64,000 nucleotides of DNA from Bacteriovoracaceae bacterium (GTDB lineage: Bacteria > Bdellovibrionota > Bacteriovoracia > Bacteriovoracales > Bacteriovoracaceae). Below are positions 1-64,000 of the stretch, one piece after another. The DNA is taken from NCBI GenBank assembly GCA_025210745.1, contig JAOARC010000047.1:1-64000 (forward strand), written 5' to 3'. Each line of letters begins with the position of its first letter. Within the stretch, counting starts at the first letter, position 1. The translations under genes were made by a program, and so were the position numbers. The notes below the pieces were generated by a model, which saw only the letters and a program-made list of their open reading frames with translations, was not told where the DNA came from and did no database searches.

Positions 1-129
1 GCAAATATTAATCGATTGATGAGAAGGACTTGGTGTACAACTAAGGATCCAATAAGACTGAGTGATCATTTGGAGCTTTTTATTTATTATTATAATCAAA
101 TCTATCTTAAGAAATTAGCCCCACGTTAG
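1..129 (+). CDS. C-terminal fragment, possible IS transposase
   Basis: The frame is open from the window edge to a TAG at 127-129, so only about 42 C-terminal residues are visible. The segment carries NRLMRRTWCTTK, then a leucine/histidine stretch and YYYNQ, and ends KKLAPR. An RR-T-C-T/S-K block followed by HL.LF..YYN is reminiscent of the C-terminus of IS1-type DDE transposases, but the catalytic part lies outside the window. It ends only 19 bases before the 3' end of the chemotaxis operon on the other strand. The call rests on pattern resemblance and is weak; another C-terminus is possible. Confidence 0.35.
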   Translation, partial: ANINRLMRRTWCTTKDPIRLSDHLELFIYYYNQIYLKKLAPR

Positions 130-147
130 TAGGGCAGTTATTAATGG

Positions 148-924
148 CTATGCAACATTTTTATTATTTATTAGAGAACATTTTATTAAAAAGGAAAACT
201 CTTTTTGTGTAAAAGGTTTCTTTAATATAAAAACTTTATTCCAAATTTCTTCACTTGGAGTAAAGTCAGGATGATAACCAGAGATAAATAATACAGGGGT
301 TTCTTTGTTTTTTTCTCCAAGAAGTCTTATATTTTTCAAAAAATCTAATCCTGTCATAACGGGCATATTAAAGTCTGTCACGATAAGGTCAAACTTATTC
401 TTTTCACAAAGTTCAACTGCTTCTTTTCCATCATAAGCAACACTAACATTACAATCATAAATATTTTGTAGCTGAAGAGTCACAATTTCAAGAATTTCAA
501 CTTCATCATCGACAACTAAAAAATTTAATTTATTTTGAGATTCTTTTGCAAATCCATCTAATTGTCTTTCAACGATTGATCCGTCTATTTTGTGATTCAA
601 GTCTTCTTTAAGCATATCAATCCAATCACAAAAAGATGAATAACACATCCCAAGAATGTTCAATCTGTCATCACTTAACTCTATTTTATTTTCTCTAAAA
701 GGAATAAGTTTTTCTTCTAGTAAATGCACAATGCGAGAAAGTTCTTCAAAACCTGCCGATTTAGAATTTCCCTTAATATTATGTACTAATCTAAAAAGTT
801 CATCATACAACTCATAAAAGTCCTGCCCTGATTCTAGATCTCTAATAATATCGTTAAACGAACTTAAATTATCTTGAATCTCCTCTAGAGCATCCATTTT
901 ATATTCTTTTTCAAACTCATCCAT
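148..924 (-). CDS. Hpt-receiver phosphotransfer protein
   Basis: 258 residues with an N-terminal histidine phosphotransfer domain (about 1-110; phospho-His48 in LVHNIKGNSKSAGF) and a C-terminal receiver (about 133-250; acidic pair DD at 139-140, phospho-Asp184 in TDFNMP, and KKPF). The Hpt block is a clear relative of the CheA Hpt at 6436-8385, with the phospho-His at the same residue number. It is the last gene of the chemotaxis operon, 18 bases after cheB. A cytoplasmic protein with both an acceptor aspartate and a phospho-histidine could act as a phosphate sink or relay for CheA. That role is inference; the domains are clear. Confidence 0.85.
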   Translation of the reverse strand: MDEFEKEYKMDALEEIQDNLSSFNDIIRDLESGQDFYELYDELFRLVHNIKGNSKSAGFEELSRIVHLLEEKLIPFRENKIELSDDRLNILGMCYSSFCDWIDMLKEDLNHKIDGSIVERQLDGFAKESQNKLNFLVVDDEVEILEIVTLQLQNIYDCNVSVAYDGKEAVELCEKNKFDLIVTDFNMPVMTGLDFLKNIRLLGEKNKETPVLFISGYHPDFTPSEEIWNKVFILKKPFTQKEFSFLIKCSLINNKNVA

Positions 925-942
925 ACGATATCTCCCTAATAA

Positions 943-2298
943 CTATGCAACATCTTTCTTATTCATAGTGTTAAATTGTTGAATAATACAATTTGTAATT
1001 TCTGGTAATGCAACAACCTTTTGGGTTGCTCCTAAAGCTATGGCCTCTTTAGGCATGCCAAATACAACACTAGAATCTTTATCTTGAGCAATTGTATATG
1101 CTCCATTATCTTTTAAAGCCAAAAGTCCTTTCGCTCCATCACTTCCCATCCCTGTTAAAATCACTCCAACTAGTTTTTCTATCTTTAAACTTGGAATTGA
1201 ATTAAACAAATAATCAACAGAAGGCTTAAACCTATTAACAGGAGCATCATCAGTTATAACAACCATTTTTTTTCCTGCACTTTTAGTAAGCTTCATTTGT
1301 TTTCCACCAGGAGCTATATAAATAGTATTTTGCTCTATAAACTCACCATCCTGAGCTTCTTTTACAGTAAATTGACATAAATCATTTAATCTATTTGCAA
1401 GTGCCTTAGAAAAAACAGCTGGAATATGTTGAACAACAACAATTGGTGGTATTTGATCCGGCAAAGTTTTAAAAATTTCTTCTAAAGCTTGTGTTCCTCC
1501 TGTTGAGGAGCCTATAGCGATAAGTCCATTTAAGTCATTAAAGTTTAACAGTGATTTTTTCTGTGAACTTTGGAATACTTTTGCCTTAGGTCCTACTTTT
1601 ACAACTGCCTCAAGTTTATGTAACATACTTTCTGTCACCTGAGCTAACTTATCAATGGAAGGCTTTTGAATATAAGTATAAGCACCACTTGATAAAGCCT
1701 CCATTACTAAGGGACCTTCATTAATACTTACAGAACTTATCATAACCGTAGGTATATTTTTTTTTCCTAGATAAGACTTTAAAAACTCTACACCATTCAT
1801 ATGAGGCATATGAATATCTAAAGTTATAAGATCAACTCTTACTCCCGATTCAATAATTTCTTGCGCCTGTGCAGCACTTGATGCTACTCCTATAATATTT
1901 AGAACCTGAGATTGCTCAATAATCTTTGAAAGAAGTTTTTGTATTGTTTTACTATCATCTACAATAAGAACATTTTGAAAATTATTGTTTTTTTCAAATC
2001 TAATTTTACCTGTATCTGCATAGTAATAAACATTTTTTTCTTCTTTAAGAAAAACTCTTCTTATCGCTTTTGGCCACTCTAAAAGTTCTTCTATTCTATC
2101 AAAAAGAGACTTATCTCCAATAAACTTATAAGAGTTTATATCAAACTCTTTAAGTTTTTTTATTTCATCTTCTCTAGGTTTTTGTAAATACAAGAACTCT
2201 AAAGCTCCAGAAATATCTAGAACAATAATCGCTTCATCTTTTTTTACTGTAAGCTTTATAACTTCTGTTGTATTTTTTATAAGTTTTTTTATTCCCAT
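943..2298 (-). CDS. cheB: Chemotaxis methylesterase/deamidase CheB
   Basis: 451 residues. A receiver domain (about 107-228; phospho-Asp161 in LDIHMP) precedes a CheB methylesterase domain (about 256-440). Its catalytic triad is visible: Ser265 in IGSSTGG, His291 in VVQHIP and Asp387 in GMGSDG. It removes methyl groups from, and deamidates, glutamyl residues of the chemoreceptor when phosphorylated by CheA. An additional N-terminal region of about 105 residues before the receiver is not part of canonical CheB and I do not recognise it. Only 3 bases separate it from the upstream CheR fusion, so the two are cotranscribed and probably translationally coupled. Confidence 0.93.
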   Translation of the reverse strand: MGIKKLIKNTTEVIKLTVKKDEAIIVLDISGALEFLYLQKPREDEIKKLKEFDINSYKFIGDKSLFDRIEELLEWPKAIRRVFLKEEKNVYYYADTGKIRFEKNNNFQNVLIVDDSKTIQKLLSKIIEQSQVLNIIGVASSAAQAQEIIESGVRVDLITLDIHMPHMNGVEFLKSYLGKKNIPTVMISSVSINEGPLVMEALSSGAYTYIQKPSIDKLAQVTESMLHKLEAVVKVGPKAKVFQSSQKKSLLNFNDLNGLIAIGSSTGGTQALEEIFKTLPDQIPPIVVVQHIPAVFSKALANRLNDLCQFTVKEAQDGEFIEQNTIYIAPGGKQMKLTKSAGKKMVVITDDAPVNRFKPSVDYLFNSIPSLKIEKLVGVILTGMGSDGAKGLLALKDNGAYTIAQDKDSSVVFGMPKEAIALGATQKVVALPEITNCIIQQFNTMNKKDVA

Positions 2299-2301
2299 AA
2301 T

Positions 2302-4125
2302 TTACTTTAACTTCGCTAAAAATTCAGTTGCAACATGAGAAAAGCTTGTCCAAGGAAAAATATCGGTTGCAATTTCTCTAAGTTCACTATTAATAGACTC
2401 ATTATCTTCAATTAAGACTTGTCCTATTTCAAACGTAAGTAACATTTCTTCCAGACTTTTTGAAATAATTCCAAATATAGATAAACTTACCTTTTTCCAT
2501 CCAAATTTTTTTCCAATTTTTTCAAAATCATTCTTAAAGTCACAAAGATAAATATAATTACTTTTTATATCCTCACCTTCTTCATACACTTTTACATTTC
2601 CAACAAACTCTTGTTTAATAACTTCAAGAAAGTTAGAATTTCCCTCAAAGAAAACAAAAGTAGGAGGCTGCCCTCCCTTCAAACTATCTACCGTTGCTTT
2701 AATTTTCTTCTTATCACTAAAACTTCCTACAAAAAACCTCGCTTTTGAATTAATGTCTTCAATTTTAAAATCATTAGAAAAATCTAAATCAACTCTAGGT
2801 ATACGATCCGAAGAATCGTTTAAAAATGACATTTTTATTTTATTTTTTATCTCATCAGCTCTTTGTTTTAAATTGTTTAAAGCTGGTTTTTCAACAAAAT
2901 CACAAGCTCCATATTTTAATGTTTGTTGTGCGTAACGAGTATCTTCTCGGCTTGCACTTGAAACTACAACAACATTTGGATGACCAGATCGAAAGTTTTC
3001 CTTTAAATACTCAACCCCATCCATTTGTGGCATATGAATATCAAGTGTCATTGCATCAACTGTTTTTGTCTTTAAAAACTCTTTTGCTTCGATACCATTA
3101 CTTGCCGTCCCGACTAGTTCAAAGTCTGGATCTGAAGTAAATATCTTCGTTAATAACTTTAATACACTTGTACTGTCATCGACCGCTAATATCTTAATTG
3201 GTTTAGGAATAGAAGGAAGAACTAATGCAGGAGCCTTTATACTTCTAATCTTCACCTCATCTTTAACTGGCATATCAAAGCAATAAACACTGGGCGCTAA
3301 ACTCTTCTTCTCAATAGATAAAGATTGTAAAGACTCGCTAAGCCCTGTTATAAAAAGAGCATTTGGATATAAATATTGTTTAAAATCCTTTACAATTTTT
3401 TCAACATCAGATAACTCAAAATATATAAATACATTTCGACATAATATGAGATCAAATCTCCTACCTGCAACTGAGTCCTGCGGGCGCAACAAGTTCATGA
3501 CATCAAATGAGCATTTATCCTTTATATGTTTTTTAACTTTTGCATATTTACTAATATCACCTGTCCCCCTTTGCCAATTTGAAGACAAATATATTTGTGG
3601 TATAGATTTTACTTCACTATATGGATAAACACCATTTTTTGCAATTTTAATACTCGCTGGATCAATATCTGTTCCTAGTATTTCATATTTAATTCCAGGA
3701 TAATTTTTTAAATGATAATTTAAAAGCATTGAAAGTGAGTATACTTCTTGCCCTCTACTACAAGCAGCCGATAAGATTCTAATTGTATCATCATTTCTCT
3801 TTTTTACTTTTGCAATAATACTTTCGAGATTCTGTACAATATATTCAAAGTGGCAGAACTCCCTAAAAAAGAAAGTATGATGCGTTGTAAGTAAAGAAAT
3901 AAGATGAGTAACTTCTCGATCATAGTTTTTTTCTAAATGATTAAAGTACTCTTCTGCTGAATTACAACCTAAATCAAGTAGTCTCTTTTTAAGTCGATTA
4001 ATAACCATTGACTTTTGATTTGCACCTAAAACGTTACCACTTTCTCTTGCAATAATATCGGAAACATAATTTACTAATGAATCCATATTCCAACTTTTAT
4101 ACTTAAGACTACTTATACTCACCAA
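2302..4125 (-). CDS. cheR: CheR-receiver fusion with degenerate CheB-like tail
   Basis: 607 residues in three parts. Residues 1-290 form a CheR glutamate methyltransferase: an N-terminal helical domain, FFREF at 86-90, the SAM-binding SAACSRGQEVYSL, and LILCRNVFIYF. Residues 309-430 are a receiver with Asp362 in LDIHMPQMDG. Residues 461-607 align by eye with the CheB esterase domain of the neighbouring gene: VGSFSDKK opposite IGSSTGG, YEEGEDIKSNYIYL opposite the KEAQDGE..IYIAP block, and IFGIISKS opposite TGMGSDG. All three catalytic residues are lost. The methyltransferase and receiver calls are firm. The tail is inferred to be a pseudo-esterase that may bind receptor or CheB. Confidence 0.88.
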   Translation of the reverse strand: MVSISSLKYKSWNMDSLVNYVSDIIARESGNVLGANQKSMVINRLKKRLLDLGCNSAEEYFNHLEKNYDREVTHLISLLTTHHTFFFREFCHFEYIVQNLESIIAKVKKRNDDTIRILSAACSRGQEVYSLSMLLNYHLKNYPGIKYEILGTDIDPASIKIAKNGVYPYSEVKSIPQIYLSSNWQRGTGDISKYAKVKKHIKDKCSFDVMNLLRPQDSVAGRRFDLILCRNVFIYFELSDVEKIVKDFKQYLYPNALFITGLSESLQSLSIEKKSLAPSVYCFDMPVKDEVKIRSIKAPALVLPSIPKPIKILAVDDSTSVLKLLTKIFTSDPDFELVGTASNGIEAKEFLKTKTVDAMTLDIHMPQMDGVEYLKENFRSGHPNVVVVSSASREDTRYAQQTLKYGACDFVEKPALNNLKQRADEIKNKIKMSFLNDSSDRIPRVDLDFSNDFKIEDINSKARFFVGSFSDKKKIKATVDSLKGGQPPTFVFFEGNSNFLEVIKQEFVGNVKVYEEGEDIKSNYIYLCDFKNDFEKIGKKFGWKKVSLSIFGIISKSLEEMLLTFEIGQVLIEDNESINSELREIATDIFPWTSFSHVATEFLAKLK

Positions 4126-4141
4126 TAAAACCCTCTATCTT

Positions 4142-5887
4142 TTATAAATCTTCAAATCTATCGTCTGACTCATCAGGTATTTCAGTATCTAACCCTGCAA
4201 CCTTTAAACCTGAGTGACTTTGAACCTTCTGTGCTTCACTTGCACTAGGCATATGTAAAACTTTACTGTCGTCCACTTCTGACTCTAAAGGCTCTTCTTT
4301 TGTAGCAGGTTCAAGCTCATGAGTTCCAGTAACTACTGCCATCAGCTCTCTTACAACATCATTTAAGTCATCTGCTTGCTGCTTTAACTTTCCTGCCGTG
4401 CGAGAAGAGTCTTGAGCCACAGAAGTATTTTGGTGAGTAACATGATCTAATTGCTGCATAGCTTTTGTTACTTCTCTTACTCCCGTAGATTGTTCATTAG
4501 AAGCAGAAGCTATTTCTCTAACCATTTCATTTACAGAGGTTACATTCTGTAAGATTTCATCTAGAACATCTTCACACTCATGAGCTCTTTTTGTTCCATT
4601 TTCAACTTTATTTTTACTTGATTGTACTAAGCTTTCTACATTCTTCTTTGTTGTTTCTACAATATCAGTAACTTGCTTTGTTGAACTATCTAGCATTTCA
4701 GTAATTTCTAAAGCCGCCTTACCTGACATAAGAGCAAGGTTTCCAACTTCTTCAGCGACTACAGCAAAGCCCTTACCATGCTCACCAGCTCTTGCCGCTT
4801 CTACCGATGCATTAAAAGATAATAACTTTGTTTGAAAAACAATATCATTAATAACTTTCGTTTTTTCACCAATCTCAGATATTACCTGAACAATTTTAGA
4901 AATATCCTCATTATTCTTTTTCATTTCGCTTGCTATCTCATCATTACTTTTTGAGATATCCTTTATCGAATCAATCATCGCCTCAACAGTAGCCTTTCCT
5001 CTTGTTGCCGCATCACTTGATTTATCTGACACCTTACTAGATGTACTTGCAGCATCAGCATTTCTTTGCACCATTGAACTAATTTCATCAATAGATGCAA
5101 CTGTTTCTTGTAAAGAAGATGCTGCTTCTGTTGCTGCTTTACTTAATTGAGTACTACCTAATGAAACTGAGTCACTCAAATAACCAACTTCACCAGTACT
5201 TTCTTTTAGATTTTTTGAAATTGCTAGAATTTTATTTGAAATACCTCTAGAAAAAATCCCCCCAGCAATCATGGCGATAATAAAAGAAACAATTAGAGAT
5301 AATGTGCTAAAAAGCAAAATTGTTTTTTCTTGCTCAACTGATGCTCCAACTTGGGTGTTAGTTCTTTTACTTTGAAACTGAAGAAAGTCCTGAGCAACAC
5401 TCATCCACTTATTCGCCTCAATCGGGCATACTTTCCTGATCATATTTCCACCTTCAACAATACTCTGCTCTGTAGGTTTTTCATATTTTGATAAAAGATC
5501 TTTACCAAAACTAAAGAAACTATTCCACCCCATATTCATTTTATCAACATAAGCTTTTTCGTTACTATCAAAGCTCATAGCTTCAAATTTTTTCTTTTCT
5601 GCTAAGAATGATCCTATCGCGCTTTTCGTTTCTTTAATGTATTTTTTCTGATCAGCATCTGTATTTCCCATAAGACCTAAAGTTCGAACTTTAATTCTGA
5701 TCAAACGAAAATTTGCAACTAACTTTGACAAAGACTCTACTTTTGGAAACTGATTAGATGATACCTGTCTATAAGAAGTAGCTACTTCTTTTTGAAAGTA
5801 TAAAGATAAACCTGATATTCCTATCAAGAAAGTACATACTAACATTATTTGTAGAATCATTTTTTTCTGTAAACTAAAACCTTTCAT
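4142..5887 (-). CDS. Methyl-accepting chemotaxis protein
   Basis: 581 residues. A transmembrane helix near residues 9-28 is followed by a helical periplasmic domain of about 160 residues of four-helix-bundle type, a second transmembrane helix near 188-212, and a long cytoplasmic coiled coil. The conserved hairpin tip contains [20 protein letters not shown], the CheA/CheW docking signature. The tail after about residue 520 is acidic and low in complexity and lacks an NWETF-type CheR tether pentapeptide. It is the only chemoreceptor in the operon and lies between cheW and the CheR fusion. The ligand cannot be told from sequence. Confidence 0.93.
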
Positions 5888-5899
5888 TCTTAACCTCTC

Positions 5900-6376
5900 T
5901 TATGCCGCTTTATTTTGAATTTTCTTTATATTATTTATATTTAATACGCTAACTAGATCTAACAAAATGGTTAAATCATTTTCTCCTTGATAAACGCCTT
6001 CAATATATTTGGCATTAACTTGAGAGCTAACTTCAGGAACTTCTGAAACAGATTGCTCAGAAATATTTAAAACTCTATGGATAGAATCAACAACGACTCC
6101 AATACCAACTCCTTCGATTTCAATAATAATAACTGCTTGTTCAGCCTCATCTTGCTTAGAAATAATACTAAGTTTCTTTCTAAGATCTAGAATAGAAATA
6201 ATTTGTCCTCTTAAATTCATAATTCCGATATAATAACTAGGACTATTAGGTAAAGGTGTTGTTGACGGTGGTGGAATAACTTCTTTTACAGATAAAAGAG
6301 GGATCGCATATTTTTCTTTTCCTAACTTAAACTGTAAATACCTCTGAATGTCTTCATGTATTTTTTTATTTTCCAT
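5900..6376 (-). CDS. cheW: Chemotaxis coupling protein CheW
   Basis: 158 residues, the usual CheW length, made of one CheW/SH3-like domain. Family blocks include YLQFKLGKEKYAIPLLSVKEV near the start, NLRGQIISILDLRKKL and the region IGVVVDSIHRVLNI. It links CheA to the receptor hairpin in the signalling array at the inner membrane. An AAGGAG ribosome site sits 9 bases before the ATG. It is second in the operon after cheA and directly before the receptor gene, the natural arrangement for array components. Confidence 0.94.
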   Translation of the reverse strand: MENKKIHEDIQRYLQFKLGKEKYAIPLLSVKEVIPPPSTTPLPNSPSYYIGIMNLRGQIISILDLRKKLSIISKQDEAEQAVIIIEIEGVGIGVVVDSIHRVLNISEQSVSEVPEVSSQVNAKYIEGVYQGENDLTILLDLVSVLNINNIKKIQNKAA

Positions 6377-6435
6377 TTTCCCTAACTCCTTAACAGTCTG
6401 TATTTTAATTTAGTAGTTTTTTAATATTTAATAAA

Positions 6436-8385
6436 TCATGCGCTTAAACTTCTATTTTTGTACTTCTGATGCGCTCGACTAGTTTTTAAATCATCTTTAA
6501 ATAACTCAAAAAGATCCAAAATAAGAGAAGGCATACCATCTGCCATAATAGCAGAGCCAATGATTCCTTTGCTCTGTCTAACATCCTCTCCTAATTTTTT
6601 AATAACAATTTGTTGCTGATTTAAAATATCATCTACAATAACACCAAAACTATGACTTAAACCTCTAACAATAATAACTGTATAATCATCCTTATTTTCC
6701 TCTAGAGGCTTTCCTATCTTGCTATTAATATGAAATAATGGAAGAACTTCTCCTCTTAATTTAAATAACTTTGCCACACCAGAAAAACTTTCTATATCAT
6801 TCGCTTTAACTTGAGATATTTCAAATATTTGAGAAAGAGGAAGAACAAACTTGTCTTCTTGAGATTTAATAACAATTCCTTCTATAATAGCAAGTGTTAA
6901 TGGAAGAATAATCTTTAAAGAAGACCCTTCTCCAACTTTACTCATCAACTTAACTTCACCACCTAAAGCCTCAATATTTGTTCTTACCACATCCATTCCT
7001 ACTCCTCGGCCAGAAACTTCTGTGACCTGTTCTTTAGTAGAAAAACCTGGATGAAAAATTAACTGTATCACTTCATCATCTTTCATTGTAGAAGCTTGCG
7101 TAATACCCTTTTCAATTGCTTTAGCTCGAATAACACTTGGATCAATACCTTTTCCATCATCAGTCACTTGAATAACAAGATTACTTCCTTCATGATAAGC
7201 AAAAAGCTCCACATTACCTTTTGCATCTTTTCCACTTGCTGTTCTCATTCCTGGCATTTCTAAACCATGATCAACAGCATTTCTTACAATATGGACAAGT
7301 GGATCTGCTAATTTTTCTAAAACAGTCTTATCAACCTCTGTTTCTTCACCAACAAGATGCAAATTTACATCTTTTCCTAAAGCTCTTGATGTATCACGAA
7401 CAATTCTTGTCATTTTTTGAAATGTCGATTTTAAAGGTAACATTCTTAGAGACATTGCTAGTTCCTGCACTTCTTTGAATAACTTACCCATCATTCCTAT
7501 AGATTTATTTGTCAAATCATCTTGAATAAATGCATATCTTCTTTGAGATATAATCGTTTGAAGAATAACAAGCTCTCCAATAACATTATTTAACTGTCCT
7601 ATTCGAGATAACTTAACTCTAATGCTTTCATCAACTTCTTTTGTCGTTTTTGACCTTTTTATAACTGGCTTTTGTTCTGTCTCCTTAACCTCTACAGGAG
7701 CACTTTGAACAGCTGGTACACTTTCTTCAATGTCTTCTACAGATTTTTCAACAGGTAATTCTTGCACATCATCACTTTGTTCAAGTATTTGTTGAATTGT
7801 TTCTTCATCAAAACCACTTTCACGTAATGATTCAATAGCTGCTTGCGATATACTAGGGGCCATATCACCTTGAATAAAATCTTCTTGTGAAGAGTTATCC
7901 TCAAACTCTTCAAAACGATTATCATCACCACTAGGAATATCTAATATTTGCTCATCTGTTTCTACAAACTCTTGCTCAATTTGCTCACAAATTTCTTGAG
8001 GTCCATTTACCTTTTTTTCAATTTCGACTTTTAATTCTTCAATATCAAAGTTTCTATCAAGGTCTTCTTTAAGACCTTCAACCATTTCATTAACCTTATC
8101 CTTAAATTGAAGTAAAATAGATACAATAGAATCATCTACATCCAAAGTTCCATCTTTTAACTTTAAAATAAGGTTTTCTGCAACATGAGTTAACTCTGCA
8201 AGTTGATCAAACCCTACTGCTTTAGAAGTGCCTTTTAAGTTATGGGCCAAACGAAATATTTCATTTAATAAATCCATATCATTACGTTGAGTTTCTAAAA
8301 GCAAAAATGCACTTTCAGCACTCTCTAGTAAGTCTTCAGACTCATTTAAAAAATCCAATTTTAGCTCTAATTCAAAATCTTCCAT
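6436..8385 (-). CDS. cheA: Chemotaxis histidine kinase CheA
   Basis: 649 residues. Hpt domain 1-110 with phospho-His48 in LAHNLKGTSKAVGF; a long acidic linker (about 130-250); dimerisation helices (about 255-315); an ATPase domain (about 320-495) with N box HIVRNAVDHGLE at 365-376, the GKGID box and GRGVGMDVV; and a CheW-like regulatory domain (about 500-640). It autophosphorylates in the receptor array and passes phosphate to CheY and CheB. The linker has no obvious ordinary P2 CheY-binding domain. It carries a short helical motif, AAIESLRESGFDEETIQQIL, that I do not recognise in CheA. It is the first gene of the operon. Confidence 0.95.
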   Translation of the reverse strand: MEDFELELKLDFLNESEDLLESAESAFLLLETQRNDMDLLNEIFRLAHNLKGTSKAVGFDQLAELTHVAENLILKLKDGTLDVDDSIVSILLQFKDKVNEMVEGLKEDLDRNFDIEELKVEIEKKVNGPQEICEQIEQEFVETDEQILDIPSGDDNRFEEFEDNSSQEDFIQGDMAPSISQAAIESLRESGFDEETIQQILEQSDDVQELPVEKSVEDIEESVPAVQSAPVEVKETEQKPVIKRSKTTKEVDESIRVKLSRIGQLNNVIGELVILQTIISQRRYAFIQDDLTNKSIGMMGKLFKEVQELAMSLRMLPLKSTFQKMTRIVRDTSRALGKDVNLHLVGEETEVDKTVLEKLADPLVHIVRNAVDHGLEMPGMRTASGKDAKGNVELFAYHEGSNLVIQVTDDGKGIDPSVIRAKAIEKGITQASTMKDDEVIQLIFHPGFSTKEQVTEVSGRGVGMDVVRTNIEALGGEVKLMSKVGEGSSLKIILPLTLAIIEGIVIKSQEDKFVLPLSQIFEISQVKANDIESFSGVAKLFKLRGEVLPLFHINSKIGKPLEENKDDYTVIIVRGLSHSFGVIVDDILNQQQIVIKKLGEDVRQSKGIIGSAIMADGMPSLILDLFELFKDDLKTSRAHQKYKNRSLSA

Positions 8386-8432
8386 AATCTCTTTAAACCT
8401 TTATCTCAATTTTTAAGATGTGTTTTTCAGAC

Positions 8433-8460
8433 TTATCGTAGAAATTATAAAAGAGATTTA
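8433..8460 (-). promoter_or_regulatory. Possible sigma-28 (flagellar) promoter of cheA operon
   Basis: Reading the minus strand, TAAA (8460-8457) is followed after 16 bases by TACGATAA (8440-8433). The sigma-28 consensus is TAAA, 15 bases, GCCGATAA, so six of eight -10 bases match and the spacing is one base long. It lies about 48 bases upstream of the cheA start, a reasonable place. In such AT-rich sequence a chance match is possible. Confidence 0.35.
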
Positions 8461-8589
8461 TATTTCTTTTGAAATTGGAAAGAAATACCCTTTAAATATT
8501 AATTTTTTTATAAATTATTAAAAAAAAATTACTATATTGATTTAATAAAAAATATTTAATTATACAAATATAATGACTATAATAGAGCT

Positions 8590-10374
8590 ATGGAAAAAAA
8601 TATTATTCTGTTTCAATGTAAAAATTCAGCTTTGGATGGTTTTTGTAATTTCTTAGAATCAAAAAGTGAATTTGAATTATATGAGATAGATACTGTTGAT
8701 GAGTTTAATCAATTAATAGGAATACTTGAGCAAACCGTTATTATTTCGACTGAATTAGATATCACAAAAAAACTAATTGAAAGCACAGCTTCTTTTAATA
8801 GAAAAGATATCCATTACTTACTAGCATATGATAAAACAATTCCATCCTACATACTAAATAGTCTAAACAACAAAGGTCTAAGAAGTATCGTAAAAACAGA
8901 TATCGACTCACATGAATTGTTAAAAAATGTGAATGACTTATTTTCTTATATTCCACCTCAAGAAAATGATCAAAATAATACCAAACAATCTAAACAAACA
9001 ATTAAAGCTTATTCATCTTCAATAGAAAAAACTTCCTTTAACAATAAAAGCTCAAACAAAAAGAAGTTTAAACCATTTGAAAACCCTTCTAAAAATAAAA
9101 CAAAACAAAAATTGACCCTGAAGCCTTTTAACCGAAATAAATGGAAACCCTCAAAGACAAAAAAGCTTAACTTTCTTGCCCCAGACAATGATGGATATAA
9201 CAGAAAAAAGATTCCTCAACTAAAACAATTTAATCAGCAAGATGAAAAGAAAGGGAAGAATAAAAATAAACTTAATGATCCAAAAGAACAAACTTCTAAA
9301 AGATCTAATACTCTAAAGCAGTTTGAAACGGATAACCAACAAAAAAAGAGTCCTGATAAATTCAATGAACCACAAGAGCAGAACAAAAAAAAGAGCTCTA
9401 GTTTCAAGCCATTTGAAGAGCAAAAACATCCAAATAATCTTAATAAATTTCATGAACCTGAGAAAAACACTTCTAGAGGGCCTGGAAAATTTAAAAAATT
9501 TGAAGAACAACAAGAAAAAAAGAAAGCACAAGCTCCTCACCTTTCTCAAAAAGAATCTCTTGTAAAAACCAATCGTTTAAAACAATTTAAAGGACAAGAT
9601 CAGCAAGATAATGCCAATAAATTCAATGAAACTGAAAAAGAATCAGCAAACAAAACAACGAATCTAAATGAAGAAGATTTAAGTAAACAAAAAGATAAAA
9701 GTAAAATAAATGAAACAGAACAATCAACATCTCAAAAAGATCCTCACTTAAAAAAAAATAAAGATCAAACGAAAAAAGCACCTAACAACTCTCAAGAGCC
9801 TACGGATCAATATAATGAAAAGATCAAATTCTATATTGAAACATACGAGCCGGATGAATATACAAAAAATATTCTTAAAAAATCACCAAAATCAATTGAA
9901 AAATTAGTAGAGCCACATAAAAAATTTTATGCAGGACAAACCTTTGGTATCGAATTTTGTATCTTTGCACAAGATTTTTTTCATCTTCCAAATGATTCTT
10001 TTATAAGTAGACTTAAATTTATAAATCTTAGTTTAGCAAAGTTTTTCAACTCGATGACATCATTTATAAAAATTGTAGATCATGAGAATCACGATATTTT
10101 TGCAAACTTCCATCAAGAAAACAAATTTGATTATGGCCATAATGATATTTATGAATATATTGAACAAAACAAAGAACTCCTCAATACACTCAAAATTCCC
10201 TATTGGATAGATGAAACATTCACTATAAGCCCAAACTGCTTATTATATCCATACTTCAATGATGGTAATTTTTATGGTTACTCTATAACTCATCTTCTGG
10301 AAAAAAATATGAATCATCAAAAAGCAATGCAAGTTGAACTATTTCTAAGCTTAACAAGATCGGTATTTTTCTAA
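8590..10374 (+). CDS. Repeat-rich signalling-associated protein of unknown function
   Basis: 594 residues in three parts. Residues 1-122 alternate short strands and helices like a degenerate receiver, without its acidic pocket. Residues 125-410 are a Lys/Asn/Gln/Glu-rich disordered region. It carries [LF]K[QPK]F at 160, 177, 211, 242, 272, 301 and 330, alternating from residue 226 with an NKFNEP-like motif (226, 257, 285, 343, 371), giving a degenerate repeat of about 30 residues. Residues 412-594 form a globular C-terminal domain I do not recognise. There is no signal peptide, so it is cytoplasmic. Its stop overlaps the start of the HD-GYP gene by one base, so the two are coupled. The repeat looks like a multivalent docking or condensate-forming linker, which is inference. 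Confidence 0.75.
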   Translation: MEKNIILFQCKNSALDGFCNFLESKSEFELYEIDTVDEFNQLIGILEQTVIISTELDITKKLIESTASFNRKDIHYLLAYDKTIPSYILNSLNNKGLRSIVKTDIDSHELLKNVNDLFSYIPPQENDQNNTKQSKQTIKAYSSSIEKTSFNNKSSNKKKFKPFENPSKNKTKQKLTLKPFNRNKWKPSKTKKLNFLAPDNDGYNRKKIPQLKQFNQQDEKKGKNKNKLNDPKEQTSKRSNTLKQFETDNQQKKSPDKFNEPQEQNKKKSSSFKPFEEQKHPNNLNKFHEPEKNTSRGPGKFKKFEEQQEKKKAQAPHLSQKESLVKTNRLKQFKGQDQQDNANKFNETEKESANKTTNLNEEDLSKQKDKSKINETEQSTSQKDPHLKKNKDQTKKAPNNSQEPTDQYNEKIKFYIETYEPDEYTKNILKKSPKSIEKLVEPHKKFYAGQTFGIEFCIFAQDFFHLPNDSFISRLKFINLSLAKFFNSMTSFIKIVDHENHDIFANFHQENKFDYGHNDIYEYIEQNKELLNTLKIPYWIDETFTISPNCLLYPYFNDGNFYGYSITHLLEKNMNHQKAMQVELFLSLTRSVFF

Positions 10375-11345
10375 TGTTATTTTACAAAATAGATTTCACA
10401 TTACTAAAACAGTTAGCCTCCCCCTCTAAAGCTGATATTTTCATGTTCGACCCGATAAGAGGTTATCGCTTCTTCGCTATTGCAAAAGGATATGAAATAA
10501 GTTCCGATCGCCTAGAACAAATAAAATCTTTTCATAAAAGAGGAGCTTTCATGCAAGTAGAATCTTCTTACATAGAAGAACTTGAACTTAGTGAGGAACA
10601 AAATGCCTATTTAATGCAACTGAATAAAGATCAACTAGATCTTGAAAATGCCTTGAAAGAAGCTAAAGAAGAATTAACTGCCAAAAATGTTGAACCTTTT
10701 GTTCTATCACAAAAGTTTTTAGAATGTGTTACAGAAAATAACTTCAGTCCACTTATATCCCGTTGTCTGCTAGAAGTAAGTGCATTTGATACTCATATCA
10801 ATAAATATCGAAGTTGCCTAATAGAGATATGTAAAAAAGCTCTTATAAGAGATAGTCTTATAAATCGATGTACTATACTTAGCTACTTTGTAGCCAAAAG
10901 GTGTAAGATTTATGATCAACTAGAGTTGCTTGAAATTCTTGTTGCTTCACTTCTTAAAGATCTGGGTATTTCACAAATTTCCCATGAAATCAAATACGAT
11001 GAAAATGATAAAGAATACATTAAGCACCCAATTCTATCTGAGCATATTCTAAAGAAAGCTCCACTTTCCTTTTCAAAAGAATTGATAAGATATATAAAAG
11101 AACACCATGAACTAGCAGATGGATCAGGTTTTCCTCAAAAAAAGAAGTCTACTCATATTCACTTTAATTCACAAATCATTGGCCTGTGTGACCATGTATT
11201 GACATATTCACAGGGAAAAATAACAGGAAAAAAAGTTGACCTAAAAATAATTTTAAATGCTTTAAGAGAAAATAAAAGCCTTAGCTCTCTTAATACACAG
11301 TATGATGAGAATATTGTAGCAGCTTTATGCTCTCTACAACCCTAA
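10374..11345 (+). CDS. Degenerate HD-GYP domain protein
   Basis: 323 residues. The C-terminal half follows the HD-GYP plan: LLKDLGISQI (about 193-202), KHP at 217-219, and HHELADGSGFP at 244-254. HD-GYP proteins are c-di-GMP phosphodiesterases that bind metals through several His/Asp residues. Here the HD pair is KD (Lys195-Asp196), the preceding conserved histidine is absent, and GYP is GFP, so catalysis is doubtful. Residues 1-110 are an unrecognised N-terminal domain. It is coupled to the repeat-rich gene by a one-base overlap. A c-di-GMP binding or scaffold role is inferred. Confidence 0.75.
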   Translation: MLFYKIDFTLLKQLASPSKADIFMFDPIRGYRFFAIAKGYEISSDRLEQIKSFHKRGAFMQVESSYIEELELSEEQNAYLMQLNKDQLDLENALKEAKEELTAKNVEPFVLSQKFLECVTENNFSPLISRCLLEVSAFDTHINKYRSCLIEICKKALIRDSLINRCTILSYFVAKRCKIYDQLELLEILVASLLKDLGISQISHEIKYDENDKEYIKHPILSEHILKKAPLSFSKELIRYIKEHHELADGSGFPQKKKSTHIHFNSQIIGLCDHVLTYSQGKITGKKVDLKIILNALRENKSLSSLNTQYDENIVAALCSLQP

Positions 11346-11855
11346 ACCTTCTAATAAGTCATTAATCGACTTTTGATCCATTGGCCCATTAGAAGTAGAC
11401 TTCTTATCATCAAGTGCAACAGATGATCTTTCAATATGATCGAATTTTTCTGACAACCACTTTAATCGCGTAGCAAATGCATCTAAACTAATACCCTGAA
11501 CTATTTCTTCTTTAGAGCTTCTTACATTTTTAACCATTGATTTTAAAATATCAACAGTATCAAATAAAACTGCAGCCACAATTTCAAGCATTTTAACATC
11601 TTTTGTCTGAGATGATTTATAACTTACAATCTTGCCAAGCTCACAATAAGTACCTATATTTTGCGCCCCCAAAGACTTTGCCGCTCCCATAACTCTATCA
11701 ATAACTTGTCCAAATTCTTCTAAATGCTGAGTTTGACTTAAGTTATCCTCATACTGCTCTAAAAGCTCCTCTAGCTTGTCTGATAATTCATCAGTTTCAT
11801 TACAAAATTCAATAACAACTTCATGCATATCAGGATCTTTTAATAGGTCCATCAT
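11334..11855 (-). CDS. CheZ-like CheY phosphatase candidate
   Basis: About 174 residues, mostly helical. I place the start at the ATG at 11855, 9 bases after a GGAG that ends in the cheY stop codon; a longer frame reaching 11924 would overlap cheY. Two features recall CheZ: EEFGQVIDRVM resembles the CheZ active-site block D-L-T-G-Q-V-I-.-R-M with the catalytic glutamine kept, and the C-terminus SINDLLEGLGL matches the CheY-binding tail of CheZ (VDDLLDSLGF in E. coli). The order cheY then this gene matches cheYZ. Against this, MGAAKSLGAQNIGTYC also looks like an Hpt helix lacking its histidine. The last 12 bases overlap the convergent HD-GYP gene end. Confidence 0.6.
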   Translation of the reverse strand: MMDLLKDPDMHEVVIEFCNETDELSDKLEELLEQYEDNLSQTQHLEEFGQVIDRVMGAAKSLGAQNIGTYCELGKIVSYKSSQTKDVKMLEIVAAVLFDTVDILKSMVKNVRSSKEEIVQGISLDAFATRLKWLSEKFDHIERSSVALDDKKSTSNGPMDQKSINDLLEGLGL

Positions 11856-11859
11856 CTTT

Positions 11860-12258
11860 TTAAACTCCAAATATTTTTTCAATCTTTTGCTGTAAGGTAA
11901 TAATATTAAAAGGCTTAACAACAAAATTACTTACACCAGCTTTTACAGCAGCAATAACATTAGCTTGCTCTCCTTCTGCAGTGATCATTAAAAAAGGAAG
12001 CTTCTTAAACCTTTCATCCGCTCTAACTTTTTTTAATAAATCAAAGCCTGTCAATCCAGGCATATTCCAATCTGATAATATAAAATCATAAGGAATACCT
12101 GCCTCATGTGCTTTTTGAATCATATCCCAAGCGGGTAGTCCATCATTAGCTTCTTCAATATTCGAGCATCCCATTTTTTTAAGCATATTTATAATTATTT
12201 TTCTCATTGTCGTCATATCATCTACGACAAGTAGTTTTGAGTTTGGATTAAAAGCCAT
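11860..12258 (-). CDS. cheY: Chemotaxis response regulator CheY
   Basis: 132 residues, a single receiver domain. The acidic pocket Asp13-Asp14, phospho-Asp63 in LSDWNMPGLTG, Thr92 in MITAEGE and Lys114 in VVKPF are all present. ILSDWNMP and the overall block are typical of true CheY, which carries phosphate from CheA to the flagellar motor switch. A GGGAG ribosome site precedes the ATG. It is transcribed with the CheZ-like gene directly downstream, away from the main che operon. Confidence 0.9.
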   Translation of the reverse strand: MAFNPNSKLLVVDDMTTMRKIIINMLKKMGCSNIEEANDGLPAWDMIQKAHEAGIPYDFILSDWNMPGLTGFDLLKKVRADERFKKLPFLMITAEGEQANVIAAVKAGVSNFVVKPFNIITLQQKIEKIFGV

Positions 12259-12363
12259 TATCTTACTCCCTAAAAAAAAACTTCAATACAAATTATTTTA
12301 CTGTATAATAGAAAAAAAATATATAGGAATTAAAAATAAACGAATATAAAAAGTTACGACAAT

Positions 12364-13320
12364 ATGGCCCAAATAAATTATGTTCCCATTAGACTTTCTA
12401 CTTTAAAACACGAAATACCATTTAGCTTTAATATTTATATAAAACTTCCAAGCAGATATCTTTTGTATATAAAAAGAGGTGATTCCATTGAATCTGCTAG
12501 AATTAATCATCTTAAAGAATATAAAGTTAGAAAAATGTATATAGAAGACTCTGATGAAGAAAATTATCAAAGCTTTTTAGACAACTATCTAAGTGATCCA
12601 AACGCATCAAATGAAGACAAAGCCTCGATAGGAACATCAATCGCTTATGATACTTCTGAACAAATTTACGAAAGCCCAGAAACCCAAGAAGCTTATAAAG
12701 CGGCACAAAATACATCTGACAAATTAATTAAATTATTAAATGGAAATGATGAAATTTTAAAAGCAATTTTAAGTGCAACTCAAGAACTTAGCTCACAAGA
12801 AGATGACCTTGCTCATCAAATGCAAAAACATTCAGTTAATACTTGCTCTTTAGCTATTAAGTTTGGAGAATTTTTAGGATTACAGCAAAAAGAACTTCAA
12901 GAACTTGGTATTGCAGCATTTTATCATGATATTTCATTTGTAAAACTTAGCATTAAAGAACAAAAGTTGTTCTTTAAGCCCATAGATCAGATGAGCCCTG
13001 ATGAATTAACATTATATAAAAAACATCCAGAACAAGATATACAAATTCTTCAAGATAAAGAGTTTGCCTCTAAAGCAGTTCTTGACCTTATTTTTACCCA
13101 TGAACAACGTATGGATGGATCTGGCTTCCCGGGAACAAGTTCTCAAAAATTAACTCCTATTCAAGAAGTACATGCTTTATGCTGTCATTATGATAGAGAA
13201 ATTACTATATTCAAAAAAGAAAAAGAGGAAGTCATTAAAGATTTTCTTGTCAATGAAATGGGAAAGTTTAACCTTGATACCTTAAAAAAGTTTAGTTCTT
13301 TTTTAAAAACACTTCAATAA
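12364..13320 (+). CDS. HD-GYP domain protein
   Basis: 318 residues. An N-terminal region (1-70, RYLLYIKRGDSI block) resembles the DUF3391-like or PilZ-like N-termini often seen before HD-GYP domains. The catalytic region shows His156 in KHSVNTC, His188-Asp189 in FYHDIS, KHP at 220-222, and THEQRMDGSGFPG at 245-257. The HD pair is intact, unlike in the paralogue at 10374, but the usual HH before the GYP motif is TH and GYP is GFP. It may be a c-di-GMP phosphodiesterase with altered metal binding. It is divergent from cheY across a short region with a TATAAT -10 box near 12304. Confidence 0.8.
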   Translation: MAQINYVPIRLSTLKHEIPFSFNIYIKLPSRYLLYIKRGDSIESARINHLKEYKVRKMYIEDSDEENYQSFLDNYLSDPNASNEDKASIGTSIAYDTSEQIYESPETQEAYKAAQNTSDKLIKLLNGNDEILKAILSATQELSSQEDDLAHQMQKHSVNTCSLAIKFGEFLGLQQKELQELGIAAFYHDISFVKLSIKEQKLFFKPIDQMSPDELTLYKKHPEQDIQILQDKEFASKAVLDLIFTHEQRMDGSGFPGTSSQKLTPIQEVHALCCHYDREITIFKKEKEEVIKDFLVNEMGKFNLDTLKKFSSFLKTLQ

Positions 13321-13331
13321 AGTACATAACT

Positions 13332-13850
13332 TTACTTTAAATTATCCTGATAACATATTTCACAAAAGAATGAGCCAAAGTCACAATCTATAGTTGTAAC
13401 AATTGTTACCGTCTGTGTCGGGTACTTAATTTTTACTCCTTTGCCTACAATTGTTGAAGGTGTGGCCATCTGAATTCCATATCCTAATGGTATTAAAATT
13501 TTTTTAGCATTTCCCATCACAATATTTGCTATTTCTGAACCGGCATCTGCAATATCATCACAATAATCAGTATATTCTTCCATAAGCATTGCCGAAGCTA
13601 TTTTGCAATAAACTTCTTTGCTAAAAGAAAAAGAAAGTTGTCCTTTAAAGTCACGCCCTTCTTCTTTTCCCCTTGTTAAAACTCCATTCATTCCTATAAG
13701 AGAAGTTATCTCTTCCAACGCTGTATTTGATTCCTTTAGTTTCGGCGAATGAACACTAATAGATGTTCCTATCATAACCTCAAATGTTTCTTTTAGAGCA
13801 TCAATAAAAGGTTTTGAAAACTCTAAAAAGTTATTATTTTTATCACTCAT
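13332..13850 (-). CDS. cheX: CheX-type CheY-P phosphatase
   Basis: 172 residues with the CheX/CheC fold signature: the active-site helix DIADAGSEIANIVMGNAKK contains the E-x-x-N pair (Glu106, Asn109) that positions water for CheY-P hydrolysis. The TVTIVTTIDCDFGSFFCEICY C-terminal strands also fit the family. Only one E-x-x-N helix is visible, as in CheX rather than CheC. It stands alone and is convergent with the HD-GYP gene (11-base gap). With the CheZ-like gene, the window encodes two candidate CheY-P phosphatases. Confidence 0.8.
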   Translation of the reverse strand: MSDKNNNFLEFSKPFIDALKETFEVMIGTSISVHSPKLKESNTALEEITSLIGMNGVLTRGKEEGRDFKGQLSFSFSKEVYCKIASAMLMEEYTDYCDDIADAGSEIANIVMGNAKKILIPLGYGIQMATPSTIVGKGVKIKYPTQTVTIVTTIDCDFGSFFCEICYQDNLK

Positions 13851-13962
13851 AATTACTCTCTATATTTTTTTTAGAATATTTTAAATGCAATAGCTTTTTT
13901 ATAAAAGTTTATTTTTTAATTTTTTTATATATTAAGAAAAAACTAACGAAATCAGATAAATC

Positions 13963-15423
13963 TTATTGAATTTTAACTCTCCATCCACGCGCATGACCAT
14001 CCAATATTTCAATATTCATAGCTGCTAACTCATCTCTTATATCATCAGCTTTAGTCCAGTTTTTATCTTCTCGAGCTTTTGATCTTTGTGCTAATAAATC
14101 ATTAACAATATTTAAATCAATTCTTTTAAGTTTAATCATCATTTCATCAAGAGCATTAATCATCTGCCTAGGCTCTTCGTTAAATAAAGAAGCCATCTGA
14201 CTATACTGAGATATCCACTTTATAAAAGTCTGGCTTTGTCCCTTGTGATTTATATTCCTTTTTTTCTTATTTGCAAAACCAAGAGCATTAAATGCTCTTA
14301 CTGCTTCAAAAATAGATGCAATAAACTCAGCGGTATTAAAATCGTCATTTAATGCTCTTGTTATTTTAGCTGACAACTCTTCAAGCTTTTTTGAAAAACC
14401 ATTATCTTCGACTAAATCACCTTCAACCATAGTGATTGTTTCTTTAGCAACTAAGATTGCATTGTATATTCGAGATAAAGAAGATGCTGTTTGAATAATT
14501 TTTTCATCACTTATCGAAAGTACCGATCTATAATGGGCACTTAAAAACATATATTTTAAAATTTCAGGATGGTACATATCCATAAAGTCTCGGGCTAGCG
14601 TAACATTTCCAAGAGATTTACTCATTTTTTCGCCATCCATATTAATAAAGTTATTATGAATCCAGTAATTACAATAATTTTTATCGCTACAACCTTCACC
14701 CTGAGCAATTTCACATTCATGATGAGGAAAAATCAAATCAATCCCTCCTCCATGAATATCAATACTTTCGCCCAAGATTGATTTAATCATTGCACTACAT
14801 TCAATATGCCAACCTGGGCGTCCTTTTCCCCAAGGTGAGTCCCAATAAGGTTCTCCTTTTTTAGCTGGCTTCCATAGAACAAAGTCTAATGGATTACGCT
14901 TCTTTTGATCAACTTCAACTCTTTGCCCAGCATTTAAATCGTCTAATTTATTTTTAGATAATTTTCCATAATCTTCAAATTTATTAATTTCATAAAATAC
15001 TTCACCATCAACCACATAAGCTTTTTCTTTTTCAACAAGTTCAGCCACGAAGCTAATAATATTATCAATAAAATCTGTCACTTTGGGATTGTAATCATGA
15101 GGTTTAAGCCCCAATCTTCTAAAATCTTCTTCAAATGCATCAATATATCTTTCAGAAATGACTTTAGACTCTACACCTTCTTCATTTGCCCTTTGAATAA
15201 TTTTATCATCAACATCTGTATAATTATAAACAAAGGTTACTTCATAACCAATTTTTTCCATCCAATTTCTCATTAAATTAAATGTAATTGGCCCTCTAAA
15301 GTTTCCAATATGAAGATAATTATAAACCGTTGGCCCACATAGATAGAGCTTTACTTTCCCTTCTTCGATTGGAACAAATTTTTCTTTTTTATTTGATAGT
15401 GTATTATATACAACTAAGCTCAT
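13963..15423 (-). CDS. cysS: Cysteinyl-tRNA synthetase
   Basis: 486 residues, class I synthetase. The HIGH signature is HIGN in [11 protein letters not shown] and the KMSKS loop is KMSKSLGN. The Zn-binding Cys in [18 protein letters not shown] and HHECEIAQ are visible, and the C-terminal anticodon-binding part ends [11 protein letters not shown]. It charges tRNA-Cys with cysteine. It is the last gene of a four-gene minus-strand operon, 11 bases after the zinc-finger membrane protein. Confidence 0.97.
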
Positions 15424-15434
15424 GAATTAATCTC

Positions 15435-15941
15435 CTAAAGCTTTAAAAATGATAATTCTTTTTTGACTACTTTTTCATCTAAGTCTTTACATATAAGAGT
15501 TGTAAATGATTCGATTTCGTCTGATTCAACATTTATTTTATAATGCCCCTTTATTATAAGCGGCATATTATTATTTTCCCATAGGTTCTTTTTTACCAGT
15601 TTAATCCTGTCTTCAAGATCTGAGTGAGAGTTTCTGAACATAGTTAACTCACTCCATTTATACGGAGTATAAAGGTCGATATTTTTTTTGCCAATTTTAA
15701 GATCATCTATAGATGTTAAACATTCATCACAAAGACTTTCTCCTGTAATGGCACAGCTTGCGCTAGCAAAAACTCCATCGTGATCAACACAAAATGGGCT
15801 TACTCGTTTTTTCACATCTACTTTATCTTCTACTTGAATATTTTCTTTGAAATGCCTTAAAGCAAAAAAGACAATCGCACCAATTAAAACAATTAGTAAT
15901 AGCAATAAAATAGCAATAATAACTAAAAGAAGTGTACTCAT
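15435..15941 (-). CDS. Membrane-anchored zinc-finger protein
   Basis: 168 residues. One strongly hydrophobic N-terminal helix (about 4-29) serves as anchor. A B-box-like zinc ligand pattern follows: FCVDHDG..ASASCAITGESLCDECL, giving C-x2-H...C...C-x2-C. The rest is a soluble domain I do not recognise. Its ATG overlaps the stop of the upstream DUF2797 gene by 4 bases, so they are translationally coupled. The function is unknown; the zinc finger suggests protein binding at the inner membrane. Confidence 0.75.
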   Translation of the reverse strand: MSTLLLVIIAILLLLLIVLIGAIVFFALRHFKENIQVEDKVDVKKRVSPFCVDHDGVFASASCAITGESLCDECLTSIDDLKIGKKNIDLYTPYKWSELTMFRNSHSDLEDRIKLVKKNLWENNNMPLIIKGHYKINVESDEIESFTTLICKDLDEKVVKKELSFLKL

Positions 15942-16738
15942 TGCTCTTTAAACTCCACTTCATATCCTTGAAACTTTCTAATATTAATGACACCACTATC
16001 AAATATAAGATATTGTCCTTTAATACCATTTAACTTTCCACTAACAAGGGGATTTTTATCAAAGTTAAATGAGCTTACTTTAGTTGGATATTCTAAAGCT
16101 GGATACTTAAATTCATAAAGCTCATCATCTAATATTTTAGCATCATACTTTTCAAATATATTCTTAAATTTTTCAACGATCTCTTTTTTCTTGGCGATAA
16201 GATCAATATCGTCCACATCATTTTTAAGCATCTTTCGCCAATTTGTTTTATCTGAAAGTTCTTTGGCAATTTCAATTTCAACTAAGCCTGATGTTTTTCT
16301 ATCTTTTACTTCACATAATGCAAGAGCAAAGCTTGCTCCTTGATCCATCCATCTTGTTGGAATTTGCGTCCTTCTTGTAATCCCAACTTTTAATGATGAT
16401 GAGTTCGCTAAATAAACCACATGTGGTTTAAAGCATCTATCTTTTCCCCACTGTTCATCACGACAAGTTCCCTCACTAAAATGACATAGTTCTGGTTTAA
16501 AAATACACCTATCACATTCAGGAAGAGTTAAAAAAGATTCAAAACTATATCCACCACCATAAGACTTTTTAATCTTTTTCTTAGTAGCAATACAATAAAT
16601 TTTTCCCGTATAATTAAGGCTTATATTTTTACCAATATAATCATTAAGATATATATCTTCCTCACCTAGAGGAAGATGATATTTAACTTCACCATTTTCG
16701 TGTTTTGTTTTTAACTTTAAAAGGGTTCCAATTTTCAT
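15938..16738 (-). CDS. DUF2797 family protein
   Basis: 266 residues. The middle carries a cysteine cluster (PECDRCIFKPELCHFSEGTC) followed by VVYLANSSSLKVGITRRTQIPTRW; the Y-L..K.G.T/R spacing resembles a GIY-YIG nuclease core. This combination is typical of DUF2797 proteins, whose activity is not established to my knowledge. It begins directly at the end of folE2 and overlaps the next gene by 4 bases. The cysteine cluster probably binds zinc. Confidence 0.75.
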   Translation of the reverse strand: MKIGTLLKLKTKHENGEVKYHLPLGEEDIYLNDYIGKNISLNYTGKIYCIATKKKIKKSYGGGYSFESFLTLPECDRCIFKPELCHFSEGTCRDEQWGKDRCFKPHVVYLANSSSLKVGITRRTQIPTRWMDQGASFALALCEVKDRKTSGLVEIEIAKELSDKTNWRKMLKNDVDDIDLIAKKKEIVEKFKNIFEKYDAKILDDELYEFKYPALEYPTKVSSFNFDKNPLVSGKLNGIKGQYLIFDSGVINIRKFQGYEVEFKEQ

Positions 16739-17716
16739 CTAGAAAATGGTATCAGCACTCAGTCCGTTTTGTACACCTTTATAAATAACAGCTGCAGCGT
16801 TGTGTGAGTGTAAAGACTCTAAATGCTCTAGTTGAACAATCCAGTCAAGGATTCTTTCTTCACTGTTTAAAACCTTATAAGTTCTCTTAGATGCATGCTC
16901 AACAAACATCGGATGAGCTCCGTTTAAGATTGCAAATGCTTGCTCATCAACTCTTTTAACTAAGCTTTGTGTTTCTGTTGGAATTGCCGTACGTAAAAGC
17001 TCTATTAGGTCTTCAATCATAAAATTAGAAGTTGTATCGATTTTTGCCTTACACTTCATATTTGATCTTTGAGAATGAGGAACTCCTATTCCAGATCCTT
17101 CTTTTGTCATACCACTAGCAAATTCTCTTTCATACTGCTTGGCCATAGATAGAGAACAAGGGCATGTAGATGAATACTTGTAGTCTAGAGCGATAAAGAA
17201 TTCAAATCCCTTATCTTTTCTATAACTTCCCGTTAGCTCACAAGGATAGTATTGCCATCCCCAGTTATCACTTTTTAATGACTTTTGTTTAACAGGAAAA
17301 CTAAAAGCTAATTTTAGATGAGCTGATTCAATAATATCGTCATCACCTTCGTCTTTTAATTCATTTCTATATCTTTCAATAATAGTTGAAAACAACTTTA
17401 CACCCATAGGTTCATTAATAGACTCTTGTTGTAAAATAGTACACAGCCTGCTCATACTAACACCATTTTTATTAGCATTTAAATTAACAAACATGCTGGC
17501 TGTACAGTCATGAGATCTAAGCTCACCTGCTTTATTTTTAATTGTAACTGGTAACTTAAAATTATTAATACCAACTCTTGGAATAGCTATTAAGTCTTCA
17601 GTTGGAAGTTTTTGGAAATCGTTTAATCCAGAGTCATCTTTTAGGTCACATGCCATGATATCTGTAACTACTTTATTTTTAACTGATAACGCGTCGCTAT
17701 AATTTTGTTCTATCAT
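16739..17716 (-). CDS. folE2: GTP cyclohydrolase I type B (FolE2)
   Basis: 325 residues, the usual length of the FolE2/MptA family. It converts GTP to dihydroneopterin triphosphate, the entry step to folate and queuosine. Recognisable blocks are MSRLCTILQQE near residue 90, YSSTCPCS with Cys185 and Cys187, and GVPHSQRSNM near 212-220. The usual HMSR block reads SMSR, so one normally conserved histidine is serine here. It is first in the operon folE2, DUF2797, zinc-finger protein, cysS. FolE2 can replace Zn-dependent FolE; I saw no convincing Zur box in the 80-base divergent region upstream. Confidence 0.92.
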   Translation of the reverse strand: MIEQNYSDALSVKNKVVTDIMACDLKDDSGLNDFQKLPTEDLIAIPRVGINNFKLPVTIKNKAGELRSHDCTASMFVNLNANKNGVSMSRLCTILQQESINEPMGVKLFSTIIERYRNELKDEGDDDIIESAHLKLAFSFPVKQKSLKSDNWGWQYYPCELTGSYRKDKGFEFFIALDYKYSSTCPCSLSMAKQYEREFASGMTKEGSGIGVPHSQRSNMKCKAKIDTTSNFMIEDLIELLRTAIPTETQSLVKRVDEQAFAILNGAHPMFVEHASKRTYKVLNSEERILDWIVQLEHLESLHSHNAAAVIYKGVQNGLSADTIF

Positions 17717-17797
17717 ATGATCTCCATTAATTAATAGTACAGATATTTATCACAATTATAGTTGATATCAAAGTCCTATATGGTAAAAAAGGCTTAG

Positions 17798-19102
17798 ATG
17801 AAAACTGTACAAAATATAACTAAATACTTACTTAGAAAGATAATTAGAGTATATCAATATTTTATATCACCTTTATTTGGACCAAAATGTAGACATTATC
17901 CAAGTTGTTCAAATTACGCGATAGAAGCAGTAGAAAAACTTCCATTATATAAAGCTTTACCGAAAATCATTATTAGAGTTTTAAAGTGTAATCCATTATT
18001 TAAAGGTGGATACGATCCGGTGCAAAAAGAAAAACTGCTTATAATAACTTTTCTTGTGCCTTTAGCTTCATTAGCTAACGCTCTTTACCCATCAATCCTT
18101 CTTTTTCATAAATATGATTTAGATAATAGATGTATCGAAATGGCAAACAAAGTCATTAACATTAAAGCAAAAAAAGCAAAGCTTGTTTTCACAACCCATG
18201 TCAACATATCATCAGTAAATAAAGTTATTTCCTATTGCTATAAAGACAATTCAAAATGTATCCCTATAACAAAAAAGAATCTTAATCAGACGAAAGAAAA
18301 ACTTGCTCGCTGTATAAACTACTTAACAAATAATGATGTTGAAGTTCTCTATACACCTCACCTAGACGCTTATAGTCCACATACTTGGAGAAACTATCTT
18401 GATTTTAATCCACTAGAGAAAATTGCTGGTGTTTCTTATTATGAGCACTCTCTTAAATTTCTAAATAGTGATCTCATTAAAAACTCACAAAGAATTTCTA
18501 TATCTGTTCAATCAGAGATGGGTAGAAGTATTTTTAAGTATCCTAAAGAATATTTAAAAATCTTTAAACTTCTTCATTCATTCACAAGAGGAATAAGTTT
18601 AAATTTTTCTAAAGCAAATGGTAGCTATTACGAATATAATATTTCTGATTTAGATAAATTATTTAAAGAAGCTCACTTCATTGGTTTTTCAGCATATAAC
18701 CCTATAAAGACAAATCTTACGGCATATTTCTATCAAGCTAAGCATGACTTTGTAGAACATATTGGAAGCTTTGGACTAGCTAAAAACTTCTATTCAAAAG
18801 TCATTATAACTGAAAGTGGCTTAGGTGGAGGCTCAAAAAACAATGACTTTAAAACTATTGCAAAAAATGCACAAGAACTTATTGGCTACCCCTATTCAGG
18901 CTTAAAAGATATAAATCCTTGGCTCAATTTAGAATATAAAAACATTAGAAGATCTTACTATAAAGAGCTACTTAATTTTACTAAGTACGATCAAACTGAT
19001 GCTTATATGTGGAATAGTGACTCTTGGGATCCCATCGCCCTTTATCCCACATCAAAGCATTTTAAAGATTCTTTTATTTTTGATTTAATTTTAAATCAAT
19101 AA
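17798..19102 (+). CDS. yidD: YidD fused in frame to exported glycosidase-like protein
   Basis: 434 residues. Residues 1-75 are a complete YidD (membrane insertion efficiency factor): IRVYQYFISPLFGPKCRHYP, CSNYA, and the end block NPLFKGGYDP. No stop follows. The frame runs into EKLLIITFLVPLASLANA, a signal peptide with an ANA cleavage site at about 93-95, then a domain of about 340 residues with clan GH-A features: a candidate acid/base Glu in SVQSEMGRS, GFSAYNP, and a candidate nucleophile Glu in IITESGLGGG. An in-frame GTG at 18020 lies 10 bases after AGGTGG and could start the secreted enzyme on its own. The sugar substrate is not evident. It is divergent from folE2. Confidence 0.85.
   Translation: MKTVQNITKYLLRKIIRVYQYFISPLFGPKCRHYPSCSNYAIEAVEKLPLYKALPKIIIRVLKCNPLFKGGYDPVQKEKLLIITFLVPLASLANALYPSILLFHKYDLDNRCIEMANKVINIKAKKAKLVFTTHVNISSVNKVISYCYKDNSKCIPITKKNLNQTKEKLARCINYLTNNDVEVLYTPHLDAYSPHTWRNYLDFNPLEKIAGVSYYEHSLKFLNSDLIKNSQRISISVQSEMGRSIFKYPKEYLKIFKLLHSFTRGISLNFSKANGSYYEYNISDLDKLFKEAHFIGFSAYNPIKTNLTAYFYQAKHDFVEHIGSFGLAKNFYSKVIITESGLGGGSKNNDFKTIAKNAQELIGYPYSGLKDINPWLNLEYKNIRRSYYKELLNFTKYDQTDAYMWNSDSWDPIALYPTSKHFKDSFIFDLILNQ
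18004..18022 (+). promoter_or_regulatory. Possible internal ribosome site and GTG start
   Basis: AGGTGG at 18004-18009 precedes an in-frame GTG (18020-18022) by 10 bases. Starting there would give a protein beginning MQKEKLLIITFLVPL, an ordinary signal peptide. It lies at the exact boundary between YidD and the glycosidase-like domain. Initiation here is inferred only. Confidence 0.45.
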
Positions 19103-19819
19103 TTACTTTTTTTCATTTAGATCCCAATCATAATCTAGATATTCTAAATCATAAGATCCTTTAAGCTTTAACTTCTTCTTAATAAAAGTTTCAACTCCTC
19201 CGGCTACATCAAAGTCATCTCCATACCAATCAAAGATTTTACTAATATGAAGTTCATCATTTTTTACGAAGTTCTTTTCTTTATTATTTAAGAACTTCTG
19301 CGTAACAAGTTCAAGCATAACATCTAATTTGCCAGGTATAAAAGCCCTGTTATATAAAGAAGGACATCCTAACGAAGCACAGTTTACAGCAAAATGAATT
19401 CTTGGTTCTTTAAATTGCTTTCTAATAGTGCCATGTTCAATTCCATCTAAAGTCATTTTTTTGCCAAATAGTTTAAAAAACTTTTTCTTCCATGGAGATG
19501 TAAATAATGAACCTATATCTTTAATTGATTCCACAGGATAATTCTCTACAATTAGCTTTATAGTAAAAGCATTATAAGCATTAATTAAAAAAGCTAATTT
19601 TTCATCAGCAGAAAAATTATTATAAGTTTTTTTCTCAACTGCAGATAGGTCTGCGAGATAGGACTCTAATATGGACTTATCTTTTTTAAATCCTTTGTAG
19701 TCCACCAGGCTTTGACTCTTTTTATAACTAACATACTTTTGTAATAAACTATCAAACTTTGCATGAGAATGATCAAAAGATAAAACACTAAAGCTTATTA
19801 ATAATAAAATGTATTTCAT
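19103..19819 (-). CDS. Exported DUF547 protein
   Basis: 238 residues with a signal peptide (MKYILLLISFSVLSFDHSHA, cleavage after about residue 20). The DUF547 blocks are clear: FLINAYNAFTIKLI, then LDGIEHGTIRK, then the most conserved FAVNCASLGCPSL with its Cys-x4-Cys, and FDWYGDDF. The biochemical role of DUF547 is not established. It is the last gene of the redox operon, 8 bases after the flavin/2Fe-2S reductase. It is convergent with the YidD fusion with no gap. Confidence 0.85.
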   Translation of the reverse strand: MKYILLLISFSVLSFDHSHAKFDSLLQKYVSYKKSQSLVDYKGFKKDKSILESYLADLSAVEKKTYNNFSADEKLAFLINAYNAFTIKLIVENYPVESIKDIGSLFTSPWKKKFFKLFGKKMTLDGIEHGTIRKQFKEPRIHFAVNCASLGCPSLYNRAFIPGKLDVMLELVTQKFLNNKEKNFVKNDELHISKIFDWYGDDFDVAGGVETFIKKKLKLKGSYDLEYLDYDWDLNEKK

Positions 19820-19827
19820 AGTCTCTC

Positions 19828-20937
19828 CTATATACTTATATCAACATCATTTTTAGGTCTTGCGACACAAGTTAAAATATATTTTTCTTTTTCATCATCA
19901 CCTAGACCTGCATCTGTTTCTTGATCCACATCTCCGCTATTTAATAAACACTTACAGCTTCCACATACACCTACTCTACAAGCAAACTTAGGATCTAGAT
20001 CATGCTCTTCCATAAATTCTAAAAGAGTATTAGACCCATCATAATCATAACTTTTGCCATTTATATTGACCTTAGCATTTGTACTTTCAAGATTTGATTT
20101 ATCTATTGAAGATGCAAACTTTTCACTATGAAGATTTTTACTTAAGACACCTTCATTTGTTAAAGCATCCATAATTGTATCTGTCATAATAGCTGGTCCA
20201 CAAAAATAATATTTTGAATCTTTAATACTAGAGATACTTTTTTTGATAAAATCAAGACTAACAAAGCCCTTATCACCTTCATATTCTTCATCATTTGACA
20301 CAATTGGATGGTAATTAAAATTATCATATGTTGAACTTAGCTCTATAAGTTCACTATGATAGGCCATATCTTTTAATGTCTTCATTCCATAAAAAAGATC
20401 TATTTTTCTTTTTACACCTTCATCCAATAGAGTTCTTATCATAGACATAAAAGGAGTAATACCAATTCCTCCAGCAACAAAAACTAAAGAAGAATTATCT
20501 TCATTATTATATGTAAATAAACCAGAAGGCGGATGGGCCATAACAGTATCGCCTATACTTCTTGCATGAAACCAAGCTGAACCAACGCCCCCTTCTAAAA
20601 GCTTAATCGAAACATCTATAACATTTAAATTGTAGATACTTGAACTAATTGAATAAGATCTTAAAGTCTTAGCATCATCACCTATTTGAAAAGATATAAA
20701 TTGTCCCGGTAAAAATGAATCAAATAAAAGCCCATCTTTTCTTTTTAATCGAAAAGTTTTTATATCATGAGTTCTACTAATGATATCTATAATTTCTAAT
20801 TCTTCCATCCCTACCCAAGAGTCTATTTTTTTACTTTCTACACTCTTGTTTTTCTCAGTTCCTAAAATTCTAAGAACAAACATTAGGCTTACAACACTTA
20901 GTGCTCCTAATGTTAAATAAAATAATCCTTGATACAT
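19828..20937 (-). CDS. Membrane-anchored flavin/2Fe-2S oxidoreductase
   Basis: 369 residues. An N-terminal transmembrane helix (about 3-26) is followed by a ferredoxin-NADP reductase module: FAD block LRSYSISSS and nucleotide-binding GGIGITPFMSM. The C-terminal plant-type 2Fe-2S ferredoxin domain has the ligand pattern CRVGVCGSCKC plus a later Cys in LTCVARP. This is the arrangement of Hcr or phthalate-reductase-like electron transfer proteins. It probably passes electrons from NAD(P)H to the adjacent membrane ferredoxin or an unseen acceptor. It is the middle gene of the operon. The exact partner is not visible. Confidence 0.87.
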   Translation of the reverse strand: MYQGLFYLTLGALSVVSLMFVLRILGTEKNKSVESKKIDSWVGMEELEIIDIISRTHDIKTFRLKRKDGLLFDSFLPGQFISFQIGDDAKTLRSYSISSSIYNLNVIDVSIKLLEGGVGSAWFHARSIGDTVMAHPPSGLFTYNNEDNSSLVFVAGGIGITPFMSMIRTLLDEGVKRKIDLFYGMKTLKDMAYHSELIELSSTYDNFNYHPIVSNDEEYEGDKGFVSLDFIKKSISSIKDSKYYFCGPAIMTDTIMDALTNEGVLSKNLHSEKFASSIDKSNLESTNAKVNINGKSYDYDGSNTLLEFMEEHDLDPKFACRVGVCGSCKCLLNSGDVDQETDAGLGDDEKEKYILTCVARPKNDVDISI

Positions 20938-20945
20938 ATAAATTC

Positions 20946-22019
20946 CTACTTCTTTGTATTTGTAAAGCTAAGAGCATCCACTGGACACACATCAACACAG
21001 CCACCACATCCAATACAAGTACTATCCATTAATGAAAAACTTCCATTTATCGGCTTTCCATTTTTATGAGCATAACTTGCAACATCAATTCCCATAGGAC
21101 AAACTTGCGAACATAGTGAGATTCCCACACATTTATCATTTGCTTGAACAGTAAACTTAGACTTTGAATGTTTTCCAAAAAACCTCATTCCTGCAGCTAA
21201 TGGACATCCATACCTACACCAAATTCTAGTTCCTAAAATTGGATAAGCTCCAACTCCAATTAAAGCTCCAAAGATAAGATCAACAACTAAGTCTTGAAAT
21301 TGCCACCAAGCTGCAATTAAGTTTGGAGCACTCATAATCTTCCAAGCATCCATAAATAAGATAACTCCAAAGATAAGAGCTGCAATTAAGAATATATATT
21401 GAATAAGTTCTAATTTCTTAGCTTTTTCACCTCTTGGAGTCATCATCTTAACCCATTTAGCTCCCCAGGGTGTTACACCAATTGTTTCAGCTAAATTACC
21501 GCAAGCACAAAACCAGGAGCAATATCTTTTACCAAAAAACCAAACAGATACAGGAACTAATAAAAAGATATAAATAAAGCCTCCCAAAGAAGTGAATCCG
21601 TTGTAAACATAAACATAAGCATTTTTATTTAAAGGGGTATAAGTATCAGCAAAGAATTCTCCTCCTCCTTTTATAAATGGCATAAAATAAGGAATAAAAT
21701 AAAAAAGAATAAATTGAGAAAGAAAAATAGATATCCATTTTTTCTTTTGATAACTTGTAAGCTTTAAGCTCTTATCTGTCCCATAAGGAGTTTTTCCCTT
21801 AAAAAGAATATAAAGACATATTAAACAAACTATTCCAGTATAAAGAGTTGAATACCAAAACGATGTGGACTTACCAAAGAAGTAAAATGTTTCTACTACT
21901 TTTTCTTCAGGAACAAACCATGTTGGATACTTATAAATAAGGTACATAAATATAACTACCGGAAAGAAAAATAATAAAAAGACCTTTTCTCCAGCTGATC
22001 TTTTATATGTGCCAACCAT
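20946..22019 (-). CDS. NapH/NosR-like polytopic 4Fe-4S membrane protein
   Basis: 357 residues with about five to six hydrophobic segments. A membrane Cys pair motif FGKRYCSWFCACGN and a second CRYGCPLAAG flank the transmembrane part. The C-terminal ferredoxin domain carries CVGISLCSQVCPMG and CIGCGGCVDVCPVDAL, enough for two 4Fe-4S clusters. The family (NapH, NosR/NirI C-termini, RdxA-like) moves electrons across the inner membrane. It is first in the operon with the flavin/2Fe-2S reductase, which suggests one electron-transfer chain. No terminal reductase is encoded nearby. Confidence 0.88.
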   Translation of the reverse strand: MVGTYKRSAGEKVFLLFFFPVVIFMYLIYKYPTWFVPEEKVVETFYFFGKSTSFWYSTLYTGIVCLICLYILFKGKTPYGTDKSLKLTSYQKKKWISIFLSQFILFYFIPYFMPFIKGGGEFFADTYTPLNKNAYVYVYNGFTSLGGFIYIFLLVPVSVWFFGKRYCSWFCACGNLAETIGVTPWGAKWVKMMTPRGEKAKKLELIQYIFLIAALIFGVILFMDAWKIMSAPNLIAAWWQFQDLVVDLIFGALIGVGAYPILGTRIWCRYGCPLAAGMRFFGKHSKSKFTVQANDKCVGISLCSQVCPMGIDVASYAHKNGKPINGSFSLMDSTCIGCGGCVDVCPVDALSFTNTKK

Positions 22020-22151
22020 TTTTACCTGCCTTTGTTTTAGTTAAGTTTATATATATAGTTCGTAAATTACTAAAAATAGTTACAAACTAACCTCAAAAAC
22101 AATATTTTTTATTTATTTATTTATTAAGTTTTCCTTAATAACTACTCCAAA

Positions 22152-22195
22152 ATGAGCGATAATAGTAAATGAGGAGATCAAACATGAGCGATAAT
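22152..22195 (+). repeat. 12-bp direct repeat around a start codon
   Basis: ATGAGCGATAAT occurs at 22152-22163 and again at 22184-22195, 32 bases apart. The second copy is the start of the receiver gene. The first copy opens a six-codon frame (MSDNSK) whose TGA overlaps the ribosome site. It could be a duplicated start region or a mini-leader. Confidence 0.6.
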
Positions 22196-22582
22196 TTTAA
22201 AATCCTAGTGGTAGAAAGTTCAAAAAAAGAGATGAATCAAATCATCGAGCAACTTAATACATTTGGTATAAATGATATTGAATATGCTAGAGATGGAGAA
22301 GATGCTTGGCAAAAGATCTCTAAAACAAAGCAGTCGAATTTATTATTTAATATTGTTATCTGCAATCAAAACATCCCTTATCTGTCAGGAACTGAATTAT
22401 TATTAAAGCTAAGAACAGATGATCAATATGCCAAAGTACCATTTATTATGCTTTCAAATAATGGACAGGCCAATAATGTTCTAAGTGCAATCAAAGCTGG
22501 AACAAGTAGTTTTATAGTAAAACCATTTACAGAGGATACTTTTGCTCAAAAAGTAACTAGCTTTATTTCAGTTGCGTCTTAA
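22184..22582 (+). CDS. Degenerate (pseudo) receiver protein
   Basis: 132 residues, a CheY-sized receiver. I start it at the ATG at 22184, 7 bases after GAGGAG; the frame also permits an ATG at 22169. The fold blocks are kept (ILVVESS, NIPYLSGTELL, VPFIML, IVKPF with Lys113), but the acidic pair is Glu11-Ser12 and the phospho-acceptor position in VICNQNIP is Asn61. It therefore probably cannot be phosphorylated in the usual way. It is close in design to CheY at 11860 and is perhaps a decayed copy reused as a binding module. It is monocistronic, directly upstream of the ABC-F gene. Confidence 0.85.
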   Translation: MSDNFKILVVESSKKEMNQIIEQLNTFGINDIEYARDGEDAWQKISKTKQSNLLFNIVICNQNIPYLSGTELLLKLRTDDQYAKVPFIMLSNNGQANNVLSAIKAGTSSFIVKPFTEDTFAQKVTSFISVAS

Positions 22583-22675
22583 GTCTATTGCTTATGGCCA
22601 TTTAAATTTACAAGCCATATCAAGTTTGCTATTAAATCACTAAAATTAAATACTTAACATAACAAAAGAGACCTT

Positions 22676-24271
22676 ATGATCAGTGCAAGTAATGTAAGCT
22701 TAAGCTTCGGTGGAAGAAAACTATTTGATGACGTGAATATTAAATTCACTCCAGGAAACTGTTACGGACTAATTGGAGCAAATGGTGCTGGTAAATCTAC
22801 TTTTGTTAAAATCTTAGCTGGAGATCTTGAACCAAATACTGGAAGTGTAAACTTAACTCCAGGTGAAAGACTATCTGTTTTACGTCAGGATCACTTTGCT
22901 TATGAAGAATTCACTGCTCTTCAGACAGTTATGATGGGTAATGAAAAGCTTTATAAAATCATGCAAGAAAAAGATGCTCTTTACGCAAAAGAAGACTTCA
23001 CTGAAGAAGATGGAATAAAGTCAGCTGAACTAGAAGCTGAATTTGCTGAGATGAATGGATGGGAAGCTGAAAGTGATGCGGGAATCATGTTATCTGGTCT
23101 TGGTATTAATACAAACCAACATAATACTCTAATGAAAGATCTTCCAACTTCAGCGAAAGTAAAAGTCTTATTAGGACGTGCTCTTTTTGGAAAGCCAGAT
23201 GTTCTTCTATTAGATGAGCCTACAAACAATCTTGATATTAAGGCCATTAAATGGTTAGAAAATTTTTTATATGATTTTCAAAATACAGTTATTGTTGTTT
23301 CCCACGATAGACACTTTTTAAATCAAGTTTGTACTCATATTGCAGATCTTGATTTTGGAAAAATTCAAATCTATTCTGGTAACTATGACTTTTGGAGAAA
23401 GTCGGCTGAACTTGCTCAGCAACTAAGATCTGATCAAAAGAAAAAAGATGAGCAAAAAGCAAAAGAGCTTAAAGACTTTATTGCAAAGTTCTCAGCCAAT
23501 GCATCTAAAGCAAAGCAAGCCACATCAAGACAAAAACAATTAGAAAAACTTGAACTTGGAAGCTTACCAATTTCAAGTAGAAAATATCCATTTGTTCACT
23601 TTGAAGAAAGCCGTGAAGCTGGAAAAGAAGTTTTATCTGTAAACGGTATAAATAAAACCATTGATGGAAAAAAAGTTTTAGATAATCTTTCTTTTACTAT
23701 TAATAAAGGTGATAAGCTTGCTTTTTTAAGTGATAATGATGTTGCAATTACGACTCTATTTAAAATTCTTATGGGTGAAGAACAAGCTGATAGTGGTGAA
23801 TTTAAATGGGGAATCACAATAAATAAATCATACTTTCCAGCTGATAACTCTAGTTACTTTATGAGTGGTGAGTACAACCTTGTCGACTGGTTAAAACAAT
23901 TTTCTGAAGACCAAACAGATACATATATCAGAGGTTTTTTAGGAAAGATGCTTTTTTCTGGTGAAGAGGCCCTTAAGAAAACAAATGTTTTATCTGGTGG
24001 AGAAAAAGTAAGATGTGTTCTTTCGAGAATGATGCTTGAAAAACCAAATGCTGTTGTTCTTGATGGACCTACAGCTCACTTAGACCTTGAAAGTATTACA
24101 GCAGTAAACGAAGGTGTGTGCAGATTTAAAGGTACAACTCTATTTACATCTCATGACCATGAGTTTATCCAAACTGTTGCCAATAGAATTATTGATATTG
24201 GAACAGATGGAAAACTTATTGAAGATAAATATATTACTTATGATGAATATCTGGAAAGCAAAATTAAATAG
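22676..24271 (+). CDS. ybiT: ABC-F ATPase, YbiT type
   Basis: 531 residues, the length of E. coli YbiT (about 530), with two ABC domains and a linker. The N-terminal half LRQD.FA.EEFT, VMMG and the insertion EEDGIKSAELEAEFAEMNGW match YbiT. Site 1 is intact: Walker A GANGAGKST, LDEPTNNLD. Site 2 is degenerate: its P-loop reads SDNDVAITT and the catalytic glutamate is glycine (LDGPTAHLD), although LSGGEKVR remains. ABC-F proteins bind the ribosomal E site and tune translation. It has no transmembrane part. Loss of the site 2 Glu is unusual, because ABC-F factors normally need both sites. Confidence 0.9.
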   Translation: MISASNVSLSFGGRKLFDDVNIKFTPGNCYGLIGANGAGKSTFVKILAGDLEPNTGSVNLTPGERLSVLRQDHFAYEEFTALQTVMMGNEKLYKIMQEKDALYAKEDFTEEDGIKSAELEAEFAEMNGWEAESDAGIMLSGLGINTNQHNTLMKDLPTSAKVKVLLGRALFGKPDVLLLDEPTNNLDIKAIKWLENFLYDFQNTVIVVSHDRHFLNQVCTHIADLDFGKIQIYSGNYDFWRKSAELAQQLRSDQKKKDEQKAKELKDFIAKFSANASKAKQATSRQKQLEKLELGSLPISSRKYPFVHFEESREAGKEVLSVNGINKTIDGKKVLDNLSFTINKGDKLAFLSDNDVAITTLFKILMGEEQADSGEFKWGITINKSYFPADNSSYFMSGEYNLVDWLKQFSEDQTDTYIRGFLGKMLFSGEEALKKTNVLSGGEKVRCVLSRMMLEKPNAVVLDGPTAHLDLESITAVNEGVCRFKGTTLFTSHDHEFIQTVANRIIDIGTDGKLIEDKYITYDEYLESKIK

Positions 24272-24674
24272 TATTTAATAGCTCTTTAAGATGATCAATA
24301 TTAAAGGGCTTAAATAAATAACCACTTACTATATTTCTCATTCTATTATACTTTTCACTTATATCATCTTGCGTATTTCCAGTGATGACAACCATTTTGG
24401 GAGGTGAATTGTCTGGATCAAGATGATTAATTCTTTCCAATAGTTTTTTGCCATCCATTCCCGGCATATTCACATCTGAGATAATTAAATCTATTTTAAA
24501 AGGATTTTTCTCATAGATCTCTAATGCTTCATCTGCATCTTTAGCGTCAATAACACTCATACCTAACTCTTTGAGCATTTCGCAAACGACTTCTCTTACA
24601 CCACTATCATCATCAACAACTAAAGTTCTGTAAGTAAAAGTTGATTCATAGTAATTTTGATCATATGCACTCAT
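24264..24674 (-). CDS. Single-domain response regulator
   Basis: 136 residues. A receiver with Asp21-Asp22-Asp23 (VVDDDSG), phospho-Asp67 in IISDVNMPGMDG, Thr in MVVITGNT and Lys in LFKPF, so all functional residues are present. There is no output domain. It lies 150 bases downstream of the hybrid kinase at 24827 on the same strand, and its sequence resembles that kinase's own receiver (MIISDMKMP, GFLYKPFN). It is therefore a plausible phospho-partner. It is convergent with the ABC-F gene, with an 8-base overlap. Confidence 0.85.
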   Translation of the reverse strand: MSAYDQNYYESTFTYRTLVVDDDSGVREVVCEMLKELGMSVIDAKDADEALEIYEKNPFKIDLIISDVNMPGMDGKKLLERINHLDPDNSPPKMVVITGNTQDDISEKYNRMRNIVSGYLFKPFNIDHLKELLNTI

Positions 24675-24826
24675 TTAAAACCTCTTTATATAAGTATCTA
24701 TACGAACATTCTAACAGGAATATTAATAAGAATACTCTCCATAATGCTAACTTTTTGATTTTTAACTAGATTTCAGATACTTAGTATGAAAAAGTGTTAG
24801 TAAAAACTTAAGATATTAAATGAGTT

Positions 24827-27196
24827 TTATTCTATCATTCTTAGTAGATCTTCAATATTGCCAAAATTAAAAGGCTTATAAAGAAAGCCATCTATAATTT
24901 TTGCAATATCATTTTTTTCATCTTCAAAGTTAATATTAATACCACCTGTAATAGCAATAAGCTTTGTTTTAGAGTTGTTATACTTTTTACGAAACTCTCT
25001 AAACATGATATCACCTCTCATCTCGGGCATTTTCATATCAGAAATAATCATATCAAACTCACAAGCAGAACTTTCTATTAACTCTAAAGCTTCTTTTCCA
25101 TTAGAAGCAGTAAAAGTATCCATCTTCATTTCATCTAGCATTGACTTTAATAGCTGCCGAATATCCTCTTCATCATCAACAACAAGGATACTCATCTTCT
25201 TTTTTATCTTATTTGTACTTTGTAATTCTACTTTATGATCTTGCTTTGCTTCTTTTAAGGCCAAAGGAAATTTTATAAAAAATGAAGTTCCTTGAGTACT
25301 AGAGTTATTTTTAAAGTATAAATCTCCACCATAATCTTGTATAATACTTAAAGCTAATGAAAGACCAATACCTGTTCCCTCGGTTGGTCCTTTTGTAGTA
25401 AAAAATGGCTCAAAAATTTTATCTTTAAGTTCATCATCAATACCATCACCATAATCTTTTACTTGAACAAGAACATGTTCATTTTCTTTTTTTAAAGAGA
25501 CATCTATTTTTTTTAACTCACTATTTGCAGCAACATCCTTTGCATTAGAAATAAGATTTACAAAAACTTGTTGAAACTCACCTCTGTCAGAATTAATATA
25601 AAGATCTTTATCTTCATAAATTAAATTTAAATCGATCCCATCTCTAGCATATATATCCTTAAACATTTCAACCGATTCATCTATTGCTATATCGACACAA
25701 AAGGTTTCATTATTATTTTTATTTCTCGAAAAAGTTCTTAGATTTGCAACAATTTTAGCTATTCTATTTGAAGCAACTTTTATTTTTTCAGTAAGTTTTT
25801 TTACAGAGTCATCTTTAACCTTACTATCAATAATAGTCAGATATCCATCAATAATGGTAAGAGGGTTGTTTATTTCATGTCCTACACCAGCTGCAAGTTC
25901 TCCTATTGCTGCCATTTTTCTAGAATAGTGAAGTTTTGCTTCTAGTTCATTTTTTTCAGTAATATCTTCAACAATAGACCAAATCCCATCTACCCCATCA
26001 TAATCTTCAACAACAAAGCCATTTAATTCTACAGGTATACGAGTTCCATCCTTTCTAATATATTCTTTTTTATAAGGTCCATATCTTCCCTTTGTCTCCA
26101 AAGAATCTAATTGAAGTTGTTCCTCATCTTCATATTCTTTAGGTGTTAAATCCCAATAAGTCAGTTTTTTTAATTCATCAAAGTTATATCCCGTAATTTG
26201 TTCATAAGCTTTATTAACCTCTAATAAAGTTCCATCCATCTTACAAAAGGCATATCCAAAAGTAGATTTTTCAAAAAATAAAGATAACTTCTTTTTATAA
26301 GCCTCTGATTGCGTTATATCCTGATGAGTTCCTGTAAAAATAAGAGGGTTTCCATCTGCATCATACTTTGATATTTTTCCTCTATCTAAAATATAGACCC
26401 AACTTCCATCCGCATGTTTCATTCGGTGAATATTTTCATATCTATCTGTTTTACCATCGAGGTAACTTTGAATATCAATATAACAATTGTCGATATCATC
26501 CGGGTGTACTCTTGTTTTCCAAGTGTCTAAATGCATTTGAACTTCATCTATATTAAGTCCAAGCATTTGGGCCCATCTTTCATCAAAAGTCACCGAATTA
26601 TCAGATAAGTTCCAATTCCACACACCAAGATTAGTTCCATCTAATGCAAAATCAAGTAATGCTGCTTTATCTCTATAATTGCTAGAAACTTCATATAACT
26701 GCATATTTTTTAATCTTAGCTCTAATAAGTTAATCACATTATTAGCAAGAGTTTTAAGTGTTTTTATTTGAAGATCGTTTAATTTCTTGGCTTTATTATC
26801 TATTACACACAAGGTTCCAATTTTTTTTCCATTAGGAGCAACAAGAGGCATACCAGCATAAAACCTTACATGAGGTTCACCTGTAAAAAGTGGATTATCA
26901 CAAAACCTTTCATCCAACTCGGAGTCCTCTATAATAAAAATATCATCTGTTTCAATTGCATGACCACAATAAGAAATATCTCTAGGTGTTTGCTTGGCAC
27001 CTAATCCAAAAGAGGACTTAAACCACTGCCTATTGTCATCGACAAGACTTACAAGAGAAATATTACAGTCGCAGATCATTGATGCAAGTTTTGTAATCTC
27101 ATCAAAAGATTTTTCAGGCCCCGTATCTAAAACCATATATTTTCTTAATTGTTCTAATCTTTCTTCTTCATCTTTAAGTATAGGAGCTTTTTTCAT
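24827..27196 (-). CDS. Hybrid sensor histidine kinase (GAF-PAS-PAS-HK-REC)
   Basis: 789 residues, soluble. GAF domain about 25-165 (LVDDNRQWFKS, GTLCVID); PAS about 180-300 (GVWNWNLSDN, GTHQDITQ); PAS about 303-415 (ITGYNFDEL, RKDGTRIPVE); HisKA with phospho-His440 in AAGVGHEINNPL; HATPase with N box VFVNLISNAKD, DYGDGI and GTGIGLSLA; and a C-terminal receiver (about 668-789) with SILVVDDEED and MIISDMKMP. It senses an unknown cytoplasmic signal. It is upstream of the single receiver gene, which may be its target. Confidence 0.93.
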   Translation of the reverse strand: MKKAPILKDEEERLEQLRKYMVLDTGPEKSFDEITKLASMICDCNISLVSLVDDNRQWFKSSFGLGAKQTPRDISYCGHAIETDDIFIIEDSELDERFCDNPLFTGEPHVRFYAGMPLVAPNGKKIGTLCVIDNKAKKLNDLQIKTLKTLANNVINLLELRLKNMQLYEVSSNYRDKAALLDFALDGTNLGVWNWNLSDNSVTFDERWAQMLGLNIDEVQMHLDTWKTRVHPDDIDNCYIDIQSYLDGKTDRYENIHRMKHADGSWVYILDRGKISKYDADGNPLIFTGTHQDITQSEAYKKKLSLFFEKSTFGYAFCKMDGTLLEVNKAYEQITGYNFDELKKLTYWDLTPKEYEDEEQLQLDSLETKGRYGPYKKEYIRKDGTRIPVELNGFVVEDYDGVDGIWSIVEDITEKNELEAKLHYSRKMAAIGELAAGVGHEINNPLTIIDGYLTIIDSKVKDDSVKKLTEKIKVASNRIAKIVANLRTFSRNKNNNETFCVDIAIDESVEMFKDIYARDGIDLNLIYEDKDLYINSDRGEFQQVFVNLISNAKDVAANSELKKIDVSLKKENEHVLVQVKDYGDGIDDELKDKIFEPFFTTKGPTEGTGIGLSLALSIIQDYGGDLYFKNNSSTQGTSFFIKFPLALKEAKQDHKVELQSTNKIKKKMSILVVDDEEDIRQLLKSMLDEMKMDTFTASNGKEALELIESSACEFDMIISDMKMPEMRGDIMFREFRKKYNNSKTKLIAITGGININFEDEKNDIAKIIDGFLYKPFNFGNIEDLLRMIE

Positions 27197-27274
27197 AACA
27201 TTATTTTATAATACCTCAAGATTTTATCAACTGTTAAAAAAAAAGAATGAAAATACTAAAACTTATTTAATATT

Positions 27275-29287
27275 TTATAAAGTTGTTTGTGCATCAATAT
27301 CAACTTTTACGTTAATACCGCTTATTACCTGATAATTATCTTCAAATGAACTTATCAAGTTATGTAGTTGATTAAGATCATCGCTTTTTAACATTATCGC
27401 CCAAGTAAATTGGTTTGCTTTTTTTTCTATCATTAAAGGTGCTGGCCCATAAACTTTTACACTATCAAAGTATTCCATGGAAACAGATTGAAGCTTTCTT
27501 GAAACATCGCTAATAACACCAATAAGTTTATCTCTAAAACGAGATGAAAAATAAATCATTGCAAGCTTACTAAAAGGAGGACAATAACAAAACTGCCTAA
27601 GCTTAATTTCTTCTTTATAAAACTCTTCTATATTCTTTGAACCGACATATTCAAAAATAGGATGATCAGGATTCATTGTTTGAATAATAACTTTTCCAGT
27701 ATCACTATATCTTCCAGATCTTCCCGCAACTTGCTCACATAAAGCATAAGCTTTTTCACTTGCTCTAAAGTCAGCATAATTTAACATGGAATCAATACCT
27801 AACATTACTACAAGATTTACATTTTTAAAGTTATGTCCCTTAGCAATCATCTGAGTTCCAACCAGTACATCAATTTTGCCAGCATTAAAGTCATCTAGCT
27901 TCGTTGTAAGCTCTTTCATATTTTTGATTTCATCTCTATCGAATCGATCAATTTTATTATTTGGAAATAAAGAGCTTAGTAAAGTTTGAACCTTTTCAGT
28001 ACCGTATCCTTTATTAATAAGTGTTAAGTTACCACAATGGGGACATTGATCCGGTTTTTTAACTTTGTACTCACAGTGTGAACAACTTAGAATATTTTTG
28101 GCCTTAAAAAATCTTAAGTTATTTTCACATCCACAGTTTTCATTAACAAATTGGTATCCACAGGATCGGCACTGAATATAACTTGAATATCCAAGCTTAT
28201 TTATAAAGACGATAACTTGCTCACCTTTATCTAAACGCTCTTGAATTTGTTCTAATGATTTTGGATGAAGTGGCCATATATCTTCAGCAAGTTCCTTATC
28301 ATTTTTAATCTTTGTATCTACGATTTCAATTTTTGCAAAATTACTTGAAGCAGCTCTTTTTGTTAGCTGATAATACTTTTTTGATGGATCATCATCATTA
28401 AATGAAAAAAAGTTTTCAACGCTTGGTGTTGCACTTCCCATCAAGACTGTACAATTATTTATCTGAGCTTTTTTTACAGCAATATCTCTAGCATTATAAG
28501 TACATCTATCGTTTTGCTTAAATGAACTATCATGCTCTTCATCAACAATAACAAGCCCTAAGTTTTGAATAGGTAAAAAGATAGAACTTCTAACTCCCAT
28601 AACTAAAACGGGTTCATCTGATTCTTTTAAAGCCTTCCAAATCGTATATTTTTCAGAAGGAGTAATAGCACTGTGATAAGAATATACTTTTACCCCTAAG
28701 TATTCAGAGAACATATTTGTAAACTGAGGTGTTAAGTTTATCTCTGGTAACAAAAACTGTGCACTCTTTCCACTATCGATAACTTCTTTAATTAGTTGTA
28801 AAAAGACAATGGATTTTCCAGATCCAGTTACACCATGTATGTAATGACGATTAAACCCATTTTTAAGATCATTAGAAATAGAAGTTACAACCTCAATTTG
28901 CTCATCATTTAGTGAAAATGGTAGCTCTTTTTTCTTTCCTAAATTAAATTCTATTTTCTTAGGCCTTTTCATCATCTTAGGAAGGCAATCAAAAATAAGT
29001 TTTCCAAGACTATAATGATAGTACTTAGACATCCACTTATATAGCTCTAATTCATTTTCACCTACTGCAAGAGAACCTTTCACTCTTGAATCAACGCTTT
29101 TAATTTTATCTTTATCAAGTGCTCCTATTTGATCACCAGTACTTTGACCAAGAACGATTCCTTGACTCTTTCTTCTACCCAAAGGAACTTCGACCATATC
29201 ACCACTTAATAAAGTAAAGTCGCTTTTATAAGTTAAGATTGATTCTTTTTTTGGAAAATTAACTGCTATTTGATAATAATCAGACAT
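27275..29287 (-). CDS. priA: Primosomal protein N' (helicase PriA)
   Basis: 670 residues. Superfamily 2 helicase with Walker A GVTGSGKS, DEEHDSSFKQ (the PriA form of DEAH), GSATPSVE, zinc-binding cysteines in CRSCGYQF, CSHCEYKV and CPHCGN, and the motifs GTQMIAKGH and EQVAGRSGR. It restarts stalled replication forks by loading the replicative helicase. The first base of its ATG coincides with the end of uvrA, so the pair is coupled. It is shorter than E. coli PriA (about 730), mainly at the N-terminus. Confidence 0.96.
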   Translation of the reverse strand: MSDYYQIAVNFPKKESILTYKSDFTLLSGDMVEVPLGRRKSQGIVLGQSTGDQIGALDKDKIKSVDSRVKGSLAVGENELELYKWMSKYYHYSLGKLIFDCLPKMMKRPKKIEFNLGKKKELPFSLNDEQIEVVTSISNDLKNGFNRHYIHGVTGSGKSIVFLQLIKEVIDSGKSAQFLLPEINLTPQFTNMFSEYLGVKVYSYHSAITPSEKYTIWKALKESDEPVLVMGVRSSIFLPIQNLGLVIVDEEHDSSFKQNDRCTYNARDIAVKKAQINNCTVLMGSATPSVENFFSFNDDDPSKKYYQLTKRAASSNFAKIEIVDTKIKNDKELAEDIWPLHPKSLEQIQERLDKGEQVIVFINKLGYSSYIQCRSCGYQFVNENCGCENNLRFFKAKNILSCSHCEYKVKKPDQCPHCGNLTLINKGYGTEKVQTLLSSLFPNNKIDRFDRDEIKNMKELTTKLDDFNAGKIDVLVGTQMIAKGHNFKNVNLVVMLGIDSMLNYADFRASEKAYALCEQVAGRSGRYSDTGKVIIQTMNPDHPIFEYVGSKNIEEFYKEEIKLRQFCYCPPFSKLAMIYFSSRFRDKLIGVISDVSRKLQSVSMEYFDSVKVYGPAPLMIEKKANQFTWAIMLKSDDLNQLHNLISSFEDNYQVISGINVKVDIDAQTTL

Positions 29288-32082
29288 TAATCAAGCATTC
29301 CTTTTAAGTACCCAGCTGTAAAAGACTTTTTACTCTTAGCGACCTTTTGCGGAGTTCCCTGGCTTACAACTTTACCACCATGAACACCACCACCTGGTCC
29401 AAGATCAATAATATGATCTGCTGACTTTATCACATCAAGATTATGCTCAATAACAATCATACTATGTCCCTTATCAACAAGATCACTCATTGCATCTAAA
29501 AGAACCTGTACATCTTTAAAATGCAGCCCTGTTGTTGGCTCATCTAGTATATAAAGACAATGTCCCTTAGTAGACTTAGAAAGCTCTCTTGATAGCTTTA
29601 ATCTTTGGGCTTCCCCTCCAGATAATGTGGTTGAAGATTGTCCTAATTTTAAATATCCAAGCCCTACACTTTGAAGAGTACTTAAGATTCTATTTATTTT
29701 TTTATGGTGCTCAAAAAAGTCCTTTGCTTCATCAACGCTCATACCAAGAACATCAGCAATGCTCTTTCCTTTGTATAAAACATTTAAAGTTTCATCATTA
29801 TATCTTTTTCCATTACAAGAAGAGCATGTAATATAAACATCTGGCAAAAAGTTCATCTCAACTTTAATAACACCATTTCCTTCACAGGTCTCACATCTTC
29901 CGCCCTTTACATTAAAGCTAAAGCGACCTTGCTTATACCCTCTAATTTTGGATTCATTAGTACCGGCATAAAGAATTCTAATCTGATCAAAAAGTTTTGT
30001 ATAAGTTGCTGGATTTGATTTTGGTGTTCTTCCAATTGGAGATTGATCAATTTCTATAATCTGATCCACCTTGCTAGTAAGTTTACATGTTTTATAACAT
30101 TTTTTAGCAGGAGGAACTTTGCTAAAGCTAGCTTTAACAGCAGGAACTAATGCATTATGAATTAACGTAGATTTACCTGAACCACTAACACCTGAAACTA
30201 AACACATAACACCTAGTGGAAAATCTACATCTAAATTATCTAAATTATTTTTAGAGACACCTTTTAATGAAATCTCACCAATGGATTTTCTTCTTTTTTT
30301 AGGTACTTCAATTTTTAATTTTTTACTTAAATATTTACCTGTTATTGAATCGGACTTTTTAACAACTGACATTTTACCACTACTAATAATATGTCCGCCG
30401 TGAACACCAGCTCCAGGGCCTATATCAATAAGATAATCAGCCGCCTTCATGGTATCTTCATCATGTTCAACAACAACTACTGTATTTCCAAGATCTCTTA
30501 ACGATTTTAATGTTTCAATTAACTTATCATTATCTTTTTGATGAAGACCAATACTTGGCTCATCTAAAACATAGAGAACTCCAGATAAAGCAGAACCAAT
30601 CTGAGTAGCAAGTCTTATTCTTTGAGACTCTCCCCCCGAAAGGGTTGCACTACTTCTATTTAAAGTTAGATAAGTTAATCCCACATCAACTAAAAACTTT
30701 AGTCTATTATTTATTTCTTTTAATAATTTTTCAGCAATGATTTTTTGATGTTTCTTAAATTTTAGCTTTTGAAAGAAAGCATAAGCATTTTCAATGGACA
30801 TACTTGAGACATCCATAATTCCCTTACCATTAACTTCAACGTGTCTAGCATAATCATTTAATCTCATCCCATCACAATCTGGGCATGTTTCAATCATCAT
30901 ATATTGTTCTAGATTCGATCTAACTGAATCTGATGAACTTTCAAGATACCTTTTATTTAACCATTTATCTAAACCAGGAAAAGCTTTATTAAACTCATAG
31001 GCAGCATTAGAAGACTTAAATGTGTATTTATAAACCTTTGTACTTCCTTCAAAAATTATTTTTTTTACTTTAGCTGGCCATTTATCAATGGGAGTTGTTT
31101 CCTTTACACCCTCTTCTTCAAGTATGGATTTAACCATCGTGTAGTAAAAACCACCATTTTTTCCAAGTGGCAAAATAGCACCTTCTTTTATAGATAGTTC
31201 AGTTGAACTTATATATTTTGTTCTATCAAAAACTTTACTTACACCTAAGCCATTACAAGTTGAACAAGCTCCAATTGGTGAATTAAACGAAAATAATCTT
31301 GGCTCTAATGGCCTATAACTTTTACCACTTTTGTGACTATATAAATGCTCGGAAAAGAAAAACTCTTCTTTACCAATAAGAGCAATAAGGTTTCCTTCTC
31401 CAAACTTTAAAGCTTGTTCCACCGAATCATTAAGCCTTCCTTTAATACCAGGCTTTATAACGATTCTATCTATAACAATGTCTAAATTATTTTTCTTAGT
31501 TTTATATAACTTAACTGAATCATCTAAAGTTAAAATTTCTCCATTGGCTCTTACTCTTGAAAAACCTAATGATTGAAACTTTCCTAAAAGTTCTTTATGT
31601 TCACCTTTTTGATTAATAAGAACAGGAGCTAAAATTTGGACCTTTGACTTTTCAGGATGCTTTAAAATTCTTTTTACTATATCAGAAGCACTTTGTGATT
31701 CTAAAACCTCACCACTGATAGGACAGTGAGCTGTTCCAAGTCTTGCATAAAACACTCTTAGATAATCATAAATTTCTGTAATTGTTCCCACTGTTGATCT
31801 TGGATTTTTAGACGTACTTTTTTGATCAATTGCAATAGCAGGGCTAAGACCTGTGATACTTTCAACTTCAGGAGCTTCCATTTGTCCTAAGAATTGTCTT
31901 GCATAAGATGATAAAGATTCAATATATCTTCTTTGTCCTTCTGCATATAATGTATCAAAAGCTAGTGAGGATTTTCCACTTCCACTTGGTCCTGTAATAA
32001 CAGTTAGTGAGTTTCTAGGGATTTCAACATCTATATTTTTAAGATTATGTACTTTAGCGCCTGTTATCGTAATTTTTTTCAT
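29287..32082 (-). CDS. uvrA: Excinuclease ABC subunit A
   Basis: 931 residues from the ATG at 32082, where the protein begins [16 protein letters not shown] as expected for UvrA; a longer frame to 32118 would use TTG and a non-family leader. It has two ABC modules ([27 protein letters not shown]), zinc fingers ([16 protein letters not shown] and CSSCNGKR), signatures TLSGGESQR and [10 protein letters not shown], and [10 protein letters not shown] / [10 protein letters not shown]. It recognises bulky DNA lesions with UvrB. No clear ribosome site is visible and I saw no LexA-like box upstream. Confidence 0.97.
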
Positions 32083-32175
32083 AAATAACAATATAATAGG
32101 GCCAAGAAAGTATGCCAAGCTGACACTAATGACACGCTGCCATCAACTAAGTGCTTAATATTATACAAAAACTAG

Positions 32176-32192
32176 CTGGCACGCTCATTGCG
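32176..32192 (+). promoter_or_regulatory. Sigma-54 promoter of the exported S8 protease
   Basis: CTGGCACGCTCATTGCG matches the sigma-54 consensus (TGGCAC, 5 bases, TTGC) perfectly at the -24 GG (32178-32179) and -12 GC (32190-32191). Transcription would start near 32203, leaving a leader of about 34 bases before the ATG at 32237. That start has AAAGGG as ribosome site. The ATG at 32204 would then have essentially no leader. Confidence 0.8.
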
Positions 32193-32236
32193 TATATATA
32201 GGCATGACTCAAGGAATGGGTCATAAAGGGAATAAT

Positions 32237-33580
32237 ATGAAAAGGATTTCACTGTTAGTCATAATGAGCGCTTTATTAGCTTCTTGTGGTAAGGAATTGG
32301 CGCAAATTCAGGGAGCTCCACAATCACAAAACCAAGCGGGTATAATTGCTAGCTGTACAACAAAGGAAGTTGCTCAGTCTTTAGCAACTACTCATGGTTT
32401 CAAATACAGAGTTATTAATAAAAAAGCTAAGCTTATTGAATTTGTTGGTATCTCATCTAAAGAGCTTAAAAAACTTCTACCTAAAGCAAAATTAACTCAA
32501 AATATTGTTTACGATAAACCTGTTGTAAAGTCCGATCAATTTGCAGCATCTAGTGTTTCTAATACACCCTTTTATGGTGCTCACACTCCTTCTTACAGAA
32601 ATTCGCAAAGTGCAAACTACTTTGATCATTTATCTCAAATAGAAGCTGCAAGCTTAGGCCAATACCAAGGTCAAGGTGTAACAATTGCTATTGTAGACAC
32701 AGGTGTTTACTATAACCACCCTCACTTAAGTCCAAATATTAAAACAAATCCAAGCGAGTCTCATGGATCAAATGCTGATCATATTGATAATGATGGCAAT
32801 GGTTTAGTAGATGATTATGCTGGATGGGATTTTTATAATAATGATGCATACCCTATTGATGATAATGGACATGGAACTCATGTTGCAGGACTTGCGGCAG
32901 GTACTTTAGGAGGTATCGCACCAAAAGCTAAAATTCTACCTATTAAGGTTTTAAACTCACAAGGATCAGGAGATCTTGGAACTATCGCTCAAGGTATTCT
33001 TTATGCTATTGATATGAATGCTGATATTATTAATTTATCTCTTGGAGGAAACGTTTCTACAATTACTTCTGATGTTCAAAATCTAATTAACGTTGTTGTT
33101 AGTGGCAAATCTCATAATACTCTAATGATCACAGCAAGTGGAAATGGCGGATCTGATGGCGTGGGAGATTGTAATGATGCTGCTCCTGTTTACCCAGCTA
33201 ATATTAATAGTAATAATGTTATATCAGTTGGTGCTGTTAATAGTTTTAACAGATTAACTAGCTATTCTAACTTTGGGCAAAATACTGTGCATATAGCAGC
33301 ACCAGGTGGAGATAGTTTCACAGGAGGACTTCTTTCAACAGATATTCCCTACTGCAATGGACCATGTAATGAAGATAGCCATGCTTATACAAATAAAATG
33401 GGAACAAGTATGGCCACACCAATTGTCTCCGGCCTAGCAGCCCTAATCAAAAGTAAATATCCTAACTATACTTATTTGCAAATAAGAGAACTCATATTAA
33501 ACACTGGCGTTTATAGCAGTGACTTGGATGGATTTATTCAATCAAAAAGTGTGGTAAATGTTAAAAATGCCTTACAATGA
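32237..33580 (+). CDS. Subtilisin-like serine protease, lipoprotein
   Basis: 447 residues from the ATG at 32237. Lipoprotein signal peptide with lipobox LLAS-C (Cys17), a propeptide-like region (about 40-130), then a peptidase S8 domain with Asp154 (AIVDTGV), His212 (NGHGTHVAGLAAG), oxyanion Asn303 (ASGNGG) and Ser391 (GTSMATP). It has no long C-terminal extension. It is exported and lipid-anchored, and probably digests protein at or outside the outer membrane. A sigma-54 promoter lies just upstream. Its last 9 bases overlap the convergent trypsin-like protease gene. Confidence 0.93.
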   Translation: MKRISLLVIMSALLASCGKELAQIQGAPQSQNQAGIIASCTTKEVAQSLATTHGFKYRVINKKAKLIEFVGISSKELKKLLPKAKLTQNIVYDKPVVKSDQFAASSVSNTPFYGAHTPSYRNSQSANYFDHLSQIEAASLGQYQGQGVTIAIVDTGVYYNHPHLSPNIKTNPSESHGSNADHIDNDGNGLVDDYAGWDFYNNDAYPIDDNGHGTHVAGLAAGTLGGIAPKAKILPIKVLNSQGSGDLGTIAQGILYAIDMNADIINLSLGGNVSTITSDVQNLINVVVSGKSHNTLMITASGNGGSDGVGDCNDAAPVYPANINSNNVISVGAVNSFNRLTSYSNFGQNTVHIAAPGGDSFTGGLLSTDIPYCNGPCNEDSHAYTNKMGTSMATPIVSGLAALIKSKYPNYTYLQIRELILNTGVYSSDLDGFIQSKSVVNVKNALQ

Positions 33581-34495
33581 CAACTGATATAACTGATCAA
33601 TAATAACTTCAGATTTTAAGATAAGCTCTTGCCTACCTTCTTCTGAGTCATCAGTACAGTTTTGTCCTTGATTATTACATTTATTAGATTCAAAACACCC
33701 TTTTGTAACATTATAAACATAATCCTGTTTTCCAGCAAAAAGCAAACCTAATACATCATGATTTTTTTTACTGAAAATAGGAGAACCAGAGCTTCCACCA
33801 TAAGTATCGACATTTGCCATAAAAAAGTTTTCACTCGTTTTTAATATCTTAGCACCTTTTATATATTTCTTAGGTAGTCCAGAGGGATGACTAATATTAT
33901 AAAGCTCTGTTTTATTAAGATAATTAAAATCGTAGCTAAGTTTTGTTATATAAGTATGAGCAACTTTGCGTTTTAACTTTATAATTGCAAAATCTTTTTG
34001 ATAGTCCAAATGACCATATAGAACTCTACTACACTCATATATATTTTTTGCAGGAATTGCCGTAAGATTAATTTTTTCTTTTTTACTATATTCATAATTA
34101 AAAACCCATAATGAGTCTTTGCATAATGGCGTGTTTTCTAAATGAACAGTCCCCTCTTTTTCCTGAATACAATGAGCAGCTGTTAACATTATATCATCAG
34201 CAATCATAAAGCCCGTACAATCAGATATTGCCGGCTGAGAAGCATACTTTTCAAAAGAACATATATTGCCAAAGTCTTTAGAGCTAAGGCTACGGATATT
34301 TAAAATCTTTGCCGTATTATTTGAGGAAAACAAAACATCATCTTTATAAAACCTCGCCGCTACGGATAAAGAGTTCTTCTTAACCCTAGCATCTTTTACT
34401 TTATATATATCTATCCTACTATCTACTCCATAAATAACATGCTCCTTAGCAAGTAAAGAAGTCATCCCTAAAAGTAGCATCATCAGCCATTGCAT
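33572..34495 (-). CDS. Exported trypsin-like serine protease
   Basis: 307 residues with a short signal peptide (MQWLMMLLLGMTSLLA). Chymotrypsin-fold catalytic residues: His108 in MLTAAHC, Asp168 in KDFAIIKL, and Ser236 in GGSSGSP. The order and the HPSGLPKKYIKGAK block resemble the glutamyl-endopeptidase (V8, S1B) group. Many cysteines suggest disulphides and an extracytoplasmic location. It is convergent and overlapping with the S8 protease gene, so the two exported proteases form a tail-to-tail pair. Confidence 0.88.
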   Translation of the reverse strand: MQWLMMLLLGMTSLLAKEHVIYGVDSRIDIYKVKDARVKKNSLSVAARFYKDDVLFSSNNTAKILNIRSLSSKDFGNICSFEKYASQPAISDCTGFMIADDIMLTAAHCIQEKEGTVHLENTPLCKDSLWVFNYEYSKKEKINLTAIPAKNIYECSRVLYGHLDYQKDFAIIKLKRKVAHTYITKLSYDFNYLNKTELYNISHPSGLPKKYIKGAKILKTSENFFMANVDTYGGSSGSPIFSKKNHDVLGLLFAGKQDYVYNVTKGCFESNKCNNQGQNCTDDSEEGRQELILKSEVIIDQLYQLSL

Positions 34496-34632
34496 ATAAG
34501 CGAACCCTTGTATCTAACTATAAAAAGTAATAATACTGGCAAAGTATCCTTTTTCAATTTAAATACAAGTATTTGAAATCATTACATGAAAAAAGTAATA
34601 CTCTATAAAAAAATTACACAAAGCACAAAAAG

Positions 34633-34657
34633 CACACTACTTTTATGACGTAGTGTG
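34633..34657. promoter_or_regulatory. Perfect inverted repeat upstream of deamidase-like gene
   Basis: CACACTAC (34633-34640) and GTAGTGTG (34650-34657) form a perfect 8-bp inverted repeat with a 9-base centre, about 40 bases before the ATG at 34697. No T-tract follows, so a terminator is unlikely. It could be an operator for a dimeric regulator or a hairpin in the leader. Confidence 0.45.
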
Positions 34658-34696
34658 ATAAAGCTATGATAAATTACGTATTTTAGGGAGACTTCT

Positions 34697-35881
34697 ATGA
34701 ATAAGAAACTATTAATTTCATCACTCTTTCTTTGCTATGGAGCAATGGCCCAGGTAAGCCCTCTATCTGGCTATCAAACAACAAATATATCAATTTCTGA
34801 TGCTGAACAAGTTTGGAAAAATATGAAAACAAGCTTTATTAAAAAAAGTGAGTGTTTTAATAGGGCTCAAAGCTGGACTTATGATACAGAAAAAAAGTTT
34901 GGTTTTAAGGGAAAAAAAATTCTAATTCACTATTCATATAAATACAATCAAGAGCTTAGTGCAAAGTGGGGATTTCATATTGCACCCGTTTATAATGTTG
35001 AAGGTGAGGATATTGTCTTTGATAAAGGCTTTGGATCTTGGCTTCACACACCTATTACAAAAAAAATGTGGGAAGAAAAATTTCTTGGAGCAGGAACAAG
35101 TAAACTTGTAGAAAAGAGAATTAAACTTGATAAAAAAAGATCTGAGCTTAATCAAGACCTTAAAAGTCTTGACCCAGAAGGAGACTTTTACTTTGAAAAA
35201 AGACTTAAAATTAAAAAGAAGTTACAAGAAGTAAAAGAAGAAATGATATATTTTGGTGTAACTGATTCTGAGCTAAAAAAGCAAAAACCAAAGAAAATAG
35301 AACAATTAGAAAGAACTATTTCTTTTTTAAAAGAAGAATTAAGTAAAGTAAAAACAACTGCTATAAAAAATTCTGTATCTTATCAATTAAAAAATGCTAA
35401 AAGCTTGCTCAAAAAAGTAAAAAGAAATTTGAATTATGCTGCTCATATTCAATGTAAGAAAATTGATAGTATTGAAGAGCTAGACTTTGGTCAAACAAAA
35501 GCTTGGTGCTATATTCAAGAAGTTAGCCAATACTATTGGGGAGTACCTCAGTTAAGACTATTAAACTATGGGCAGTACTCTAGACCATATGAAGATGAAT
35601 TATCATCAAAGAGAATTGCTGGCGAAGCTTATATAATGGATAAGTTTAATATGGAACAGGTTTGGATCGCAAGAAAACAAGCCTTTGGAAGAGAATATAA
35701 GGAAATTTGGAAAAAAGAGTACGATCAAAAAGAATACGAAAAGAATAAAGATAAGATTGAAAAGAAAAAGGACAAAGAAAAACAAAGAGCTAAAAGAGCA
35801 AAGAAGAGAGCTCTAGAAAAAGAACAAAGAAAAAAAGAAAGAGAGCAAAGACGAAGAAATAGAAGAAACTCGAGAAACTAA
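34697..35881 (+). CDS. Exported protein-glutaminase-like enzyme with coiled coil
   Basis: 394 residues with a signal peptide (MNKKLLISSLFLCYGAMAQ). Residues 45-125 match the protein-glutaminase (protein deamidase) core in order: Cys53 in ECFNRAQSW, His94 in WGFHIAPVYN, and Asp109 in IVFDKGF, a Cys-His-Asp triad that deamidates glutamine side chains in proteins. A lysine-rich coiled-coil insertion (about 140-245) and a second domain with Cys and Trp (IQCKK, AWCYIQEV, YYWGVP) follow. The last 60 residues are extremely K/R/E-rich. A GGGAG ribosome site precedes the ATG. Catalysis is inferred from the triad. The long basic tail is odd and could bind nucleic acid or surfaces. Confidence 0.7.
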   Translation: MNKKLLISSLFLCYGAMAQVSPLSGYQTTNISISDAEQVWKNMKTSFIKKSECFNRAQSWTYDTEKKFGFKGKKILIHYSYKYNQELSAKWGFHIAPVYNVEGEDIVFDKGFGSWLHTPITKKMWEEKFLGAGTSKLVEKRIKLDKKRSELNQDLKSLDPEGDFYFEKRLKIKKKLQEVKEEMIYFGVTDSELKKQKPKKIEQLERTISFLKEELSKVKTTAIKNSVSYQLKNAKSLLKKVKRNLNYAAHIQCKKIDSIEELDFGQTKAWCYIQEVSQYYWGVPQLRLLNYGQYSRPYEDELSSKRIAGEAYIMDKFNMEQVWIARKQAFGREYKEIWKKEYDQKEYEKNKDKIEKKKDKEKQRAKRAKKRALEKEQRKKEREQRRRNRRNSRN

Positions 35882-35886
35882 ATAAG

Positions 35887-35915
35887 AAGCCCCATTTTAT
35901 CATAGATGGGGCTTT
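35887..35915 (+). terminator. Intrinsic terminator after deamidase-like gene
   Basis: AAGCCCCAT (35887-35895) pairs with ATGGGGCTT (35906-35914) around a 10-base loop, followed by a short T run. It begins 6 bases after the stop codon. Confidence 0.85.
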
Positions 35916-35920
35916 GTTAT

Positions 35921-38200
35921 TTAGAAAAATGCCAATTGTTTTCCAGAAAAAAGGTCATCATAGCTCGTTCCAATAGACATTAAAACTTGATCAGCAATAG
36001 GCTTTATTTGTTTTTCAATATAATGTTCATAATCAAAACCTTTAGGATCATTTTCAATTGGTATTGGTCCATTTGTCGTCATACAGTAGGAAACTTCCTT
36101 TAACCTGTATGGACCTGTGTGATTAATTAACTTTGCAGCTCTTACATGAACTGGAATATTTTTAGTATATTCTTCAATTCTTTTAGTTAATCGTTTTTTA
36201 TAAACAAGCTTATCATCATAAAAACCAGCTTTAAGCTCCCCAACATAGTTTTTTATAAATTCTTCTAGAGGTTTATCTTGAAAGTAATTTACAAATATGG
36301 CCTTTTGAAAATCTTTTGCTAGTTTTGTCCAATCACTTCTAACCGATTCCATTCCCTTAAAATGCACATCCTGTCCATCCCAAGCCGCATACTTTTTCTT
36401 TGCCCCACTAGCTCCATCTCTTGTTGCTCCAAAAAATAGTTTGGGATAAGATTTTTCAAACTCTAATTCTAAAAAGGACTCAACTTTATATTTATCCATT
36501 AAAAGCTTATTTAAGTATGTATTTGTCTGCTTAACAAGATCCTGTGGTTTTCTACTCATATCTAATCTAATAAATATTGAGTCCGTATCTCCATAAAGGA
36601 CTTCAAGGCCTAAAGATTCAAAATATGCAATGGTCGTTTTAATAATCCACTGACCAATTTGCGTTATAGCACTAGGCAAAGTGGCATGATAAAATCGTGA
36701 TCTTGTAGAGCCCATTACTCCATAAAAACTATTCATCAAGATTTTTATGGCCATAGATAAAGATTCATTTTGTTCTTTTTTAGCGACAGCTCTTTTATCT
36801 AAAAGTTCTTTAATAATATCTGGTAAGATATGATTTGTACTAGAAAATGCCTGATCAAATGGATTTAAAATTGGATTAATATTAGATTCAACTAAAGATA
36901 GTGGATCGATCTTAAATGTTCTAATAATTGATGGGTATAAACTTTTAAAATCAAAAATTCCCACATTATTAAAAACACCAACCTTTGGCTCTAAAACATA
37001 TCCTCCAGTACTCATAGCGTCCCTATCAAATTCAGAACTATTAGGAGCTACATATCCTTTTCGGTGAAGCTTTGGAAGATAATGAAAATCAAATTCAGCG
37101 GTTGAAATACCTAATTTATCAAATAAAAGCCCACTATTTCTGGTTCTTTCAATATGAAAATCAATAACATTAATCTTATTATATATATCTCGAACTAAAG
37201 TACAGTCCAATAAGTTATATTTTGCCAAAGAGACTTTATCTTCTCTAAACCTTCTTTCGATCTCAGAAACCTTACCACCATCAGATGCTATATCCTTTGA
37301 AGCTCCTAAGATACTTGTGGCAACTGTTTCTAATTTAAAGTTTTCAAAACTTAAGAACATGGACTTTAAAGCTTTAGGTCCATCAATGACAACTCTTCCT
37401 GGAATATCTACATAAAAAGCATTTGCACTTTCTCTAGTGTTCATCTTTGCATTAGCACGAGATAAATTAAACTCAATACCAAGTTTATAAGATCTTTCTA
37501 TTAAAAAACGAAGATCAAACCCAACGACATGCCATCCGATAATGACATCTGGATCCATTTGATGAAAGTCCATAAGAAACTTTTCAATCATTTCTTTTTC
37601 ACTTAAAAAGTACTCAATATAACCTTGGTTATCTGAAGGTATATTAGTTCTCATATAGACTTTATCTTTTGATTTTGCCCCGTAATAGCAAGCACCTATT
37701 GAGTAAACGCTTCCATCAACACCAGTCTCTATATCAAAGCTTAAAATATTAAATTGAAAACTAGCTTTTGGAGCTGCTTTTATATTTGGATTTATATATG
37801 TCTTAATTTGATTTTTTATTTCAAACTCACCTTGAATTAAAACATCACCAAAAATAAATCTTTCCATTAAGAATCTATCATTTGGCCAGATATCATTTTC
37901 ATAGGATCTTATCCCTTTATCCGATAAAGATTCTTTTAACTTTAAAAACTTATCTTGTTCATTACAGTATAACGCTTTAACAAGTTGTCCATTAAACGTC
38001 TTTAGATTCGTTGGCTTTTCTTTATCAAAGAGTGAGGAATTAAGATTTTCATCTTTTGATACAAATAAAGTAAAGGCTTCATTAGTAAAAATAAGTCTTA
38101 CACACTCAAGCCCACACTTTACAAAGAGCTCTACAGCACCTTTTCCTTTATAGGAAGTCCACCTATTTGTTAAAATAAAACCATTTATAATTTGTGACAT
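35921..38200 (-). CDS. polB: DNA polymerase II (family B)
   Basis: 759 residues from the ATG at 38200, where MSQIINGFILTNRW matches the N-terminus of Pol II; the frame extends to 38239 without family similarity. It has an exonuclease domain (LSFDIETG; WHVVGFDLRFL) and polymerase motifs A (FDFKSLYPSII), B (ILMNSFYGVMGS) and C (YGDTDSIFI). Its length is close to E. coli PolB (783). It takes part in replication restart and lesion bypass. It is convergent with the deamidase-like gene across the terminator. I found no SOS box upstream. Confidence 0.95.
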   Translation of the reverse strand: MSQIINGFILTNRWTSYKGKGAVELFVKCGLECVRLIFTNEAFTLFVSKDENLNSSLFDKEKPTNLKTFNGQLVKALYCNEQDKFLKLKESLSDKGIRSYENDIWPNDRFLMERFIFGDVLIQGEFEIKNQIKTYINPNIKAAPKASFQFNILSFDIETGVDGSVYSIGACYYGAKSKDKVYMRTNIPSDNQGYIEYFLSEKEMIEKFLMDFHQMDPDVIIGWHVVGFDLRFLIERSYKLGIEFNLSRANAKMNTRESANAFYVDIPGRVVIDGPKALKSMFLSFENFKLETVATSILGASKDIASDGGKVSEIERRFREDKVSLAKYNLLDCTLVRDIYNKINVIDFHIERTRNSGLLFDKLGISTAEFDFHYLPKLHRKGYVAPNSSEFDRDAMSTGGYVLEPKVGVFNNVGIFDFKSLYPSIIRTFKIDPLSLVESNINPILNPFDQAFSSTNHILPDIIKELLDKRAVAKKEQNESLSMAIKILMNSFYGVMGSTRSRFYHATLPSAITQIGQWIIKTTIAYFESLGLEVLYGDTDSIFIRLDMSRKPQDLVKQTNTYLNKLLMDKYKVESFLELEFEKSYPKLFFGATRDGASGAKKKYAAWDGQDVHFKGMESVRSDWTKLAKDFQKAIFVNYFQDKPLEEFIKNYVGELKAGFYDDKLVYKKRLTKRIEEYTKNIPVHVRAAKLINHTGPYRLKEVSYCMTTNGPIPIENDPKGFDYEHYIEKQIKPIADQVLMSIGTSYDDLFSGKQLAFF

Positions 38201-38336
38201 ACCTAAACATAATGACTTTAAAACGATATGTAAATTCAATTACTTAGCTAAATAAACTCTATGAATAATTTTCAAATTTATTTCTCAACAAACCAAGCCA
38301 TGATATCAAACACTTATCAAATTATTAGGAGATATT

Positions 38337-38705
38337 ATGAAGGTTTTAGCTTTTTCACTACTTATGATGACTAGTATTTTTGCTAATGAAAATGGTGTAT
38401 GTAGTAAGCTTTTAAAAAATGTTGGATTCTATATGTCAACAGCCCAAAACTATGAAATCAATGCTACAAACCTTTTTTATGATCATGAAAAAGCAATTAT
38501 TAATAAAGATACAAATACTGTTAAGAAGCTTGCAAAACAAATTAAAAACAACCTTAATAATGCTAAAACAGCTTATAAAGATGCAAGTAAAACATTACAA
38601 AACGGTAGAAGATATTGTAAAAGAAGAGATAATAAAAAAGCTAAGCTACAAGAAGAAATTTCATCAGGATTAGCTTCTTTAGAATTAAAATATAATTTTA
38701 TTTAA
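38337..38705 (+). CDS. Small exported helical protein, unknown
   Basis: 122 residues. Signal peptide MKVLAFSLLMMTSIFA is followed by a mature, lysine-rich, predominantly helical protein with two Cys (about residues 22 and 93) that could pair. An AGGAG ribosome site precedes the ATG. I do not recognise the family. It ends 8 bases inside the convergent trmB gene, whose coding sequence holds its likely terminator. Confidence 0.7.
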   Translation: MKVLAFSLLMMTSIFANENGVCSKLLKNVGFYMSTAQNYEINATNLFYDHEKAIINKDTNTVKKLAKQIKNNLNNAKTAYKDASKTLQNGRRYCKRRDNKKAKLQEEISSGLASLELKYNFI

Positions 38706-39345
38706 TCTCAAGTTCATAAATTTTTTGTCCACTTTGGTGGTATTTTTTTTCAAAGGGAGTTAGATACTCCCTTTTTATTTGTACTTCTTTTACATCACTA
38801 TTTTTTTGTTTAAGAAACAGATAAGCAGCACTAAATTCTTCTAAATATAGTTTCCAATTAGATCTAAGAACAATATGCTCACTAAGTTCACAAATAAATG
38901 GCATAACAGGGTTAAAGTGAAATCTTCTTTTATAATGAATGCTCTTTGGCCATGGATTTGGATATAAGATATATGTCACAACAATCTGATCAGATAAATC
39001 CATAAGCTTAGGGATAAGATCTAATAATTCTGCTCTTACAAGCAAAATATCATCTACCGTCTCATAGTCGTTATTTTTATTAAGCCTTTTAATGGATTTA
39101 TCAATCCCTACAATTTTATAATTTGGATAAACCTTTTTTAGCTCAAAAGAGCTTTGACCAACACCACAGCCAAGGTCTAATATAAACTTATCCGTCCCAA
39201 CAAATTTTTTAATCTGTTTAAATGTATCTAACGAATAAGAACTAATGGGCCTTTGATAATTATTTAGATCATAGCGAGATAAAACCTTTTGAAGATTCTC
39301 GTGAATACCTTTTTGATTTGTAGTAACAATTTTAGAGTTGTTCAT
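38698..39345 (-). CDS. trmB: tRNA (guanine-N7-)-methyltransferase
   Basis: 215 residues. SAM-binding FILDLGCGVGQSSFEL, GIDKS after strand 2, and the TrmB signature YPNPWPKSIHYKRRF (family PDPWPKKRHHKRR). It makes 7-methylguanosine at position 46 of tRNAs. Its length fits the family. It is a single gene, convergent with the small exported protein gene (8-base overlap). An inverted repeat inside its 3' coding part may act as a plus-strand terminator. Confidence 0.9.
   Translation of the reverse strand: MNNSKIVTTNQKGIHENLQKVLSRYDLNNYQRPISSYSLDTFKQIKKFVGTDKFILDLGCGVGQSSFELKKVYPNYKIVGIDKSIKRLNKNNDYETVDDILLVRAELLDLIPKLMDLSDQIVVTYILYPNPWPKSIHYKRRFHFNPVMPFICELSEHIVLRSNWKLYLEEFSAAYLFLKQKNSDVKEVQIKREYLTPFEKKYHQSGQKIYELEIK
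38752..38776 (+). terminator. Plus-strand terminator embedded in trmB
   Basis: AAAGGGAGT (38752-38760) and ACTCCCTTT (38766-38774) form a perfect 9-bp stem with a 5-base loop, followed by more T. It lies about 50 bases after the stop of the small exported protein gene and inside the trmB coding sequence. Confidence 0.7.
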
Positions 39346-39388
39346 AATAGTCTATAAATAAATCCCATTTTAAGGTATAATAATTAAC

Positions 39389-40606
39389 ATGAAGCCGGCT
39401 AATTTAAAACAGAAAATATCATTTTTAATGCTTATGGGAACTTCCTTGCATAGATATGGAGCAAGCTCTGATCGTGTTGAAAAAGCCCTTGTTTTAACAG
39501 CAAATATTCTTGGTATTAGTGGAGATTTCTTTTCAACTCCAACAGGTATCTTTGCCTGCTTTAAGGTAAATAATCAAATTGAAGAGACAAGACTTAAAAG
39601 ACTAGATGTTGGAAAAGTAAACTTATCTAAGCTTTTACTTGTAGATCAAGTTGTTGATGATGTTTTAGATCAAAAGATTGGTGTTCATAAAGGCTCGGCT
39701 AGAATTCAAAAAATTATAAACTACAATCCATTATACGGGTCACACTTAGTCAATATCTCATATGTTCTTATTGCTTTTTGTATTTCACTCTACTTAGGTG
39801 GAAATATTTATGATGCTTTAATTTCAGGTTTTTTTAGTTTTTTTGTGGGATTTTTTGCCAATACAGTTAAGCTTGAAAGAGTTAGTTCAATCTATGAGGC
39901 GATAGCATCTTTTGTTGTTACATTCTTATCCATCTATATATGTTCTAACTTTGATATGACTCTTCATCCACAAATTATTTCTCTATCAGCCATCATTACA
40001 TTAATACCAGGTCTGATGTTAACAATGGCAGTTGGTGAGCTTGCATCAAATAATCTCACTTCTGGTACTGCAAGACTACTTGGTTCTATAATGATTCTTT
40101 TAAAGATCACTTTTGGAGTTTATCTTGCTCATATATTTACAAGTAAACTTGGGCTAACTATTACAGAGCCCAGAACAAATGAACTTTCTATAATCCAATA
40201 TATATTTGCACTTTTACTAAGTGCTCTAGGATTTATGATTAACTTTCAAGCAAGAAAACAAGAATATCTTTGGATAGCTCTTGGCTGTATACTTACTTTC
40301 TTTTGCTCATTATACATGAATCACATATCAACAAATGCCATTGCCGCATTTACCTCTGGAAGCTTTATCGCCGCTTTTAGTAATATATTCTCAAGAGTTA
40401 CAAAAAAGCCTGCATTAACAATCTTACTTCCTAGTTTGATCCTATTAGTTCCAGGAAGTGTTGGTTTTAAAGGAATTGAGTTTATGTTCAATGAAAACCC
40501 AATTGAGGGAATTAACGAGCTATCTAAGATGATTATTGTTGCCGTTGCCCTGGTTTCAGGAACTTTCTTTGGAAGTATTTTAATTAATCCTAAAAGGACT
40601 CTTTAA
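39389..40606 (+). CDS. ThrE-type threonine/serine exporter
   Basis: 405 residues. The N-terminal cytoplasmic domain has the ThrE/DUF1212 signature (GTSLHRYGASSDRVEKAL, FFSTPTGIF). About ten hydrophobic helices follow, including the repeated ITLIPGLMLTMA and LLVPGSVGFKGI blocks that characterise the two ThrE halves. It is an inner membrane protein that probably exports small amino acids such as threonine or serine. It is divergent from trmB and convergent with the next gene (17-base overlap). Confidence 0.88.
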   Translation: MKPANLKQKISFLMLMGTSLHRYGASSDRVEKALVLTANILGISGDFFSTPTGIFACFKVNNQIEETRLKRLDVGKVNLSKLLLVDQVVDDVLDQKIGVHKGSARIQKIINYNPLYGSHLVNISYVLIAFCISLYLGGNIYDALISGFFSFFVGFFANTVKLERVSSIYEAIASFVVTFLSIYICSNFDMTLHPQIISLSAIITLIPGLMLTMAVGELASNNLTSGTARLLGSIMILLKITFGVYLAHIFTSKLGLTITEPRTNELSIIQYIFALLLSALGFMINFQARKQEYLWIALGCILTFFCSLYMNHISTNAIAAFTSGSFIAAFSNIFSRVTKKPALTILLPSLILLVPGSVGFKGIEFMFNENPIEGINELSKMIIVAVALVSGTFFGSILINPKRTL

Positions 40607-41399
40607 TCTGAAGCTTTAACCCTGCTCCATCTCGTATAGGAGTATTAACAATAGTAATGGTTTTACCATCTTTTACATACTCATTAAGCATAGATATTTT
40701 AGAATCATCCTCACTACTTATTTCATAGTCAAAATCTAAAAGAGTTGTATTTTCTTCTAAAATAGAGTTTAGATAATTATCATCATAGACTGACTCATAG
40801 ATAAAACTATTGCTATGAGTATGAACAGGGTTTTTAGGGTTTAACACTTTTAGCGGCGATAACTTGGTATGAATATATAAAGAACTATTATTCCACTGAG
40901 TGGCCCCAATAAGTTTTTCAATCTTTAAAGTCTTAATGCCAAAAAGCTTAGTTAACAATCCAAGACCTTTATAAGGTTTAGTGAACCTTGAATTTAAACT
41001 TGATAAGTTATGAGCAAACCAATGAGTTTTATTACCCATAGGAATAGCAATAAATATTGAAAAAGGAATAAAGCAAACATCTTCTTTTGTAAGACTAAAT
41101 AAGCTCAATACCTCATCACTTGCCCGAGCTGATTCAATACCAAATCCAAATATAGCCCCAGGCATGATGGCACAATCAAGAATAACCCATGGGTCCATCC
41201 CCATATCAGCTCCTCCAAAACATAAACCATCTAAAGTTCTTATTCTTTTAAAAAAGTTCTTATGTTCATGGTTAAAAGGGTCAAATATCTTAAGATCTGA
41301 AAGAACCTGAGTATTATAGTTTTTCAGATTATCACTATATGTGTAAATAAAAGGTTTTAGCTCATTAATAATTGGTAAATATTTTTGTGAAACGTTCAT
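40590..41399 (-). CDS. Hypothetical cytoplasmic protein
   Basis: 269 residues without signal peptide or membrane helix. It contains LCFGGADMGMDPWVILDCAIMPGAIFGFG near 58-87, a Gly-rich aromatic stretch that looks like a protein core rather than a known motif. No family is recognised. It is divergent from fadH (about 50 bases between the starts) and overlaps the ThrE gene end by 17 bases. Codon use matches its neighbours. The gene looks real; its function is unknown. Confidence 0.65.
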   Translation of the reverse strand: MNVSQKYLPIINELKPFIYTYSDNLKNYNTQVLSDLKIFDPFNHEHKNFFKRIRTLDGLCFGGADMGMDPWVILDCAIMPGAIFGFGIESARASDEVLSLFSLTKEDVCFIPFSIFIAIPMGNKTHWFAHNLSSLNSRFTKPYKGLGLLTKLFGIKTLKIEKLIGATQWNNSSLYIHTKLSPLKVLNPKNPVHTHSNSFIYESVYDDNYLNSILEENTTLLDFDYEISSEDDSKISMLNEYVKDGKTITIVNTPIRDGAGLKLQIKESF

Positions 41400-41436
41400 A
41401 ATTTCATTATAATTAATATGACTTACAATACAATAA

Positions 41437-43455
<2,019 letters not shown>

Positions 43456-43512
43456 ACGCGGAGTTCACTTTGCAACCTTTTGTGTTGTACTGAAACTAAC
43501 AAGGAGCCTAAT

Positions 43513-43734
43513 ATGAGTAGAGCTGTTAAAATATCAGAAGAATTAGTAAATGAAGCTGAAGTTTATTCAAAGTCTTTTAACAGCTCTATATCTTCTCAAA
43601 TTGAATTTTAGACAAAAATTGGAAAAATATCTGAGGTAAACCCAGATATGTCATTTAATGAAATAAAAGATATTTTAATTGCTAAAGAAGAAGTTAATGC
43701 TGGTCTAATTTCAGAGTATGAATTCTGTTCTTAA
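43513..43734 (+). pseudogene. ParD-like antitoxin, interrupted by TAG
   Basis: ATG at 43513, after AAGGAG. The frame reads MSRAVKISEELVNEAEVYSK and continues to QIEF, then meets TAG at 43609-43611. Beyond it the same frame gives TKIGKISEVNPDMSFNEIKD to a TAA at 43732. ParD-like antitoxins of this type have tryptophan after QIE[YF], so TAG is most simply a mutated TGG. The downstream toxin is also broken, so this module is dead rather than recoded. Confidence 0.8.
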
Positions 43735-43737
43735 GGT

Positions 43738-44027
43738 ATGGGATAAAAGAAAATAAAAGTTTTTCAAACCAATCTTTTTAGTAAAAAAATTAAAAAACTC
43801 AGCAAAAAGCAAAAGGTAGATCTTGATAAAGCTGTCAGAATAATCATTGATAATCCAACAATTGGCCAAGAAAAAAAGGTGATCTGATTGGAGTTTTTGT
43901 ATATAAATTCAAGTCCTCTACCCAACAATTATTATTAACATATGAATGGGATGAAGAATCAAGAACATTGTTGATGATTGTTGTTCATGAGAACTTCTAT
44001 CGAGATTTGAAGAAAGTTAACAAGTAA
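43738..44027 (+). pseudogene. RelE/ParE-family toxin, decayed
   Basis: The likely ATG at 43738 (3 bases after the antitoxin stop) is followed by TAA at codon 3, then KKIKVFQTNLFSKKIKKLSK and on to NPTIGQEKK. There the frame shifts by one base near 43880 and resumes as GDLIGVFVYKF...YEWDEESRTLLMIVVHENF, ending KKVNK. The blocks are typical of a RelE/ParE-type toxin paired with ParD-like antitoxins. At least two inactivating changes are visible. Confidence 0.8.
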
Positions 44028-44248
44028 TAGGTTTTATATTTAATATTTGTACTTATTTAAATATACTAAATTACTTGAAACCTCATCTTATTACAGATCA
44101 ATTTGACTCTTTAAAAAGTGTCGAAAAAATAGACACCCTATGTAGATATTTCTTTTGATAATGAATTTGATCACAAAGTCTGGGAGAATATGAGCATTAT
44201 AAATATTAAAAACATTAGGTTTTTGACCACTAAATTGGAGATTAAATT
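44028..44248. other. AT-rich spacer, possible gene remnant
   Basis: No complete gene. Short plus-strand frames look faintly coding: ITDQFDSLKSVEKIDTL at about 44090-44140, and in another frame DISFDNEFDHKVWENM at about 44148-44195. They could be debris of one more decayed gene beside the dead toxin-antitoxin pair. The last 20 bases hold the ribosome site (GGAG) of the next gene. Confidence 0.35.
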
Positions 44249-44644
44249 ATGAAAAAATTATTATTTGGATTATTAGCAATAGTAAGTATATCGACTTTCG
44301 CTTCAGATCTGAAACCAAGTGAAATTAAAATTGGTTCACTAGCAACTTACTATGATGGATGGCAGCTTGATCGTACTGTCGGTAAAATTGTAGCTGTTTA
44401 CAGTAATGGTAAGGTAAGAATCTCTCATGGTGGGCTATCAAGAGTGAAAAATATATCAAACATCGGGATTCAGATAGATTCAACATGTTTAGATGGTCTA
44501 TGTGTTGGAGATAAGGTTAGCTATTATCATGTAGGTCGTTTTGAAAATATCGATACTACTATTTCTGTTATCTTTGATAACAATACTGCACGCCTAGGAA
44601 ATAAAGATGTTAGAAAGCTGGAAAATCTTTCAACGGCTTATTAA
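44249..44644 (+). CDS. Small exported beta-rich protein, unknown
   Basis: 131 residues. Signal peptide MKKLLFGLLAIVSISTFA, then a mature domain with alternating short beta strands (IKIGSLATYYD; GKIVAVYSNGKVRISHGG; LCVGDKVSYYHVGRF; ISVIFDNNTARL) that looks like two SH3-like repeats. There are two Cys in STCLDGLCVGD. The family is not recognised. The signal peptide closely resembles those of the genes at 62016, 62515 and 62943. A strong terminator follows. Confidence 0.75.
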   Translation: MKKLLFGLLAIVSISTFASDLKPSEIKIGSLATYYDGWQLDRTVGKIVAVYSNGKVRISHGGLSRVKNISNIGIQIDSTCLDGLCVGDKVSYYHVGRFENIDTTISVIFDNNTARLGNKDVRKLENLSTAY

Positions 44645-44674
44645 AACCACTAGATTAAAATACAAATAACACTC

Positions 44675-44704
44675 AAAAAGGCTCACAATTTGTGAGCCTT
44701 TTTT
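44675..44704 (+). terminator. Strong intrinsic terminator
   Basis: GGCTCACA (44680-44687) pairs with TGTGAGCC (44691-44698) around a 3-base loop, flanked by A5 upstream and T6 downstream. It terminates the small exported protein gene. Confidence 0.95.
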
Positions 44705-44782
44705 CATTCTTTAACATCCAAACCTGACCTGAATCTTGATATTCAATAATTGGCATTACTTAAACAAACTATCATAAAGCAT

Positions 44783-44816
44783 AAAAAAAAAGGAGCACCA
44801 TAAATGCTCCTTTTTT
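44783..44816. terminator. Bidirectional terminator
   Basis: GGAGCA (44792-44797) and TGCTCC (44805-44810) with A9 on one side and T6 on the other. It can stop the minus-strand lipoprotein transcript and any plus-strand read-through. Confidence 0.88.
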
Positions 44817-44841
44817 ATTATATAAAACAAATTATTCTATT

Positions 44842-45456
44842 TTATAAAAATTCTTTTTCAATCTCACCTTGAACTTTTTCAATTTTAGCTCTAAGTGCTT
44901 TGTTCATAGCTTTTGCTTTAATTTTCTTAAAAGCAATATTATAAGCTTTTTTCATATTATCATTTGAAATTTTAACTAATACGCTACAAGAATAACCAGC
45001 AAAGTTATCTTTTGCTCCTAGTTCTTTATCAAACTTTCTTTTTTCCCAGTACTTCTTATGAGTCCTAGCTCCAACCACATGAGATCTAACTTCTTTAGCT
45101 AAAGTTTCATCCATATACTCTTCAAGTTTGTCATCTTTATCTAAGATATCCCCAGCACTTGTTGTTGATAATGAATGCTTAATAAACTGACTAAGCTCAC
45201 TAGCAACTTCAGAGTTTGCTCTTAACTTTGCAATCTCACAAGCTGTAACCTTAGAGTTTTTTGGCTCTGTAGTAAAAGAATAATACTTAAACTTTTCATA
45301 ATCATCTTCTTCTTCATCTTTTGCCCACTCATCTGCATCTTGAATCCATTCAGGGATATCATCATGACTAGCATCAACGATTTCATAATCTTTTTTATAC
45401 TTTGATGAACAAGCACCTAAAACAAATACTAAAATTAATAAACTAAGCTTTTTCAT
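44842..45456 (-). CDS. LPP20-like lipoprotein
   Basis: 204 residues from the ATG at 45456, which follows GAGGTG by 6 bases. Lipobox VLGAC-S. The mature part begins with an acidic stretch and IPEWI, then a helical region with TACEIAKLRANSEVASELSQF, like LPP20-family lipoproteins, in which a P.W motif precedes an AR.A.A.L helix. It is probably an envelope lipoprotein. A bidirectional terminator lies just downstream. Confidence 0.72.
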   Translation of the reverse strand: MKKLSLLILVFVLGACSSKYKKDYEIVDASHDDIPEWIQDADEWAKDEEEDDYEKFKYYSFTTEPKNSKVTACEIAKLRANSEVASELSQFIKHSLSTTSAGDILDKDDKLEEYMDETLAKEVRSHVVGARTHKKYWEKRKFDKELGAKDNFAGYSCSVLVKISNDNMKKAYNIAFKKIKAKAMNKALRAKIEKVQGEIEKEFL

Positions 45457-45532
45457 AATTAACACCTCGCTTTTAGTTTGGTCCTTAAATTCTAGTTTAT
45501 TTAAGTATAAACTCTAGACCAACCGTGTCACC

Positions 45533-46303
45533 CTAACGATCAAATAAGCTAATATCTTCGAATATAAATTTGTTTCCACGCACCTTTGAAGCTCTATACA
45601 AAGAAACACCATTATCTGACTCAAGTAGTCTTCCTACTTGATATCCGATGTATTTTGGAGTCTTTACATTAAGCTGATAGTTATTGGTTACTTCAAAATC
45701 CACGCCAATACCAAGATCAATAATATCTGCAATTCCACCTAGGGATAAATCAATTTCACCACCAACTTTATCGTAGAAAACAAATTTCATCTTACCAACC
45801 TTTAGGGCCTGAGCAACAAAACCAAACTCGTTTAAAAATGATTTACACTCACTGTCCATATGATTATAAAACCTAGCAAGCATAACAAGATCAAAGTATT
45901 CAATAGATACATCTTCAAATGAAATAGCAAAAGAGCTCACCTTATCAAAGCCTACTCCAGCTTTGATTGATAATGTACCATTGGTTAGAACTGATAACAT
46001 ATCAAACTTAACTTCTCCTCCAACTTCTATTGTTTTAGCAATAGATGGAAGATCAACACTTGTAGATTGCTTAAGACCTTCGAATCCATCATCATTAAAA
46101 CACGTATCAGATGCAGTAATATAAGAAAGTCTTTTTGGCGTTCCACCAATCATAGTTCCAATGCTTGCATCCTCAATTGGATTGGCAAACATAATATGAC
46201 CACTTTTTTTGATTTCTTTTTTCATGATCTTTACGGGATTTCCGCAAGACACAAGTACGCTTAATAAAACGCTTAGTTTTAATACACTCTTTAAATGAAA
46301 CAT
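45533..46303 (-). CDS. Putative lipoprotein, unknown
   Basis: 256 residues. Signal peptide with a lipobox-like SVLVSC-G (Cys at about residue 20). The mature protein is rich in beta strands with many short Gly/Val/Asp stretches (GGEVKFDMLSVLTNGTLSIK; GGEIDLSLGGIADIIDLGIG) and three Cys. No family is recognised. It is the upstream neighbour of the LPP20-like gene (76-base gap) on the same strand and may be cotranscribed with it. Confidence 0.7.
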   Translation of the reverse strand: MFHLKSVLKLSVLLSVLVSCGNPVKIMKKEIKKSGHIMFANPIEDASIGTMIGGTPKRLSYITASDTCFNDDGFEGLKQSTSVDLPSIAKTIEVGGEVKFDMLSVLTNGTLSIKAGVGFDKVSSFAISFEDVSIEYFDLVMLARFYNHMDSECKSFLNEFGFVAQALKVGKMKFVFYDKVGGEIDLSLGGIADIIDLGIGVDFEVTNNYQLNVKTPKYIGYQVGRLLESDNGVSLYRASKVRGNKFIFEDISLFDR

Positions 46304-46467
46304 AAATTTACTCTTAAAGAATAATCAGTCTAATTTACTAAGATTTAATATGAGCTAACGTACAACATTAGAAACTGATTAATTTGTATGGAATCTGTAT
46401 CGGCAAATATTACCACATTTTGTAAACCTGTTGGTAAGGTTTTGGGCAAAAAATGGGATTTTGAAAT

Positions 46468-46493
46468 AAAAACGGGTACTTAAAAAGTACCCG
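46468..46493 (-). terminator. Intrinsic terminator after small acidic-tail gene
   Basis: On the minus strand, CGGGTACTT and AAGTACCCG (46493-46485 and 46481-46473) form a perfect 9-bp stem with a 3-base loop, followed by T5. It lies 13 bases after the stop of the gene at 46506. Confidence 0.93.
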
Positions 46494-46505
46494 ACAATTG
46501 TGTTT

Positions 46506-46742
46506 TTACTCTGCAGAAGAATCGATTGTAGCCTCTTCAGCAGCTGCTTCAGCAGTTTCTTCTGCCGGTGCTTCCTCTACTGGAGCCTCTTGCTTAACAG
46601 AGATTTTAATTAATCCTGCATCAGCTAGAATCTTAGTTTTTTCATCACCGTTGATCCATTTTTTGTTCTTACCTTGAACTCCAAATCTTCCACTTCTTTT
46701 TTTGATGATTGTGATATCACCTTCAGTTTTAACGATTTCCAT
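46506..46742 (-). CDS. Small protein with acidic Ala/Glu tail
   Basis: 78 residues. Residues 1-48 form a small basic domain (IIKKRSGRFGVQGKNKKWING, then a short helix), followed by a low-complexity tail rich in EAPAEE repeats. There is no signal peptide. A GGAG ribosome site precedes it and a strong terminator follows, so it is a separate well-expressed-looking unit. The family is not recognised. The basic head suggests nucleic acid or ribosome binding (inference). Confidence 0.65.
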   Translation of the reverse strand: MEIVKTEGDITIIKKRSGRFGVQGKNKKWINGDEKTKILADAGLIKISVKQEAPVEEAPAEETAEAAAEEATIDSSAE

Positions 46743-46804
46743 CTTTAACTCCTTACTCTAATTTATTTCCGGAAAAAACATATTTATGCCAAATAAAGTA
46801 TTAA

Positions 46805-47866
46805 TTAGCAACAACTTTGAGTTGATACTGAATCATTTGCGCTTGTATCAAATGGAGCGTTACCACCACAGCCTTCAAAAATACCGTAGTGAGTAGACAT
46901 ATCTCCATAGAACTCAAAGTTCTCTTTATACCTTGTTTGATTAAGCATATTAAAAGTATTTCCACATACCTTTTCAATTCTACCTGCTTCAAAAACATGA
47001 TGATCATCTAAGAACATTTTATTTGGAGCTTCTAAAATATTTCCTTTATACTTTACAGCCTGCCCATAATCTTCACAGTCTGCTTCAAGTTCATCTAGTT
47101 TAAATAATCTATATGTCACAGAGTAAAAGTTAATCCCCTCGCATTTTTTTTCAAGCTCTTTATTGTTAATTGTAATGGGCTTAGATTCTACAAATCTTGG
47201 ATCTGCAAACCCTGCTTTTTTTGCCATAGTTAAAAAGTCATTCCAATATAGTGCTCCACTTAAACACTCTCCATAAAGAACTTCATCTTTTACTAATTCT
47301 TCAGGGATCCTTCTATCTGAATAAACATCACTAAAGTACATCTCCCCGCCCTGAGACAGTAGTGCATAAGCATCATTTAAAACTTTTTGTTTATTTACAG
47401 CAAGGTTGATAACACAGTTTGAAATAATAATATCAAAGCTTTCTTTTTCAAAGTTAAGCTCTTCTAGTTTTTCAATATTTCCTAATAAAAACTGTGTATT
47501 TTTATTTTGATAACCGAACACTTCTTTTTGATGCTCTTCATATTTTAATGCTACATCGAGTTGGTTTTGAGTCATATCAACCCCAACAACTTTTCCACTT
47601 TCTCCAACAAGATCAGCAACAATATAACAATCTCTTCCACTACCACTTCCAAGATCTAACACTCTTTGATTTTTAAGGTTTGTTGGAACAACAAGACCAC
47701 AGCCATAATATTTTGCTTGAACGTCGTCATGAACTTTTCTTAGGGCATTCATAATATATTCAGAAGGAGCTTCTAATGTGCAACAAGCATTTGTTTTTAA
47801 ATCATTAGTTGATTGCAGTGATTCACCGTAATACTCTTGAACACTCTTTGTAATATTGTCCGACAT
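46805..47866 (-). CDS. arsM: Arsenite S-adenosylmethionine methyltransferase
   Basis: 353 residues. SAM site VLDLGSGSGRDC. The conserved arsenic-binding cysteines are in place: Cys28/29 (TNACCT), Cys56 (YYGCG), Cys151 (IISNCVINL) and Cys201 (YGECLSG); the last two are 50 apart as in characterised ArsM. The C-terminus ends in Cys-rich GCGG and QSCC. It methylates As(III) to mono-, di- and trimethyl arsenicals in the cytoplasm. No arsR, arsB or acr3 lies nearby, so it is a stand-alone gene. Confidence 0.93.
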   Translation of the reverse strand: MSDNITKSVQEYYGESLQSTNDLKTNACCTLEAPSEYIMNALRKVHDDVQAKYYGCGLVVPTNLKNQRVLDLGSGSGRDCYIVADLVGESGKVVGVDMTQNQLDVALKYEEHQKEVFGYQNKNTQFLLGNIEKLEELNFEKESFDIIISNCVINLAVNKQKVLNDAYALLSQGGEMYFSDVYSDRRIPEELVKDEVLYGECLSGALYWNDFLTMAKKAGFADPRFVESKPITINNKELEKKCEGINFYSVTYRLFKLDELEADCEDYGQAVKYKGNILEAPNKMFLDDHHVFEAGRIEKVCGNTFNMLNQTRYKENFEFYGDMSTHYGIFEGCGGNAPFDTSANDSVSTQSCC

Positions 47867-47942
47867 AATAGATCTCCTTTAAAACTCTTTGGATATTTAC
47901 GTGGCCTTGATAAAATAACTAAATAATCAAAAGAGGTCAAAA

Positions 47943-48386
47943 ATGAAACTAATTATCCTTCTAACAATTTCTATCACAAGCTTTGCAAGTACCCTAAAAT
48001 TCAATTTAGACAAAAAAACTTTCAACTATGCAGGAGTTGATACGATGTATAAAAAATTAGTTCAGTTTGCAAAGGATGAAAATGAACAAAAGTTCTGTAA
48101 ATATATTGTTGATCATGTGGAGGACTTAAAGACTATTTATTCTGATGATTACGATCTATTTGTAGATCTTAAAAAAGAACAAAATGATATTGCTGATGAG
48201 TATGCTGATAAAATATATAATAACTCAATGAGTGATCTATTTGCTTTTAGTTCTTATGAAAAATCTTGTGAAGATGGAAGTATCACTCCACTATCAAAAC
48301 AATTACTTTATCTAGATAGATCGATTATGAATAATACTCTTTTGATCAATTCACATAAGTTATTTATTGAAGGTTATCTTAGATAG
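47943..48386 (+). CDS. Small exported protein, unknown
   Basis: 147 residues. Signal peptide MKLIILLTISITSFAS, then a helical, acidic mature protein with two Cys (KFCKYIVDHVED and KSCEDG) that may form a disulphide. An AGAGG ribosome site precedes the ATG. I do not recognise a family. It ends 8 bases inside the convergent nuclease gene. Confidence 0.68.
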   Translation: MKLIILLTISITSFASTLKFNLDKKTFNYAGVDTMYKKLVQFAKDENEQKFCKYIVDHVEDLKTIYSDDYDLFVDLKKEQNDIADEYADKIYNNSMSDLFAFSSYEKSCEDGSITPLSKQLLYLDRSIMNNTLLINSHKLFIEGYLR

Positions 48387-49092
48387 TCCAAAACTTTTTA
48401 TCTAATTGATTCTCTAGTTTGTTTTCTAGAGAATCATTTAGCTCATGTAAAAAATCAATTCCTGTTAAGTTTTCTAATTCATCTATTTTCACAGCATAAT
48501 CTAAAACTTTCTTTTTAAGCTTTTGATTTTTCATTATAAAGGCAATGGCCTTTTTATACTTAGGACTATAAATAACTTTATAAAACATTGGCGCAATAGC
48601 GATATGAGTACCATTTATGTACTCGTAATGAGTACTTGTAAAAACAGGCCCCGTAAAAACATGAAGTTTTCCATATTTTTTTACAAAGTATCTAACTTTT
48701 GTTTCTAGCATTCTCCATCTTCCTCTATTTAAAGAAGGACTTTGAGGTGCCATATTACTCATATAAAAACATTCTTTCATGGATGTTTTAGATAACTTCA
48801 TATCTGATGCTGGAACTAAATGTCCCCTATCGTAACCAGAGCCTTTATAATCATATTTACTTGCACTACCAGTACTTACCTTAGGATCTGCTTTAAAATA
48901 GCTTCCTCTTTTAAAGCTTCCATTAATAAGCTCACTAGTTAAAAGATGGTAAGTCCATCTAGCACCTTCGATACTTTCATCATATCCAAGAGAAAAGAAT
49001 TTATGCTCTACTTTTTCTAAGTTAGATTTATATTTTGGAACAAAACCATAAAGGCTTGTTGTGAATAAAACTGGTAAAATCCATTTAACCAT
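48379..49092 (-). CDS. Exported EndoG-like DNA/RNA non-specific nuclease
   Basis: 237 residues with a signal peptide (MVKWILPVLFTTSLYG). The beta-beta-alpha metal nuclease signature DRGHLVPASDM has general base His91; NMAPQ follows, then Asn122 in LNRGRW (metal ligand) and Glu130. These are the catalytic residues of the NUC1/Serratia nuclease family. It degrades DNA and RNA in the periplasm or outside. It fits a set of exported hydrolases in this region. Confidence 0.92.
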   Translation of the reverse strand: MVKWILPVLFTTSLYGFVPKYKSNLEKVEHKFFSLGYDESIEGARWTYHLLTSELINGSFKRGSYFKADPKVSTGSASKYDYKGSGYDRGHLVPASDMKLSKTSMKECFYMSNMAPQSPSLNRGRWRMLETKVRYFVKKYGKLHVFTGPVFTSTHYEYINGTHIAIAPMFYKVIYSPKYKKAIAFIMKNQKLKKKVLDYAVKIDELENLTGIDFLHELNDSLENKLENQLDKKFWTI

Positions 49093-49143
49093 TTAATACA
49101 TCCTGTAATTTAATTCTATGAATGTCAGCTCAATAAGACAAGT

Positions 49144-50994
49144 CTAATGACTCATATATTGATTTTTTCTTACAACAGTCTTTTTTGACTCTAACTTAAG
49201 AAGCTCATCATAATAATTTCTAGGAGATACCAAGATTGGTCTAGTGTAAGTGTCAACTAATTGCCTAGTCAACTTTATTGCATCAGCCTGATTATTAGCT
49301 TTTGCCAGAGTTTTAGTAACCTGCGATTGAATAACATTAGTAGGTATAAACTCTTCAAATAGTTTTAACGTCTCTTTTTTTGTTAAATTTTTGGCCTTAT
49401 ATATTTCATCAAATAAACCTAAAATAATATTAAGGTTTTTAACATTTTTATTATTAACCATATTTCTCATACTCATAGTGAGATGTTTAAACTCGGCTGC
49501 TGACAAATGATATTTTAAAGCACTAATTTGCATTAAACTTTTAAAAGAAAAAGCTAATCTATCAGGAGCTACATTCTTAGGTAACTTGATCCCAATGATC
49601 TTTTCACCAAAACCTCTTACATCAGTCCAACTTCTAGAAATTCTTAAATCCTCTCTAATAACAGATACTATGGCATCTAACTGTTCTTGAGATAAATTTA
49701 TATCCAGTTTATTTACATTCAAATGACTAGTCAGTTCTTTTAAAAATAGCTTCGCATTTTTTTCACTTAGCTTAAAAGAATAAGAAATATTTTCATTTCT
49801 AAAATTATTGTTTAGAAACTTTCTAAAAAGCTCATTTTCAGATTCTTTGCCTGTAAGCTTATCTGCAATATTCACTTTCCAAGAATCAAAACTATCATAC
49901 AACTCATCATATTTAAAAAATGTCGTGACATCGCTATAAGAATACCCCTTTATGTTTTCATTTTTTGTAAATTCATTCCATAATGCTTTAGTATCGGGTT
50001 GCTTCGTTTTACTTCTATAAGCTCTAAACCTATTAATAATATCACGATACTCTTGATCCTTTAACAAAACAGATTTCAACTTTGCATAGCTTGGAATATT
50101 TTCAAAATAATAATCAAAAAATCCTACTAAAGTTTTATCCCATGAACTTCCTTCTAGTTCTTTACATAATAAACATCTGTAAGCACCAGATGTTAAAGGG
50201 TAACCTACATTAGTATGACCTAAATCCAAAAGCTTAGCTCCAAAGGTCATATTCTCAGGATTAATAGCGCCAAGTTGTCCATTAATTGAATACATTTTGC
50301 CAATTAATTTCATTCTATCTTCAGCAGGAGCTTTTAATCCTCCATACAAAGACTCTCTTCCCATATTCATTTGTCTTGAAATCTGAACAGCTGCTTTATC
50401 ATATCCTTTAGTCTTAGCAAGATCTTGAATAAACTCTGGCATCATCTTCATTTCAAATGACATCGAAATTGGAACTCCATGTTTTTCAAACATTCTTCCC
50501 ATTATCATCTCAGTGGTTAGCTCATCCATTACCGCTAAACCATTTCTTCTATAGTCCTTAACATCAAACATACCTGAATTAACACTGCTAAAGAACTCAT
50601 TTGTACCTGAACCTTTAAACTCTATAATACGTCCCTTATTAGGTTGCTCAAGAAGAATATGCCCTCTACCACTTCCTCTACTTGCTCTAGTACTTAAAGA
50701 GTTCTTGGTATAATAATGATATGTTCCTATTTTAATTGGTTTTGCATTTTTAGGAATCGGTATTCCACTTTCTCTAAAAAAATTTTTTGTTAAAATAATA
50801 CTATTATCATCTAAAGTTTTAATTGACTGATACTCTTTAAAGGTAAATACGTTTTTTGCCCCAGGAATCAAATAAGCATCGACCTCTTCAACAACTCCAT
50901 CTATTTCATTCCATTTTTGATAAAGAAGAGCACAATTAGGCTGAGCAAATAAACTGTAAGTAAATAGTAAAAATAGTAAAATAATTTTCATCAT
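49144..50994 (-). CDS. Exported SelO-like protein (candidate AMPylase)
   Basis: 616 residues with a signal peptide (MMKIILLFLLFTYSLFAQ). Residues 105-275 follow the SelO/YdiU pseudokinase core in order: GHILLEQPNKGRIIEFKGSG with Lys127 (SelO QLKGSGPT), a helix with RNGLAVMDELTTEMIMGRMF (SelO GRAVLRSSIREFL.SEAM), HGVPIS (LGIPTT), LGAINPENMTF (GVMNTDNMS) and LLDLGHTNVGYP (IDYGPYGF). Asn248 and Asp257 are 9 apart, as Asn253 and Asp262 are in SelO; the catalytic Asp is Glu247. SelO transfers AMP to proteins. The remaining 340 residues are an unrecognised helical region. Export of a SelO-like enzyme is unusual. Confidence 0.7.
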   Translation of the reverse strand: MMKIILLFLLFTYSLFAQPNCALLYQKWNEIDGVVEEVDAYLIPGAKNVFTFKEYQSIKTLDDNSIILTKNFFRESGIPIPKNAKPIKIGTYHYYTKNSLSTRASRGSGRGHILLEQPNKGRIIEFKGSGTNEFFSSVNSGMFDVKDYRRNGLAVMDELTTEMIMGRMFEKHGVPISMSFEMKMMPEFIQDLAKTKGYDKAAVQISRQMNMGRESLYGGLKAPAEDRMKLIGKMYSINGQLGAINPENMTFGAKLLDLGHTNVGYPLTSGAYRCLLCKELEGSSWDKTLVGFFDYYFENIPSYAKLKSVLLKDQEYRDIINRFRAYRSKTKQPDTKALWNEFTKNENIKGYSYSDVTTFFKYDELYDSFDSWKVNIADKLTGKESENELFRKFLNNNFRNENISYSFKLSEKNAKLFLKELTSHLNVNKLDINLSQEQLDAIVSVIREDLRISRSWTDVRGFGEKIIGIKLPKNVAPDRLAFSFKSLMQISALKYHLSAAEFKHLTMSMRNMVNNKNVKNLNIILGLFDEIYKAKNLTKKETLKLFEEFIPTNVIQSQVTKTLAKANNQADAIKLTRQLVDTYTRPILVSPRNYYDELLKLESKKTVVRKNQYMSH

Positions 50995-51022
50995 TTTACT
51001 TATCGAACAAAAATAGAGTTTT

Positions 51023-51526
51023 CTAAACTCCTGTAACTCGGTATCGTACTAAAACAGACTGGTTTAAGTATAAGTTCCCTCTTCTATATGTAATAAACTT
51101 AGCTCTCATTAAGTTTTTTAAAGTATAAGAAAAGTCCGAAGAACTTAACTCATAATGAGGGTAAGTTTTCCATAACTTATCAAGCTCATCCTTTAGATCT
51201 GTTTCTTTTTTTCTAAACTTTCCAAGATTTCTTAAATGAAAAAGTATAAATAGTTCACTATCTTCTAAGTCAATCGCTATTTCATCACAAATAATTCTTA
51301 AAGCTTCCACTCCTGCTTCATATTGCTTATTTTTACCTTTTTCGTTAATAAGAGATGAAAACTCTTTAAATAAAATACTAAAACGAAACATAATACTTTT
51401 ATGCTCAGAATAAGATTCCTTTGTCGAATCATTATAATAATGAAGACTCTTATTTAAGATTTTTTTAAATATTTCTTTTTTTGAAAAAGTTGATTTTTCT
51501 AATATTGATTCTATTATTTCTTCCAT
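51023..51526 (-). CDS. Hypothetical protein with winged-helix-like C-terminus
   Basis: 167 residues, cytoplasmic. The N-terminal 110 residues are helical. The last 45 (YTLKNLMRAKFITYRRGNLY) resemble the wing of a winged-helix domain, as in some TIGR02147-like proteins. No family is recognised with confidence. It lies 28 bases upstream of the SelO-like gene on the same strand and is probably its operon partner, so it could be a regulator or accessory protein. Confidence 0.6.
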   Translation of the reverse strand: MEEIIESILEKSTFSKKEIFKKILNKSLHYYNDSTKESYSEHKSIMFRFSILFKEFSSLINEKGKNKQYEAGVEALRIICDEIAIDLEDSELFILFHLRNLGKFRKKETDLKDELDKLWKTYPHYELSSSDFSYTLKNLMRAKFITYRRGNLYLNQSVLVRYRVTGV

Positions 51527-51657
51527 AGAAACTATACTAATACAGTTCTTGAGAATCAGCTATATCTATTTTTAGAATTCAAGTACTTAATCTACAAAAA
51601 AGTATAATTAATGCTATAATTAATTTTCTACAAGAGAATATAAATTAAGGTTATAAA

Positions 51658-52482
51658 ATGGGATCAAATTTACTTTCACTATTGGATGATATCGCTTTAT
51701 TAATGGATGACGTATCTATTTTGACTAAGGTTGCTTTAAAGAAAACCAGTGGAATTATTACAGATGATCTAGCAGTAAATATCGGTCAAGTTGATGGGGT
51801 TAGCCCATCGCAAGAAATACCAACTGTAATTAAGATTTTTCTTGGCTCACTAATAAATAAAATTATTATAATTCCCTTTATCCTTTTACTTAATTTTTAT
51901 GCTCCAATAGTTTTAAAGTTCATACTTTTATTTGGAGGCTTTTATCTAGCTTATGAAGGAACTCATAAAATAATAGAAAAACTTTTTTATAAAAAAAATA
52001 TAAAAAAAGAAAAACGTAATATCTTAAATCAAGATGAAGTAAAAAAAAGAATTATTGGTGCAATAAAAACAGACTTTGTTCTTTCAATTGAAATTTTAGT
52101 TATTGCTCAAAGTACACTCACTGGGCCATTAATACAACAGTCCATCTCTTTAGCCATTATAGGATTTATTGTCTCATTACTTATCTATGGTATTGTGGCA
52201 TTTTTAGTTAAAGTTGACGACTTTGGAATATACTTAATAAAAAAATCATATATAGGAACAGGTAAACTACTTGTAGTATCTATGCCAAAAATAATGAAGC
52301 TTCTATCTTTTGTAGGAATTATGGCAATGCTCTTAGTTGGAGGTGAAATTATTAGCCACCATTTTCATATAAAAGATTATCTTTTATCAATCGCTCAGTT
52401 TATAATTATAGGTCTTACAAGCGGGCTTATAATACACTTACTTTTTTCTATTAAAAATAAGATTACTAAGATAAGCCACTAA
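51658..52482 (+). CDS. DUF808 inner membrane protein (YedI family)
   Basis: 274 residues, slightly shorter than YedI (about 300). It begins with the family block LLSLLDDIALLMDDVSILTKVA and contains GFYLAYEGTHKI and VLSIEILVIAQSTL. About six transmembrane segments are seen. The function of DUF808 is not known. It is divergent from the gene at 51023. Confidence 0.88.
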   Translation: MGSNLLSLLDDIALLMDDVSILTKVALKKTSGIITDDLAVNIGQVDGVSPSQEIPTVIKIFLGSLINKIIIIPFILLLNFYAPIVLKFILLFGGFYLAYEGTHKIIEKLFYKKNIKKEKRNILNQDEVKKRIIGAIKTDFVLSIEILVIAQSTLTGPLIQQSISLAIIGFIVSLLIYGIVAFLVKVDDFGIYLIKKSYIGTGKLLVVSMPKIMKLLSFVGIMAMLLVGGEIISHHFHIKDYLLSIAQFIIIGLTSGLIIHLLFSIKNKITKISH

Positions 52483-52530
52483 AAAGACATTAAAATTAAA
52501 GTTTTTGATCAAATACCCGACAAGGGAGAT

Positions 52531-54159
52531 ATGAGATCTCTCGTACTACTTATATTAACCTTTAATATATTTGCACAAGATAATTTTGCTATATATAAAA
52601 AGCCTCTCTTATCGATAGAAAGTACAAACTCAAAAGTCGTATCCAGTCTTTTGGATATTGAAAAAGAAGTTCAACTAATAAAAGACTATAAACATCCTAA
52701 TTTTTTAACGACGGATCAATTAAGAAAAGATCAAATTGTAAAAGAAATTGAAATAATCCAAAAGAAACTTAAAAGCTCACACTATTTTTTAAAGACAAAA
52801 GATATTAAAAGCAATATTGAACAGCTATATAAGGCCCAAGAAAAGAAAAACAAATTTCTGGCCAAAGAACAGAAATTAAAAGAAATAGAAAATGGAATGC
52901 GAACTAAGAAGATGGATAAATACATACATTTTCTTCAGCAAGGAAAATATCTAAGAGCTGATGCAACTAAAGCCCTTATGAATAATTATGAGAAAATCAA
53001 AGCTAATAAATACAAAGAGCTAAGAAGCTATGTTATTAGAGAATCTGGTATTCAACAAAAAACTGAAAAAGATATAATAAAAATCAAGCAAAGTATAGCT
53101 CAAAAACTTGAAAGGCCTTTACTTGAAGTCTCTGTAGTTCAAAAGCAATTAAAAAAGTTACAAGTGCAGCTTGAGAAATTTGATAACTTAAAAAGTCAAC
53201 TTAATCAACAACAATACCAGTTTTATGCAAACTACTTTAAAAGTGGCTTCTTTTCATGTGATAAAGAAAGTAAGCCTCGTGTTGTGCGATTTAAGCATAA
53301 CAAAAATCTAGTTGGTCTTGCACAAGGTAATAAAATTGTAAGTTACTTTAATATAAAACAACCTCTTATATCGCAAAGTGAAAATGTAAATATCCCTTCA
53401 TATATTTATAGATGTAAAACAGCTGGTATGCTAGGTGGATGTATTGAAAATACAGAAAAAGAAATATGTAAAACAGATCCTATTTGTAATACTAAGTTTG
53501 AATTAATGGAAAAATCATTTCATAAGCATTTTTCATTTAACAAACAGTTTTCAAAACTACTTACTTTCTACAAAAAAGAAGAAGATAGACAAATCATGGC
53601 CAATAAAAAGCTCGATATTCTAAATGAATTTGAAAAAAAGAATAAACTAGGAAATATAACGAGAAAAGAGCTACAACATATGCAAAATTCTCTCTATCAG
53701 TATGCTATGACTGTTAGCTCTCAGGACAAAAATAGTTTTTTAAAAAATGTATCAAATAAAATGAAACAATTAAAAAAAGAACAACTAAACAAAAAAAATT
53801 ATAACCAAAGAGCTAACTTATCTATCGATTACGCATTCAACAATGCTCTTTCAACCTTAAAAAGCTTACAAAAAGAAGATTTTCAACAAAAATATTTTTC
53901 AACAGAATGTGAAGTAGATGACTACTGTCATAAATATAAAAACTATCTTGATGAAAAGAAAAAATTTAATGACTACCAAGAAATTACCAACTTAACTCAA
54001 GATAAATGTCCTCAAGTTACGATAAGACTTAAGCAATATACTTCTAATGAAATAGAAAAAGCCTCCTGTTCTAAAGAAAACTTAAATACCTCTTTTAGAG
54101 ATGTCAAAGATCTTTATCGCGATACAAAAGAAATTGTTAATCAAATGAATAGTTATTAA
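52531..54159 (+). CDS. Large exported coiled-coil protein, unknown
   Basis: 542 residues. Signal peptide MRSLVLLILTFNIFA. The mature protein is very rich in Lys and Gln, with long amphipathic helices (about 30-215 and 330-440) suggestive of coiled coils, and a Cys-containing middle (FFSCDKES; YRCKTAGMLGGCIENTEKE; CKTDPICNTKF). The family is not recognised. It lies 48 bases after the DUF808 gene. Its stop codon overlaps the convergent metalloprotease gene by 4 bases. Confidence 0.7.
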   Translation: MRSLVLLILTFNIFAQDNFAIYKKPLLSIESTNSKVVSSLLDIEKEVQLIKDYKHPNFLTTDQLRKDQIVKEIEIIQKKLKSSHYFLKTKDIKSNIEQLYKAQEKKNKFLAKEQKLKEIENGMRTKKMDKYIHFLQQGKYLRADATKALMNNYEKIKANKYKELRSYVIRESGIQQKTEKDIIKIKQSIAQKLERPLLEVSVVQKQLKKLQVQLEKFDNLKSQLNQQQYQFYANYFKSGFFSCDKESKPRVVRFKHNKNLVGLAQGNKIVSYFNIKQPLISQSENVNIPSYIYRCKTAGMLGGCIENTEKEICKTDPICNTKFELMEKSFHKHFSFNKQFSKLLTFYKKEEDRQIMANKKLDILNEFEKKNKLGNITRKELQHMQNSLYQYAMTVSSQDKNSFLKNVSNKMKQLKKEQLNKKNYNQRANLSIDYAFNNALSTLKSLQKEDFQQKYFSTECEVDDYCHKYKNYLDEKKKFNDYQEITNLTQDKCPQVTIRLKQYTSNEIEKASCSKENLNTSFRDVKDLYRDTKEIVNQMNSY

Positions 54160-56105
54160 TAATATTTTAGATATAGCTCTTTTGTAATTGGAAATCTCTT
54201 TTTAGATGTTTTTTGTATTTGAACACACCTTGTAAATACTCTTTTTTCAATAATCTTTTGAATATCTTTAGTATTATCTAAACCTGCGATAATATAAGAA
54301 TAATCCATCTGCTTATAATACTTACGACAAAAGTCTTGTGGTAAAAGTTTTTTCCACTCACTTTTTTTAACGTTCCAATTTAACTCATACGAAACTCTTA
54401 TAAAGTCAGAAGTTTCTAATTCTACTATCTTTTTTTCAACTGTGTTTTTATAATCAACAAAATCATTTTCATCAATTGATGCTTTGGCTAAAATAGTATT
54501 ATATTCTTTTTCTATTTTTCTTTTAGTTTCATTAGTAAAATTATTACTTAGATCATCAAAAATATCTTCTTCTTGAAAAACAGCTTTTTGAATACAATCT
54601 TTAATAGCTTGTGATTGTTTTAAAACTTCCTTTGAGCATTTTTTAAGAAAATAACTTTTTTTATTCATAACTTCCTTTGTTATCTTATACTCTTTAGCTT
54701 TTTCTAACAAAGCAAGGTACTCCTTTCTCGTTTTTTCACTTTCAATTGAAGCTAGTTCTCTTGCTTTTTCATACACTATCAAATCAGTCTTCTTATTTTT
54801 ATTAACGCTCTTTTTAAGCTGCTCTATATTATACTGAGATACTTTTAAAGAATTTTCATCTAAAAACTCTTTAATATCATTATCATCTATCTTCTTTATT
54901 AATTGATCGAAAATAACTTTACTGTAGCAGGATTCCATCTTTTCTTTAGAAAAAGACAGATCTATTAGAGCACTACACTCTTTTTTTATTTCTTCTTTTG
55001 GAACACTTCTTTTTTTGGATAAATATATTTTTGCAAATTTATCTTCAATGGCGACTGGTAAGTTTTGACAAAAATCTTTCTTTGTAAACTCTCTTCCATA
55101 AAAAACGTTCTTTTTTATGAAATCATATTTTTTAGGATTTACCTTTTGAAGAAGAAAAGGATTATAACGATAAGCACTAACTGATTCAGCAAAGTCTTCT
55201 ATAGGGTTTTTTGTTCCATAGGTAGAACAAATATGTTTCGTATTCTCATCATCAATCGAATAATTATAAATATCAATAGGAGAATCATTAATTTTTTTCC
55301 ATCCACTTAACCCTAACCACTCTTTACTTTTATCTAACCCAGCAAGTTTATCTCCTAAGTTATGTGCCATCTCATGAAAAATTGTGTATTGTTTTTCTCT
55401 TGCAGACTGACCATCCCAAAGATCAAACAACATAATTCTTGCATCTGCATACTTACCATAATTTCTTGGGTCAGCATTATGCACGATCGTTGCATTTTTA
55501 TCAATTGGAAATAACTCTTTTGGCAAAGCATTTGCCGCTTTTATAATTTGTTCTAACTCATGATTCTTTAAAGGTCTTAATTTATCATCACCTTTTATAG
55601 AGTCATAACTTATCTGTGATCCATTTAAATCGAACTCAAAAAGCATGTATAAAAGTTTTTCACCAACCCCTTTATCCCATATTTTCTCCACAGCACAGCG
55701 AACTTTTTTACAGTATGGATTTATTTTAAAATCTTCTTGAACATTTGTTTTATTAAATTTCTCATGAACTTCATTATCAAGAATCTCTATAGCAACAGGT
55801 TTCTTTGTTAGTTTTTCAAAAAGTTCAATTAATTTTGGATCTTCATTTTCAAATTCAACTCCATTTACTTTTTTTGAAACTTTTTCCCTAAAGCTTCCGA
55901 TATGAGAATATAATTCGTCACCAAAAGGAATTTGATTATCTAAACATTTTGCATTTTTTACGTTTTCATCTGAAACAGCATGAAATTGAATTACCTCCAT
56001 AATTTCTTCAAGAGGATTAACTGGATTTAAAACACTCTTATGACACTCCTGAGCATAAGAACTAAAAATAATGAAAATACTAATAAATATAATCTTTAAC
56101 ATCAC
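54156..56105 (-). CDS. Exported zinc metalloprotease-like protein
   Basis: 649 residues with a signal peptide (MMLKIIFISIFIIFSSYAQ). The metal site is HEMAH (His244, Glu245, His248) in a helix, followed about 55 residues later by PIEDFAESVSAY, whose Glu303 or Glu307 can be the third ligand, as in gluzincins of the lethal-factor-like type. The N-terminal 230 residues are an unrecognised domain with Cys (YCKKVRCAVE). The C-terminal 300 residues are helical, Lys/Glu-rich and contain Cys pairs. It is possibly a toxin-like or host-protein-cleaving protease; the substrate is unknown. Confidence 0.75.
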   Translation of the reverse strand: MMLKIIFISIFIIFSSYAQECHKSVLNPVNPLEEIMEVIQFHAVSDENVKNAKCLDNQIPFGDELYSHIGSFREKVSKKVNGVEFENEDPKLIELFEKLTKKPVAIEILDNEVHEKFNKTNVQEDFKINPYCKKVRCAVEKIWDKGVGEKLLYMLFEFDLNGSQISYDSIKGDDKLRPLKNHELEQIIKAANALPKELFPIDKNATIVHNADPRNYGKYADARIMLFDLWDGQSAREKQYTIFHEMAHNLGDKLAGLDKSKEWLGLSGWKKINDSPIDIYNYSIDDENTKHICSTYGTKNPIEDFAESVSAYRYNPFLLQKVNPKKYDFIKKNVFYGREFTKKDFCQNLPVAIEDKFAKIYLSKKRSVPKEEIKKECSALIDLSFSKEKMESCYSKVIFDQLIKKIDDNDIKEFLDENSLKVSQYNIEQLKKSVNKNKKTDLIVYEKARELASIESEKTRKEYLALLEKAKEYKITKEVMNKKSYFLKKCSKEVLKQSQAIKDCIQKAVFQEEDIFDDLSNNFTNETKRKIEKEYNTILAKASIDENDFVDYKNTVEKKIVELETSDFIRVSYELNWNVKKSEWKKLLPQDFCRKYYKQMDYSYIIAGLDNTKDIQKIIEKRVFTRCVQIQKTSKKRFPITKELYLKYY

Positions 56106-56155
56106 TAAGCTTATCGACGCTAAGACAAAGAATTCTTAGAAGCAAAGCAAAACAA

Positions 56156-57397
56156 TCAAGTTCTTTTAACGCTAAATAAGAATAGGTTGTAATTATCAAA
56201 AAAACGATTTGTCCCAGCTAAAACATAATTAAAAACTGGTCTTTTTTCATGTATATAAAGTTCATTTTCAATAAGTTCGACCTGAAATCTTAAAGAAGAT
56301 AGCTTTTTTCCTTTTAGTTTTGGAGTTGCAATCATTCTCTTGTTAAGCGGATTTATCCATTTTCCCCTAGAGCTTTTAAATCCAAAATGAAGATGTGGCC
56401 CAGTAACTCTTCCCGTTGCACCAACTGTTCCAATCGCTTGATGAACTCTAACCCACTGTCCTATTTTTACACTTCTTTTATCAAGATGATAATAATAAGA
56501 TGAAGAGCCATCTGAGTGCCTAATAGCAACCTTATTACCAGCATAAATACTATAACCGGAAATAATAACTTTTCCCGGGGCAACAGCACGAACCTTAGTC
56601 CCCTTTTTTGCTCTTAAGTCTATACCCGAATGCATTTTTCTTTTTCCCGTAACAGGATGAATTCTATAGCCAAAACCAGACCTTATGTGTAGCTTTTTAA
56701 GTGGATATCTAAGAGCTGAATTTATTAACGCAAGACCATCCTTTGTATAATGTGCATTATAAGTTGATCCCAATTCATCATTAAAATAATAGCTCTTGTG
56801 ATTTCCCGCAACTTTTCCCTTATACGAAATATAGAGTATTTTTGTCTCTATAATTTTATTTTTAAAATATCTATCTTTTAAAAGAATATTATAAGTGTCT
56901 GTTTGACGAGTGCTCGTTCTAAAGTTTACTTTACACGATAAGACTTGAATTACTTCATTTGCAATAGCGGAAGATAAACCTTGTTTTTTCAGACTATTTG
57001 TAAGGATAGAATCTCTTCCTAAGTTCCCTCTTACCAATCTCTTCTTCCAAAAAGTTGGCTTACTGATAAATTGATAAATCCATTTGTCTTTTTTTCTCTT
57101 AACTTGATGAATATCAGAAGGTTTTTGAGAGTAAGAAAACTCTATTACTCTCAGCCCCTCTAGTTTAACACTAATCTGATCACCAGCTTTTAATTTTGAA
57201 AACTCAACATAATCTCTTAGGCTATTTATAATTTCTAAAGACTGTTCATTATCAATCGAAATACTTTTTAAGGCTTGATACAAGCCCTGACCAGATTTAA
57301 CTCTATCTGTTTTATAAATTATGGAGTCTAATCCATATGTATAATTAAATATAGAAAATATAATAAATATAAGCATATGATACTTAATAAATAGCAT
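56156..57397 (-). CDS. Exported M23 peptidoglycan endopeptidase
   Basis: 413 residues. An N-terminal hydrophobic signal (about 5-22), a LysM/OapA-like region, then a C-terminal LytM domain with zinc ligands His256 and Asp260 (MHSGIDLRAKKG), His304 (YYYHL) and His337 (GPHLHFG). The block GFGYRIHPVTGKRKMHSGID is standard for active M23B enzymes. It cleaves peptide cross-links in peptidoglycan, either for own growth like MepM or for attack on prey wall. It is 51 bases downstream of no gene on its strand, so it likely has its own promoter. Confidence 0.9.
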   Translation of the reverse strand: MLFIKYHMLIFIIFSIFNYTYGLDSIIYKTDRVKSGQGLYQALKSISIDNEQSLEIINSLRDYVEFSKLKAGDQISVKLEGLRVIEFSYSQKPSDIHQVKRKKDKWIYQFISKPTFWKKRLVRGNLGRDSILTNSLKKQGLSSAIANEVIQVLSCKVNFRTSTRQTDTYNILLKDRYFKNKIIETKILYISYKGKVAGNHKSYYFNDELGSTYNAHYTKDGLALINSALRYPLKKLHIRSGFGYRIHPVTGKRKMHSGIDLRAKKGTKVRAVAPGKVIISGYSIYAGNKVAIRHSDGSSSYYYHLDKRSVKIGQWVRVHQAIGTVGATGRVTGPHLHFGFKSSRGKWINPLNKRMIATPKLKGKKLSSLRFQVELIENELYIHEKRPVFNYVLAGTNRFFDNYNLFLFSVKRT

Positions 57398-57495
57398 TCT
57401 ATTAATTATATTTCAAACTTAGATGCAAAGAAACTTTGTAATTTAAGCTACTTAGTTCATATTCAGTATTTTCTAGCTAGAAAAAATCTTTTTAG

Positions 57496-57741
57496 TTATT
57501 CTGTATCAAATTCTTGATATACGATATTTTCTTTATCTATTTTACTTGCTAGTACTTTTTTCTTCGTACTTAATTTTATTTTTGATTTAAGCAGTTCAAT
57601 TTCTCTTGCCAGTTTTATAGCTGTACAAAAAGCTGGGTCTGCAGAGTTTTTATAACAGCTAGTTACTTTTTTTACAACATCTGAAGAGAACGAACTAAAG
57701 CTTCCAACAATAACTAAATATGTAATTAACTTTTTTATCAT
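57496..57741 (-). CDS. Small exported protein, unknown
   Basis: 81 residues. Signal peptide (IKKLITYLVIVGSFSSFSS) followed by a short helical mature part with two Cys (TSCYKNSADPAFC). A ribosome site (AAGGAG) precedes the ATG. It lies 14 bases after the leucine-rich repeat gene and is probably cotranscribed with it. The family is not recognised. Confidence 0.65.
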   Translation of the reverse strand: MIKKLITYLVIVGSFSSFSSDVVKKVTSCYKNSADPAFCTAIKLAREIELLKSKIKLSTKKKVLASKIDKENIVYQEFDTE

Positions 57742-57755
57742 TTATCAACTCCTTA

Positions 57756-58856
57756 TTAATCACGAGAATAAACATCACATTTCATATCAACCTCAAAAGC
57801 TTCTTCTCCAAGATTTGTAATCCCATTAGCTGGTAAAAGAACTCTATCAATAGGATTACAAGCAAATGCTCTCTTACTTACAACTGTTTCACTACTTTGA
57901 AGCTCTATTTTTCTAAGCTTATTATAGCTAAAAGCCTCAGCCCCAATATAAGCAACATTGTTAGGGATATTAATGCTAATCAATTTATTAAACTGAAAAG
58001 CTCTATCATCAATAATTGCAACACTACTTGGAATTTCAAGACTTGTGATTTCATTACCTGAAAAAGCATACTGACCAATATAACTGACACTCTTAGGAAT
58101 TTTTAAATCTCTAATTTTGTTATTGTAAAAAGTAAACCTTTTAATTTTCTTTAGTTTGTTAGGTAAAACAACTTTTTTGAGACGGTTTTCATTAAAAGCT
58201 GAATCTTTAATTATAAGAACACTATTGGGAATTAATATACTTGTAAGCCTATTCCCTCTAAAAGCCTGCTGACCAATACTTATAACACTATCAGGAATAA
58301 TAACACTGTCTAACATATTAAAAGCAAAAGTAAAATCATCAATTTTTGTAATACGATTAGAGATTTTAGCATCTTTTAGATAATTACCACTGAAGGCATA
58401 TTCTCCAATTGTTGTAACACTATTAGGAATAATAATTTCAGTAAGCTCATTATGAGCAAAAGCATATCTGCCGATCGATACTAATGTATTTGGAAGCTCT
58501 ATACTTGAAAGGTTAGACAGTCTAAATGCATGCTCACCTATCGATTGTATATTTTTAGACATCTTAACTTTCATCTTCTTGTCACTACAATCATAAAAAG
58601 CATAATCTCCAATTCTTGTAACAGTATCAGGAATTATAATTCTAGTAAGATTTGTATACATAAAAGCTCTTTTGCCAATTCCTTTAATTAAATTTCCGTC
58701 AATTAGTTTAGGGATTTTGACCTCTTTATCCTCGCATATATACTTTGTTATAATGCCATCGTCTTGCTCAAAACATTTTTCATTTATTGCAAAAGTAGAA
58801 GTAGTTATAATCATTAAAAAGCAAAAAATAAGTAAAGGTATTTTTAAACTCATCAT
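57756..58856 (-). CDS. Exported BspA-type leucine-rich repeat protein
   Basis: 366 residues. Signal peptide (SLKIPLLIFCFLMIITTSTFA), a short Cys-bearing cap, then about twelve LRR_5 repeats of mostly 22 residues with consensus V.TIGEYAFSGN.LT.I.IPNS, and a capped C-terminus. Such repeats form an extended solenoid used for binding proteins or surfaces outside the cell. Cysteines at both ends may cap the solenoid by disulphides. It could mediate adhesion to other cells; the ligand is unknown. Confidence 0.9.
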   Translation of the reverse strand: MMSLKIPLLIFCFLMIITTSTFAINEKCFEQDDGIITKYICEDKEVKIPKLIDGNLIKGIGKRAFMYTNLTRIIIPDTVTRIGDYAFYDCSDKKMKVKMSKNIQSIGEHAFRLSNLSSIELPNTLVSIGRYAFAHNELTEIIIPNSVTTIGEYAFSGNYLKDAKISNRITKIDDFTFAFNMLDSVIIPDSVISIGQQAFRGNRLTSILIPNSVLIIKDSAFNENRLKKVVLPNKLKKIKRFTFYNNKIRDLKIPKSVSYIGQYAFSGNEITSLEIPSSVAIIDDRAFQFNKLISINIPNNVAYIGAEAFSYNKLRKIELQSSETVVSKRAFACNPIDRVLLPANGITNLGEEAFEVDMKCDVYSRD

Positions 58857-58948
58857 TCATTCCCCAATCAAATTTAATTTAACGCAGCTTAATACAGAGA
58901 TCTTTAAAATAGTAAAAAAAATAGAATTATTAAAAAGAGCGAGTTGAT

Positions 58949-59467
58949 TTACCAGATAAACTTAAGGCTTTTTGCTTTATTATTAAACTTTTTAACTAAC
59001 TGCCCATAAAGATATGATTCTCCACGATTTTTAGGGCCCCACATAACACGTAAATCAAGTTGATTATTATTTAATTTTTTAACCTCAATATGATCCCAAT
59101 ATTCACACGGTTTGTCCCAATAGCATAATCTATCCATTGCATGTATTCTATCTTTAGAAATCTTTCCCATTCTACTATCGTACATCCATAACTCATTATC
59201 GAGTTTTTCATAATCGACTTTAAAACCAAGGTAGTTTATACCTTCACTTCCAACACATTTTAATGAATCTGAAGTAAAATTTTCCTGTGGTTCGATGACT
59301 ACACTCGTATTGGATATCTCAATCTCTATCCTAACGGAATTACATTTATATATTGACTCTACTCCATTTTCAATTTCTACATAAGTTAAATCTCCAGTCC
59401 AAACTCCATCCATTGAATAAGCTGTAAAAGTACTAACAAGACTTAAAATCAATATTGTTTTTTTCAT
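58949..59467 (-). CDS. Exported beta-rich protein, unknown
   Basis: 172 residues. Signal peptide MKKTILILSLVSTFTAYS. The mature part starts with DGVWTGDLTYVE and continues with alternating strands and four Cys (YKCNSV, LKCVGSEG, LCYWDKPCEYWDH), like a small lipocalin or jelly-roll-like barrel. No family is recognised. It lies 25 bases after the gene at 59493, in the same orientation, so it is probably the third gene of the TIGR02147-led operon. Confidence 0.68.
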   Translation of the reverse strand: MKKTILILSLVSTFTAYSMDGVWTGDLTYVEIENGVESIYKCNSVRIEIEISNTSVVIEPQENFTSDSLKCVGSEGINYLGFKVDYEKLDNELWMYDSRMGKISKDRIHAMDRLCYWDKPCEYWDHIEVKKLNNNQLDLRVMWGPKNRGESYLYGQLVKKFNNKAKSLKFIW

Positions 59468-59492
59468 AAACTATCTCCTTCTATTTATAGAT

Positions 59493-60782
59493 TTAATTTT
59501 CTTTCCACATAATACCAACAAACTCTTTTACTTCTTCTCTATCGAAGAACATAACCTCTTTGGAAATCAACAAAGAAGTAATCTCCCTTGCCTTTTTAGA
59601 AAAATATTTTTTACAATTAAAACACCATCTACTTTTATAAAGTAAAGACTCAACTACTGCATCATGTATAATTATTGCAGCTCGACTGTTTTCATCTAGA
59701 GCATTCCAAATATCTTTATTTATTATTGTACTTTTGCTATAACTATAATCTTGATAAAAGTGAGCTATTACTCCTTCTAGTCGACAATTTTTAGAACTCA
59801 CTACCATTTGTTCAAAAAGGTTTAGCTCTATATTAATATCTGATATCTGCTTTATTCTATTGTCAAAACTCTTTATATAAAATGTTAAATTATCAATTAG
59901 CTTAAAGTCCTTTAAAAATGATAGTCTCTTAACAAGACTTATTGCCCTATCTTTAGATGATCTGATATCTTCTCCATCTAATATCATATTAAAATCACTT
60001 AAATAACTTCCTTGAGTTATATCAAATGCTTTTGCCGAAATAATTTGATTGCCATCACGACAAACAAGAGCATAATTAGTATAGTTATCTTGAACTTCCA
60101 CAAATCTTTGATGCCTCGATCCTCTTTTTATAATAAAATCATCTAAAGAAAGTCGTGTAGAGCTTAATAAATTTATATATTCGACTTTAGTAAATGTTTC
60201 AAACTCCTCAGAAGATAAGATTGAATTATAACGTCTTGTTAAAACTGAGTCTGTTGTATGAGAATAGCTTAACGCCTCTCTGTAAAATATTTCATGCAAA
60301 ACAAGACCTGCTTTAACTTTTAAAGGTGCTATATCCCACAAATCTTTATTGATAATATATCTTTTTTCCCAAGAAAAAGGCTTCGTGCGTTGATAGGCAA
60401 CTTGTTGAACTCCACAGTTCTTTTTGAAAAATAGATGAAAAGAATCCTTCACATCATAAAATGTAACATTAGAAATAAATTTCGTTTCCTGAAAGAATGT
60501 TTTATACCATGTCAGATACATCTGATATCGATTTAAATCAAACTTCTTTACTCTATCTAATACATGATAAACCATCTCATCTAGAGATTCTGTTTCATCA
60601 CCGAAGTTAGCAAAAGCATTCCTTAGTACCTCTCCTTCATAATAATCGAGAAGGTTCACACTTTGAATTACTCCATCTTGCTTACAGATAACAAAGTCAC
60701 CACCATTACCTCTTTCTAGTCCAGCCAATGATTGATTTTGTAAACAAGTAAATAAAATAATAAGCATAATTATTTTTTTCAT
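59493..60782 (-). CDS. Exported protein with internally duplicated domain
   Basis: 429 residues. Signal peptide (KKIIMLIILFTCLQNQSLA), then GNGGDFVICK. The two halves repeat the same order of blocks: GGDFVICKQDGVIQS / YALVCRDGNQIIS, then a DR(V/A) helix, SNVTFYDVKDS / DNLTFYIKSFD, KNCGVQQVAYQR / KNCRLEGVIAHF, YIINKDLWD / TIINKDIWN, and VLHEIFYREAL / IIHDAVVESLL. It is thus a tandem duplication of a domain of about 200 residues. Only the first half keeps HE near its end. The family is not recognised. Its ATG overlaps the stop of the TIGR02147 gene by 4 bases. Confidence 0.72.
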   Translation of the reverse strand: MKKIIMLIILFTCLQNQSLAGLERGNGGDFVICKQDGVIQSVNLLDYYEGEVLRNAFANFGDETESLDEMVYHVLDRVKKFDLNRYQMYLTWYKTFFQETKFISNVTFYDVKDSFHLFFKKNCGVQQVAYQRTKPFSWEKRYIINKDLWDIAPLKVKAGLVLHEIFYREALSYSHTTDSVLTRRYNSILSSEEFETFTKVEYINLLSSTRLSLDDFIIKRGSRHQRFVEVQDNYTNYALVCRDGNQIISAKAFDITQGSYLSDFNMILDGEDIRSSKDRAISLVKRLSFLKDFKLIDNLTFYIKSFDNRIKQISDINIELNLFEQMVVSSKNCRLEGVIAHFYQDYSYSKSTIINKDIWNALDENSRAAIIIHDAVVESLLYKSRWCFNCKKYFSKKAREITSLLISKEVMFFDREEVKEFVGIMWKEN

Positions 60783-61564
60783 AACATTTCCTTTGATGTT
60801 AATGGATGCAATTGTATATTTAAGTTATACACAGACTTTTTTTCTCCACTTTCTAAAAACTCACATAGTTCCTTTCTAAATTTTGCAATTCTTCTTTTTG
60901 CCTCTGGTATTTTCTTAGGATCGATAGCCATTGTCATAGAAGTGATATCTCTTTGTTCAACTGAGTATTCATCTAAAGAGTTCATTGCTTGCTGAAGCGA
61001 TTGCTTATGTGAGTTTCGTAGTGCCATCGATGGAAAGTCGGTTTCAGTTTTAAAGTTATTATCAATAGCTTCATAATGACCAGTAACTTCTTTAACTAAA
61101 CATAGCTTTTTTAATACTACAAGTGCATGCTCAACAGTATTTAAATCTAAATTCAAGTGTTTTGATATCCAAGTAGAGCTTTTTTTTTCATGAGAAATTT
61201 GAAGAGAAGCCAAAATAGCAAAATAGTACCATTCACTTATTATATCAAAAGTCGACATACAAACATTTTGATATTTTGCAATTGTTTTTAAATACTTTTG
61301 AGCTTCTAGCCTAACTTTTTTTCTCTTTGCATGCTCTTTTTCAACATATAGTAAAAATAACTCTTTCTCATTTCCACGAAGACCTATTTTTTGAGCACAG
61401 ACTAAAGCCTTTTCTAACGACAATCCTTTCTTATTTGCCATGACGTTGCTTAGCTGGGATGCACTTAAATTTAAATCTCTTGCAAAAGCTCTTAATGTAT
61501 AAAGCTTATTCAAGCTTTTTCTATTCTTAAATTCACAAGAAAGAATATCTCTATAACTTTTCAT
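60779..61564 (-). CDS. TIGR02147 family regulator
   Basis: 261 residues, the usual length. The N-terminal helix-turn-helix-like part YTLRAFARDLNLSASQLSNVM and the later block ISEWYYFAILASLQI plus WISKHLNLDL (winged helix) are typical of TIGR02147, a family common in Bdellovibrio-like bacteria and Fibrobacter. The C-terminal DITSMTMAIDPKKIPEAKRRI also fits. It is first in an operon with two exported proteins, coupled by a 4-base overlap. A direct repeat lies in its promoter and the transcript may be nearly leaderless. Confidence 0.88.
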   Translation of the reverse strand: MKSYRDILSCEFKNRKSLNKLYTLRAFARDLNLSASQLSNVMANKKGLSLEKALVCAQKIGLRGNEKELFLLYVEKEHAKRKKVRLEAQKYLKTIAKYQNVCMSTFDIISEWYYFAILASLQISHEKKSSTWISKHLNLDLNTVEHALVVLKKLCLVKEVTGHYEAIDNNFKTETDFPSMALRNSHKQSLQQAMNSLDEYSVEQRDITSMTMAIDPKKIPEAKRRIAKFRKELCEFLESGEKKSVYNLNIQLHPLTSKEML

Positions 61565-61571
61565 GCTCAGA

Positions 61572-61599
61572 CACTATAAAGATGTAAACCTGATGTAAA
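61572..61599 (-). promoter_or_regulatory. Promoter with 11-bp-spaced direct repeat upstream of TIGR02147 gene
   Basis: GATGTAAA occurs at 61581-61588 and 61592-61599, an 11-base period that puts both copies on one DNA face. Read on the minus strand, the outer copy holds TTTACA as a -35 box, with TATAGT as -10 at 61577-61572 and a 16-base spacer. Transcription would begin near 61565, so the message has almost no leader. Confidence 0.6.
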
Positions 61600-61620
61600 G
61601 AAACAAGAGTATTTATTGTT

Positions 61621-61861
61621 ATCCAAGGATGTGTGCGCCGCAACACAACCTTGGAATGCCATACTATTACCACCTATAAGGATATAGGGTCGATAGCATT
61701 TCTCTTCTAAGCAACTTTCACTCTCAGCAAAAACTGAGATACTTCTTAAGATTCATAGTTCAGGTAATAGTTTTTCACTCCTTATCTCCATTTTAAAACT
61801 ACTATTTCTTTAGTCTAAGCTTCTGAGAATTCAACACACCATCCTCGTCGGATGGTTTTTT
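61621..61861 (+). ncRNA. Candidate structured RNA with intrinsic terminator
   Basis: No ORF of note. On the plus strand a series of hairpins is visible. CCAAGG/CCTTGG (61623-61628/61649-61654) has an inner TGTGT/ACACA. AATGC/GCATT (61655-61659/61696-61700) encloses CCTATA/TATAGG (61673-61678/61683-61688). TCTCAG/CTGAGA (61722-61727/61734-61739) follows. The stretch ends in the terminator at 61838. I find no motifs of RNase P RNA, tmRNA, SRP RNA or a tRNA. The strand and RNA nature are inferred from the terminator and the lack of any plus-strand gene nearby. The 5' end is not defined. Confidence 0.5.
61838..61861 (+). terminator. Intrinsic terminator without an upstream gene
   Basis: ACCATCC (61838-61844) and GGATGGT (61850-61856) with a 5-base loop, followed by a T run to 61861. 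No plus-strand coding gene precedes it within the preceding 7 kb. Confidence 0.88.
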
Positions 61862-62015
61862 AAAACCGTTTATATTTTATTTCTACGTCTTTATAAAAAT
61901 TATCGAAATCCGTAATTTTTAAAGCGATCTTTCTTGATCAAATTGAATTTTATTTTTTAAACCTGAACTTTTTTGAACTCAGATCTCTTATTTAATTAGT
62001 ATTTAAGTTTTGAGC
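61862..62015. other. AT-rich spacer
   Basis: Nothing recognisable between the terminator at 61838 and the stop of the exported protein gene at 62016, apart from short AT-rich runs. Confidence 0.6.
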
Positions 62016-62456
62016 CTAACTGTTGCAAGCATCAATTTTTTCTAGTGCTTCAACAAAACTATCTTCTTCACTTCTTGGCCATCTAAGTTCTGTGTATTCT
62101 TGTTCACTTCCAAAATAAAATCTTCTCCCTTTTACTTCAATAGAAATATCTCCATTTTCCTGCTCTATTTTATAATTAAAATCTTCACGCATTTTTCTCA
62201 TCCCAAGGAACAATGCTTCTTTAACACCTCCAATAATGACATAAGGAAATGCCTTTTTTAATTTAGTAACTTCTCGAGATAGCACATTCTTTGACCTCTC
62301 ATCATAAATATATCCTTTCTCTAGATCAAGAGCTCTTATTGCTCCTATTCTATCCATTCTTGCTTTTAAATATTTTTGATCAATTCTATAAGTACAATCT
62401 GAAGCAAATGTCGAAATGCTACCTAGTGCCAATAATTCTATCAACAATTTTTTCAT
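62016..62456 (-). CDS. Small exported protein, unknown
   Basis: 146 residues from the ATG at 62456, which follows AAGGAG by 8 bases; the frame extends further upstream but the signal peptide begins here. Signal peptide MKKLLIELLALGSISTFA, then SDCTYRIDQKYLKARMDRIG and a mixed helix/strand domain with VKGRRFYFGSEQEYTELRW. Cys residues near both ends of the mature chain may pair. No family is recognised. Its signal peptide is almost identical to those of the genes at 44249, 62515 and 62943. Confidence 0.72.
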   Translation of the reverse strand: MKKLLIELLALGSISTFASDCTYRIDQKYLKARMDRIGAIRALDLEKGYIYDERSKNVLSREVTKLKKAFPYVIIGGVKEALFLGMRKMREDFNYKIEQENGDISIEVKGRRFYFGSEQEYTELRWPRSEEDSFVEALEKIDACNS

Positions 62457-62514
62457 ATTTTTTCTCCTTGAGCTTTCACTCATAAACCTAATATTTTAAG
62501 TTCAATGTTATTTT

Positions 62515-62923
62515 TTAAAATAAATGATTGTATAAAACTCCAACAGTTAAAGAAACATTCACTCCAACACCTGTTTCTAAAATAACACAAAGACCATTAT
62601 CTCCATAATAAGTGCTAAGAGCGAATCCTGTTCCGACAATCATTTTTGCGAACAGAGCTTAATATGATTTCATCTACAAGTTCAAAGTCTCTATTTTTAA
62701 GCGCTTTTTTTAAAGCATGATTTTTTCTTAAGTTATTTTTTAACAATTTAATGCTCTTTTTAGCACCTTCAATAAGTTCTCCATCAACTTCCTTAATTAC
62801 ATCATACGAGGCTTTCGCTACTTGCTTCAACTCTTTTCGAGTTAATTGAATTTCATTACTAGTAAAATTTGCAAATGTAGAAATACTTCCTAATACGAGT
62901 AATCCAACTAATAATTTTTTCAC
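62515..62923 (-). pseudogene. Small exported protein gene with frameshift
   Basis: It starts at GTG 62923 (AGGAGG 4 bases upstream) with signal peptide VKKLLVGLLVLGSISTFA. The first frame stops at 62615 after ...SSVRKND. From an A5 run near 62650, the next frame gives MIVGTGFALSTYYGDNGLCV and LETGVGVNVSLTVGVLYNHLF to a TAA at 62515-62517, clearly coding in style (Gly/Val strands). One base lost or gained in the A run explains both. It could be a pseudogene, a sequencing error or programmed frameshifting. Confidence 0.7.
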
Positions 62924-62942
62924 AAATCCTCCTAAAAACCTT

Positions 62943-63353
62943 TTAGTTAAAATAACTAAAATCAAACTTCTTCATTTTTCTTAAAAATTTTCTAAATGCT
63001 CTTTTTCTCGAAACTCTATCTGATCTATTTGTTCTTTGTGATACTCCAAGGCGAATTGCTTTCCCGGCAGCTGTAGCGCTAACAGAAAGTACAACACTGT
63101 CACCTCTTGTATCATATAGATAAACTTCACTTTCAGTCCCATTTTCCTGGTGTCCTGCTCCAGGATACCAAGTGTATGAATGAAGTAATATTATAAAGTC
63201 ACTCTCTTCAGAGTCAGCTACAACAGTACAATCTTTTTCATAAATCAATTCCATTAACTCGTATCCAGACACTCCATGCAAGAAAACCTTACAATCATTG
63301 GCAAAGCTTGAAACACTTCCAAGCAATAATACTGCAATCAATAGTTTTTTCAT
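62943..63353 (-). CDS. Small exported protein, unknown
   Basis: 136 residues. Signal peptide MKKLLIAVLLLGSVSSFA, then NDCKVFLHGVSGYELMELIY with a second Cys (KDCTVV), an aromatic loop (SYTWYPGAGHQENG), strands (SEVYLYDTRGDSVVLSVSA) and a basic tail (SRKRAFRKFLRKMKKF). An AAGGAG ribosome site precedes the ATG. The layout resembles small exported proteins that sense or bind the envelope, but no family is recognised. It lies 20 bases upstream of the frameshifted gene and is probably in one operon with it. Confidence 0.72.
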   Translation of the reverse strand: MKKLLIAVLLLGSVSSFANDCKVFLHGVSGYELMELIYEKDCTVVADSEESDFIILLHSYTWYPGAGHQENGTESEVYLYDTRGDSVVLSVSATAAGKAIRLGVSQRTNRSDRVSRKRAFRKFLRKMKKFDFSYFN

Positions 63354-63376
63354 TATATGCTCCTTTAGCCCTTTGA

Positions 63377-63855
63377 GCTCAGTTAAGTAAGTACTACAAA
63401 GAATATAGTGCAGTGCAGCTCAAAATAGTAAGAAAAATAGGATTATTTAAGAAAACAGATTCATTCACAAAATGGTTCTTCTCAGTCGAGAGTCTTACTA
63501 TTACCCATAAGTCTATTTTTAACAGCTTAGCTCTGAGAGATTTAGAAAATTTAAGCTTCAAAAGAAGCGTCTTATTGTCAAGAGCGTCATAAAGAGCATC
63601 AATATTAGCCCTGACAATTTGATTCAAATTAATGTTTGGACTCAGGAGAATAAGAATAAAGATCAAAGAAACACTGGTGATGAAAAAGGGGTCATACTCC
63701 CTTTTCTTAAAGCTGGAAGGACACTAGGCTTAACTAATACGTCTGGTGGTGGAAGGCAAAAAAAAATGCTGAGATCGAAACCCTTGTGACCGAGGGTTCG
63801 TCCAGCATTGCAGTTGGTGGAAGTGTCGTTAATCGGCTAACCTTCGAATATCATT
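63377..63855 (+). pseudogene. Decayed coding sequence, possibly recombinase C-terminus
   Basis: Three plus-strand frames in succession look coding. From 63377: ALRDLENLSFKRSVLLSRAS, preceded by SVESLTITHKSIFNS. From about 63545: LQKKRLIVKSVIKSINIS, then DNLIQINVW and GVILPFLKAGRTLGLTN. From 63762: NAEIETLVTEGSSSIAVGG, then VVNRLTFEYH and TAA at 63853-63855. The block 'KKRLIVKSVIKSINISPDNLIQINVW' style, split here for length, recalls the tail of large serine recombinases. At least two frameshifts are needed. GC rises in the last 150 bases. The identification is tentative. Confidence 0.4.
63757..63809 (-). terminator. Hairpin with T run on the minus strand
   Basis: AATGCTG (63765-63771) and CAGCATT (63803-63809) enclose CGAA.CCCT (63776-63784) paired with AGGGTTCG (63793-63800). 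On the minus strand the stem is followed by a run of T (63766-63758), the form of an intrinsic terminator for something entering from beyond the right edge. It overlaps the decayed plus-strand coding sequence, so it could also be coincidental. Confidence 0.35.
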
Positions 63856-64000
63856 AAACTTAGTTTTCAAAAGTAGCCAAAATAGCTACAGCCTCCAAAA
63901 TTCTATACAGCTTCAGACAAGTCTAGACTGGTTTGAAACTTTTAAAGTTCTTTTTTTAATTATAGATAATTTTTATATTATTGTATATAAGCTTGCAAAA
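63856..64000. other. Right-edge spacer
   Basis: AT-rich, with a small inverted repeat GTAGC...GCTAC (63873-63877/63885-63889) and a T run near 63950. I see no gene. Confidence 0.5.

Follow-up and report, generated by a model that had tools for sequence, protein, structure and literature searches.

The window analyzed here is a 64,000-nucleotide stretch of contig JAOARC010000047.1 from a Bacteriovoracaceae bacterium, and positions 34697-35881 of its forward strand carry an ATG-initiated open reading frame of 394 residues. Coordinates, strand, start and length agree exactly with the first-pass annotation, and the frame is under selection as a protein: the one further genome examined from this genus has an ortholog that aligns over its full length at 57% identity, and the two genes show 130, 113 and 213 differences at first, second and third codon positions, respectively. 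The product had been described as exported, which its sequence bears out: residues 1-18 (34697..34750, + strand), read directly from the translation, form a predicted Sec-type signal peptide in which MNKK is followed by a hydrophobic core and the AxA motif A16-M17-A18, with cleavage predicted between A18 and Q19. A lipobox is absent on the same direct reading, because C13 is preceded by L-F-L. The mature protein has a computed charge of about +33 and a pI of 9.7; as a possible exit route from the periplasm, the genome encodes the type II secretion secretin GspD, detected above cut-off.

Directly 3' of the stop codon lies a terminator-like hairpin (35886..35915, +; one found against 0.7 expected in shuffles), beyond which the next gene is on the opposite strand. 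An operon was therefore rejected, and the gene is taken to stand alone, closed by this terminator-like element. Upstream are a gene for a divergent, exported trypsin-like serine protease of 307 residues (33572..34495, -; Pfam Trypsin_2, E=2e-12) and one for a subtilase of the S8 family with a lipoprotein-type signal (32204..33580, +; Pfam E=6e-55), so that the block is a set of exported enzymes acting on proteins. A phage or defence origin of the gene was also considered and rejected, there being no match in PADLOC or PHROGs.

A protein glutaminase domain with an invariant Cys-His-Asp set

The first half of the mature protein (residues 19-128; 34751..35080, +), delimited by Pfam, invariant columns, AlphaFold2 and Foldseek, contains the candidate catalytic residues. 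Pfam family PF18626 (Gln_deamidase_2, protein glutaminase) matches residues 44-128 with 32.7 bits (E=8.9e-8), above its curated gathering score of 25 bits, so that the blocks previously read as typical of protein glutaminase, ECFNRA (52-57), FHIAPV (93-98) and VFDKGF (107-112), with C53, H94 and D109, are more than a chance resemblance. Across 60 relatives, eleven residues are invariant (C53, R56, W60, K74, W91, H94, P97, D109, W125, C253 and C271), and an alignment of 24 relatives yields a nearly identical set; conservation among relatives, which had been suggested as a check, thus leaves all three triad residues unchanged.

The closest structural counterpart in the PDB is the protein glutaminase of Chryseobacterium proteolyticum (EC 3.5.1.44, also PF18626; PDB 2zk9 and 2ksv, pro-form 3a54 and 3a56), which is likewise secreted. 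C53, H94 and D109 correspond to Cys42, His83 and Asp103, the triad of the known enzyme (PMC3498931), with a Cys-His spacing of 41 in both proteins and a His-Asp spacing of 15 in the window protein versus 20 in the C. proteolyticum enzyme, whose core K, W, W and R also align with the window family. Searched against the PDB, a profile of the family retrieved the protein glutaminases 8z3i (FBPG from Flavobacterium sp. 316, the best profile match; E=3.7e-7) and 3a54 (E=1e-3), in alignments that pair C, R, K, W, H and a later Trp and reach into the pro-region; the single window sequence gave nothing meaningful in this search, and matches came only with the family profile.

In sequence, the window protein is far from the characterized protein glutaminases, with 14-17% identity to the C. 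proteolyticum enzyme over aligned residues. NCBIfam model NF040782 (protein-glutamine glutaminase of the Chryseobacterium type) does not match it, and scores 25 bits against L001, a paralog in the same genome, where the equivalog cut-off is 250. This divergence, combined with lineage-specific additions, is what a degenerate, non-catalytic relative that keeps its fold as a binding protein would display. Such a loss of activity seems extremely improbable to us, given that the catalytic and neighboring residues are all kept and that the catalytic half is the part best conserved in the ortholog (75% identity, whereas the insert has 48% and the tail 30%).

Predicted structure

The AlphaFold2 model of the window protein (pLDDT 90, pTM 0.81) places a helix at C53, followed by strands 73-79, 93-101 and 104-107 and, after a set of inserted helices, strands 253-255 and 271-277. 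Structure prediction had been proposed as a check of the enzyme class, and the first six Foldseek matches of the model in the PDB are all protein glutaminases (2ksv, 8z3i, 2zk9, 3a56 twice and 3a54; probability 0.99-1.00, E 3.6e-3 to 2.8e-2). The protein is thus predicted to have the papain-like α/β fold of the solved protein glutaminases, and Pfam, the PDB profile search and AlphaFold2/Foldseek all point to the class originally assigned to it. TM values are low (0.2-0.4, and 0.41-0.42 against the mature enzyme), which, like the weak E-values, would be expected of a domain split by a long insert.

As a check on this effect, the insert-less relative L057 (305 residues) was also modeled (pLDDT 90.8). 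Its best match is 8z3i (E=9e-10), followed by pro-protein-glutaminase 3a56/3a54 (E 5e-9 to 9e-9), with TM 0.49-0.59; the aligned region exceeds 300 columns and includes the pro-domain. L057 therefore matches FBPG over its whole length, N-terminal domain included, whereas in the window protein that domain is missing and an insert and a tail are added. The pro-like N-terminal domain, residues 18-96 in L057 (protein L057:5680-6594), is predicted to form a small β domain, and its structure list also contains OB-type folds such as RPA70N beside pro-protein-glutaminase.

Both the Cys-His-Asp set and the core fold are common to transglutaminases and the LapG protease (PMC4214742), and N-acetyltransferases and other proteins of the fold do appear in the Foldseek list of the window model, much weaker and far down, after the six glutaminase matches. 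The same machinery could hence serve another reaction, either transglutaminase-type cross-linking or site-specific proteolysis of the papain-like or LapG kind. We consider this decidedly unlikely: the top profile and structure matches are all protein glutaminases, and no transglutaminase or papain-like peptidase family of Pfam is above cut-off, PF18626 being the only one that passes. The glutamine-deamidating SseI and the C-terminal domain of Pasteurella toxin have the core fold and the Cys-His-Asp set, rank lower in the Foldseek lists and have no sequence-family match to the window protein. SseI and Pasteurella toxin act inside animal cells, to which nothing here points.

Helical insert, conserved second half and basic tail

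Comparison with insert-less paralogs, spacing tables and the AlphaFold2 model locate an insert at residues 129-250 (35081..35446, +), where about 120 extra residues separate W125 from C253. The insert is basic, with 31 Lys/Arg and neither Cys nor Trp, and is predicted to be a four-helix block (122-157, 165-185, 190-217 and 221-243). It had been called a coiled-coil insertion; alignment and model support a helical insert, but not a coiled coil, since heptad tests on the individual helices gave p=0.06-0.36.

The region that follows (residues 251-341; 35447..35719, +), defined by alignments and spacing tables and including the YIQEVSQYYWGVPQLRLL block, was first taken for an added second Cys/Trp domain. 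C253 and C271 are indeed invariant, but they lie in what is the second, conserved half of the family domain: it is common to the whole family, including paralogs of about 195-310 residues, and insert-less members run from W125 to the first late cysteine in only 11-23 residues, which identifies the two parts as halves of one domain. Exactly three cysteines, C53, C253 and C271, occur in the mature chain, an arrangement that would provide a single catalytic thiol plus one disulfide, the latter likely between C253 and C271.

The chain ends in the K/R/E-rich tail of the original description, here 53 residues long (residues 342-394; 35720..35878, +) on the basis of AlphaFold2, composition and comparison with the ortholog. 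It contains 15 K, 11 R and 8 E, has a net charge of about +15 and is predicted to form one long helix (344-393). The tail evolves fast, as its identity to the ortholog indicates, and K/R/E-rich tails recur in four insert-bearing members (the window protein, L055, L062 and L174) although their sequence is not conserved. The nearest ortholog (L055/L006; 485 residues, genome ERR2094166_bin.32, same genus) shares the insert and has a longer tail of about 140 residues that is basic at its end. The window gene and the ortholog have the same neighbors (trypsin-like, polB and methyltransferase genes), but a second insert-bearing copy (L055:2896-3831, 311 residues) that directly follows the ortholog has no counterpart at this place in the window. 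Family, triad, export, insert and tail of the first reading are therefore supported, and its second domain and coiled coil are not. That reading did not include the missing pro-like domain, the genome-wide expansion of the family or the trypsin-like protease next door.

Absence of the pro-domain

A pro-domain is a trait of the characterized enzymes, not part of the PF18626 domain. For the characterized enzyme, PMC6132073 describes a 114-residue pro-sequence ahead of 185 mature residues. Known protein glutaminase is synthesized in a pro-form and becomes active on proteolytic removal of a pro-sequence (PMC12791059, PMC13298967) that shields its pocket (PMC13298967), and another protein glutaminase is partially active with the pro-sequence still attached (PMC12791059). 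The window protein has an export signal and only 34 residues from that signal to C53, and so lacks the pro-domain of about 114 residues found in the C. proteolyticum enzyme; unlike the latter, it has the intradomain helical insert of about 120 residues, the 53-residue basic tail and the conserved C253/C271. Most relatives keep an N-terminal pro-like domain. The insert-less paralogs L003 (304 residues, same genome) and L057, for example, have an export signal and the two-half domain with its 11 invariant residues, and their N-terminal domain can be aligned to the pro-domain in pro-protein-glutaminase.

Among 113 deduplicated sequences classified by a scripted threshold, none of the 19 insert-bearing proteins has a pro-domain, compared with 81 of the 94 insert-less ones (Fisher p=2e-13); L149, which falls just under the threshold, has an insert and no pro-domain, bringing the tally to 20 of 20. 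In the tree, 19 of the 20 insert-bearing members group in a single clade (bootstrap 93, SH-aLRT 80), and their sister is the L003 group, nearly all of which carry a pro-domain. L002, an insert-bearing paralog from the genome of the window, lies outside this clade. The insert changes state twice on the tree, but a topology that unites all 20 is not rejected (p-AU 0.257). As the insert arose only once or twice, the mutual exclusion of insert and pro-domain is only suggestive, and it was rejected as independent evidence despite the Fisher value. Apparently pro-less and insert-less L077, L103 and L127 probably look so because of start-site effects or contig ends; members that genuinely have neither pro-domain nor insert also exist, such as L001, L018 and L187. 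A pro-less, insert-less subgroup (L018, L180, L183, L184 and L185) has 31 residues between the late cysteines and a Cys-containing end.

Protease neighborhood

The divergent trypsin-like gene is paired with an insert-bearing glutaminase gene in six genomes of four genera (G000, G001, G016, G036, G077 and G078; loci 33572-34495 of the window, L006, L010, L028, L147 and L148). A subtilase gene accompanies the pair in all six, and a methyltransferase or polB gene is near it in several. No insert-less member has a trypsin-like gene as direct neighbor among the loci examined.

This pairing, the pro-form and proteolytic activation of the known enzyme, the absence of a pro-domain from all 20 insert-bearing relatives and the 31 Lys/Arg within the insert are what could be expected if the enzyme were latent, its cleft blocked by the helical insert until the exported trypsin-like neighbor cuts it. 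On balance we judge this unlikely. The tree reduces gain of the insert and loss of the pro-domain to one or two changes, so that their link is not independent; many insert-bearing members have no trypsin-like neighbor, and the genome contains at least five other trypsin-like matches. The block, moreover, may be inherited gene order, since the subtilase is also part of it, as is a tRNA methyltransferase in several genomes; in view of the methyltransferase, the neighborhood was rejected as proof of function.

Distribution of the family

The genome of the window contains three further PF18626 members above cut-off, L001 (195 residues), L002 (257 residues) and L003. Nearly all named relatives belong to Bacteriovoracaceae/Halobacteriovoraceae or to further Bdellovibrionota assemblies, including ones named Bacteriovorax stolpii. 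Of 369 genomes from the phylum, 179 match a 60-member profile, strongly so in a subset of genera, and an insert-bearing profile has full-length matches in genera g1, g10, g14, g16, g36 and g59 of the family. Family members occupy at least nine separate places in the single-contig genome G136; exported protein-glutaminase relatives are greatly expanded in G136, G112 and G077. Some relatives (L078:5635-7311, L128:1883-3316 and L109:5614-6945) have an added module of C-terminal repeat units of about 50 residues, e.g. RVIDNNDDDTGRVV...YDLPASRFSL.

Proposed function

Sequence and model support the family assignment, the fold, the active-site set, the export signal, the absence of a pro-domain and the position of the insert, and we think that the product is probably an exported protein-glutamine deamidase (protein glutaminase). 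Its chemistry, substrate, place of action and the role of insert and tail we infer as follows. Once the protein has been exported by Sec, His94 together with Asp109 would activate Cys53 for attack on the side-chain amide of a protein glutamine; ammonia would be released and the acyl-enzyme hydrolyzed to leave glutamate. The second half, with its probable Cys253-Cys271 disulfide, would complete the fold, and the four-helix insert would sit at the junction of the two halves. Insert and positively charged tail probably tether the enzyme to a partner or to negatively charged surfaces, and the insert may replace the lost N-terminal pro-domain as a control point for access or activity.

The Bacteriovoracaceae lineage is known for predators. 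The enzyme likely acts outside the cell, and lineage and copy number make prey proteins a plausible target. It could instead modify the envelope or periplasm of its own cell, anchored to the cell's own surface by the basic tail and helices: no domain for targeting another cell was recognized, the gene stands alone with its terminator-like hairpin, and the other copies in the genome carry export signals too. We regard this as possible, if somewhat unlikely, as the expansion in a predator lineage seen in G136 fits outward action better and the neighbors are a subtilase and a trypsin-like protease. Very unlikely, in our view, is a more specific scheme in which a predator clade has swapped a removable pro-domain for an intradomain helical block and relies on the trypsin-like neighbor to activate the enzyme in or at the prey; if true, it would be a new way of holding a protein deamidase latent, used in predation.

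In summary, an exported protein deamidase remains the preferred reading of the window gene. The domain family is known; what is new is the architecture, which dispenses with the pro-domain and adds a helical insert inside the domain as well as a basic tail. None of the papers found links protein glutaminase to Bdellovibrio-like organisms, a review and a comparative study of these organisms do not mention it, and no paper was found that ties protein deamidation to bacterial predation. Protein glutaminases are industrial enzymes, which makes naturally pro-less variants of practical interest. For the organisms themselves, the pro-less variant raises the question of how cells avoid harm from their own protein-modifying enzyme, and the exported protein-glutaminase family of Bacteriovoracaceae/Halobacteriovoraceae offers a testable set of candidate outward-acting enzymes.
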